Shown here: positions 1 through 64,000 of the stretch, in pieces | Position numbering within the stretch: position 1 is the first letter of the stretch | Layout: the number at the start of each line of letters is the position of its first letter | NCBI GenBank assembly: GCA_963924555.1 | Contig: OZ004596.1 | Location: forward strand, 310,001 to 374,000 | DNA length: 64,000 bases | Source: Crambe crambe | Lineage: Eukaryota; Porifera; Demospongiae; Poecilosclerida; Crambeidae | Direction: 5' to 3' | Notes under the pieces: generated by a model | Databases searched by the model: none | What the model was told of the DNA's origin: nothing | What the model saw: the letters and a program-made list of their open reading frames with translations, nothing else | Program-made: the position numbers and the translations under genes

Positions 1-130
1 AATACCTCTACCACCAAGGACCCTGATGACAAAACCTCTACCACCAAGGACCCTGATGACAATACCTCTACCACCAAGGACTTTGGTAGCAATACTACTA
101 CCACTGAGGACCCTGGTCACAATACCTTGT
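1..130 (+). repeat. 30-bp coding minisatellite in CHAF1A
   Basis: Four copies of a 30-bp unit (N/K-T-S-T-T-K-D-P-D-D) run from the window edge. All stay in frame with CHAF1A and decay toward the last copy. More copies probably lie upstream. Confidence 0.85.
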
Positions 131-2942
131 TGGTCACTCCTACCATATCTGAAACTAAAGAGCTAAGGGTAAGTCTCTATAATGAGGACTCTTAAATTAA
201 TTTCTACCAGTGTCCTCTTTAGCATATCCATTATCCCCTGTTGTGCATGTGCACCATGCAACCCCCCCCCCCCCCCCCCCCAAGCACACTTATTGATCCA
301 TATGCATGAATTCTAGCCATCCAGCAAACCAAAACTCACCAAAGAACAACGTGAAGCCTTGAAGGCAGAGAAGGAGAGACAGAAAATTGAAATGAAGGCA
401 AAGAAAGAAATGGAAAGATTCAAGAAGGAACAAGAAAAGCGTCTTCGTGAAGAGGAGAAAAAGTCTGTTTGTTAATTTGTGTGATTTATTGTCCATCTTG
501 TGTTCAAATGAAGGGAAAGACAGATGAGGAGACAGCAGGAGTTGAAAGAACGGAGAGAAATAAAGGAAAGAGAGGAAAAGGAAAGGCAGGAGAAGAGGGA
601 ACAGGAATTGACAAAACGTCGGGAAAAGAAGGAATGGGAGGAATTGTGCAAGAAGAGGAAGAAGGAGCAACGAGAAGCCGAAAAAAAGAAGAGGGAGGAA
701 GAAATTATGAGGCAGCAGGAAGAGAAAAGAAAAGTGGAGCTGGAAAAGGAAGAACTGAAAAAAAAGAACAAGATCAAGTTCCTTAGTTACTTTGGGAAGG
801 CTCAAAACCCAATAAAGAGGGTGAGATGATTACACTTTGAAGGGTAAACTCTTAATCCCTTAGCATTTTTCAGGAGGAGAGGATTGAAAGTACAATACTG
901 ACTCCATTCTCTGTCAAAAGTGACATGACTATAGCACAGACTCCTCGTCCTGGTCTCAGTGATACTTCAGAGTTTGATCATCTCTTTAAACTACAGAATC
1001 ATGACCCCACCCTAAGTTACATTCAAATGTGTAAATCAAAGGCTATTGAAAGTCGAGCAATGGAGAGTAAAAAGGAAGCTGCTGATAATGATCATGATGT
1101 AATAATTGTACCAGAAGTGCAGCATTTGCCCAAGTTCAAGCTCATCCAGTTTCATACCAACTATCGTCCAGCTTACTACGGGAGCTGGAGAAAGACGGGG
1201 GGTACCATTAACCCCAGAAACCCATTCAGGAAAGATGAGGTATAATCAATGCATATTGTATACATGTATGTGTGGTTGATAATCTTTAATTGCAGGGGTT
1301 GCTTGATTACGAGGTGGATAGTGATGACGAGTGGGAAGAGGAGGAACCAGGAGAGAGCATATCTAATAGCGAAGCAAGTTATCCCTTCAGGGCAATCGAT
1401 TGAGGTGTGCATTATTTGGGGTTTTTTAAAAGGGTGAAGATAAAGAGGAAGGAGATGGGGAGGACTCTGATGATGATGACGATGGATTCTTTGTACCCCA
1501 TGGCTATCTTTCTGATGATGAGGGAGAATGTAGTGATGGTGAGCAACACATACCTGGTCCTCATGATGACAATGTAAGGAGTTGTAACATCATGAATATA
1601 ATGTCCTCTTCATTGTGATGTGTTCTTTTGGTAGCTTCAAGAGAATAAGAAGCAGAAGCAGATGGCTAAGGTCAAAGCCTGGGAGGCAGAATTTGTTCGA
1701 AAATGTCAACCTCTGCATCCCAAATTAGTCGGATGCCTATGGTTCAACCCCCAACCTTCTGACCAGGAGCAAAAGACGCTGTCCAAGGACGAGGCCTTTC
1801 TGGCACAGTTTGCAGCCATAGCTCTTGTTCCTCTTCCCATATCTGTGGGTGAAAGCAGTTCAGAAAATCAAGGTACTGTACCTCTAATTAGTGTCATGAG
1901 ATTACCCCTCCAATTAGTGTCACGAGATTACCCCTCCAATTAGTGTCACGAGATTATTCCTCCAATAATTAGTGAATTTATATAATGTAGTTCCTGGATC
2001 GTGTAATACTGGAGAATCAACCAGACAGCCAGTACCTGAGGAAGGTATGTCATCAATGATGCTTCACTGTCCCTAGCAATAAGGTGATATTTTGCAGCCA
2101 TGCCTGATCTGATTCGGTTCATCCACAAGAACCCCATGGGACTGGCAAAGATCATGAAGACTTTTCGTACACACTGGGGGGCAAAAATCTCAACCAGTTC
2201 CCTTCCTAGGGTCCCCCTGCCTTGGTCCGATCTAGAGAACGTTGATTCCACTCCCAATAGCAGTAAAACCAGTTCCACTCCTAAGAGCAGCAAGACGCCA
2301 TCAGAATACCAGGAATATGAGACTGCTTCAGGAATCTCAAAACGCCAGCTTGAGAAAAAAATTCAGGCCATTGCTGTGAAAGAAATGAGATCACCAATCA
2401 ACAGGGTAGTGTGGTATGTCCACAACAGGGTGCTAAAACAGTATGGTCTAGACCAGGAAAACATGGTACCCCTTGCTCCTGATGGCTCACCCACTCTGAA
2501 GCCCAACTCTGAGTGTTCATCTCCTGACACAGTTGTGGTTGGGTCAAAGAGGAAGAGGAGTGGTGTGAAATCACTGATTCACTTTTTGTCCAAGTCACCA
2601 ATTAATAGCAATCCTCAACTCTCCGGAAGTGCAAAGCGATTGAAAGTCGACCAGGATGTAGCAACATCAGGGTCATCACTGGAGAAAGATAGTCTGATCA
2701 TCATTGAAAAGTCCTCTTCTGACAAGATTTTGCCCCAACCTCTGCCGAAGAGAATTTGTCTTGAGACAATATCTTCTCCCACAGGGAAATGTAGTGGTAC
2801 AGCAGTGTCTAATGGACTCCATAACAAAGGTGGTAGTCAAGAGACACCCATGGACTTGTCAACTTTGAACTCTGTGTCCAGCACAACAGATAGTGCTACA
2901 GCAGATACTGGTGGTACTCAAGAAGTGATCATTTGTAATTAA
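1..2942 (+). CDS. CHAF1A: Chromatin assembly factor 1 subunit A (p150), 3' part
   Basis: Large subunit of CAF-1, which deposits H3-H4 behind the replication fork with PCNA. Exons as read: <1-168, 317-462, 514-820, 874-1239, 1296-1373, 1433-1573, 1635-1872, 1991-2044, 2098-2942; about 780 residues are visible and the 5' end lies outside the window. Order seen: Thr-rich repeats, a long K/E/R-rich charged helix, a PCNA-binding-like segment (KIKFLSYFGK), the family block RPAYYGSW, the acidic LLDYEVDSDDEWEEEEPGE block, GFFVPHGYLSDDEG, and a C-terminal winged-helix-like stretch (ISKRQLEKKIQ ... VLKQYGL). The acidic block is known to contact H3-H4 in this family. The intron after 1373 must use a GC donor, because reading through meets a stop at 1402. 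The gene converges on uS11m 64 bp downstream. Identity is secure; the final serine-rich 200 residues are not recognised. Confidence 0.95.
1881..1968. repeat. 25-bp triplicated repeat in a CHAF1A intron
   Basis: Three near-identical copies of a unit containing AATTAGTGTCACGAGATTA fill most of the 1873-1990 intron. Confidence 0.8.
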
Positions 2943-3006
2943 CATTTAATTTATGTCACAATATACACTGAACATTTTGATGCTTTTAACACTTAACGAG
3001 TCTGTT

Positions 3007-3911
3007 TTATAAACGTCTCTTCTTTGGTGGCCTGCATCCATTGTGTGGCATTGGTGTGACATCTTGGATACTGGCTATTTGCAAACCACCAAGTTCAAAT
3101 CCTTTCAGTGAATGCTTGTAAAAGTAAAAACAATAGACTTATCTGGGATGTCCGTGTGTATGTTGGAGCCCTCTTTAAGATCTACCACCAACCCATAATA
3201 GTCTGGTGTACATGCCAGACTTACCTGCCTTCCAAGACCAGGCCCTCTCAACTTGACTCTAACTCTGCGAAAACCCAATTCCTGTGCTTTGTGAGCAGCT
3301 GCTAATCCAGTTGCCTGTGCTGCAAATGTAGTTCCCTTACGAGAGTTCTTATAACCCTCACTTCCCTGAAGTCATATGATCATGGGCATGAGTTTCCACA
3401 TGTCGAGGGGGTACACAACTCACAGCAGACTTCCATGACAGTATTCTCCCAGTGTGGTCACAGATGTTGATATGAGTGTTATTGAAGGTGCAGCGTACAT
3501 ACATGATTGGGAGTTCTTTCAGTCCCTCCAGGTCACTTGCACTATTGTCCAGGACATCTCGTGGGTCTTCCTCACTGAAAAGAATGGAAGAGATTAAAGA
3601 ACATAGAAGAATGTGACTTTTGTGTGCAATACTAGTCTTCCTCTACATCACGCAAAGAGTTGTTGTTCAATAAAGCAATATTCACTTCATCACCATCCAT
3701 ATCTGAAGAAGAGGTCCCTTGCATATGCCCTGGGGTAAGATCATGTGATACCATGCTACTTAGTATTAAAGTGCTTACTAATACTTGATTGGAGCAAAGA
3801 TGTCCGATGCCATCGCAGTAGATTGGTATAATTTTCTGCAACTGTTGTCTTAGCAGCAGCTCTTCTGCTCAGCAAAGTTCCTAGGCTGACTAGAACCCTA
3901 CCGAGAGCCAT
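3007..3911 (-). CDS. MRPS11: Mitochondrial ribosomal protein uS11m
   Basis: Small-subunit mitoribosomal protein of the uS11 family, which binds the platform of the small subunit rRNA. Five exons: 3779-3911, 3633-3729, 3424-3574, 3225-3365, 3007-3114, giving 209 residues. The N-terminal 40 residues are basic and hydroxylated, as in a mitochondrial presequence. The uS11 core is plain: [19 protein letters not shown], then [24 protein letters not shown], and the diagnostic end [14 protein letters not shown]. The start at 3911 is the first ATG that gives a targeting-type N-terminus. It diverges from the acyltransferase gene 189 bp away and converges on CHAF1A. Confidence 0.93.
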
Positions 3912-4100
3912 ACTAACAAAAAAAAAAGGTAAAGCATCGATACACGTACACGTGAACATCGCGCGCGCATAACCTTTGCGCGAGCGGCTAATCTTTCCCC
4001 GGTGGGTGGGGCCAGAATTACTAGAATGATGCGTGCGCGCATACAATTTATGATGACCTCGTCATCGATCAGCTCAGATCAGCTAGCCATCGCTGCAAAG
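3912..4100. promoter_or_regulatory. Head-to-head promoter, MRPS11 / acyltransferase
   Basis: The 189 bp between two divergent start codons hold a CACGTG E-box at 3948-3953 and short CG-rich runs near 3960 and 4030. No TATA box is obvious. A shared promoter is inferred from spacing. Confidence 0.5.
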
Positions 4101-5752
4101 ATGACAGCTGGTTTTTACAGCACCATAAGGCACCTACTTCTCCTGCTGTGTGCGACTATCTTTACCTACGTCTTCGTGACCAGTGGGCTGGTAGTGAGCG
4201 TGCTGTCTATAATATTGCTACCTGTATGGCCTTTTGCTAAGAACATTTACAGGAGAATTACATCTGGACTTGCTTACACCGTACTAGGCCGTAAGTTTGC
4301 TATATATATATTAGACTTATTAATATGATGGTTGCATTTAATGCAGAGATTGTATGGATCTGCACAGACTATGGTGAACTTAAAGTTCATATGTTTTGTG
4401 ATAAAACGTGTTATGAAAAGTTTGGAAGAGAATCGTGTATCTTAACCTCCAGTCACCGTGGTGACTTGGATTGGGTAGCTGGATTTGTGTTGGGAGCTCA
4501 TTTTGGATTCTTAGAAGTGAGAGAATTTCTAATTTTGCATAAAACCCATTGTATTTTAAAAGGTCACTTTGAGCCTCATTAAATTAGCTTATAAAGTGTT
4601 GATTATGTGACCTTGACCTCTGACTTTAACCTCTTCCTTCAGGCCATTCGCAGTCTCCCCAAGCAGTCTATACGTTATGTGCCAGGGTTTGGGCAGTTGC
4701 TATGGGCACTGGAGTATCCCTTTCTTCACAGAAATAACTACAAGAAAGATAGAGAGGCCATTTCAGCCGTCACTGAAGTATACAGGCAATATCCCTTTCC
4801 CATCACAGTGAGTGTGTGGTCACTAGTACAAACTTTGGTATGACCTCCTATTGTCTTTCAGGTGGCCATCTATTGTGAAGGGACTCGGTTCACCAAAGAA
4901 AAACAAGAGAAGGGATGGGAATATGCCAGGAAGCATGACTTGCCTCTGCTGAAGCACCATGTGACTCCTCGCACCAAGGGGTTTGCAGTGCTGGCCGAGC
5001 ACCTCCGGGTGGGAGAGGAATTCAAGTCCCTGTATGACGTTGCTGTGGCCTATCCACACTTGACCAATGGTCACATCCCTTCTCATCTTGATATCCTTCT
5101 TGGGAGAAAAATAGAACTGTACTGGTATATGAGGTGAGTCAAAGGTTATGTCCATATCCCCCCTCACCCTGTTTAATTGTTTCTTCTCCAGACGGATACC
5201 AATGAAAGAATTGCCTTCTACTTATGAAGAACTCAATACATACTGTTACAAGCTCTTCCAACACAAAGTTAGTTTGCCCATGATGGCACTAACAAGTCAA
5301 GAAGCATCAGGTGATGTTTCTTTTTCAATACTTTCAGGATGAAGCATATGAACACTTTCTCAACAAAGGAACATTTCCTGCCCCTCGTCAACCACTGCCC
5401 CCTTTTAGTCGTATCCTGTGGGGATTACGGCTAATTACTGTTGTGTGGGGACTCCTACTGACGGTAGCACCTCTGAGCATCCTGTACCTCACCCTTCCAT
5501 GGCAAACCATGAGTGTGATTCTCAGCATCTTCACTTCTTGTAAGTATTGACCATCAAAAAAAAAAAGTAGCATCCATGAAAGTAAGAGGAGTGTAACTAT
5601 TCAGGTTACGAGTCTCGACTGGCAAGCAATGTTGTCAGTGTCAGTTAATATTAGTTTCCTTCTCCATCTTTGTAGTCAATGCTCTGCTCTTCATTGGACT
5701 TTTGGTGTATGCAAAAGGCAACACACCACCCGACATCAAGAAAGATGATTGA
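4101..5752 (+). CDS. 1-acylglycerol-3-phosphate O-acyltransferase, AGPAT3/4/5 type
   Basis: Transfers an acyl chain to lysophosphatidic acid or a related lysophospholipid in the ER or mitochondrial membrane. Seven exons: 4101-4290, 4347-4516, 4643-4807, 4862-5133, 5192-5267, 5338-5539, 5676-5752; 383 residues. There is an N-terminal hydrophobic stretch (residues 8-45), the acyltransferase motif as SHRGDLDW (family HxxxxD), the second catalytic motif YCEGTRFT, the LPRTKG-like TPRTKGF, and two C-terminal membrane segments. Length and motif order match the AGPAT3/4/5 branch rather than AGPAT1/2. The canonical Asn before the catalytic His is Ser here. The start chosen is MTAGFYS; an in-frame upstream ATG at 4002 would add an unlikely Arg-rich leader. 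Which paralogue it is cannot be settled by eye. Confidence 0.88.
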
Positions 5753-5914
5753 AGATTGCGATTCCTCTCCTCTGCTCTACTTAAAACAGTGTACGAGGAC
5801 AACAAACTGATTCATTCTCTTGTCACCGTCTCTAGCTAATAATACCATTATTGACAATAATCAGTATATTTTTCTGACAATTCTTTTAACAAATCGATAT
5901 TGTAGTTTTTAAGT

Positions 5915-8697
5915 TTATTCAAACTTGATGCCCTGGGAGAGAGGTAGTTCTTTGCTGTAGTTGATGGTGCTGCAAGAGGAAAGATGTAATGTGTAACGTT
6001 TATCTTCCACTTTGATGTGCTGCTGGTGAATCAGTTGGCTTACCATGTGGATCGCCTCATGTACCCCTTCCATGCATCGCTTCCAGACTCCCTCCCTTCA
6101 CCTGTGGCCTTCTCTCCACCAAATGCCCCTCCTATCTCTGCTCCACTGGTGGGGATGTTAACGTTGACTATGCCACAATCTGAACCACTTGGACCCAACC
6201 ACTTGAACACTTTCTCCAAGCTTGTAGTGAAGATGCTGCTAGTCAGTCCCTGTTGGACTTCATTATTCCAGCTAATGGCCTCATCAATGTCCTGAAATGA
6301 CATCAATGGAGTGTGGCTGAGTATATATCCCATGTACCATGCATCCCTAGTTCTCCCATGTACCATGCATGCATCCCTAGTTCTCCCATGTACCATGCAT
6401 CCCTAGTCCTCCCCTGTACCATGCATCCCTAGTCCTCCCCTGTACCATGCATCCCTAGTTCTCCCCTGTACCATGCATCCCTAGTTCTCCCCTGTACATA
6501 GACATTAGTGCACACCAATCAACGTTACAACCCCCCACTGCACATGGTACTGTACCTTGAACTTCAGGACATAGACGATGGGGGCAAAGGTTTCTCTCTG
6601 GATGATTTTAGCATCATGTTTGAGTCCTGTCACTATGGTTGGTTCCACATAGTAACCTGGTCTGTCTATCCGCTGCATACAGAGCAATGACATCTTTAAT
6701 AGCACATGTGACCATCTAACACACACACCTACTCCTGTTCGTGAACCTGGCATTACCACTAATCATAATACACAGACCCCCAACATGCATCATCTGGTTA
6801 CCTTTCCTCCACATTCAATGGTGCCCCCTTCACTTTTAATCTCCTTCAGTGCCTGTTCATACTTGAGAACAGCTGCTTCACTGTGCAGTGGTCCATAGAG
6901 GGTGCCCTCTGCAGACAAAGAGATACAGTTGTACATATTGTGGTGCTTTGAACAGATAGCAACATGCAATTGAAATACAGGTGCACACACAAAAACAACT
7001 TGCCTTCCAGAGGGTCACCAATTGGTACTTGTCCATATGCCTTCTTCAGTCTCTCCAGCACTTCATCATACACTTTTTCATGCAACATCTACAGTAATAA
7101 AGCAATGACTTTGCCTTCCTGTCCATGTAGTGAGTCCTAGCAACTGACCAGCCTCCTAGTGGTGGTGCAGCGCTGTCCTGCTGTTCCAACACAAGCAAAG
7201 AGAGCAGAACGCACCACCATCTCTAAGTCTGCATCTTCATTCACCAAAATGGCATTGTTTCCACCCAATTCAAGGATCTTCTTGCCAAACCTCTCCTGCA
7301 CCATCATTCCTACTTTTGCTCCAACCTTGGTGAGAGAAAAAAAAACAAATCATTTTGAGTCTTGACTCTAGAAGAAGTGCTCACTGGAGTGCTGCCCGTG
7401 AAGGAGATGAGGGGTAGTCTTCTCTCCTTGGCCATGGCCTCCCCCACCTCAGCACCTCCACTCACCATAGAGCAGATGGCTGGAGGAAGCGAGTTAGCAC
7501 GAAGAACTTCCTCCACTATCTTAATGATGGCTACTTGGACCAAAGGTGTTGAAGGTGCTCCTTTCCTGAAAGTGAATGAAATGTCTGTGAATTAGATCTT
7601 ACACCAAAAGCTACAAATAAAGGGACCCAGCCTTTAGTCCTTTGTAAAAAGGTTGTCCTCTTTTGGAGGTTGAGTGTATATACAAAGGTACTTTTAGATT
7701 GTCCTTTGTTGGGAGTGTCCTTTATTGGAGGAGGTTAAACTGTATTAATCTGTGAACTTTCAAGTTCTGTCTAAGACACTTGAAAATTTAGCTATGCTTG
7801 CCATAGTGTGCAGTTTCCACAAACGAGACTGAGACTCTGGTTCCAACCAAACACAGCAACAGGGAAATTGAAAGCTGTGATGATCCCTACTACCCCTAAT
7901 GGATTCCACTGTTCCAGCAGGACATGACCTGGTCCTGTATGACACACAATAGTAGTACTACAGGATCAGGACACATTTCAGGAACTCACTTTCAGAAGGA
8001 AACACCCTCCCCCCAAACATTCTTGAAAGACCAACTGCATAATCACACATATCAATGTACTCCTGTACCTCCCCCACCCCCTCTGGATAAATTTTCCCAT
8101 TCTCTAACGACAGCAGCTTCCCCAAAAGTGTGGTCTTCTCACGAATAGCATTTCCTATCTGTCGAACAATTTCTCCTCTCTTTGGACCGGGAATCTTCCA
8201 GAAAAAGAAATTATAACCACACAGCAACAGCGTTGCCATAACAACACACACACCTCTCTCCACATCTTCCATGCTTCTACCCCTTTACTGATTGCCTGAT
8301 TGAGTTCTTCAAGTGACCCCTGGGGAAATTACAATGCAATTGATTGGCTCGTAGCAAAGGTCAAAGGTCATCAAATGGTACTCACCTCTTGCACACGTGC
8401 AATAGGTTGCGCTGAAGCTGGAGAGTAAGAAGTCACCACCTTCAATATAATTGATAGCAATCATGAAAAAGATTGATTGTGGGAGGAGCAACCTACTGGA
8501 CCATCAGCATGCCATGACCCATCAAACACGCCAGGATTGTCAGATTGCAAACCCAGCTCCTTCAACCAGGAATATTTGGGGTTGTTAATAAGAAGGTCAG
8601 AGTCTGAAGACATGGTTCGAGCAACTACAGCCCTAGTTAACAGGAAATGGCCGCTTCTTCTTAACACGTTACTCAGTGCCTGCATGGTCATGAGCAT
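5915..8697 (-). CDS. ALDH7A1: Alpha-aminoadipic semialdehyde dehydrogenase (antiquitin)
   Basis: NAD-dependent oxidation of alpha-aminoadipic semialdehyde in lysine breakdown; also acts on betaine aldehyde. Twelve exons: 8497-8697, 8386-8439, 8254-8319, 7990-8194, 7802-7934, 7385-7565, 7149-7325, 7004-7088, 6802-6908, 6556-6672, 6044-6291, 5915-5969; about 542 residues. The N-terminus is a plausible mitochondrial presequence followed by the antiquitin start region ([13 protein letters not shown]). Seen in order: [27 protein letters not shown], the catalytic Glu in LELGGNNA, the catalytic Cys in [40 protein letters not shown] and the typical end [15 protein letters not shown]. Two introns (donors at 7003 and 7801 on the minus strand) need GC donors. 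It diverges from the myosin gene. Confidence 0.96.
6338..6497. repeat. 26-bp minisatellite in an ALDH7A1 intron
   Basis: Six to seven copies of a unit containing TGTACCATGCATCCCTAGT lie in the intron between the exons at 6044-6291 and 6556-6672. Confidence 0.85.
7621..7745. repeat. Dispersed repeat copy in an ALDH7A1 intron
   Basis: The sequence begins GGACCCAGCCTTTAGTCCTT, carries repeated GTCCTCTTTTGGA-like blocks and ends near AAACTGTATT. A related copy lies at 42417-42577 inside NCBP1. It looks like a fragment of a non-coding transposable element. Confidence 0.6.
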
Positions 8698-8849
8698 CGG
8701 ATACTGAAAATATACGGAGGTAGAGTTTACTATGAAAGGGGGCGGGGCTCATCTTATTTGTTTATCAGCTGATGCATGACAGATAGGAAAAGGTCGTTTT
8801 TTCCCTTTTGAACTGGTTCGGTTAGGTGTACGTGTATATAGCAGCCGTC
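8698..8849. promoter_or_regulatory. Head-to-head promoter, ALDH7A1 / myosin
   Basis: 152 bp separate the two divergent start codons. A GC-box-like GGGGGCGGGGC lies near 8738-8748. No TATA box is seen near either start. Confidence 0.5.
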
Positions 8850-11800
8850 ATGCTTGCAGCGAGACCAGGAGAAACAGAGGACCTCGCCACTCTTTCTACT
8901 CTAGATGAAGCCATTCTTTTAGAGGAGTTGAAAGTCAGGTATTCGAAGGATAAAATCTATGTGAGCAACTTATCTATGCTAGCTAGAGCCCATGATTCAA
9001 TATTCTTTACAGACTTGCATAGGAGATATTTTGGTGGCTCTAAATCCTTTCAAATCACTTCAAATTTACTCACTGGAGGTAAGATAGATGTTCCCCCTAC
9101 ATATTCAGCTACTTGACCCATATCACAACAATGCCCTTTCAGCATCGGAAGCACTACAGAAATGTACGACTATCTCAGAGTCCTCCTCACATATTTGCCA
9201 CTGCTGATGCAGCATATCAACAGATGCAAAAAACAGGAAAACACCAGTGTGTTATTATAAGGTATAAATGAATACCAGTAGCCTTGATTGTCCTTGATTG
9301 TCCTTGATTGTCTGAGAAAGCATAGGTGGTTTCTTGTTTTGGATGATTCTTAAGTCTCACTTTCAATGTTTATTTTTTTTCTTTCCAGTGGAGAATCGGG
9401 AGCTGGGAAAACTGAGTCGGCCAAACTGATTGTGTCCCAGCTGATGGAACTCAGCAGAAACAGGTCAATACCAGGACTGGAGCAGAAGATCCTCCAGGTA
9501 CTACTAACATAGCCTTAAGGGGGAGGGGGGGAGGCTGCCTGGGGGCCCACCTTGGGCATTCAGTGAGTGAATATTGTTCTTTGTCTGGAAACGACCATTA
9601 ATTTCATGTCATGTACAACATACAAACATTACACCTGACATTATTGATGCCATTGCTGCACTGTTTATACTCTACAATAACGTAATCACTACTGTCACTG
9701 TTTATATGCATTGTGTGTAGGTGGATTCACTACTGGAGGCCTTTGGGAATGCTAAAACACTTATGAATAACAACTCCAGTAGATTTGGGAAATACTTGCA
9801 GCTCAAATTCAAAGATGGCTGCGGTAAGTTCCTAATTTAATTGCCACAAATGAGTAGGGTTTGGATGAGTAGGCTCAATCGATCACTTATGACATTCATA
9901 TGCCCTTTCCTTGCAGTCACTGGGGCCAAGATTAGTGAATACCTACTTGAGAAGTCGCGGGTGGTTGCACAAGGCCCCCAAGAACGTAACTTCCATGTTT
10001 TTTACTACATGTTGGTCGGCCTTAGTTCCGACAGGAAGAGAGAGTTGAAACTCAGTGATTCTAAGCCATTCAAGTACGTTCACACATGATGTTGAATGGT
10101 GTTTTTCCCAGTCAAAGTACAGCTGCTTTGATATCTTTCTCACATGACAGTGTCACAAAGGCTTGGCAGAGCCATTCTCCTGAATGGATGGGAGTGTGGG
10201 AATGGGAATGGGTCTGTGTGGGAATGTGGGAACGAGAATGGGTCTGTGTGGGAATGTGGGAATGGGAAAGGGTCTGTGTGGGAATGTGGGAATGGGAATG
10301 GGTCTGTGTGGGAAGGAGGTTCCTTTAGTAATTGAATGCAGCAAAGACTTTCACCATGAATGAATGTTTTTTTAAAATAGATATCTTGAGAATGGAGGTG
10401 CTTCTGTATTTCTGGAAGATGATAGAGAGCAGCTGGCTGAAGTGTGCAATGCTTTGGACTTGGTTGGTTTTGAAGCAAGCTTCCAGGAGCATATTTTCAG
10501 ATGTCTTGCTGCTGTCCTCCATTTGGGGAATATAGAATTCCACGAGGATGCAAACGAGTACTCGTATATTCTGGAACCACGTTCAGGTCCAGTCCAAACT
10601 GTTTCTGTGAGTCGAATGAATGCAAGTCTTTCTGACTATTGATGTGCTGCATGTGCAGGAGTTGCTGGGCATCGAGGCTCCTCACCTGATGGACCTATTG
10701 ACAGTGAGTGTCAGTTATGCTCGTGGAGAACCCATAAGAAAACATTTGAGCAAAAAAGGATCTGAAGGTGTGCAAATAATTGTAACGCTGTCCTATGCAA
10801 TCTGTCAGCTGTCTCGTCTTTCCAGATGCAAGGGATGCTGTTGCTAAGGCTATCTATGACCGGATTTTCCGCTGGATTGTGAATCGGATAAACCAGTTGC
10901 TGGCTCCCACAGCTGCTGAAATGACAGGAGAGAGGGAGATTGGCATTTTAGACATCTTTGGATTTGAGCATTTTGAGCGCAACAGCTTTGAGCAGATATG
11001 CATCAATGTGGCCAACGAACAACTCCAGTTCTTCTTCATTGAGCACATTTTCCTGCTTGAGAAGGAAGAGTACAGAAAAGAAGGTGTGGACTCTCTGGAC
11101 ATCTTCTTTCACAACAACAAGCCTGTTCTAGTAAGCTATTCTTTAAACTATGTGAATACACACTCCAAGTTCTCTTCTTTTTTCTTTTTTTTTTAACTTC
11201 ACAGGAACTGTTTCTTTCCAAGCCTCTTGGATTCTTTGCCCTGCTGGATGAACAGTGCAATTTTCCTCGTTCCACTGATAGACAATTAGTCACCAAATTG
11301 AACCAGGCCTTGAAGAAGAAGAAAGGTCTTTACATCCCCTCAAAAGATACGGCATCCACTTTCTTCTCTATACAACACTATGCTGGAAAGGTCCGATATC
11401 CCTCCCTTTGCAATGCCCATGCATCTTCTCTCCTCTCTCCTCTTTCAAATGTCCCCTTCTCCTACTGACTGTGGTCTTTACTGTCTGGTGTTCATACAGG
11501 TGACATATGACTCCACTGGGTTTCTTGATAAGAATAAGGACACAATGCCAGGCAGAGCCATAGCTCTCCTTAGGACTAGTACCAACGATCTCATCAATCT
11601 CTTATTCACAGGTAGCTATGAATATCTTACCTCTTGTGTATACTGCTGAACTCAAACTGTTTCACTTTGTGTAGCCAATATCACCAAGACTGGTACACTG
11701 GCTTTAGGCAGGTTGACCCTCCAGAGACTCAAAAAGAAGGTATGCACTAATTTGCCTATGGGATGGGATTGTATGTTTATAATAATTATGTCTTGTCATT

Positions 11801-14287
11801 ATCTCATGAAGGATAGGGGATCAAAAAGAGGGGAAAGAAGTGTTACCATGGTGACATCAAAACCACCAACTCTGGGGACTCAGTTCAAGGTAAGTTTTGC
11901 TTCATTACCTCACCTCCCTCATCGCTAGCGACCTCACCTCCCTTCTTCACCTCAATCCCTACAATGATAACATTCTGGCTTCCATTAGAATTCTCTCCAC
12001 GTGTTGATTGAGAAGATGAGAGGAGCTGTTCCTCACTTCATACGCTGCATCAGACCCAACACTACTAAGGTACCAACGAGATTTCTCTACAAGTCCACTC
12101 CCAAGTCTTTGATATCCCTCCCCTCCTCTCTCCTCCTCTCTCCTCCTCTCTCCTCCCTTCCCCTCCCCTCTTCTCTCCTCCCCTTCCCTCCCCTCCCCTT
12201 CCCTCCCCTCCCCTCCCCTCTCCTCTCCTCTCCTCCCCTCCCCTCCCCTCCCCTCTCCTCTCCTCTCCTCTCCTCCCCTCCCCTCCCCCAGTCTCCTGGA
12301 AAGTTTGACACAGAAGTTGTAGTGACTCAGGTATAGATGTACAATACTGCGTGGATACTGTCATGTGACCCAATCATGTCATCACTCAATTGCAGCTGCG
12401 GTACACTGGGATGTTGGAAACCACTAGAATCAGGCGAGAGGGGTACCCCCTTCGACCACTCTTCACAGAGTTTGTTGAGAAGTAAGACATTTGGAGTACC
12501 AATGCTGTTCATACAGTATCGTATGACTTGTAGGTATGGGATCCTAGCACCTCCAGGAAAGAATTCAGCAGAAAGGTGTTCATAAAATATTATGGTTTGA
12601 TGGGCTTCATTATTTCCATTAATTGTGCAGCTGTTTAAAGATTCTACAAAGAGTTGGTTTGAATGGATTCAAGAAAGGCAAAAGCAAGCTCTTTCTCAAG
12701 TATTCACACTCGGAGAAACTGGATGATGAAATGAGTAAAGTCAACACGGCAGCTGTTATCATACAGAAAAGTAAACTTTAATTAAATACTTTTAGTTTTT
12801 AAATCTCTTTTTCTGTATAGATATTCGAGGATTCATTCAGCGTTCAAACTTCCAGACTTTACTGGCTCTGAAGCAAGAACAAGAACGCAGTGTGGCCGAG
12901 TTCTTTGCTGGCATAACGTCCAAAGGAGAAGAGGTGTGGATACGGCAGTTGGCTCTCTGTGAGCTGGACAAGGATCATCCATTTCCATCAGCTCCATCAC
13001 TTGAACTCCTCGAGTCCCTTTCTCCACCATCTTCCCTCCCATCTCCATCTGCCCCGCCCATTTCACTTCTACCTCAGAACACTCGTTGGCACTCTCTGAT
13101 CAAATCCCTCCCTTCTCCTCCAGACTTCTCCATGCCTCCCCCAGAACCCTACTTTGCTCACTTTGTAAGTATCGTCACTTGTACCAGTAACCAGTCTGCA
13201 GCTGGTTTGTAACCGTGGTTATTAATGTGATAGGACAATGCTGCTGAGGAAGATGGTGTGGAAATCAATCTTGAGGGAGAAGAATTATTTGTTTCTCCTG
13301 GTCGTAATACTAACTTGAAGAAATATGGAAGAGAAGGAACCAAATCAGCGTGAGAACTGTGTAGTTATGTTGTCATGTGACCAGGACATATTCGCAATAG
13401 CCAGATAGTATCATTATGTTGTCATGTGACCAGGACATATTCGCAATATCATTATGTTGTCATGTGAACAGGACATATTCACAATAGCCAGATAGTATCA
13501 TGTTGTCATGTGACCAGGACATATTCGCAACAGCCAAATAGTATCATTATGTTGTCATGTGACCAGGACATATTTGCAATAGCCAGATAGTATCATTATG
13601 TTGTCATATGATATTTACAATAGCATGTTGTTGTGTGATGCTGCAGGTCAATGCGGTGGTTTGAAGAAACACAAGCTCCATACCTTCGTTCTTCCACAGG
13701 GCACTTCCCTGATTGGTTCCAAGGCTTGCTCACACGCCATCAAGCAGAGAAACTCCTCACCGACTCACCACGTGGAACCTTTCTCATCAGAATCTGTGGA
13801 AATAGATTTGGTTTCTCTCTCTCGTTGCGATCTCAAGACTCATTTGTCCATCGTGTCATCTCACAGCTGGAGACTGGCAAGTATGTGATGGTGGGAGAAC
13901 CTAAAGTTCACACTTCACTCAGTGCTTTGGTCTTCTTCTATTCAAAGGTACTTATTTGCAGTAGTGTAACAGTTTGGAAACTCCAAGATTACTGATTTAA
14001 TGTCAATTGTGTAGTTCCCTGTCAGTTTAAATGGCGACGTCCTGACTCAGTCATGTAAAGCAGAGGCTATGGTTAGTTTTCATGGTAATCTTCCTCATAA
14101 TTATGACCAAAGTCCCTTTTATGTGATACTATAGAAAAGTTCAAATATTGATGTTCTGGAGGCAGAAGTAGAGGCTAGAAGAGAGGGGAAAAGGAAAACA
14201 AAACTCTCCAGAACTAGGAGCCATGACCCTCAACTTGGTTATGGTGCACTCAAACCTTACATCACAAAAAAATCCACCAATAACTGA
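8850..14287 (+). CDS. Unconventional myosin with C-terminal SH2 domain
   Basis: Actin motor with a phosphotyrosine-binding tail. As read it has 23 exons and about 1034 residues. Exons: 8850-8960, 9013-9078, 9143-9261, 9389-9497, 9721-9823, 9917-10073, 10381-10606, 10659-10767, 10826-11130, 11205-11390, 11500-11611, 11675-11739, 11812-11889, 11989-12069, 12292-12330, 12396-12481, 12534-12575, 12631-12770, 12821-13164, 13234-13349, 13647-13947, 14015-14071, 14135-14287. Motor: [11 protein letters not shown]-loop GESGAGKTE (about residue 100), switch 1 [10 protein letters not shown], switch 2 [31 protein letters not shown]. One IQ-like neck ([16 protein letters not shown], about 703-720) is followed by a proline-rich linker and an SH2 domain at about 880-965 ([22 protein letters not shown] with the phosphate-binding Arg). 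The SH2 resembles SH2D2A/HSH2D/SH2D7 by eye. There is no coiled coil or FERM/MyTH4 tail. I assign no myosin class. Confidence 0.9.
10186..10315. repeat. 30-bp minisatellite in a myosin intron
   Basis: About four copies of a G-rich unit built on GGGTCTGTGTGGGAATGTGG lie in the 10074-10380 intron. The plus strand is strongly purine-biased. Confidence 0.85.
12110..12291. repeat. Polyp pyrimidine CCCTCTCCT tract in a myosin intron
   Basis: About 180 bp of almost uninterrupted C/T built from CCCTC and TCCTC units run directly into the 3' splice site of the 12292 exon. The array therefore doubles as an extended polypyrimidine tract. Confidence 0.9.
13372..13622. repeat. About 48-bp minisatellite in a myosin intron
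   Basis: Five to six imperfect copies of a unit containing GTTGTCATGTGACCAGGACA and ATTCGCAATAGCCAGATAG fill the intron before the SH2 exon. Confidence 0.85.
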
Positions 14288-14369
14288 AATGGTCCCATCA
14301 CACTTCCACAGGCACATTATTCTTGACATTATCTTCTGACATTTAAAAAAAGAGAATTTTTTATCTTTT

Positions 14370-17300
14370 TTATCTTCTATATCTGTTTCTCTTGAAACGA
14401 AACCAAAGTTGTAATATGTTGTTGCTGAACTGACTGCGGAAGCCATGTCTCCAAGAACACTCCCACTCTCGATTCACAATCTTGAATGCAATGTCCTGCA
14501 GGACAATAATAAAATATAATTGCCCCATTTGCCCCTGTAATTATTTGTACTATACCTCATAAGGTGGTCCGGCTGTAAACTTCAAAGTAGCAAAATCAGG
14601 ATTGTCAGCACAAGGTATCTGTACATGTAATAATTATGTTATGCTAGACCGCACTGAACTGTTATGACGACCCTTTACCAACTTAAGGGGGCTTACCAGT
14701 GAATACTGGGGTGTTTTCCGTTTATCTATTAGGTCAGAATAGAATATCTGCAAGATGAATAGAGCACTATTACACTAAGGCCATACATGTAAAGGTCACA
14801 TACATTGAATTTGTATCCCTGAACAATCTTGGGTGGAGGGTTGTCTGTATCATAATGAGTCTGGTTATACTTGTTCCACTCGAACCCCTGTAAATTAAAC
14901 AGCAATCATGCAACCAGTCACATGACCATCCCTGCATCTCCCTCACAGTGTGGACACGATTGAAGAATCGTGGTTTCCGAGGACGATACTTTTCCTTCCA
15001 AATGGGGTCCTGCTGGCCAAGGTTGACCTCTGTGTTGAAGTCATACTCCTCCTCAGCCTGTCCATCTTCTCCCATTGTCCTGGTCATCCCTATCTTCTTA
15101 TACTCACTCACTAAAGAGCCCCCAGAGGCAACCAGCTCTCTATCACTTCTTCTTGTGCTCTCATCCTCTTCAGGGTCAATGACTTGATCCTGTGGACCAA
15201 AAGAGCAAACTTCAACTTGACTACGCACAACAAGTGTTCTTTATGCTACCACACAGCAATTGTGATACAATCCAGAAGGAACCACTTGAACAAAAACAAC
15301 TATTCAACTACTTCATTGGACCTTATAAAATTTCCCAAGGCTATGATTTGAGACCATTTACAATCAAAAGTGGATCTAATCATTCAGCATGATGCCTCGG
15401 TTCACTTCCGACTGTTAAAACTTAAAGTCTGCCATGAAAAATTTTTTTTGCCTAATATAACAATAGCCATGTCAATGGAAATGGCCAATTTTATTTTTAT
15501 TTTTTTGTGTACTCAGATGTGAATTCAAACATTCAGAACGATGCCTAGATTCACTTGTTACAGCACAAAAAATTTTTAGCTGCTGTATGTTGGAATTTTA
15601 TTCCTGTACCATTGGGCCCTAGACTCACTTCTTCTTTCATATCAGCCATTTTCAAGAGTTTTGGGCTATAACTTCCACTCTCATAATCCTCATATGCATG
15701 CTTCAGTAGATCATCCTCGTCAATGAGAGTATCTGCTTCTTCCCCACCTTCAGATGTTCCCACTTCTTTCTTGACCTTTACCTCCTCTTCTGCTCCATCC
15801 TTGTCTTTCTGGTCTAACCCAGCAGGGAACAATGGAGCGTCATCACTGGTCCCTTCTTGAGTCAGCTGCTGTTGCTTGAGGAAAAAGAGTTTCTTTCTCA
15901 AGAGTTCCTGATGCTTGTCCCTCAGTCTCGCCTAAAAGTAAGGAAAGGAGAGTCAACTGTGTGTGGTGTTTCCTTGGTACATCAACTACTCACCCGAGCC
16001 ATAAAGGCCTTGAGATGTTGGAGCAGTGACTCCCAGTACCCAACATCAGTCCTGGGGTCACTCGAATTCACCTTCTGGTTGATCTGCTGCTCCAGCAGCT
16101 GAAGCTGATCGGACTGGTCAATGAAGGTGAGTTCAGATCAGACAACAATGTAATAATGGCACAGCAAATACTTCAGAAATTCTACTAGAGACATACTGTT
16201 TTTCCTTTGAAGATAGCAGTGACATCATCAGCCACAGCCGTATTGATGCCCCCTCGCTGTTGTGCTCCTTGTTCACCTCTAGACTCATTCTCCTCCAACT
16301 TCCTCAGCTTCAATATCTCCTCCTTACAAATGACTATCATATCCTAGCACACAAAGGAGGATGTGGGGTAGAAATACGGTAAAGGTCATCATTGGAACTT
16401 GGACTCACCGACCAAAACTCAGTGTTAGCATTTAGTTCCATTTCACAGTAGACCTTGATGTCCTCTAGCAGGTCTTCCAAGTCCACAATGTTGAGCCCAC
16501 GCAGGAGGAGGTAAGGCTCCTGCACTTCAATGTCCATGTCTTCCTCATTGCTGTTGACGTACTTTGCCAGTAGGTCTATGGGCTTGGCTGCACGAATCAA
16601 ATAATATAATGGCATTGGTCATTAGGGATGACTGTACTCCATATTGTCAACAAAGACAAAATGGCTTATGCACCTCTTCCAGTTTCAATCCTGATTTTGG
16701 ATCTGAGCTTGGCTTGCTCTAGATGGAACTGGAACGAAACAGAATAGCCATAACGGTATTTGGCTGGATCAGTCTGCCCAATCCCCCAATGACGATACCT
16801 GATCCTCCTGTGACTCCCACTCCTTGAACATATCCGCCTCCTTCATTCTCTGGAGGAGGGCCATTTCCTCTTCCCTTGCTTCCTTCTCCTTCTCTCTCTC
16901 CTACAAAATTAATTACCTCAACAAATGACATCATTGTGACATGGTATCTTTCTCACAATTCTCCTCTTCTTCACTTTCTCTAGTTCTCTTTTTGTCTCTT
17001 CTTGCCTCAAACGTTCCCTTCTTTCTATCTCCTTCTTACTCAATTTGAAATCTGATGCCTCTTGTTTCCGTTTCTGGAAAGGGACATGTAGAAATTAAAC
17101 AACACAGTAACTCTATGGCATCTAGCTTGCTTCTTACCTGATCCCATACAAACTTGTCCAGTAGATTATGGTCTCCAAAAGGATTATTAGCATTGGTATA
17201 AGCCTGAATGATTAACATATACATATCATGAAATACTGAATGAAGAGCAATGATTGCTCCTCAGTAGGAGAAAAGATTGGGCTGCTTACCAAATAGTCTT

Positions 17301-17639
17301 TATCCCAGCCTTCTCTCTCCCTCTTCTTCCGCTCTTTGGCTTCCTTTTTAGCCAGCCTTCGAAGGCGCTTCTCTTCTGGTGTCTCCAACGCTTTCATCAT
17401 CTCCTTCTGCTTCCTGGCATTCAATATGCAGGCTGTGAAACACCAGATTCCTGTCATCTTACCCACTTACTGCTTTTCTTCTTTCTCTTTTCTTCTTTCC
17501 AAATCATCCCTGTGGCTTCTGCTCTTGTAGTGTGGTGATTGAGAAGAGTCTGAACTGGAGTCCTGATGCCTCCTGAGAGAGAAGTGGGTAGTGGTGTGCA
17601 TTAAATAGAAATTAGGTTTTTTAGCAATTTATATTTTGG

Positions 17640-17690
<51 letters not shown>

Positions 17691-17864
17691 ATATCTATGG
17701 ACACATACACCCAGGAAAGTATTGCTAGACTCCATGTTGCCAGCCAACTGAACCTACCTTGTCTTTTCTCTCTTACGAGACACAGGACTTCTAGAACGGT
17801 TCCTAGAGTTACTTCGTGCCTTTCTTTTGTGCTTGTGTCTATGATAGTCCACCTTATCAGACAT
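14370..17864 (-). CDS. CACTIN: Cactin
   Basis: Nuclear spliceosome-associated protein, originally linked to Rel/NF-kB signalling. Sixteen exons give 662 residues: 17758-17864, 17471-17572, 17290-17413, 17138-17203, 16957-17073, 16799-16900, 16674-16728, 16409-16587, 16197-16343, 15994-16113, 15629-15931, 14947-15189, 14804-14887, 14697-14747, 14556-14618, 14370-14495. It starts with an Arg/Ser-rich segment, then a charged coiled region (ETPEEKRLRRLAKKEAKERK), YTNANNPFGDHNLLDKFVW, the cactin mid-domain (AKPIDLLAKY, DVGYWESLLQHL), and the C-terminal cactin domain (KPRFFNRVHTGFEWNKYNQT, HYDTDNPPPKIVQGYKFN, DIAFKIVNREWE, ending FKRNRYRR). It is a close match to the family from end to end. The gene converges on the myosin gene, with 82 bp between stop codons. 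Confidence 0.96.
17642..17690. repeat. CA dinucleotide microsatellite
   Basis: About 24 uninterrupted CA units lie in the first intron of CACTIN. Confidence 0.97.
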
Positions 17865-18065
17865 CTTATAGAATCTTATCACAGAACTAGAAGTGCGCTA
17901 TGATTTGACGACCTTTTCCTGTTGTGGGCGTGGATTCGAATAATAAGTTTTTTTGTTTTTTTTTTGTTTTTTGTTTTTTTAGTTAATATATATTTTTTTT
18001 AAGCATGCGCACTTAATGAAGGTCATCAAAAATAACAAACAAAAAAACATGCAGGGGGTGTTATA

Positions 18066-19183
18066 TCACCATCGGTCATGAAGTGATGGTATATAAAAAT
18101 CTTTTCCTTCAAAGTCCACTGGATTATCACACCCTAAGATTTCTGAATCAGGTACCTATAAAACATGAAGAGGCTGATTAATATATCATACTTAGTAGTT
18201 GACATGATCAAGAGTCTTACCATGTCCAGTTTGGTATAGTTAGGGTGAGGGTACTGGTGTGTGCCCACTGGGTCATTGCTGGCTCTGTTGTAGGCAATGA
18301 GGAAGGCCCACCTCCTCTGATCACTGTTGTTTTGGTCGCTGCGATGCAGCACATTGGAGTGGAAGAAGAGGGCATCACCTGGTTCCATCTCCACCTCCAC
18401 CAGAGGAAGTACCTTCCACAGAGAAATCAAAAACAGAGCCTTTCCCATCCTCTCTTCTCCTCACCTTCATGACTTGCTCCACCCTCTCCACATCAGCTCC
18501 TATCTGTTCACCTACTTTTTTGTGTTCTATCCTCCCCAACTTGTGGGATCCTTTCAACACCTGCAAAATATATCACTCACTCACTCCAAATTGACCAGAA
18601 GGCACACCTTTAGACAACCATTTTCTGTGTCACACTTATCCACTGCAATGAATACAGTCCCCATATCTGGGAATAGGCAGCCATTGTTGTACCAGTACCT
18701 AGAATAAACAATGAATGTTGCACATGTTAGCTAAATATAAACAGTGAGTTTACCCATAGTCCTGGTGCCAGACGAAGCAGCCTCCAGTGTGTGCCTCCTT
18801 CATCATGAGCTTGGTATGGTAGTGGTAGACCTCTCCTCCCAGCAGCTGTTCCATGGTCCCTGCCACTTTCTGACAGCGACCCACCATCCCAGTGATGTCA
18901 TTCCCTGGGTGATTCCACAGACACATTCTACTACTGCGACCATGGCTATCATCACGACCATAGGCATATTGAAGAATTCCATCTTCTCTGCTCAGAGTGT
19001 CCTTCAGCTTGGATAACTCTTCAGAAGTCAGCAAAGATCTGAATCACAATTATAAAATAGAGTTATCAAGTATCTCTAGCTTTCTCACCTGAGATAAATG
19101 TAGCCATCTTTCTCGAACTGCAGTTTCATATCCGCTGTGACCTCCAAGGGCCTTCCAGGAGTAAAGGAAAAACTATCCTCCAT
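18066..19183 (-). CDS. Phytanoyl-CoA dioxygenase (PhyH) family protein
   Basis: Predicted Fe(II)/2-oxoglutarate dioxygenase of 282 residues. Exons: 19089-19183, 18754-19038, 18608-18698, 18465-18560, 18221-18412, 18066-18155. The metal-binding HxD is visible in [18 protein letters not shown], the distal His in [13 protein letters not shown], and a likely 2-oxoglutarate-binding Arg in [24 protein letters not shown] is a family block. No peroxisomal signal is obvious: the C-terminus is PSLHDRW. The substrate is unknown. By eye it looks closer to stand-alone PhyH proteins, including bacterial ones, than to human PHYH, so no symbol is given. Its five introns and its head-to-head promoter with HACD3 show that it is a resident nuclear gene. 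Confidence 0.85.
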
Positions 19184-19335
19184 TGCAAATCGGAGCTATA
19201 AAAATAAAAAGTGGGTGTGGCTGATCTGTAAAAAATTAATAAAAAAGTGGGTGTGGCTGATTAGCCCTGCAAACATTTACTTCTAATTATTGCCCACCTT
19301 CTAGGAACCTGCTGCTGCTTATTAAATCTACAATC
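19184..19335. promoter_or_regulatory. Head-to-head promoter, PhyH-like / HACD3
   Basis: 152 bp separate the two start codons. A duplicated block AAAAAGTGGGTGTGGCTGAT occurs at about 19206 and again at about 19242. It is a candidate paired regulatory site, inferred only from position and repetition. Confidence 0.45.
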
Positions 19336-21116
19336 ATGGGCGACACAAAAGGTAGTGAAGTGGTGCTCTCTCCCCAGGTTCAATGGGCCCAGAGAAAACA
19401 CATGATCATTCTACGCGTCCTAGTAAAGCCATTGGAGGTAAATTTATCGAGTCCTACCCAGCTAGCTTAGTAGTAGCGGATTTACTCTTTTTCAGAAACC
19501 CGATTTTGCCATCAGAGAAGACTACATGACATTCAAAGGTACGTATTAAAGTAATCCGGATGGATTTAAAGATGTCCCTATTTCAGGTATGGCCATAGGG
19601 ATGTCTGGAAAGGCACAGTTTGGCTTCAAACTGGTGTTCTATGAACCTATTCAGTCTGATGTAAGTGGTCGTAGTGGGTCTGAGATACTGAGCTACTGGA
19701 TTTCCATTCCATTAGAAATGCCGTGTAAAATTCCTTGAAAATGAAATCGAATTTCGTCTGATAAAGAAACAAGGTAATATTACTTTGGCAAAAAAAAAAC
19801 AAAAAAAAATCCAGCACACTATTATTGTAGAGGGGGTTTGGCCTCGCATCCAGTCATCCCTGGAGAAGCCTCACTGGATTAGTCTTGACTTCAGCCATTG
19901 GGAGTACCAGGACGAGGGGAGTGAGGGGGAAGAGAAGGATGAGGAAAAGGAGAGGACAATGGACCCTAAGAAGATAGAAGAGATGGTGAGAGAATGAAAA
20001 CATCTCTCTAGATACCGATGATTGAAACTCTTTAGGCCAAGACTAAAGCACAGATGGATGAATTGCAGTCTTTCATAAAACTTAACACTGAGAGATACGA
20101 ATATCTTATCAATCGTAAGCCTCAAAGACTAAAATACCTCTTAAACTCTTTTATTCTGTGCATTGTGCTGCAGTTTTGAATAAGATAAAGATTGGCTACC
20201 TTCTCTTCTACAATGGTGTTCAATGGAGTGGTTTTATTTTGGTAGTCCTGGCTCTTCTGAAAGCCGTTAAAGGTGGAATGGGTCAGTAATATACATTTCT
20301 ATAACTATTCATGTGACCTGTCATGTGACCCATCATGTGACTTATTTGCAGATGGGATTTCCACTGCTTACGAGAAGACTTCATCTATGATCATGTTCTG
20401 CCATTTATTGATGTTACTGGAAATCATACACTCTGCCATAGGAATAGTCAAAGGAAACCTCATTTCAACTTTCCTACAAGTGAACAAGAGCCGTCTTTAG
20501 ATCACCACTAACTTTGATTTATTTTTGCACAGGTATTTGGTCGGTTCTTCATCGTCTTTGCTGTTCTTTCCCCAGCTACTGAAATACACACTCATCCCAT
20601 CGTGTGTGCCCTCTTCCTTGCCTGGTCTCTGATAGAAGTCATAAGGTTCCGTCACTAATGTGTGTGGGTGGTAGGCTCTTTTACTTTCATGTTAACAACA
20701 CAGGTATCCCTATTATGCTCTCTCTGTCATCAACATTGAAGTGAAGCAGCTGACCTGGTTGAGGTACACAGCATGGATACCACTATACCCCCTGGGATTC
20801 ACCTGTGAAGGTACTTCCCCTACTTACTAGCAATATATCGAGCTTTTCTTCTCATAGCACTGACTATCTGGTTATCCCTTGAGCATTTTGACAGCACTGA
20901 TGATATGCATTACTTGCTGCCCAACAATCTCAACATTTCTTTCTACCCTCCCTACATTCTGCGAGTTGTTCTCTGTATTGTCCCACTCAGTAAGTCATAA
21001 AATCATCAATAATTGTTTCATTTTGTAATTGCCACTCTTTCACAGTTGCCTTCAATCAGATTACCTATATGTTTGCTCAGAGAAGAAATAAGCTGAAAAA
21101 ACTGAAGACTGGGTAA
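19336..21116 (+). CDS. HACD3: Very-long-chain 3-hydroxyacyl-CoA dehydratase 3
   Basis: ER membrane enzyme that removes water from 3-hydroxyacyl-CoA in the elongation cycle of very long fatty acids. Twelve exons: 19336-19437, 19496-19538, 19587-19660, 19716-19773, 19831-19985, 20036-20114, 20174-20281, 20352-20479, 20533-20645, 20704-20810, 20858-20989, 21046-21116; 389 residues. The N-terminal 105 residues form a CS/p23-like domain (VQWAQRKHMIILRVLV, KPHWISLDFSHWEY), which marks HACD3 rather than HACD1/2/4. A short charged helix follows, then the multi-pass PTPLA domain (KIGYLLFYNGVQW, MLLEIIHSAIGIVKG, SLIEVIRYPYYAL, LRYTAWIPLYPLGFTCE). The C-terminus is lysine-rich (RRNKLKKLKTG), consistent with ER retention. 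Confidence 0.95.
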
Positions 21117-21337
21117 TGAATATCTTTGTGTTAATATTGAGATTTTTTTTGCGCATGATCACATTGTCGTTGTTGTGGGCGTGGTCAACTATACGACTTG
21201 CCATGGATATGGTTGCGGCGATTTTCAGAGCACAGGCAGCTCTATCTAATATCGTAAAACCCGATACAGCTAGAAAATATCTAAGCGAATGCAGAAAGCG
21301 AACCTTTCCCCAGCAAAATTCTCTTAACAACTAGATC

Positions 21338-24281
21338 ATGGAGTCCGAAGAAGTTCTTATCTTAGGAGTGGATAACAACATAGACTGTTTGTGTCTTGGC
21401 AGAAACAAAGTAGACAAAGGAAAAACAGCTGCAGATCCTACCAGGAGACGAATAAAGAAGTCCGCCAAGAGTGACGGCCAAAGTGGTGAGAACTTTCTGG
21501 TCATCTTGGACGGCGCAGAGTCTGAAGATGACTACATTGAGATGTACGATGGTGGTGGTGAGGGAGCAGCTGCGAAAGGAGAAGCAGGAGGAGCCGTAGC
21601 CAAGGCTGGGAGGCGCAGAGACGGTAACAAAAGGAGAAAGACAAGGAATGAACTCGGAGTTTCCAGTTCTCCACCTGAAAAGAAACTGAAGAGTGATTGT
21701 CTCTTAGATACCAGCATCAGTGTGATAGAGGAGAAAAGTAGCAGTACCTCTACTGGTGGTCTTACTGAATTCGACAGTAGATTGGACTCCATTCATGGCA
21801 GAACTGGGTCTTGGGATATTGCTGTCAGTACCCAAAACTTGGAGCGTGATCATGTAGTTCCTATAAGAGACCCAGTGTTCTCTTCAGTGGACAGTACATC
21901 AGTGTCTACTGCCCAACACAAAGACAGTCCTCTTTCTAGTAGCAACGAGACTACCCACGACATTAATACAGTCTCTACTTCATCAAAGAAGCAAGACCAG
22001 AATCCACAACGAACCCCAACCTGCTGGACTAATTGCCCGAGTTGCCCTCCCAATCAAAAGCGCAAGTATCACTTAATCGATGTAGCATATAATTCAGCTG
22101 AGTGGTTTGTGGTGTCCTCTCCACTGGTGAATGCAGGTTTCTCAGTCAATCGCGTGCAGCGGATCCAGAATGAATCTTTATGGCAGAGACTATGCTACGA
22201 AAAACAGTTAATGTTGAGGGAGAGACAGGATGTCAATGAACAGTTGCTGTATCATACCTCGCGCAGCACCGTGGCAATCATATGCGAGGAAGGACTGGAC
22301 CTAAGACTCAGCATGAATGGATCATTTGGCTGTGGCATATACTTCAGGTAACTCAGTTCTCAGCACTGATCATTATGTCTGAATATAAAAGGGAGATTTT
22401 AATATTAGAAAGTGTCTCCATTCAGTTTGTCTGACGTTTTGGAACGTAATTTGCATTCCTCCTTAGAAGTATGTCAACAGTGATGATGCAAGTAACCAGA
22501 GACGTTCCCTTCTGGGTCAATATTTGTTTTGGATAGTAGGCAATTTCATGTGTTATGTGTGAAAGTGATTGATAGGTTTCCAATCCCTCTAATTTATTGA
22601 TAGTGAAAGTGTTAGCTTCAGGTGGTCAGGTCACTCACCTTTTTGGTTGACATTGACTAACCTCTATAGGGCCTACCTGTGTCTAGTGACTCCTTATTCC
22701 CCAGGTATTTGAAAGATGAAGGTCCCTTTAGGTAGAGTCCCATTAAGAGACTGCCAGCTGTTACATTTCTTGGAATTGGGGTACTATAGTGTATGGTGCT
22801 AAACCTGGCAGTCCAGCTGATTAATTGAAGCCCAGAGATGAGAGTATATACCTTTCAAAGTGTGTTGCGTTTCACTCAATTAGATTGAATTGAGGCAAGT
22901 GTATTTAGTGGTAGTGTTGTAGTTATTGAGCCAGAAGTGATCTGATTAGACTGGGAGACTGGTGAGGTGTCTTGATGGGTTGTTCTTAAAGGATAGTTTG
23001 TCATTTTTTGATGGTTTTTTGTCCAGCTATCTGATGAATTGCATGAATCATTAAATTACCAGTTTGGAATGCATGGTGAGATTGCAGGTCTGCCCCTTCA
23101 ATGAAAACATATCCTGACCTAATAAAGCTTGGAGGCATGATTTGTGATGTCACGGAGCATGTTCTTAGGGTATGACATCCTGTACTTGGATTCTATTATT
23201 CCAGGTCTTTCAAGTTCACCATAGTGACCTTTGATATAACATGTTAGAGGTGTATTACATGCATTAATGATGGTACTGGTGACGTGAGTCATGCTGCTTG
23301 AGAGAAATGCTATATTAACATAATGTTAATGTTTGGGGGGATGTTATCTAAAAATAGGCTTGTTATTGTTGTGAATCTTGTATGACTGTTGTGTTGGTAC
23401 ATAATCCTGGGTGTGCTGACAAGTATTGTTATTTTCCTCAGTGATAATCCCCTCAAATGTAACAGCTACTGGAGGGGTGCAGTCTCCCGATACATGTTCT
23501 GCTGCAGGGTACTCTTGGGAGAGATAAAGGTATGTCACATACTTGTTTAGGGTTAAACTTGACCTCTGGAAAGGTCAGGTCAAAATGTTCCCTCCCCATT
23601 TACAAGAGTGCAGGGTTCTAAACTTCATGTCATGCAGTCACTACATGTTTATGTTGTTTAGGATTGGATGACCAATCAGTGTTGTGTTCTCAGTATATGA
23701 TGGGTTCAGATTGATAGATATGGACTTTGACCCACTGTGGTTAGTGTGGGTATATTTATAGTCATCTGATCTTAATTGGGGTCATGGTTGCCATCACTGT
23801 ATATCACCATCACTATTTGACACTGGGCTGCAGGTTTATCCAAAGGGAAGAAGTGAACGACTCAGGAGGGAACCTGAGAAACCAAACCCAAAAACTGGGG
23901 AAAATAAATTCTATGATTCAGTCAAGGTAATTGGATATAACATAATCTGGTAAAGTAAACTTTCAATGCTAGCTATATATAGCAAGCATATATTTGTGAT
24001 GACCATTACCAACTCTTCCTGTGACCTTATAGGGCAACCTGAGTGGAGAGAATGAGTTTGTGGTGTACAATGCTTACCGAGTGATGCCTGAATATGTCCT
24101 TCATTACATGATGGAGAGTCCTGGTCCACCCCCCGACATTAACCTTCTGAAAGCATCTCACCTGGCTGCACCAGCTGGAAGAATTTGTAATTCACTAATG
24201 CCATTCTCCAACCTTTTGAGCCCAATAGTAAGGAGGAACCCAGTAGTTAAGAAAAAGACCAAGAGAACGAGGAAAGCGTAG
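21338..24281 (+). CDS. PARP-type ADP-ribosyltransferase
   Basis: Four exons: 21338-22347, 23442-23529, 23834-23926, 24033-24281; 479 residues. The first 230 residues are low-complexity, Ser/Thr/Lys-rich and acidic, with possible nuclear signals (GRRRDGNKRRKTR). The C-terminal half is a PARP catalytic domain. It has a family lead-in (NRVQRIQNESLWQRL) as in the PARP7/11/12 branch, the NAD-binding His in LLYHTSRS, the Tyr in GCGIYFSDN, and a Glu at the third triad position (GENEFVVYN). It ends in a basic tail (KKKTKRTRKA). No WWE, zinc-finger or macro domain is visible. An in-frame stop sits just upstream of the chosen ATG. The catalytic triad suggests glutamate-type activity, but poly- versus mono-ADP-ribosylation cannot be told. 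Confidence 0.85.
22348..23441 (+). other. Large first intron of the PARP-type gene
   Basis: This 1.1-kb intron, long for this window, shows no ORF, tandem array or inverted repeat that I can detect. Confidence 0.5.
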
Positions 24282-24655
24282 TTAATTTGATGTGTAATAA
24301 TTTCTCTCTTGTAATCATGATCCATGTTATAATTGTGACGATCAATTCCACCCTTTAATTTTAAGGATAAATGAATAACAAAGGTGAAATGCTGTATGCA
24401 TATAATGATTTTGCTATAAAATTTACAGTCAATTAAAAAATTAATGCTAATTTTAAAAGATGATGTCTTGTATCAGTATAGCCAGAACTAATGGCACTGG
24501 GTGATGCTGTAACCAACTATAAACAGAACAGAGAAATTAAAGTGATTACTGGCAGGACTAAAAACAAGAAGGATTTTTTTTTTGTTGTTCAGTTAGTTAT
24601 TAAAAATTTTATTTTATCTGTGTGGGAGATCCTAGTTCATGTTGGTGTTAGCAGT
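24282..24655. other. Intergenic, convergent 3' ends
   Basis: 374 bp of AT-rich sequence separate the stop codons of the PARP-type gene (+) and kinase A (-). I see no gene or repeat here. Confidence 0.6.
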
Positions 24656-27600
24656 CTATTTGCCAATGGTTCTCATCATGTCCAGAGAAACTCTCACAGC
24701 TCGTATCACAGCCTAAGGAGGGCTTATATAGAATGTGCACCAATATAACTAATGATGTTTTGCCTTACCAACCACCTTCTTCGTGCTCGGAAAGATTTGA
24801 GGCGACTTGTTCCAATCCTCTTGACATCTGTGCGTTCTGTTGTTAGCCATTCGTGGGAAAGACTTGACTCGGCACTTCCACGCTTCCTGCAGGCACATTG
24901 TGACCTACCCGTTTCACTAAAAAAACTTTTACTACATACAATACTTACACTGAAGAAAAAGCCAGTAGACTCTCAATGAATTTCTTTGCCAGATCGGAGA
25001 TGTCTTCATAGCCTTCCTCGGGGTCAGGATCTGGGTACTCAAACTCCCCTGAGGCTATGTTGTTAACTGTCTCCATATCACTATCACCAAGGAAGGGGGA
25101 CATCCCCGTTAATCTGCAGCATTGAATGAGTTGAAGACCTTAACTTCTATGTATTAACAGGCTAAAGATAATATACTAACGGCACACCCTTGACTAATTT
25201 GGGGAGCAAAGTAAATAAATACTCACAGCACATAAGTGATGACACCGATAGCCCTGCAGGCAAAAGAGAATGTTATTGATGATTGCATGAAGGGTAATCT
25301 CCCATGCTAATTTCTGGGGAGTGGGGATTAATAAGACACCCCTCCACTTGATGCTCCAATCCACTGCATGCATGGTGCACCCACACTTCACTCACAACAT
25401 TCACGGCCCTAGTCCTAGTCGGCTGGAATAACTGCACACTGAACTCGTTGCATAATTACATAAGGAATGTGCTTTCCTCTTCATAACAGAACCAGCTATA
25501 AACACAACATTGGTCAGTGCACATGTCCACTTGCTTCAGTGCTCCATTGCATTCCACTCTATAAAAACACCACTCTTATTTCCTCGCATGGTTCTAACTT
25601 CTGAAAATCTTGCAAATTTGTTTGTTCCTTTCCCAGAAGCAACAGGCAGGACCACTCTCTCTCTCTCTCTCTCTACCCCCTCCCCCCACTCTTACTCTGT
25701 TACTCACCACATATCAGCAGCACTTGTGGCAGGTTCAAAGTTCAAAACCTCAGGGGCTGCAGAAAAAGAAAGTTGGTTTTCCATTGTACAGTCTGAGGCC
25801 TATCATCTGAGACATAATTATCGATTGGGGCCCCTGCTAACTTCCTAGTAACATACAGCACTTCCCAGAACTTCCAAGATGCCGACCACAGCTATAAAAG
25901 TGGTACAAAATTCTAACCAGGTAAGAACACATTCCTACAACCAGACAAGACAGAGACAAACAACTCCCTCAAAACTCTTCTCAAGGCTCTTCATATCCAT
26001 GCATCCATCCCCATCCTATATCTCACCCTAAAAGATGTAGGAGTTGTAATCTTTTCTCAAAATACAATCTGTTTACAACTGGAGACCACTAGAATAGTGC
26101 TCACACATACATTTACCCACTTTTATACATGCTCATAATAACACTGCATGCCTACACAATACTGACTCGCACGACTTTACAGTACATTAAGTGTTGGAAC
26201 TCCACCATACCTTTCACAGTCATGCTTGTAACCTTAGCTGTTAGCATGTGCAGATATCTACAAATGGTATTATAGGTCATTGCTTTAAGCAATCTAGTGT
26301 TAAGCCTGTGTCTGTGGACAGCCAATCAAACTGCTAGCTAAAGCCTACACTTCAATACACAAACTTGTCAACAGCAAGGCAGACAGCTCCTTCAAAATCA
26401 CCTGACAATAATTAGTTATGATAATAACTATTTTACCTATGAACTCTGGTGTCCCGACCATGACCTTTGGCCGAGGATTCAGGGTGAGGTCCTGGGCTGT
26501 CCCGAAGTCGATAATTTTGAGCTGTTTTCCATCCCTCTCTTTCAAAACGATATTCTCAGGCTGTGGAATAAAAGTCAAACTCCCAGTGGTTGCAAATCAT
26601 ACACTCACCTTCAGATCCAAGTGCACTATCTTGTTCTTGTGGCAAAAGTTGAGGGCTGAGAGAATTTGTTTCAAGTAGTAAGTCGCTTCGTTTTCATCCA
26701 GGTATTCCTTTGCAATGACATAGTCAAACAGTTCTCCTCCGTTTAAGCTGTATGTAAGTGTGTGAGTGTGTGCGTGTAGCTAGAGTTGTTAACATGGTAC
26801 CAGGATGGGAGTGACATCAGATCAGAGATTTTTTATAAAGTATACAACAACCACCCACAACACAAGACTAATAACCTCATCAGAAATGGACACTCTTTTA
26901 ATCATCTGCAAATGGATGAAAGCTCCCAAGAACTAATTATATTGCACCGTAAGTACCACACTTCCAGTTCCAAAATCAACATTAAAGCTTCCAGTTGCTA
27001 CCAAGGTTCCAACTTTCAATGAAAATAGTTACCTGGCTGCATGTCTAAATTCAGCCAAGGGTTAGTCTTTGCGTGTGTGTGTGTGTGTGTGTGGTCAGGT
27101 GAGAAGATAGATGAGTTCAAACTGTGGAGCTAAAAGTGCTGACTATGAATGATTAATCGGATGAGGGCTCTGACTAGCAGTTTATCCAACATGCCACTTG
27201 ATCCAGTGCTTTGTAATGACCAGCCAACACATTCACTGATAGTCATTGACCCTTGAAATGAAGCAATCCTTCCAATTAGGAAGGACACTTGGGAAAGACT
27301 CCGCTATGCAGCAACTAGAAGCTATTAAGTCTCGCATTACTCAGTCAGGCCTGCAAATTTCAAAGATCATTAATCACCAAGGACTGTTTACACTTGGGAC
27401 AAATGCTGTCATAGTGATACGTATGTCCTGATAGCACAAGAATGTCCTACTATACAGCCATTATTAATTATCACCCAAGATAATCATGTGTCCTATCCTG
27501 CTACAGGTCCAAATGTGTCCTGTTATTACTATTGCTACAGGTCCAAATGTGTCCTCCAAATGTGTCCTGTTATTATTATGTCCTGCTACACGTCCAAATG

Positions 27601-29081
27601 TGTCCTGTTATTACTATGTCCTGCTACAGGTCCAAATGTGTCCTGTTATTACTATGTCCTGCTACAGGTCCAAATGTGTCCTGTTATTACTATGTCCTGC
27701 TACAGGTCCAAATGTGTCCTGTTATCACTATGTCCTGCTACACGTCCAAATGTGTCCTGTTATTATTATGTCCTGCTACAGGTCCAAATGTGTCCTGCTA
27801 CAGGTCCAAATGTGTCCTGTTATTACTATGTCCTGCTACAGGTCCAGTTATTAACTATGTCAGCCATAATTTGGTGGGTTGGTCCTACTAGAACTGACTT
27901 GACTGATATGAAAAACAAAAAACAAAAACAAAAACAAAAACAAAAACAGTTAGTCTGACATTCTAACCAACCACAAAATTGGAAGCTATGCTTGCTACAT
28001 GAAGGAAACCTTTAAGGATTATGTCCAGCAATTAGAGATAAACCAACCACATGCAGGCACTAGCCCAATCCATTGCCATGTCAATTAATACCATCTACAA
28101 GATGTACATCACTCCCTCACATTATGTTGTCATAGTATAGTATGCTACAGCACATTACAACCAAGATACCACCTCATCTTAGTAGCATGCTACAACCTCA
28201 GTAGTATGCTACAACCAATATACCAGGTAGTACGCAATATTACCACCTAAAATTTCATATATATGGCTATATGAGTTTGTCCAACAAGCAGCTTGGTGTG
28301 TGTGGAATCCATGAGTACTGATAAAAGAACGTTATTTTTCATCTCTTTATGTTACAGATCGAAGAGGATTATGTTACAGGAGGTGCAATCCACATGGTCT
28401 AACTAGCCTCTCAATATTGTGGTGTTGAGTATCCAAAACCTCTATTGTTAAAATATCCGGTGTTCGCTATCCTGGATTGATAAGGATTGGATTACTCAGG
28501 TCAATGAATGCAAGATTGATGTGTGCACTTAAGAATCATGAGCATGTGCTTGTATTTCTGTCTGCGTTGATTAAAAATGAGGAGCATGTGACATTGAGCT
28601 GTATCAGGAGCTAAGGTGAACTAACTCTATCAAGTCTGTCTTAGCTGACTCTCTGACTTACAGTTCAGTGATGATTATGAATTCCGAGCCACATTCGAGG
28701 AAGTCATCCATGTTAAGTACTCCAGGATGACTGCTTATCTTCTTCAGTATGTCCACCTCTCTCATGACGTCTTCTTTCTTGTTCCCTTTCTTCAACATCA
28801 TCTTCAGAGCATGGGGTTTATTTGTCTTCATGGACTCGCACTTGTACACTACTCCATACTTGCCTCTGCAGCAGAAGAAAGATAAGAAGACATGCACACC
28901 TTTTACTTGCTGAAAGAAATCTCAATCATCTCAAGAGAATATGATTATTATGGTATTGAAGCTTCAATCACTTCAAGGAGAATTACCTATAGTTTTTTTA
29001 GTTTTTTTAAAACAATATTGCTTCTACTCACCGTGCAATTTCATCACCCATCTTGTACTTCTTGGTGACAGAAGCAGGCAT
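24656..29081 (-). CDS. DAPK/MLCK-type Ser/Thr kinase, tandem copy A
   Basis: CaMK-group kinase of about 310 residues. Exons: 29032-29081, 28662-28865, 26609-26747, 26437-26560, 25708-25756, 25227-25253, 24949-25113, 24769-24886, 24656-24712. Seen: GDEIARGKYGVVYKC, the ATP Lys in ALKMMLKK, GGELFDYVIAKEYLDE, catalytic loop HLDLKPENIV, DFGTAQDL, VGTPEFIAPEVLNFEP, DMWAIGVITYVLLTGMSPFL. It ends in a basic amphipathic segment (LKSFRARRRWLAVIRAVR) that resembles the calmodulin-binding autoinhibitory helix of MLCK and DAPK. The protein is little more than a kinase domain plus that helix. Exon sizes and phases match copy B almost exactly, so the pair arose by tandem duplication. The 1.9-kb intron after exon 2 holds a 38-bp array. 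Confidence 0.88.
27490..27850. repeat. 38-bp minisatellite in a kinase A intron
   Basis: About nine copies of a unit made of GTCCAAATGTGTCCTG plus TTATTACTATGTCCTGCTA. The array lacks stops, so it gives artefactual long ORFs in all three plus frames. A few copies carry CGTCC for GGTCC, or are shortened. Confidence 0.93.
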
Positions 29082-29769
29082 GGTGAAGTTGCTACCCACA
29101 CCAGCCATCTCCAATCCTTTTGAGTCTTTGCAGCAAAAAACAAAAGACAAGTTTTCTTTAGGATTAATAAAAACAGGAGCCAACGATTGATGGAGAAGCA
29201 TACAAGAAAGACTATAGATATAAAGACTATAGGTCTGTAATACAGGCTATTTCACTGCAACTGAAATGTTTTCAAATGTTCTTGTAGTTGCTGGAGTAGT
29301 CAGACTGATTGATGCGTACAACATGTCAGTCCATTTATTTGCCCAATCACTCAAGGAAGCTACCACAGATCAATTAGAGTAATAATGAGGAGCATACCCC
29401 TCTTAACTCATTAGCCACTTATGATTAATGATACATGAGGTAACCATGGAAATCAACATGGAGAAATATCATAATACCTATATCAAAAAAATCACCAGCT
29501 GCTGAATCTGAAGTCCAACAATACTTATTAAGTGAGTAAAAGCATTCATGGTACAAGATATTAAGTGACAAAAATCAATATGCTATGTGTGTGTTTGCAA
29601 AAAAAAAAATTAAAAAAAAAATCTGTGACAGTATTATTAAGTGTGGTGGTGGTGGTGGAATGTGCATGATAGTTTCTTATAGTTGAGAATGTATTACGGT
29701 TAACACAAACAATGGAGAAAAGTTTAATGGAATGGAATGGAAATGCAGTTAGTGTCATCATCATTGTCA
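29082..29769. other. Intergenic between kinases A and B
   Basis: 688 bp that must hold the copy A promoter and the copy B 3' end. A short GTG repeat lies near 29642-29660 and A-runs near 29600. Nothing else is recognised. Confidence 0.5.
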
Positions 29770-32700
29770 TCATATTCTTGGACTCACTGGACAGGAGTCA
29801 CCACTGTTTGCCCTGTTACGTTTGCCTCCCAAGATGCAGAGTTTGCTCAGACTGATGGAGATTCTTGCTGCTCGGGTCACAGCCTACAATAGTAAAGAGA
29901 AAAATATTTCCTTTAAATTCCTTTGATATGCTGAATAGAGTACTGCCAACCCTCGCTGGTATGTCACCAGCTGCCATATATGAAAGACAGGAAAGATAGT
30001 AAACATTGCTAGTAAACATTGTTGAGTCACATGCACGAAGCAGCAACACACATCTGAGAATCACCACATCTACATCTCTTGCTAATAATATACGTACATG
30101 TACCTGTCATAATTAACAGGGGCACTTCTCTCCTAATTACAGGAGTTAGGAATCTTTGTAAGAGCTAATAAGTATCTCCCCAGCTAGGACATGTATCAAT
30201 GCCATTGCTATGATATGATAATTTGACAAGTTTCTAGCTGTACATCAATCACTTACCAACCATCGCCTTCTAGCTCTGAAAGACTTGAGGCGACCTGTTC
30301 CAATACGTTTTGAATCTGATTTGACCATCCATGCATGACTCATGCACTTCTCAGCATCACTACGTTCACTGCAAAACAACAGACGATACATCAAGTAACT
30401 CCGTCATCATCCATCTCTTCTCTCTCTCTCTGTTCATTTCCACTTACTTTGGTTTCAATTTCAGCAAATCATTGATGAAATCTTTGGCCAGATCGGAGAT
30501 GTCTTCATAGCCTTCCTCGGGGTCAGGATCTGGGTACTCAAACTCCCCCGAGGCTATGTTGTTAACTGTCTCCATGTCATTATCACCGAGGAAGGGGGAC
30601 ATCCCTGTTAATCTGCATCAGTGATATAAAATTATTGTCATCAAAATTAAGAAGAAACTATTTCACTTACAGGACGTAAGTAATGACTCCAATAGCCCTG
30701 TGGGAGGAGAAATTGAAAGATGATTTTAGCGTTCTCAGTATATTTAGGGGGAAAATCGTATCACTAGGGAACTTACCACATGTCAGAGGCACATGATACA
30801 GGGTCAAAGTTCAAGACTTCAGGAGCTGGAGAGGGTGGGGAGGAGTGAAGTATAGGGTGTGGCTATGTACTTTTAACTTACCTATGAATTCGGGCGTTCC
30901 TACCATCACCTTTGGCTTTGGGTTTATGCTAAGGTCTTGAGCTGTCCCAAAATCAATAATTTTGAGATACTTTCCGCCTTTATCCTTTAGAACAATATTT
31001 TCAGGCTAGAAATAAAAGAAAGAGGCCGGAAGAATCAAGTCCAACAGTTCAAAGTCTCTGAATTAATGGCTTACTTTAAGATCCATGTGGACAATTTTTT
31101 TCTGGTGAAAGAAGCTGACAGCACCAAGCAGCTGCTTCATGTAGTAAGTGGCCTCCTTCTCGTCCAAGTACTCCTTTTCCAGTACATAGTCAAATAACTC
31201 TCCACCATTCAACCTGCACACAAGGAGGGAAAATCAGTAATAGAATAAGAAGAACACAGCTTCTTTTGATGTGGCTAAGCCAGCCCTATTATTAGAGTTA
31301 TAGTATAATGATGATGCCAATTGGCTTAACCACATGCCGGAAGTGGACAACAGATGGGAAGTGTTAAAGCACTAAGAAGCAACACGTACAGATGCACACC
31401 TACAGATGCCCTTTCATTGAAAGTACACATGTTTGGCAAGTGTTGTGGTCCCAGGATATGAGTCACTCACTACCTACTCTATACACACATGCATGTAGTG
31501 GTCATCTTTATGATAATGGAACAAAGTTAAAGTTTCAAATGTCATTATTATGATAATGGAAAGAGAGAATGGTAAGTTTCAAATGAGTCATCCTGTCGCT
31601 GCAATGTCAGATAAATAAACAATGCTATTCACTAGAGCATAAGATGTCATTCCATTCCATTTCAGCAAGGAGTTACCTTCTCTCCACTTATGTAAGCAGC
31701 TATGCTAAGTGTTAGTGGAGGAGGTAAGCAGGTATAAACCCACTTCAAGATCTGACCTGGTGAAATCCTAGAAATTAACTCAATGAGTTTTTTTTTCAAA
31801 ACACTAGAAATATTACTAGTGAGTTGATTTTAACCAACTTAATTACTTTGTCATTAATATAAACACGATAGTTATAGAAACTGGACGCTACGGTTACAGT
31901 AGCACGGGCCATTGGAAACTAAACTTGTGGTTCATGATCAAAGTCACAAAATTTCAAGTTTAAAGAGTAGATGCAAGTAAAGCTGGTTACATGATAATCA
32001 TGTGGCCATATTAATTATACGATTTTTGAAATAGCTCAATTTAACATGAAGGGTGACATGGGAATATTAAGTGTTCATAGCTTTTGTATTCTGTTGACTC
32101 ACAGTTCAGTGACTAGGATATACTCTTTGTCACATTCCATGAAGTCTGTGATGTGAAGGATTCCTGGATGATCAATCTTCCTCAGTATGTCCACCTCTCT
32201 CAGGACATCCTCCTTCTTATTTCCTTTCTTCAGCATCATCTTCAGAGCCAGAGGAGTCTTTGTCTCCAGCGACTCGCACTTGTAAACCACACCATATTTC
32301 CCTCTGCAAGATAGAGCAATGATAGGTACTAGCATAGATAATTCAACCATTAAAGGCTTTTTCATACAGTGGAATTATTGGAACTTTTATAGCTACAGTC
32401 ACAACTATTGAACCTGACAGAATCCACACATGCAGGACATTGTCATACATCCTTAATGAAACCCAACTACTTACTCTATAGTACCAGTCACTTGCCTCCA
32501 GCAATACATGCACACAGGAAGAAGAGATAACCATGCTCACAGTTTGTATCAACAAGAAAATCCCACACTGTGTGTATCATTTAGCTGCAAGCTATTATAA
32601 ATCATTACAGCCTTAGCTGGCATTTGCAGCATTCTATTGGTCTCAATCCAAACAGGGTTGGCTTCACAAGGCTACACTCCACCAGCTGTGTTGAATGCAT

Positions 32701-32812
32701 GCATCACAGCTTGTACTAAACTAGCTAGCTTAGCAACACACTTTGCAATCTCATCTCCAATGGAGTACTTATTCCTTGCTGCTGAAGGTAAAGTGAAGCT
32801 TGCTTTCGCCAT
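29770..32812 (-). CDS. DAPK/MLCK-type Ser/Thr kinase, tandem copy B
   Basis: Paralogue of copy A, 333 residues. Exons: 32742-32812, 32103-32303, 31075-31213, 30882-31005, 30777-30825, 30671-30697, 30448-30612, 30257-30368, 29770-29883. It has the full set of kinase motifs: GDEIAKGKYGVVYKC, ALKMMLKK, HMDLKPENIV (Met where copy A and most relatives have Leu or Arg), DFGTAQDL, GTPEFIAPEVLNFDP. The C-terminal helix LKSFRARRRWLKAVTRAAR and LSKLCILGG look like an MLCK/DAPK calmodulin-binding autoinhibitory segment, longer than in copy A. Exons 3 to 7 have exactly the lengths of those in copy A. The last exon could instead be spliced at a GTGAGT near 29780, which would change only the last few residues. 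Confidence 0.88.
31214..32102 (-). other. Large second intron of kinase B
   Basis: 889 bp with one imperfect duplication of about 50 bp near 31500-31590 (around TATGATAATGGAA). Nothing else is recognised. Confidence 0.5.
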
Positions 32813-33086
32813 TTCCGAGACTTGTCGACAATCAATGAAAAAAATGAGTAGAGATTCTGATTCAGTACTGCGAACTACTGAAAGTAGTCTTTAAGTGTCG
32901 TCTAATTAAAATACTAAAAACACCACCCACCAACGTACTGCACACATGTAAGAATATTCATAGCTAGTTAGGTGAGCATTCTGACATTCCACCAGCTCCA
33001 ATGTCGTCACACACTACGCGATTTCCTTCCTAAACTTAACAATATTCATGGGTGGGTAGTGATAATCATGTATAATGGTATTGAAG

Positions 33087-36000
33087 TTAGCAGATGTATG
33101 AAGTGAGGGCAACTCCTGGCACACTTATGACCACAGAGTTGCTGGGATTTGAAAACGGTGAGAGTCCATTGATAAGAGCATTAGCCGCGTCATTTCTCCC
33201 GATAGCCCTCAGGGCATCAACAACAGTCACCACTGTACTACGCACACTCTTCTCCCATGCCGTGAGAAGGCGGTTCGTGGGGCTTGAGTGATCATTAGCT
33301 TGATCAATTCTAGGGACTTCCTCAGTGATTAGGAGTTGGAGAGAGAGCAGACACCAGTCTCGACCAAATGCGTCTGGAGGGTCTAGCAATCTACTCAACT
33401 CCACTTTGGTTTGTAATGGGAGACTACCAATAGAAGCATAGGGTGCAGACTTGGCCGCAAAGAGAAGTTCTTCACAGCCACAGCATATGACATCCAGAAT
33501 CCTCTCCTCCACCCCTGGCATGTCTGTGTGTCTCAAGATCCCGTTCCCTCGTTCGGCAGCAAAGATTTCAGCAGAGGAGTATGACAATATGGCCTTGTGC
33601 TCCCTGAGTTTCTTGGAACTGAGGACTCGAGTCTGGAAGGCAGTGCCTGGGTTCACCTTGTGAATGGTGTCAACGATCAGAGAGTAGAACTGCTGAAGGA
33701 GTGAGTAGCACTCGAGTCTTGTGTCCTCAGTGCCTCGCACTAAAATCTCAATCGTCTTGTGTACCTCTGGATACCTCACCAGAACCTCCACCTCACCTCT
33801 GCAGCATTTGAACCCGCCAGTCCAAAGGGTGAGTTCCTGATCCTCGATATCATCAGCAAACACTTTACGAGCACAGATTTGTATCTTTGAGAACAACGAG
33901 GGGGAGAAGATGTCGCGATCAGTAAGACAAGTGAGATGGATTCCAGCGTACACTGTCAAGTCAACTTCTCTCTCCCATAGACCATAAAGAGGCTCCATTT
34001 TGATCAGACACGGGAAGAGGTAGGTGAGTCTGCTCTCGTCTACAGGAGTGCAGAGTTCAAAGTACTCAAAGAGGTGAATGATGGAAGGGGCGTCCCACTC
34101 AGGGTAGACATTCTGGAGGGAAGAGAGAGTCACATGACCAGTGACTGACTTCAGCTGAGGGATAATTGAATTCTCAGGAGAAAGTGCGGGGCCGAATATT
34201 CTGAGGCCGAGCCACATGGGGTCCAGGATGACAATGTTGGAGAGAGAACCGTCCTTGATAAACACTATCTGTATATGGGAGAGAGAAAAATCAACACTCA
34301 TCGCCAAATAAAAACTTTCACACCTCTGTACTGCTGATCCTTCTCATTCCACACCCTCCCATATCACCCGTCATTATTAACCCATTGCACACCTCTCTCA
34401 TGTCACCCCCCAGCCCTTGTCATTATTAACCCATTGCACACCTCTCCCATGTCACCCCTGTCATTATGAATTAACCATTGCACACCTCTCCCATGTCATG
34501 AAGTGCTGACACAACAGTGACCAATGTCTCCTCGGCAACAAGAGGGTTGATGGTGTTCCGAGTTTTCTGGAGAAAGGTGGACCAGGTGAGGACAGGAAAG
34601 CTCGAGTACTCCTGTCTCCAAGCCAAGATGGCCCGGGACAAGACCTGGACAATGGAGGGCACCTTGGGCTGCAGCTGCAAGATATTAAGATGAGAGGTCA
34701 TAGTTAGGGTGAGATGGGGTCACAATTAAAGTGAGAGGGGGCAAGAAGTCTAATTGAACTTGCTAATAAGGCAACTATAGTCACATATTGTCAAGTTTTA
34801 GAGGAGAGAGGTTAATCAAACGCACAGAACTTGCTAATTGAAGCGGCTATCACTTCAATTATTAGGAAAGGTTATGGATGAGGACTATTACCAAGTGTAC
34901 AGGTAACAATGAGCTGACTGCATCTGTAAATGAAGTGCTTAGTGGTTATTATTAGGGAAGGAGGCACCTGGCTGTTCTCTCTCCACAAGGCTCCAAGGTG
35001 CTGTCTCAGTGCTTTCATCTCATTGGTCTGTGATAATTGACAATCCAACAGGAACACTTCCTTCGAGAAGGCAAAGTAATCTTTGAACTCCTTCCTGACA
35101 GTTTCCATGACTTGCTTCCCTTGATTGGGTTGCAGGAGACTTGCCTGGGCTAAGGTGGAGGCCAGGGGAACAGCAAACACATCATCAGGATCTTCCGTCA
35201 GTTCAGATATCTCTAGAAATCTGGGCTGATCGGCAAAGCTTCCCACTAGAACCACATTCATCTTGTGTGCTAATTCACCTGCGAATCGTATGTCAGTGCT
35301 GGGCTGTTGCTTTGCTTTGATCATGGCCAGCCAGAACCTGACTTGTGCCAGCTGCTTCTCTGGGGGATCGCGCAGGCTGAAGACGATAAGCACAATGGAG
35401 TTTTCGGCATGAAGGAACTCCTCGTGGAGACTGTAGTAATCCTTCATGCCTGAGAAATCCCAGATGCTGAAGTCGCCTGCGTGAGGAATGGTCAGCTGTT
35501 GGATGGCTATTCCATGGGTACGTTGCTGGATCATGTGAGCAAGGCCTGAGGATGATCGCCTACGGAATAAGCTCTGGAGGTAGTGAGACTTGAGAGAGTG
35601 GACCAGTTCAGTCTTACCAACACCAGCAGCTCCACACACTAGCAGTTTGGCTCGAGATATTGGATTCTGACCTGGCTGTAAATCTTGAATATACTGATCT
35701 CGCATACCACTCTATAAATAAACAAAAGTATCATAACAATAACAATAGCAATAATAACAATAACAATAATAACAGCTACCATAGATCCCTTGACCTTACC
35801 TGCCTGAGGTGGTGGATCAGAGCAGCCAATTCTCCACGAGAACTGTTGGCAGCCATTTGTTCTGCTGTGAAGCCGTTCTCTGTGACAGCATTCACATCAC
35901 ATCCAGCAACACAGAGGTGCCGGATCAACTCTGTGTGTCCATATTTGGCCGCAAGGTGGAAGGGAGTGGCTTTGTTCTGCACCGTTAATTAATGAGAATA

Positions 36001-38476
36001 GTACAGTTTTAAAAATTGCCCAGTTTGCTGAGGGGAAAGGCTTGCAATTAAGGGGGGGGGGGGGGGGGGGACAAGGGGAGTCATCTCTCCTCTCTTTATT
36101 AGGGAGGGTTAAATGACGGGAGGGGGGGGGGGGAGGAATCTCTTCTCTACCTTATTTGGGATATTCAGATCACACTTGAGTCTCATGAGGGCCAGGAAGA
36201 TGGAGAGGTTTCCTTCCCTGCAGGCATCATGCAAGGCAGTGTCTCCATTCTGAAATTAAAAGATACCATTACTCATACCGTACCACCACACAGTTATTTA
36301 AAAAAAGGCGGGAAAACTTCAAACTTAACATGGAGAATTTGGGGAAAGTCTTACACAATAATGTTATTCTCTAAAACTGCACTTTGCTGTGTAAAATAGT
36401 TACTACACTTTTATGGAGCTCTTCAATCAGAGACTTGAGTGTTGCCCAAACATCTGATGCTTCCTTCAATCAGAGACTTAGTGAGAAATGCTTTTATGGA
36501 CTTGAGTGTTGCACAAACACTCCATGCAGACTGTGCAGCTTGAGAGGTCCTTCAATCAGAGACTCAAGAAGTGAAAAGCAAGGGAAAAAATTGCAACTGC
36601 CTGATACTCTTTAAGCAGCTCTTCAATCAGAGATTTGACTGAAAAACAAATATAGCACAAACATGTCTCTTTATGGAGTGCACACTTGAGAGTGAAAAAA
36701 ACAAGTCACTGCATAAACACACACTGCATGAAGAATGTGCAGTTGATAGAGTATCTCCATGTGACTTTGTATATTGACAAGCTCGTTATTACAGTACAGA
36801 TAAGTAATTTTGGGACCATTTGATAAACTTATCACAGCAACAATAATATTATCCTCACCAGATTCTGGATATTGACATCACAAGCTCTCTCACAGAGATA
36901 CTGCACAATGTCCAAATGATTTCTCCTGATCGCTAACTGAACAGCTGTGCATCCCAACTGCAGCCACAAGATAGATACTTAACAGTATTGTACTTCTCCA
37001 GCTCATTGACTAAAGCCCCTTGATCATTCACTATAACTGCTATAACTTTCTCAATTCTTAACCAAATTTCAAACACCAGCAGAGAGAGTGGATAATCAGC
37101 TCCCTTGATGCATTAAACTAGAAATCTGGTTAAGAATTACAGCAGTCGTATTATAGTGAATGATCAAGGGGCAAGGTGAATGCAAATAGACAATAGCTAT
37201 TATATACCTTATCTTGAATGTTAATATCAGCTCCATTTTCACAGAAGAATTTGACAATGGAGTAGTAACCTCTGACAGCTGCCACATGGAGAGGAGTCTC
37301 CCCATCTTTGTTGCAGCACTGCAAGGAGCTCCTTGCTCCCACCAAACACTCCACTACACTCTGGTAGCCATGCCAAGTCCCACACAGCAATGCTGTGTCA
37401 CCTTCCTGCAAGAAGAAAGAACATTAATCCACAATATAGTTCCCTTTCCCCTCAACACTCTATAAGCTTTTTTTTTCTTCCCAAGCATGCAGACTACAGG
37501 ACAATAATTGACGAAACTTTTCCGTTGTTAAAAAATTGTTTAAAATGTTGGATTACGGGAATATAAATACATAGCGGTTGTATCAGTGTCAAAAATAATT
37601 AACACTACATTATGATGATGTGATTAGCTGCTATGACTAAAAAGAGAGATCAGAACATGGACATCAAATAAAAATCATCTCTGCATTCAGATGTACATAC
37701 CCTGGCCTGCATGGCTACCTCAATCAATTTATATCTTTGCTCACATTATCTGGAGTGTCTAACTCTGCTCCAGCCTGGCAAAGGTAAGCCAAGACATCTG
37801 GCTGGTCATAGCGAGCACAAACATGCAGGGCAGTCTCCCCAACCTGCAGGAAATCATTAGAATTTACATAGCCAAATAATTAAAATTCATATTACACCCA
37901 ATAAGGCAATTGTTATTGCGGTGTTTATGCTAACTATGTTAAGTCATCTGCTATGCATTACCACATCTTGAGAGTTCAAAGTAGCTCCAGTGTTAATGAG
38001 GTACTTGACCACTTCCAAATGGCCATGTCTAGCAGCCCAATATAGAGGACTGTCGCCTTGCTGGAAGGGGGAGGGGCAAAATAAGGATCTGTATCATAGT
38101 AATTATATAATGCTTACTTTATCAGTGACATTGAGTGAAGCATTGTTCTCGTGTAGTATTTGAACAATATCCAGCTTCCCATAGCCAGAGGCAATGTGTA
38201 GTGGGGTCTCACCATGCTATAAACATATACCATTCATTCATTATTGCAGGGGTGCCCTCATTGAGTAACTACCTTATTGCAGACATTGGCTAGTACCCCA
38301 GGGATCTGGAGTAGCCCGGATACTTTGGCTGAGTCTCCCGCATCCACTGCCGCCAGCAATTGCTGGGAGGCACTAGCCCCCTGGGGGTGCTGCAGGGGAG
38401 ATAGACTTAGGTTACACTCACTCTGCGGGCCAATGCACTTTATAATGCTCACCCCAGATGGTGGAGACTTCGACAT
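33087..38476 (-). CDS. DAPK1-like ankyrin-ROC-COR-death domain protein lacking a kinase
   Basis: 1062 residues in 11 exons: 38273-38476, 38118-38216, 37962-38060, 37745-37843, 37208-37405, 36859-36957, 36151-36249, 35800-35976, 34968-35711, 34486-34674, 33087-34268. Domains: ankyrin repeats (about residues 40-358), a ROC GTPase (P-loop CGAAGVGKT near 385, DFSG switch), a COR region (607-950), and a death domain (about 965-1040: GRDWCLL, RAIGRNDAANAL) just after the DAPK1 signature SRLLDPPD. Order and wording follow human DAPK1 from its ankyrin repeats to its C-terminus. The N-terminal kinase and calmodulin segment are absent, and the only upstream sequence is 113 bp before NCBP1. Two stand-alone kinases of the right type lie immediately downstream on the same strand. 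Ankyrin exons are 99 bp or a multiple of it, one repeat per exon. Role in apoptosis or autophagy is inferred from the family. Confidence 0.93.
36420..36640. repeat. Degenerate interspersed repeats in an ankyrin intron
   Basis: CTTCAATCAGAGACTTGA-like blocks occur about four times (near 36420, 36464, 36549, 36610), with GAGTGTTGCACAAACA-like spacers also partly repeated. It looks like an eroded tandem array. Confidence 0.6.
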
Positions 38477-38589
38477 TTTTTTTACTCTGGCCGGTAGGTG
38501 GGGGGCGTAGCCTATATAGCCTAGAGCGGTGAATGTCCCTTTACCTAACTGGCTTGCAGCTTTTTAACTTTTTGGCTTGGTCTGAAAGT
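38477..38589. promoter_or_regulatory. Head-to-head promoter, DAPK1-like / NCBP1
   Basis: Only 113 bp lie between the divergent start codons. No TATA box is seen. A shared promoter is inferred from spacing. Confidence 0.5.
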
Positions 38590-41500
38590 ATGGCGCAGCA
38601 CCGGGAGCATGGGAGTGACTATAGTTACAGAGTGGTGAGAAAACGTCCAAGGGATGATTATGATGGTAAAAAAAAAAAAGAAAAAAGAGACATTATGCTG
38701 TGTCGTTCCATAACCATTAAAATTTTCCATTAGATGCCCCCCGTTTTAAGCGTGGGCGTTACAGTGACCCAGGGCCTCGGGGCAAAGAGACAGAAGTTCC
38801 TGCTGAGCAGCGATTGGAGTCCCTCATTACTCGTGTGGGGGAAAAGGTATGTTGTGTCGTCCAATAAAATGCATTTTAAAAATTATAAATTGAGTCTCCC
38901 AGAGTCATAAAACCCTTGAGAATAATCTGGACTCCCTCTCTCAAGTGATCATCAATGAAATTTCTGAATTTAAGGACAAAATCCTACGCACTATATGTAA
39001 ATGGTGAGGGAATAGGTAGTCTGGCATAGCCGACCCTTTACCATAGAGAAATACGGTAAAGGGTTGACTATGCCAGACTAGGAAGTCGATGTCAGTGTCT
39101 TTCTCTGGCTTGCAGTGTTCATACTTTATCAGAGAAGACGTCCATCTATGCAACCTTGGTAGGAATTCTCAATGCAAAGAAGTATGATTTTGGGGAAGAG
39201 GTGAATTTTTATGGTAGAACATTAAAGCCCACAGGCACTTATTGATGATTTCTCGATTTTGACAGCTGCTGGACATATTGGTGGAAGAATTGAAAAGTGC
39301 TCTCAACTTGAAGCAGTTTAATAAGGCCAAGCAGCTGGTGAATGGAGCCCTTTCAGTATTTCAACCAGGGCTAAGCATTTCTCTTTTCTCTCTAGGTGAG
39401 ATTCTTGGCTGACTTGGTAAATTCAAAAGTAGTTGCTTCAGCATCCATTATGAGTCTCTTTGACTCGTTTGTCACTGTTACATATGAACCAGATATTCCA
39501 CAGGTGAGTCAGTGAGTGACTTGTCTTAGGGGATGTCCCTATCATTAATGAACTGCAGGTTCGTTCGGATTGGTATGTGAACATGGTGTTGTCAGCTCTC
39601 CCATGGGTAACTGTAGTCTTATCACACGATTATCACATGACTTCAAAGTGTGTGGACACATTGCATAGGTTGGGGCTGAACTTGAAGAGAGGAAGCATTC
39701 TGAACTGGACAGACTCTTCACAGCTCTGGACAACTACATGAGGTATGTGAAATGTCGTTATCAATAGAAAGGTCATAGTGTGCATAACATGATTGATCCA
39801 GCAAGAGGACCACACCTTACCTGCCGGCTTTCCAGTCCTGGACTTCTGATCACCCTCATCCCCAGAGTGACGTAAGTTCGAGTGTACTGATTGGACAGCA
39901 AAGGTACTCAGTTGTCATGCAGGCACTGGCAGTACTGTGGACTCAAGTGAGAGCCATGAGAGACAAGGAGTGGAAGGTCAGGAGAACAATTGTAGTGTCA
40001 TTCTGGTAGTTTGTTTTTCTTCTTCTTCTTTTTGTTATTTTATTTTGTTTATTTTTTACTAGGATCATATTCTACTCAGACCATATAGAGCATTTGACTC
40101 TGTAATTGGAGGGGCTTACTCGGTATTTAACGAGTGTATTCTTTCTCTTTTTTGAATTCTTGTTTCCCCTCACACCTTTAGCACCCCTTACCCAGTATCC
40201 ATGTCCCAAAGCACAAAGAGGACCAGATCTACCCTCTCCCAACAGTCGTCTTTCGTTTTTTCACTAATGACGACCTTCGGTATGCTGATTCTGGTTCTGT
40301 GCTACCCTCGGGGGATAATATCGACCGGTATTTACTGGAGGATGCCATTAGCTGCATCTTGAACTCCCATGAGGAAAACAGGAAAGAATGGTAGGCAGTA
40401 TTAGGGGGAAAATCCTGTAATTATTAAGTGACCTCATTTCACCCCTGTAGTGCTACTGCCCTCATGAGTTTGACACAGAGAGTGATGGAGACGAACCTTG
40501 TGCCGATGAGTTATGTCATCGTCGAGGTGTTGTTTGGACGGATCATGCAGCTTCCTACTCCCCCACAGGTCCCCATCTACTACCACTCTCTTTTGATCGA
40601 GCTCTGCAGGCTTGATCCCGGGAGTTATCCCCGGATCGTATCCAAATTTTAGACTCTAAAGACTTAGCCTTCATTCTAGCATTTTAAGATTCATAAGTTG
40701 TACTAGCCTTCATTCTGAATTATTCCATTGACCAAATTTTCAGCTGGAGCAGATTACAAAGCTGTTTTTTGGGCACCTTGACAAAATGAACATGGTTTGC
40801 ATCAGCAGGTGAGGAAGGAACTTGTTTTTATGGATGATGTAATTGTGATGTAAGTAGATTGGCTCGCTGGTTTGCCCATCACTTAAGCAACTATAAATTT
40901 ACTTGGAATTGGGAAGAATGGTGAGTTGAAAATGTTTTATCTGCCACCAAATTTTATCTTTGCCCCACCCCTCTCATCCTCCCCATCTCCTCCTCCCCCC
41001 ATTACTCCACCTCCTCCTCTTCCTTTCAGGTCTGGTGCTCTGAGAGGCAGTAAGGATCATCCTTGCATTCATTTCATTAGTGAGGTCTTTGAGCGATGCG
41101 TCCGCTTGGGCTGCTACGAAGACTTTATTGACATGGTGCCAGATGATTTCCACCTCCTTGCCCCCCCTGAGCCCCTCCCCCAATTCAAATACAGTTCCTC
41201 CATGTCTGATAGTGAGTTAAGAATCATGGCGGTGGTATAATATGTTCCCATCCTGTCATCATGCCTACAGCTAGCCCTGAAGCTCAAGCATCTTCAAAAT
41301 CAGAAACGAAAAAAGCTCACTCCCCTGAAGTGAAAGTTGCTTCCAAACTTCTTGAAGCTATTCGTGCCAAGGAGAAGGTCGAGAACATGCAAGCAATTGT
41401 AAATTCCCTATCATCAGAAATTCCAGAACTGGATCTGGACAGGACCAGTAAGAACAGCAGTACTAGTAATAGAAGAATATCAAAAAAAGTTCTCCTTAAC

Positions 41501-43011
41501 TGAGAAATGTGCCCCTAAAGTATCTATGTTAATACGCATGGTGTGTTTATTGTGCAGAACTTCTGATTGCTAAAGTCTCCTTGGTCACTCACTGTGTCTT
41601 GAATGTTGGAAGCAAGACCATCAGTTACAGTTTCTCTGCTCTCACAAAGTGAGGAATCATCATTATAATATGAAGTACAGCCAACTCTCTCTAATCAGGA
41701 CCCCTGAATGAGGCCACCCCTCTAATCAGGATCCCTGAATGAGGCCACCCCTCTAATCAGGACCCCTGAATGAGGCCACCCCTCTAATCAGGACCCCTGA
41801 AATGAGGCCACCCCTCTAATCAGGACCCCTGAAATGAGGCCACCCCTCTAATCAGGACCCCTGAAATGAGGCCACCCCTGTTAATCAGGACCCCTGAAAT
41901 GAGGCCACCCCTGTTAATCAGGACCCCTGAAATGAGGTCACCCCTCTAATCAGGACACTTCTGCGGGCCCCAAAGGTGGCCGACTCCACTGTATTTCAAT
42001 GATTGATCTCTGCAGATTCCGGCAGTTGCTGATTGAGCTGACAGTGACAGATGCTGGGAAAATGGCATGCCTCCAGGCAGTTGCTGAATTTTATTCCTGC
42101 AATTCACTGGTGAATACAATTAAGTGTATGATAACTCTATGATGTTGCTTGCTAGCTTCATGTGTTGGTGGTGGACAAGCTGATGAGGATGCAGATAGTG
42201 GATGCAATGGCCGTTCTCAGCTGGTTGTTCTCTGAGAAAGTGACTCCTCTCTTCACTTCTCAGTTTGTGTGGGACATTTTGGAGTCGACCATTCTCAAGA
42301 CAAACAGGGCTCACGACCAGGCGATCAAGAAACTGGCAGAAACACAGGAGAGTTTGAAAAAGGTGAGTTTGTGACTGATTCTGGAGGTCCTTATTGGAGG
42401 TGTGTTTACAATAAGTAATGGACACACTTTGGACCCAGCCTTTTGACCTTTGTAAAGAGGTTGTCCTCTTTTAGAAGTGATATGGAAAAAAGGTTGCAAA
42501 AGGTTATACTTTTGGATTGTCCTATGTTGTGAGGTTTGTCCTCTTTTGGATTGTCCTTTATTGGAAGTTTGTATCTAGGTATCAGACTTGGATGAGGTTG
42601 CCATGGGGAATGAAGAGAAACAGAGCTTGGAGAAGGAGGTGGAGAAATTGGAGGAGAAAGTGGAGGAGTGTGTGAGGACACAGAAGGAGACATTCCTAGT
42701 TTTGTGTCAGAGGATGATAGCTGTGCTCACTGAGCACCTCTCCAGCTGTGATCAGGAGGGAGTAGATTATGAGACCACATGGTTCCTCACTACCTTGGAC
42801 ACCTTCCGCCAACTATTGGTCCAGGTAAGGCCAATGACCTCCCTCCACATGCTCCTCTGCTTTAATGACCCTCAATGCTATCCTCTCTTGCTCTCTTCAG
42901 AACTATGGTCAAGTTTCCAAGTATTTTTCTAGCCTGGAGTCACTGGCATTCACAGCTGATGTGGATTCTCGCATCATGGAGGTTTTCCAGCAGTTGCAAG
43001 CACTGCTCTGA
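38590..43011 (+). CDS. NCBP1: Nuclear cap-binding protein subunit 1 (CBP80)
   Basis: Large subunit of the nuclear cap-binding complex, which with NCBP2 binds m7G caps and feeds splicing, export and decay. About 830 residues in 22 exons, the first at 38590-38665 and the last at 42901-43011. Seen: an N-terminal basic segment (RRYSDP-like GRYSDPGPRGKE), the MIF4G-type start (LESLITRVGEKSHKTLENNL), IYATLVGILNAKKYDFGEE, the middle block VIVEVLFGRIMQLPTPP and LLIELCRLDPGSYP, FAHHLSNYKFTWNWEEW, and the C-terminal MIF4G-like helices (MRMQIVDAMAVLSWLF). A coiled segment separates the last two helical regions, as in the human protein. The intron after 40637 has an unusual donor (GTATCC). The 41649-42015 intron holds a tandem array and the 42363-42578 intron a dispersed repeat. 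Confidence 0.95.
41680..41998. repeat. 31-33-bp array with inverted ends in an NCBP1 intron
   Basis: Eight to nine copies of a unit holding CTAATCAGGACCCCTGAAAT and GAGGCCACCCCT lie between short imperfect inverted ends (TACAGCCAACTC at the left, GAGTC...CCACTGTA reading out at the right, i.e. TACAGTGGAGTC on the other strand). This resembles a small non-autonomous element whose core expanded in tandem. Confidence 0.7.
42417..42577. repeat. Dispersed repeat copy in an NCBP1 intron
   Basis: Starts with TTTGGACCCAGCCTTTTGAC, then CTTTGTAAAGAGGTTGTCCT and several GTCCTCTTTTGGATTGTCC blocks. It is related to 7621-7745. Confidence 0.6.
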
Positions 43012-43128
43012 ACATAACCTACCAACCCTGCTAATATCAAGTAACACTGTTTACACACATACATCTATACAGGACACATACTATACAGGACACAAGAATT
43101 TATACTACAGTGTATTATAAATACAGTA

Positions 43129-43473
43129 TCAGAAGTCTGACACTCGTCCTTTTCTTTCCCAATCGCCATATCGTGTGGGTTCTGGTCCCTTTGGACCACC
43201 CTTCTCTCCTGTGTGAGGGTTCACTCCATCTGGCCACTCTGGAAGAGGTTCCTTCTCTGCATCCCGATGCTTTTCTTCTTTTTTGTCTGCATTAGTGGAG
43301 GGAGTTTCTATTTCAGTGGAAAACACTCTAGTTCTCTTTATACATGATGATGCTGCTGATGATGAAAGAGTTAATGATGGTCTAGTTCTCAAAGCAGATG
43401 TGTATCCCCGTAAAATAGACCTTCCATAAAAAGAGTTCTGCTGCCAGAGAGTTGGCCACTTTCTAAATTGCAT
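43129..43473 (-). CDS. SDHAF4: Succinate dehydrogenase assembly factor 4, mitochondrial
   Basis: Small mitochondrial matrix chaperone that binds flavinylated SDHA and protects it before complex II assembly. Intronless, 114 residues. The N-terminal half is basic and Ser-rich, as a presequence should be. The C-terminus is the family hallmark, [20 protein letters not shown] followed by [13 protein letters not shown]. Length is close to the usual 100-110. The gene is head-to-head with HAUS6 and convergent with NCBP1. Confidence 0.95.
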
Positions 43474-43550
43474 TTTACCTGCAACACTTTAACCCTTAAG
43501 TAGCCGCCACGTGACAAAAAGGCGGGAACTTCTTCAAGATTCAAACGAGA
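43474..43550. promoter_or_regulatory. Head-to-head promoter, SDHAF4 / HAUS6, with E-box and E2F-like site
   Basis: Only 77 bp separate the start codons. They contain CACGTG at 43508-43513 and GGCGGGAA at 43521-43528, the latter matching the E2F/DP core. E2F control would suit the mitotic gene HAUS6. This is a motif match only. Confidence 0.55.
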
Positions 43551-46500
43551 ATGTCTGCTGGTGTGTTGGGCCAGCCGGTGGCCCTGGAGGTGAGGGAAGT
43601 GTGGTACACCAACATGCATCTTCTGGGCTTTCAACCTGAGCTGTGTGAGGAGAAATTCAAACTCACTTTTGAGAAGAACATGTTTGTGCATATCAACAAG
43701 AAAGGAAGTGAAGTAGTCCTCCATTTTCTCTTCTCCAAACTCGACTCTCGCTCAGCCTATGAGGACTTCAGGTATGTCACTGTCTATGAAAGTTGGAAGG
43801 AAACCAGTAGCTTATCTCTCTAGGGATTGTTGGCCTGTGCTTGACAAGAAGCAAGAGCAGCAGTTTCGGAGAACTTCTTCAAATTTGCTCACGAAAATTG
43901 CTAAGGTATGCATAGTGTTGGGTTCACTAGGTCTGGTATGTGTGTATTATGTATGTAGGAGGAGCCTCAGTCGAAACTGCCCAGGATGCCAGCTTCATTG
44001 CTACTCTCTCCTGGAGGTATTAATTATCTTGCTCATACTCAGTCCTAGACCTCCACTCCCCATGCTGCAGGTGACAAGTTCTATATCTTTTTGCTCCGCT
44101 TCAGTTCCTATGTCCTGAGGGATACTTGCCTGAATGAAGCAAAGTCTGTAGGTATGTCTCTAGGATAATTAACTGGGGGTTTCCCCCAAATAAAATACAT
44201 GGTTCACTATCAGCATACTATCAGCATGGTTTTCCTATTGGCAAAAAACATTTTAGGTATAAAATTCTTATGAATTTTCTAGAAAAGAACATGTTTCTTT
44301 CTAGTCATGTGACCTCTGGCCGAGGGTTTGGTGACCTCCAGTCTGAGCTACCTGAGGTGACTCGATTTGCCATGAAGGCCCACGTGGTCAAACACTGTAA
44401 CAATATCCAGAAGAGAGCACAGTTAACAACTTCCATGCACAAAGACTGGGAGAGCTATGCAAAGTAAGTTGCACTGTGTTCCTAGTACTTCAGACCAAAC
44501 AAACTTAGGAGAAAAACTTCACTTTATCGCTCACTTGTAGTGGGTTGGTAACAGAATACAGGGAATTAACAAGGGAGGGTCGACATCTCACAAAGAAATT
44601 ACTATCACTGGAAGACCAGCAAAAGCAGCGAACATTGACCAGGTGAGGAGACTCAGTGAGACTCAGTCAGACATCTTATAATGTGGAGTTGTAGAGAGAA
44701 TATGAGGATTTTTGGATTTCCTTTCCTGCAGTACTCCTCAGAGATTTTCCACCAGTGGGACTCAAGCCACTAATGACAGGGTACTCTCCCTCACCACTGA
44801 ACTGATGGAAAAGCAAAGGAATTCAAGAATAAAGAAGGTAATAAGACAGTGATTGTGGGCGGGACATAAATCTTATATCAAGTTTGTTGTAACAAGTGGA
44901 GGGTCTTGTGACAATGTTGTTGTCTGTAGACGAGGGAAATGTGGAAGATTCTTGATAAGTTCATGAAATCCACTGACCATCAGCGAGAAGTAGTGAACAG
45001 TATCCTGAAAGGAGAAGCTAACAGATACACTATCAATGCCAGGAAAATCACTTTTCAGGTGAGTCCATCAATGACCTCCTCATTATCAAACTTTATCGGA
45101 TTTGATTGGTATAACTCTACAGATCCCAGAATTGATAGTTCACGAGTATGAAATGTTGGCCAGGGAAGGAAAAGCCAGCAATACTTACCAAGCTGGGAAA
45201 CTCAACCTCATCTGGTACGTACATGCCATCTCATTGATAATAGCTGTTTTACTCTCAGACTACCTCTTCAGCTTGATTCAAATGTGGAAGTGCTCTTTGC
45301 GCATTTTAAGAACTCAAATACTAAAAGGTGATAGTTAATAGAAGGGAGACTCCCCCAACTCATAGACTCCATAGACCCCCAACTCATGGACTTATTTTGT
45401 GTAGATGGAGTCCCTTCATTTGAGAAGGAGTCACGCTATGTGAATGAGGAGCTACAGAATCATAGAGCACACATTGCAGCCACCTTCAATCTAAAGTACC
45501 TGCAATATTGATATCTTTGTCTCTAATGCTAGCAACACCCCACCTCTCCAGAGCATCTCTCTCTTCCCTGAAGGTGTCGCTGGAGGAGAGCATCAGACAG
45601 TTGGAATTGGAACTTGAAGAACACAGAAACACTTCCCTCCCTGTCCAAGAAGAAGGAGGAAGAATCAACTCCAGTCTCCCTCATCTCGTAATCCCCGAGA
45701 TTACTATTCCAGTAAATCCATCAAGTCCTCTTTCAGTAATCCAATATGCACAAGACCATCTCTTACAGAGTCTAGGCCTAGATCTCGTGCCTCCTTCTCC
45801 TCCAAAGACAGATATCCCTCATATTCCCAGTCCTGCTGAAACGGACAAAGTGTCACGTCAGTTCAGCTCGCTGGCCCATGATGGCAAGTTCCCTATCTAT
45901 CACTATGTAATAAATAATGTCCCATCCTTTAGTTTCTACACCTGATGCTGTACGGAATATCTCCCTCAGCATCCACCAAGCTTCTTTTCGCTCAATTCAT
46001 CAGCCACTTCCTTCGCAGATTCCTGTGGCCACAAGAATTGCTGCTGCTCCTGTCCCTGCTGCTGGTCCCCACAAGGAAGCACTCACACCCCACTCAAAGG
46101 GGGTTACAGGTCATCCTGTCATACCCCATTTCAGCAATGCAGCCATGCCCCACTCAAAGGGGGACACCAGTCATTCAGCCACGCCCAAAAGCAGTGTGAC
46201 CACACCCCTCCTAAAGGACCCCAGCAATTCAGCCACATCTCACATGAAGGGGGTCGTCAGTCATTCAGCCATGCCCCAAAGCAGTGAAACCACACCCCTT
46301 TCCAGGAATTCAGCCATGTCTCATGTGAAGGGGGTCGTAAGTCATTCAGCCAACCCCCAAAGCAGTGAATCCACACCCCTCTCCAGCAATTCAGCCACAT
46401 CCCACCTGAAGGGTGTTATCAGTCATTTAGCCACACCCCACCAGAAAGGGATCACCAGTAGTATGGCCACACCCCACCGGAGAGGAATCACCAGTAGTGT

Positions 46501-47987
46501 GGCCACACCCCATCTGAAGAGTCATGATAATAGCATGCGGTTGAAGAATATGCCTCGTGCACATGAGATATTGGCTGACCAGGTATAATGTGGTTGCTCT
46601 TTCCATATCAGAATTATGTTGTGTGACTGCAGATTGCTGCAGCAGTTTCAACAGTGAGTGAGAGTGGAAGTAACGAGAGCTTTCAGTTGGAGGACACACC
46701 TCCTAATCAACTCCATTCAGTCGTGGACACAGTTTCTGCAATGGGTAAGGGAGAAAGGAGTTGGGCTATCATCACACCTCTGTTGCTTGTAATAATATAG
46801 GAAGAGATGCTTTCACTTCTCGTGATATGATTGCAAGGACTCCAATGTCTCAGAAGACCAATCCAGTGCATAGCACAAAGCACTTTACTAAAGAGAATAC
46901 AGCTGCTTTATCTTTGGTTCTATCAAAGGGGGAGAAAGAGGAGGAGGAGGAGGAGAAAGAAGAAGTGGAAGAGGAAAAAGAAGAAGAAGAAGAAGAGGAG
47001 AAAGAAGAAGTGGAAGAGGAAGGGGGGAAGAAGAAGAAGAAGAAAGAGGAGTATTTGAGTCAAACTCCTCTACAGGTGAATATACAACTGGGGGTTTGCA
47101 TGCTTGGATGATTCCATGTTTGCAGAATTCCTTTGTTTCTGGTCAAGAGGTCATATTTGAAGAACCAGGACCTCTTTTCACTTCAGCCACTCCGCAACTT
47201 ACCACACATGCTGTGAATTCCATGCTCAGCTCCAATTTCAGCACAGAAAACGTTGCCCAGGCTCATCATGAAGGCACATTGTTACCAACACCTCTCAAAC
47301 CCCAAGGAATCTATATCACTCCAGCTCATCGGTCCATGAGTTTCCTGAAGGACATTCAGCCACCCACTCCTTTCCAGTTTGCAGAGTTTGATTTGGACTC
47401 CTCCACTGATGCAAAGGATGGGGGAATCTCGGGTTCACATACCCAAGATTCGAGCTTGCTTACTCAAACAGATGTATCTGTTGGTGGGAGCAGTGGAGAG
47501 GAAAGGCACAGTGTCGATCATCTCAACTCCATCTCACTGGAAAATAAAATGATCAGTCATGGAAATAAGAGTGCAGGAAAAATCACAAATCTTTTGGATT
47601 TTTCAACCCCTGGTACTGATAAGAAGACAGCCTCTCCCTTAATGACTAGCACTGTGTATCAGAAAGAACAGCAATGCCAGGGAGAGAGTGGTGGTATTTC
47701 CATTCCTGCATACCTCTATCCTACATCAGGCAGTGTCAAATCAAGACCCAGCACCACATATTCCAGTGAGTCGATTATCTGCCTATTAAATCCCATACAT
47801 GCTTTCTGTGATGTGTAGATCCTTGGTTGGCTGCTATGAATAGCAAAAGCAATGAAGGATTTGGAATCTTTGGAGGTATAATGTATCCAATATTGTTTCA
47901 ATAAAGTAGTAATGATAGATCACTGCAGATACTGGGTCACCTGAACTCGTGTCTGTATCAGGATCAGATTCTCCAGAACCAGATTGA
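43551..47987 (+). CDS. HAUS6: HAUS augmin-like complex subunit 6
   Basis: Subunit of augmin, which recruits gamma-tubulin to existing spindle microtubules. 18 exons, 1107 residues: 43551-43771, 43824-43905, 43959-44016, 44071-44151, 44283-44463, 44541-44642, 44732-44837, 44930-45058, 45123-45214, 45272-45327, 45405-45495, 45552-45883, 45933-46582, 46633-46744, 46801-47075, 47126-47765, 47819-47875, 47929-47987. The N-terminal domain is recognisable (VWYTNMHLLGFQPE, VVLHFLFSKLDSRSAYEDFR, CWPVLDKKQEQQFRR, FLLRFSSYVLRD). Helical, coiled-coil-like exons follow, then a long disordered Ser/Thr/Pro tail with a repeat array (46081-46520) and a Glu/Lys run (46928-47051). The 45884-45932 intron needs a GC donor to keep frame. 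The N-terminus carries the identification; the tail is not conserved. Confidence 0.88.
46081..46520 (+). repeat. Coding repeat array in HAUS6 tail
   Basis: About eight to nine degenerate units of roughly 14-20 residues, each built on KGV-SHSA-TP-SS or KGITSS-ATPH, all in frame. Confidence 0.85.
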
Positions 47988-48109
47988 TGGTTGAATCATA
48001 TTTTTTTTTTGTACTGTATAATACACAAATAGCGCGCGCGTCATCTTGGCGGGAATTAAAGGGGTCCTCATGTGGAATAAAGGGATTTACCCTTTCTCCA
48101 ACAGTCGTC
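47988..48109 (+). promoter_or_regulatory. SMC5: SMC5 promoter region with E2F-like site
   Basis: 122 bp between the HAUS6 stop and the SMC5 ATG contain TTGGCGGGAA at 48046-48055, a full E2F consensus match, just after a GCGCGCGCG run. Confidence 0.55.
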
Positions 48110-53594
<5,485 letters not shown>

Positions 53595-53823
53595 ACATCC
53601 TCTTATGTATGGTTAAGTTATGTTCCTACAGTCAGTACTTCATTTGATCAACTTCATCTATACATTTATACTCTTCAATATTTTATCACTTTACTTGCTA
53701 CAACCATTCTTTATTACAGACACAATTCTCCAGACAAAATTTAATTTAATGATTATCAAAAAAAGTTGAGTTACAAAAATTCCTATAAAAAGATAATTAT
53801 TGAAAAGTTTCTTGGAATTCACA

Positions 53824-56823
53824 TTATGTATGCAACTTGCTCAAAATAGCTTCTCTGTTGAACTTGAACTTGATCATGTGTTTGGCAGGCTGCAGGGAGA
53901 GGTGGAAGGCTGTGTTGGCTGTGTCATTCAAAGGCTGTTTGCCTTGAGGAGTGGAGAGTAGTGTTCTCCTGGGACTCTGGGCAGCAGCTGGCAGTGTGAG
54001 TGGTGACTGCTGCTCTTCATGAAGGTAGTGCGAGCTCAAGGACACTGATTGGGTGCCTCTGGCTGGATGCTGAGCTTGCAACTTGAACTCTTCTCTCACT
54101 GGTTCTTTTGCTTGCTGATACAGCAGAGAAGGCATTTGTCCCACTGAATACACCCGCGTCATTTGACCTACTGTTGCAGGAGGGTGTCCTAGTGCAGTGT
54201 GTGTGGGGTAGGTTGTACGAGGGTTTGGTTCCATGGGATGTTGGAGCAGGACAGGGCCAGGGTGCAGTGGAGTAAGATGGGGGAGATCTGCCAGTGGAGG
54301 TTGTTGAGTGGCATAACCATGGTGAGGATGTGAAGGGGTACTGAGTAGAGGGGATGAGGAGTAGTTTGGGTGGGGATGGCAGATAAGCGATGGGGAGATG
54401 GGAGAAGTCAAGAGGGTGGGGCTGATATGTGAAGGGGTGCTGAGTAGAGCTGGAGGTGTCTGTCGAGGGTGTGTCAAGGGGATCAGTGGAGCTGAGAGGG
54501 AATGGCTTGGATGTGAGGATATGATATATTGTGGGTGTGGAGGGATGCTGAGTGCAGCTGAGAGGGAGTGTCCAGGGTGAGGGTGTGGAGGGGTACCGGG
54601 TGCAGCTGAGAAGGAGTGTCCAGGGTGTGGAGGGGTGCCGAGTGCAGCTGAGAAGGAGTGTCCAGGGTGAGGGTGTGGAGGGGTGCCGAGTGCAGCTGAG
54701 AAGGAGTGTCCAGGGTGAGGGTGTGGAGGGGTGCCGAGTGCAGCTAAGAATGAGTGTCCAGGGTGAGGGTGTGGAGGGGTGCTGAGGGAGTGACTTGGGT
54801 GAGGAAAGAGGTTATATTGAGCTGGGTGAGGTTGTGATGGGATGAGTGGTGCTGTGAAGGATTGATTGGATCTGGGGTGAGGGTGAGGGTGATGTGGAGT
54901 GGAAGAAAGGGGAACAGGTGAAGTTCCACTTCTTAGAACAGGTTGAGTGGCTCCTCCTCGTTGGGTGTTGTCCAAATGAGGATTGGAGAGTGAACGCAGA
55001 GATCCTGGTTCTCCCTTCTGACCATCACTAGGAGCAGGAAGAAGTGGTTGGTTGGATCCCTTGAAAGTAGCAGAAATTTCTCTTCCTTTACTCTTCTTGT
55101 TCTGTTGTATCCACCTCCTCAACCGCCTGTTTATCACATGAAGATCACATGATATCTAGCATGCTGTTTTACTACTCACCCTATGAAAGGTATAATCATG
55201 AAGAAGTTGTTTGAATTCATTCCCAGTGCTTGCTGAGATGCCATATCCTTTTTATAGGAGGGAAGATCTCTAATGCTAAACCACTGGATCTTCTATTTAA
55301 AGGAATACTACCGTGAATTTTAAAATTTCTAGCATGGTGAATAGCCTTACTCCAATTTCCTTTCTGGTCTTTGGCTGGAATTGAGTTTTGTCGGGCACTC
55401 CAGGAATCAGGTACATGCGTGCATTGCTGTCATGGATACTGGCCTCTAAGTAAGAATCTTTCTTGATGATTCCACGGATATCAAAGCCTGTCTCTTCATA
55501 GACTTCACGAATAGCTGCAGCTTCATCTTCTTCACCTTCCTCTAGCTTGCCCTTGGGGAAACCCCAGGATGTGCACGAGGGGTAACCTTGCACCAGAAGA
55601 CACTACACAAGATAAGCGGACCTCACACCCCAGCATGGTCCCCTACTTCCCCATACTTTTGTCCAGTCCTGGTTGAGGATAATGGCCCCCCTCACTGGTT
55701 TTCTATATTTGTGAGTCTTCCACTCACTAATGAGTTTGTCCAGGTCTCTTGCAGTGGACTTGCTGATCAGCCATGGACAATGTTTGAAAACTGTCATAAA
55801 AAAAAAAAATAAAAAAAAAAAGTCAAGTAGACCTATGTCAGTCATGTGATCATGTTCCGCCCCCACCTATGTCAGTCATGTGATCATGTCCCGCCCCCAG
55901 CCCCCCACACTTGTCAGTCATGTGATCATGTCCCGCCCCCAGCCCCCACACCTGTCAGTCATGTGATCATGTTCCTATCCCAGTCCCCACACCTATGTCA
56001 GTCATGTGATCATGTTCCGCCCCCACCTATGTCAGTCATGTGATCATGTCCCGCCCCCAGCCCCCCACACTTGTCAGTCATGTGATCATGTCCCGCCCCC
56101 AGCCCCCACACCTGTCAGTCATGTGATCATGTTCCTATCCCAGTCCCCACACCTATGTCAGTCATGTGATCATGTTCCTATCCCAGTCCCCACACCTATG
56201 TCAGTCATGTGATCATGTTCCTATCCCAGTCCCCACACCTATGTCAGTCATGTGATCATGTTCCTATCCCAGTCCCCACACCTATGTCAGTCATGTGATC
56301 ATGTTCCTATCCCAGCCCCCACACCTATGTCAGTCATGTGACTATGTTCTTACCCACACCTTTGTCAGTCATGTGATCATGTTCCTATTCCCAGGCCCCC
56401 CAAAACCTGATCAAGAACGGAGAACCTGTTCCTAAGTAGCTACACTAGTGTCCAATATCCTTCCAGTTGCATGTGATGACTGACTACACTGTCTAGATTT
56501 GGAAACATACTCGTGCTCATAAACTCCTTTAAGTTGCAGCCTGGGAGGGTGGGGTCCTCTGGTCGCATCAGGTCCAGATAAAACCAGTGTGCCAACTCTA
56601 TGTGGGAGCAGAGCTTAATGGGGTCTTCTTTGTCCTCATTAGACAGGTTGATGAGAAATCGGCTGCAGTTCGAAGTATTTATTATTTAATATAGTTAGCC
56701 AAGGTGGGCTTTAATTGGAGGTATTAGTATACCCTCATACAGCACCAGTGAGTGAATTTCTTACCTAGCCAAGTCGTCGAGCACTTCAGCCTTGATTCCC
56801 ACCGTCTTTAAATTTATTGCCAT
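53824..56823 (-). CDS. DCP2: mRNA-decapping enzyme 2
   Basis: Nudix hydrolase that removes the m7G cap in 5'-3' mRNA decay. Six exons: 56765-56823, 56511-56662, 55657-55790, 55351-55602, 55180-55292, 53824-55126; 670 residues. N-terminal Box A domain: VLDDLASRFLINL, ELAHWFYLDLM, FKHCPWLI. Catalytic Nudix box: GFPKGKLEEGEEDEAAAIRE followed by VYEETGF, with the usual Glu residues. Box B: IQWFSIRDLPSY, NNFFMIIPFI. The remaining 400 residues are a Pro/His/Ser-rich tail with an expanded repeat, ending HMIKFKFNREAILSKL, a helical leucine-rich motif of the type that binds decay partners. The intron at 55791-56510 is filled by a minisatellite. Confidence 0.95.
54480..54800 (-). repeat. Coding minisatellite in the DCP2 tail
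   Basis: Six to seven copies of a 13-16-residue unit TPPHPHPGHSFSAALG. Several adjacent copies are nearly identical in DNA, so the expansion is recent. Confidence 0.9.
55830..56395. repeat. About 38-42-bp minisatellite in a DCP2 intron
   Basis: About fourteen copies of a unit with GTCAGTCATGTGATCATGTT plus a C-rich half (CCGCCCCCAGCCCCC or CCTATCCCAGTCCCC). Blocks of two to three units are themselves duplicated (55846-56000 versus 56006-56160). Confidence 0.93.
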
Positions 56824-57009
56824 GACCTACAAAGTTCAACAGCCATGATATCATCAGCAGTTGACGATGTCTACGTCTGCCGGCATTGTCGACCCTTTAC
56901 CAGACTAATGGTTATTATATATTGTAGCAAGTGAAATGCAGAATGAAGTGAATTATTGTTACAGCAATGAGGATAAAAAACAATGATTTCTGAAGATGTT
57001 ATTTGATGT

Positions 57010-60000
57010 TTAATCAACTTCATCTTTATTTGTTTCGTCTGACCAGCAGCTCAGGTGCTCCATGGACACATTTGGAATGTCTTTAGGGGGAAGACCAAGC
57101 ATCACCTCTTCCTCTTCTTCATCTTCCTCCTCTTCCAATCTCTCCTCCAGTACCTCGATAGATTCTTTGTGAGTGTCCAGCTTAGGAGGCCGCGTTAAGT
57201 GGATGCGTTCATCCATGTCCTTACCGGGCATGCTCATACTGCGTATAAAGGGCTTCTTTCTGGGCTTGGACCCCAGTGTCATGGATCGTTGTCCTAATGA
57301 AAAGGACTGTTCAGTCTCATTTGTCTCTCTCTTATTCTCTTCATCATGTCTCCCACTTCCCTCCAGTTTCATCTCCAAGTCATCCCCAAATGACACACTG
57401 TGTCTGAGCCTGGCTCCACCCCCAGCTGCTCGGCTCCTGTTGATGGACAGATGTCTCAGACGCATGAACTCTCGCTCCATCCCTTGTCGTCTCAACTGCC
57501 ACTTCAAATTTGCTTGGATCCTTCGTTGTTCCTCGTTGATATCTTCCTCCATGTCAATCATCACTTCGGTGATGGATGGCATGGGATTGGGCTCAAAGAC
57601 ATCCTCACTCCCATCGGAGACGATTCTGGAGCGACGAGACAATGGGGAGTAGGGAACACTGCTGCTACCTTGTGGTACCTCTCCATCTGTCTCGTCCAAA
57701 TCTGAGAGCAAGGCTTCCATTTTCCAGGGGAAGTCCCGCATGACATAATGGAAACCTGACTCCACAAAAGTAGCAGAAGGTCTTTGTTGGTGGAGTTTCT
57801 TGAGTGACTCTTTTTTGTCATCTTCGATCTTTCCATCAGTGTCATTCATGGCTTGCCTAGTCGAACTCTTCCTCAGCACAACAGGATTTTCAAGAATATT
57901 CGCAGAACTAACTCTCCTCCTGCAACACAACATGATATGAATTAATTAAGGGGTCAAAACATAGAAAAGGGGGAATTCTTCAATGCTTCAACTCTGTGTG
58001 ACATCATTATTTAGAGCCTGAAGCTAACCTGGTGCCATTCACACCTCTCTTGATCACCATTTTACAAGTATAGGGTGTGGTTGGTATGGACCACTGCAAG
58101 ATGCATGGCATGGACCACTGCAAGATGCATGGCATGGAACTCTCCTACCTTTGTCTCTTTGAGGTAACACAGAAGGCGTTGAAGAGTTTCTCCTTGATGA
58201 GTCCAAAGTTCACTTTCAGCTGCAGCACCAAGATGCCAATTATCACAAGGATGATCACCATGGAAATAAGCACCACCAAATTCTGTATCGGATTTATATC
58301 AGAGAGCCCAAATCGTTCAAGGATGGCTATTTCTGATCTTCTGAAGCATTCAAGTGGTGAACTTCGATTGCAAGGGAGATTAGTGCCTATCAAAACTGTG
58401 ACACTTGTTGCACCGTATGCATAGAAGGAGGGATTGATATAAAATATCCATCTATAGTACTCTGGCATTAGTGGATAGGGTACGATGAACCCACAACAAA
58501 ATCCTCCAATGGCAGCAAAGACAGGACATAACCTGTGTGCTTGGGAGGGTGATAAGACATTCAAAACGATGAAGATTGAAATCCAGACTTGGTTGACGAG
58601 CAGAAATGCCAAGAGTAGGACCAGATAGGTTATAAAAGTGTAATTCTGGTACACCAAGCCAAAGACTAGAGTGGAACACACAGACAGAGGAAGTGTGCAG
58701 ACTGCAGTCATGCGGATGAACACTTGGAGTATGAGCTCGTGGGATTTGGCCATTCCATCCGAGTGTTCCAGGTAGAAAAGTTTGAGTGGTTCCACCAGGA
58801 GACTGCCAATGATCGAGCTCATAAAGAGAGAACTTGAACAACTGAGAAGACATGTTGCTGACAGTATCTGGACTGGTTCCCTGGTGAACAAGTAAGTAGA
58901 CCCTACAAAAAGAAGATCATAATAATTTATTGCATTCACAAACAGGCCCACCCCCTTGAGGACATCCAAGCCCTTCAATTAGCAACTGACCTATGACCAG
59001 TCCAAAGACTGTGTAGACAATGGGGAGGTAGATGATAGTGAAGAGAGTTTGCCTTAGGGAGGCTCGAGACTCCAGTGCCATTAGTCGTTGCCACAGCCCT
59101 GGGTTATGGCTGTATCTACAGAAAGAAGAAAGAAAGAAAGAACAGTGTTAAGTCTCTGCCACTGGGTTATGGCTGTAACCCTGGGTTATGGCTGTAACCC
59201 TGGGTTATGGCTGTTAACTAAAGGAAAGAAAGAACAGTGTTCAGTTTATACCCAACCCTGGGTTACGGTTATGGCTGTTAGTACTGCAGGAAAGAATGAG
59301 ATAATGTAATAAAGTATGTGAGATAATGAGGTAGTGTTTTGAGAGAGGGGGGAAAACACCATGGTTACGCTATGTTTCATCACACTGTGATGTCTGGGAT
59401 CATAACATCTTCACTTGTAGACTTCCTACATTTGATTCAATTAAGTTTGGATTCTTCCTGGAGTTTAAAGGAGTGACAGTCTGACTTCCTCTAGGCAGGA
59501 ATCTCACACTACAAAGTGTGGAGCATCAGCCAAAATACAACTTTGGGAAGGACACTATGTAGCTGTCCTAGGACTGTAAGCTTATCTCACCTCTGAGTCA
59601 TATGAGGGTGATCCACTTCGTCAGTTTTGTTGTCAAGGACTGCTTGCCTGACGTAATCAGGCTCGTTGCTCTCCTTGTAAGCTCGAAGAACTTGCCTTTG
59701 GGATCTCTTTTCCTTCAACAGGTCAAGCACAGCATCTTGAACTTGCCCCTCAGACTCCTGTTAATTACTTATCAATTAGTTCCCTTTTCTCTCTTAGTGA
59801 CACACCTTTAACTCCTTTTCGCCAATCAGGGCCTGACGAAAAAACTCCCACACTTTGACAGGAGAGCCAAAGAAGGCGATTTGTCCGTTGCACAAGAGCA
59901 AGATCTTGTCGAAGGCATGGAAGATTTCGCTCCTTGGCTGGTGGATGGTGACAACAATGGCTCTCCCTGTACCCACCATCACTTGCAGGCTCTTCAAGAT

Positions 60001-63000
60001 GTCTAATGAGGAGGCGGAGTCAAGACCTGCAAGAAGGGGTGTGGTTAGTTATATAGCGAGAGATTCATAGATATACAAGCATACATACCTGATGTCGGTT
60101 CATCCAGGAATATGATATTGGGCATGCTCAGTAGCTGAACAGCAATGTCCAGTCTTTTTCTCTGCAAATAGGAGCATAGGGTGGTAGGTTATGTCAGTGA
60201 TGTCACATTTATAATGGTATTTATTTGATAACATGTAATTCTATCTATCCTCTGGGCATAGCCAACAGGTCCACTTCCAAATAAGGAGAATTCCTAGCAA
60301 CTGCATGCAATGAGTAGTAATCAGGTGTTAAGTGGATTCATTAATGTACTGCTCATTCCTGTGGTAAAACAGCGGCACCTATTATTAGTAAACAAGTGAC
60401 CAGGCAGCTCCTTATTGGTGTAGCACCATTCTAGTTAGGTATGCAGGTTTTTTCCTTGGTATCCACAGAATTATTCCAGTTGTTAAAACAGGATTTTTGC
60501 CCAGCTGTAACAATTCGACATCTTATAGGTTATGTCATCTTTATGGTATTCTATGGAGGGACGAAAGGAAATGTGTGCAGGTGGTGGATACACACACACT
60601 CAAGCCAGTGAAAGTAAACAAAAATGTTGTCACACGTTAAGTGGAAGCCACTCTAGACTGCAACAAACATCTCACGCTTATGGCAGTGGATGAGGTAAGG
60701 GCAAGTCCATATTTACTATCATACTAAATGGACTGGATTAGCAATGACCGCACTGATCCGTATCAACTTTCTTTCTCCATATAAACTAAAGATAGTGTCT
60801 ATGGATACATTGGAAAGTCCGAATTTATTTTACAGCTTCAATTAAGTCCCACTCCCATTCCAATTACTATATTTACCTGACCACCACTGAGTCCCAATCC
60901 GATTCCATCCCCAACCTTGACATCAGCTTGTTCCTCCAATCCAGTTTCTCGTATCACCTGCTCCACCCTCTCCAGCTTCTGCTTGAGAGTCATGCCTTTC
61001 TCTGCCTGCATGCTCATGGAGAAGACAAGGTTCTCTCGGACTGTGAGCTCATTGTAGTATGACTTGGCCAGCTGCCTGACATAGCCTGTGTTCATTATGA
61101 ACCAGTCACGCATCTTGTGGAGAGGCAACCCATTAATGAAGATCTCTCCCTGAAGAATTGTGGGAGTAAAAAAAAAAAATTTAAATGCTACTCAATCTTT
61201 CTCAGAACACTGATATGTCTAATTGTACACAAAATAGATGTCTAGTGTGTTAATTATGAGAATTAAGCACCTATTAAATATCATGATCATATTTCCTCTC
61301 TCTTTCTTCTCATTTGTGGTGACCACAATAGTTTACATGTCTTTGTTCACTAAGAATTTTGATAGCACAAACACTGAGAATTCTCTCCAACATGATATGG
61401 CAACAGAGGCCCTATGCCACACTACCGCCACCGCATATAGCCTATCAATCATCAACATACAGAATTAAGTCTGTAAAATAACTGTTTTGCACTCAGAAAC
61501 ATGAGGGGGTTTATGTGAGTGGAATCCTGACAGAGTATTTAAATTAATGGTGTTTAACAAATATTCATTCTCAAGGGACCATTTCAGAAGTAGCCTATTC
61601 AATGTAACCTAGAACTATGGGAGTTTACAAGTGTCAATGACTGGACTACCAGTAACCTACTCTAACCAATCACAACACTGCTTTACACTTCTGCACATGC
61701 CCTAAGTTATTCGCTGGAGTTGGAGCATACCAACTACTTGCTCGTCTGGACAAACTAGCCATGCAAATACTGATATATTGAATTAAAATACTTTCGAGGG
61801 TGTGTCATTGTTATTTTAGTCGGTACGCCATGCTTCCTGAGTGAGGCAAGTGATATAAGCCACACCTGATGCAGATTAAAGGATGAACCCAAAACGAGAG
61901 AATGAGGACCAAACAACAAAAATGTGTGGACCACAGATACTATGCTTGAGGCCATTGTAAGAGGGGGCATCTATCACACACTGCATGCACCCAAACAGTC
62001 CCAACAGACAACGATAATCCCATCAGCACTGTCGAGAAGAGGAGCCAAATAAGGAAATTGTTGTGTCAATCTGCATCTTCCTGGACTGCACATGTTCACA
62101 TCACAAACAGAATTGCAGGATTGCTGCCAGACGATGTAGACCCCACACTGACAAGCTTGAACACTCACTGCTATAATAGCTTCTGTACAGCTATTCAATT
62201 AATGGAGGCTCACCTCAGTATAACCAGCTGTTCTTCTTCCCAACAGTACATCCAAGAGAGTTGTTTTTCCGGAGCCCGAAGGTCCCATGATGGCTACCAA
62301 CTCCCCGGAGTTCACATACATGTTTACACGATGGAGGATTGTCTTCTTACTTATGCTCCTTCTCTCCCGTTTCAAGGAACTAGCACTTCTTTTCAACCTC
62401 TTGGATTCTCCTTCTTGGTAGGAATTGTTTCCAATGCCAACCAGACTGGATTTGGATCCATCTGCGTCTATATCCAACGAGTCCACGCTCTCCGTATCAA
62501 GGGAATTGGGTGTGATGCTCCTCATGCGACTGTTGATGGAGGAGGAGATCCCCGAATCTACTCTGGTTAATTGGACAGTGGCAGTAGTGGAGCTGTTGTA
62601 TTGATCGTCCACTGGAACATTCTTCCGTGAAATGCACTTCAAACATGGTTTCTTGCAACATGGGAAAAAGGTCTCAACTGCTGCGTAGAGATTGTAGTTC
62701 TGTTCTTCGTGATCAGGAGTCATGTAGGACTCTGCCTTGCGTTCTCTGCCAGAAGTAACAGTATCGATCCTATAATAGAGGTTGACGCATGAAACGTTGA
62801 TAGGAACGGTAGCTTTGGGGAAAGTCTTGGGGGAGTGTTTCAACCTGTAGGCATAGACTCTCTGGCAGAATAGAATAACCTTCATTTGTATGTAAAGTCC
62901 TGACTTGATGAAGGAAGGAATAGCCGTCATCAAAGCTGCCAAGACCAGGACGATGATTTCGACATAGTGAGGCCATCTGGTGATGGTAGGGTTGAGATTA

Positions 63001-64000
63001 ATGGTGCTGGTGCAGTAATTTCCACACACAGGACCTGAACAGTTGTCAGAGTAGAACCGCTGCAATGTGGGATTAGCAAACCACATCTGTAGAGCTTGGT
63101 GGAATGAGCTGAAGTTGAGAGATTGATCATGTGGTTTCACCTTGACCTCATCCCAGTTTCCATTCTTGATTGGATTGGTGAGTTCAAACGGTCCTTCCTT
63201 GACACTGCTGTCCACTGTCTGATTCAAGAGTTTCCCTTCACCCCAAAGATCTGAAGTGGCCAGAAAGACATGTTGGGTGCATGATGGAGCAAAGATGGTG
63301 AGGCTTGGATAACTGCTGTAGCTCTGGATAAAGCTCTCATTCATGATGGAGCCATAACTGTTGAAGATCCGAAGGAGCTCCTGGTCGTCTTCTAGTTCCA
63401 CTCTGTTGATGGTTTCTCGCAGAGTTTCATTGAGAGTGAAGATATCGTAAGTGCTTGAGGCAACAAAAATGGGAGCACTAGTGCCGCTCATGTGTCCTTG
63501 TTTGAAGAGACAAGCTGGAGATGTGCAGCAGGAGAATCCTAGAGTGAAGTCAAGGCACACTGGAGGGAAGTTGAAAAGATTGGCAACATCTTCCTTCCAG
63601 TCAACTACATGACTGCCACTAAATTTCACAAACCATGAAGAATCAATGATGGCCAGAACTTCTGGTGGCATCGAGGAAGATTCATTGAGAAGAGTATCTT
63701 CCACCCACTGAATGTGATTGAGCACTCCAATGCCTCCTGAGCTACTCCCAGCAAGAACCACTGTAGAAGCATCAGCCAGTCCATGATTGTTTATCAGTTT
63801 CCTTATCACAGACTGAAAAATCACCCTGCCTTTATAGATGAAGTTATCTGCACCATCTGTATTGTTGAAGGTTCTGTCATTGACTGTGTAATTTGAAGGA
63901 TCAGGAATGTTAGGATTACTCCGATCAGCAAGAAAGGCATCTTGTGAACAATATGGTACAAGGATGCGAGTGAAATTGTAGAAGAGAGGGTTCTCAGACG
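57010..64000 (-). CDS. NOTUM/pectinacetylesterase-like domain fused to an ABCG half-transporter, 5' end outside
   Basis: Exons in window: 62214-64000+, 60877-61149, 60089-60161, 59806-60026, 59591-59757, 58991-59115, 58149-58902, 57010-57919; at least 1435 residues. The first, uninterrupted exon encodes a NOTUM-type alpha/beta hydrolase ([11 protein letters not shown], nucleophile elbow [15 protein letters not shown], Asp in [12 protein letters not shown], His in [12 protein letters not shown], many Cys and N-glycosylation sites). It continues through a transmembrane segment ([16 protein letters not shown], about visible residue 347), a cytosolic linker, and Walker A ([14 protein letters not shown], about 571). 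Then come Q-loop GYVRQ, signature GLSGGQRKRL, Walker [15 protein letters not shown]-loop TIHQPRS, six ABCG membrane segments, and a 300-residue acidic/basic C-terminal tail. NOTUM relatives remove acyl groups; ABCG proteins move lipids or sterols. The joint role is unknown. The last exon joins in frame at 58149/57919 but could be a separate gene starting at 57933. Confidence 0.88.
59085..59275. repeat. Short tandem repeat in an ABCG intron
   Basis: Five to six copies of CCCTGGGTTATGGCTGTAA with interspersed AAAGAAAGAACAGTGTT-like blocks, beginning just inside the 58991-59115 exon. Confidence 0.8.
60162..60876 (-). other. Intron of the ABCG fusion gene
   Basis: 715 bp between the signature-motif exon and the Walker B exon. 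No gene, array or inverted repeat is recognised. Confidence 0.5.
61150..62213 (-). other. Intron of the ABCG fusion gene
   Basis: 1.06 kb between the Walker A exon and the Q-loop exon. No gene, array or inverted repeat is recognised. Confidence 0.5.

What the first reader, a model, noticed from the sequence alone, without database searches (positions are those of the whole stretch)
57010..64000. A NOTUM-like esterase fused to an ABCG transporter
One continuous ORF (62214-64000) holds a NOTUM/pectinacetylesterase fold, a membrane span, a linker and the ABCG Walker A motif, so the fusion does not depend on splice prediction. ABCG proteins have cytosolic N-termini; here the span would put the esterase outside the cell. 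Coupling an extracellular deacylase (NOTUM removes palmitoleate from Wnt) to a lipid exporter in one chain could be a new lipid or lipoprotein handling machine. I know of no described animal protein with this layout.
Basis: partly seen in the sequence, partly recalled or inferred. Interest (0 to 1): 0.88.

Follow-up and report, generated by a model that had tools for sequence, protein, structure and literature searches.

The report
Esterase-ABCG transporter fusion in early animals
Sponges, corals, a hydrozoan and a comb jelly carry genes for a single protein that joins an esterase related to the Wnt-cutting enzyme NOTUM, placed outside the cell, to a lipid-pump-type (ABCG) transporter in the membrane; I found no description of it in the papers I could search.

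The parts
62214..64000 (-). Exon 2 (in-window part; the exon starts at 64239, beyond the window): esterase, membrane span, linker and Walker A in one open frame
63234..64000 (-). PAE/NOTUM-fold esterase domain, residues 37-368 (its first bases, from 64229, lie beyond the window)
   Evidence: PF03283 E 1e-40 on the spliced model; window coordinates by arithmetic
63741..63743 (-). Nucleophile Ser199 (GSSSGG)
   Evidence: S in 51 of 52 aligned fusion rows
63444..63446 (-). Catalytic Asp298
   Evidence: D in 52 of 52
63270..63272 (-). Catalytic His356 (CxQH)
   Evidence: H in 52 of 52
62907..62963 (-). Membrane span between esterase and ATPase (residues 459-477)
   Evidence: hydropathy 2.39; a long helix at the equivalent place in the AlphaFold2 model of a close relative
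62337..62906 (-). Cytosolic linker, Ser/Arg/Lys-rich; mostly low confidence in the model of a close relative
62262..62285 (-). Walker A (GPSGSGKT)
60877..61149 (-). Exon 3: ATPase, Q-loop region and LSGGQ signature
60089..60161 (-). Exon 4: Walker B (FLDEPTSG)
59806..60026 (-). Exon 5: D-loop and H-loop (TIHQPR)
59591..59757 (-). Exon 6: connector between ATPase and membrane domain
58991..59115 (-). Exon 7: first helix of the ABCG membrane domain
   Evidence: PF01061 on the spliced model begins at residue 974
58149..58902 (-). Exon 8: rest of the membrane domain (six hydrophobic peaks with exon 7)
   Evidence: PF01061; hydropathy
57010..57919 (-). Exon 9: cytosolic C-terminal tail (about 303 aa) and stop codon
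   Evidence: in-frame GT-AG junction; many relatives also have long tails; no Pfam match

Best explanation
This is a single-chain ABCG half-transporter whose N-terminus has been turned to the outside of the cell and carries a catalytic NOTUM-fold serine hydrolase. SHOWN by sequence: one gene and one frame; signal peptide-like start, hydrolase with intact Ser-Asp-His, one membrane span, complete ABC ATPase motifs (Walker A, signature, Walker B, H-loop), ABCG-type membrane domain; the same order in sponges and cnidarians, and esterase-span-ATPase in a ctenophore protein whose membrane domain is incomplete. INFERRED: like other ABCG half-transporters it works as a dimer, so two esterase caps sit above one exit path. 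The pump moves an acylated or acetylated lipid-like substrate outward or to the outer leaflet, and the cap removes the ester group at the exit, which makes release one-way (export and trim). The substrate is unknown. Confidence is about 0.95 for architecture and topology and about 0.4 for export-coupled hydrolysis; the figure below is for the whole statement.
Against: No expression, activity or substrate data. One of 52 aligned fusions (P0017) lacks the Ser. Of the nine relatives, P0001 as predicted lacks signature and Walker B and P0009 ends after Walker B; the Montipora P0138 ATPase has no recognisable signature. The TIGR00955 scores (216-280 bits) are far below that family's cut-off of 736. 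The full-length model is of moderate confidence (pLDDT 63.6). The alignment behind the ectodomain model held three NOTUM rows among 20, which may pull the model towards NOTUM. In P0015 and P0138 the sequon count runs the other way (7 against 8, 3 against 5). Coupling between the halves is tested by no call.
Confidence: 0.5

Rival explanations
1. Membrane-tethered NOTUM: the esterase works on extracellular lipid-modified proteins such as Wnts, and the transporter mainly anchors it or clears the freed fatty acid.
For: Closest solved structures are NOTUM from Drosophila and human; triad kept. In the genome-wide PF03283 search the 15 exon matches fall at fusion loci (C19, C11, two on C8) or at a plant-type PAE cluster (C14, GGGWC), so I saw no canonical NOTUM in this sponge; a direct search with a NOTUM did not complete.
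Against: Trp128, part of NOTUM's oxyanion hole (PMC8172013, passages), is absent in 43 of 43 covering rows and Tyr129 in 39 of 43; Gln-His replaces the NOTUM Ser/Asp/Ala-His. Clytia has two genes called NotumA and NotumO (PMC4169000, passages) besides a fusion protein; I did not check whether either of them is the fusion.
Confidence: 0.2
2. Idle cap: the ectodomain is a binding or gating domain of the transporter, and its hydrolase chemistry is not used.
For: P0017 lacks the nucleophile; the window protein has Ser where human NOTUM has Ala233 next to the nucleophile.
Against: Ser, Asp and His kept in 51, 52 and 52 of 52 fusions across three phyla, hard to explain without catalysis.
Confidence: 0.15
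3. The hydrolase and the transporter are both active but on unrelated substrates, held together only for co-localisation.
For: Variable linker between the halves, of low confidence in the models.
Against: The order and the single span are kept in sponges, cnidarians and a ctenophore.
Confidence: 0.13
4. Artefact: two neighbouring genes read through, a chimeric assembly or a false splice model.
For: No transcript of this very gene was available.
Against: Esterase, span and Walker A share one exon; 50 relatives from several sources; a transcript-type entry (P0015); paralogs in the same genome.
Confidence: 0.01

Closest known systems
NOTUM (palmitoleoyl-protein carboxylesterase; PDB 4uzk, 6zyf)
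   Different: NOTUM is unfused; the fusions lack Trp128, have an extra Cys-Cys pair and Gln before the catalytic His
Plant-type pectinacetylesterases (PF03283)
   Same: Same Pfam family; the same genome has a stand-alone cluster on C14
   Different: GGGWC motif, unfused; the C14 sequence lies on a very long branch in the tree. That GGGWC is plant-type is recalled
Animal ABCG half-transporters (ABCG1, ABCG2, ABCG5/8; White family TIGR00955)
   Same: ATPase-then-membrane-domain order, ABC2_membrane domain, top structural hits
   Different: They start in the cytosol and have no esterase ectodomain or leading membrane span (recalled)
Fungal Adp1 and plant ABCG24/ABCG28 (recalled, from no call)
   Same: ABCG proteins with an extra N-terminal ectodomain and membrane span (recalled)
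   Different: No esterase domain (recalled)
Bacterial peptidase-containing ABC exporters with a C39 domain (recalled, from no call)
   Same: A hydrolase built into an exporter that trims the cargo (recalled)
   Different: Their hydrolase sits on the cytosolic side and is a protease (recalled)

Membership tests
NOTUM | alpha/beta hydrolase of PF03283 with the NOTUM fold | tested here: met
NOTUM | Ser-Asp-His catalytic triad | tested here: met
   present in the window gene; 51, 52 and 52 of 52 rows
NOTUM | Trp128 of the oxyanion hole (Gly127-Trp128 amide) | tested here: not met
   W in 5 of 5 covering NOTUM rows, in 0 of 43 covering fusion rows; role read in passages of PMC8172013
NOTUM | removal of palmitoleate from Wnt | not testable with these tools
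   needs an enzyme assay
ABCG (White) half-transporter | ABC ATPase with Walker A, signature and Walker B | tested here: met
   PF00005 E 5.9e-29; motifs
ABCG (White) half-transporter | ATPase precedes a six-helix ABC2 membrane domain | tested here: met
   PF00005 at 668-823, then PF01061 at 974-1161; six hydrophobic peaks
ABCG (White) half-transporter | score over the curated cut-off of TIGR00955 | tested here: not met
   best family of all four relatives scanned, but 216-280 bits against a cut-off of 736; the window protein itself was not scanned there
ABCG (White) half-transporter | cytosolic N-terminus | tested here: not met
   signal peptide-like start plus one span before the ATPase; prediction only
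ABCG (White) half-transporter | works as a dimer and moves lipids or other small molecules | not testable with these tools
   needs biochemistry

The most novel reading that the evidence does not exclude
A transporter-enzyme of the first animals: an ABCG pump that carries an acylated signal or lipid to the outside and deacylates it at the exit, kept in sponges, ctenophores and cnidarians and lost in bilaterians, where only the free esterase (NOTUM) remains. In this sponge, where I saw no canonical NOTUM, the fusions may be the only NOTUM-type deacylases.
Probability: 0.2. Interest if true: 0.92.

Novelty: new variant of a known kind. Interest (0 to 1): 0.75.

Why it matters
Both halves belong to known families, but a catalytic extracellular hydrolase built into an ABC pump, kept across three early-branching animal phyla and present in several copies in at least some genomes (this sponge, Oculina), is a combination I found in no listing of the literature searches. 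It gives an enzyme-transporter pair whose substrate can be found by comparing products of hydrolase-dead and ATPase-dead forms. It also bears on how NOTUM, a brake on Wnt signalling and a drug target, arose.

Tried and rejected
Chance frame, assembly error or read-through: rejected (and the relatives). A simple Wnt deacylase reading: weakened by the missing Trp128, not excluded. Single origin of the fusion: the fusions are one side of a branch in both trees but with weak support (esterase 68/77, whose only outgroup is one very long branch; ATPase 71/31), so it is neither shown nor rejected. Absence from Bilateria: the six named bilaterian PAE hits (P0034, P0035, P0038, P0158, P0159, P0160) are unfused, but the searches are incomplete. 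One search lists 120 of 177 hits and shows neither P0001, P0002 nor P0007, which were in its own query, so absence is likely, not proven. No placozoan or choanoflagellate is named among the hits; that was not tested further. P0009 (unnamed source) is a very divergent fusion whose organism I could not tell; a non-animal origin is open.

Rows: the 52 'fusion' rows are the window model, 50 proteins with both Pfam domains precomputed, and P0137 (a Montipora isoform without a PF00005 call). They are not independent: several are paralogs, isoforms or near relatives. Left out of those rows: P0020 (no PAE call), P0033, P0134 and P0156 (family-like esterases without an ABC call; they keep the triad) and P0161. 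One search used 25 fusion-type esterases (P0033 among them), 6 NOTUMs and one C14 sequence; one search used 18 fusions (P0020 among them). The Walker B pattern was not found in the C11 and C8 paralogs, perhaps because an intron splits it; this was not followed up. The first Foldseek list shows only ABCG chains in its 50 rows; the esterase of that model was not searched alone.

Papers: searches show no description of the fusion in what they listed (20 of 432, none, 15 of 23, 20 of 34, 11 of 12, none, 8 of 142, 10 of 14 papers). One search was a search for the species. PMC13257379, on extra regions of ABC transporters, holds none of the six terms I looked for. Only open-licence papers are held, so a description elsewhere is possible. 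I saw passages of PMC12166358, PMC4169000 and PMC8172013 and a term count of PMC13257379; of all others only the search listing.

Full report
WHERE IT IS. The window is G000:C19:310001-374000 of a 143,139,886-base assembly in 119 contigs. Five contig lengths seen here (7.66, 7.33, 6.57, 6.54 and 9.17 Mb) agree with chromosomes printed for the sponge Crambe crambe (7.66, 7.33, 6.57, 6.54 and 9.18 Mb; 143,197,480 bp in 124 scaffolds; PMC12166358, passages seen). So the window most likely lies on chromosome 16 of that species; this is an inference from sizes, and totals differ slightly.

THE GENE. On the minus strand, one frame is open from the window's end down to 62202 and, with the neighbouring sequence, is 687 codons long. 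First-order simulations of the window reach 223 codons at most in 30 runs. I joined nine exons by eye at consensus splice sites: 64397-64300, 64239-62214, 61149-60877, 60161-60089, 60026-59806, 59757-59591, 59115-58991, 58902-58149, 57919-57010. All eight introns are GT-AG and the frame holds throughout, giving 1,548 residues. The first exon and the first part of exon 2 lie outside the window.

THE PROTEIN. The first 19 residues are a hydrophobic, signal peptide-like stretch. PF03283 covers 37-368 (E 1e-40), a hydrophobic span lies at 459-477, PF00005 covers 668-823 (E 5.9e-29) and PF01061 974-1161 (E 3.1e-09). The ATPase has Walker [16 protein letters not shown] and TIHQPR. The last exon adds a tail of about 303 residues without Pfam match.

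TOPOLOGY. One extra span between a secreted domain and a cytosolic ATPase is what the parts require. Of 27 family proteins given to one script, 24 had both a Walker A match and a span between esterase and ATPase. In these, N-glycosylation sequons number 191 in 10,468 residues before the span and 56 in 9,959 after it. In one of them (P0015) the script took an earlier peak as the span, and there and in P0138 the counts run the other way. A hydropathy peak at the start was called in 12 of 27; the rest fall below the threshold or may have incomplete starts.

RELATIVES. One search (window protein, residues 33-708): 9 of 12 hits carry both domains. One search (profile of seven fusions): 19 of the 120 listed (177 found) carry both. 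One search (esterase part of the Porites protein): 31 of 38 carry both, one more is an isoform with esterase and membrane domain, six have the esterase alone. Together 50 distinct fusion entries. Named species: Porites evermanni, Oculina patagonica (five proteins), Montipora capricornis, Stylophora pistillata, Clytia hemisphaerica; Corticium candelabrum (two), Oscarella lobularis, Oopsacas minuta, Ephydatia muelleri, Geodia barretti; Bolinopsis microptera (their phyla are from general knowledge). The Bolinopsis protein (988 aa) has no PF01061 call and ends within the membrane domain. Two EukProt entries labelled scpid are, I recall, Sycon; from no call. Close unnamed relatives (P0024, P0025, P0026 and P0031 printed) are single frames that run from the esterase to just past Walker A, like exon 2 here. 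In a scan of 20 proteins, all 20 match PF03283, and 17 match PF00005; the three without are the NOTUMs (members listed).

OWN GENOME. Besides the window gene, exons collinear with the fusion lie on C11 (4308592 down to 4301641) and C8 (329535 down to 316070), with the esterase Ser, Asp and His motifs and Walker A, LSGGQ and H-loop readable in both; the Walker B pattern was not found. A further C8 locus has the esterase start and the membrane domain in order, but its middle is masked. The C14 esterases are a tandem, apparently unfused, plant-type cluster.

TRANSPORTER. The best NCBIfam model for all four relatives scanned is the pigment precursor permease family TIGR00955, below its cut-off. 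A full-length model (P0138, pLDDT 63.6) finds ABCG1, ABCG16, ABCG5 and ABCG25 first. In the ATPase tree two unfused ABCG-type genes of the same sponge fall outside the fusions, with weak support (71/31).

HOW IT MAY WORK. Shown: a chain with an intact extracellular-type hydrolase and intact ABC motor motifs. Inferred: dimer, outward pumping, ester removal at the exit. Against a purely structural cap stands the kept triad; against a plain NOTUM role stand the changed oxyanion and His surroundings. Clytia also has genes called NotumA and NotumO (PMC4169000, passages); whether either is the fusion was not checked.

NOVELTY. The listings of eight literature searches gave no description of an esterase-ABCG fusion. 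Database entries exist but are uncharacterised. I rate it a new variant of a known kind with high interest.

Noticed in passing
window 56443-56685 and 55300-55602, minus strand: Neighbouring gene downstream is the mRNA-decapping enzyme DCP2 (box A, then NUDIX domain), followed by a 443-codon Pro/His/Ser-rich low-complexity frame at 53827-55155.
   Followed up: partly
L009 4471-5145, minus strand (just beyond the window): Upstream neighbour is an arginase-family gene (PF00491, E 2.5e-49); frames further upstream look like a beta-hexosaminidase, judged by eye only.
   Followed up: partly
P0138 (Montipora capricornis): A fusion member whose ATPase has no recognisable LSGGQ signature and an altered Walker A, while the esterase triad is intact: a possible esterase with a dead pump.
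   Followed up: no
P0009 (unnamed source, 17 kb contig): A very divergent esterase-span-ATPase fusion with long branches in both trees; may be from a non-animal, which would make the fusion older than animals.
   Followed up: partly
   Followed up: no
G000:C14 about 7179000-7184000, minus strand: Tandem cluster of pectinacetylesterase genes with the GGGWC motif in a sponge genome.
   Followed up: no
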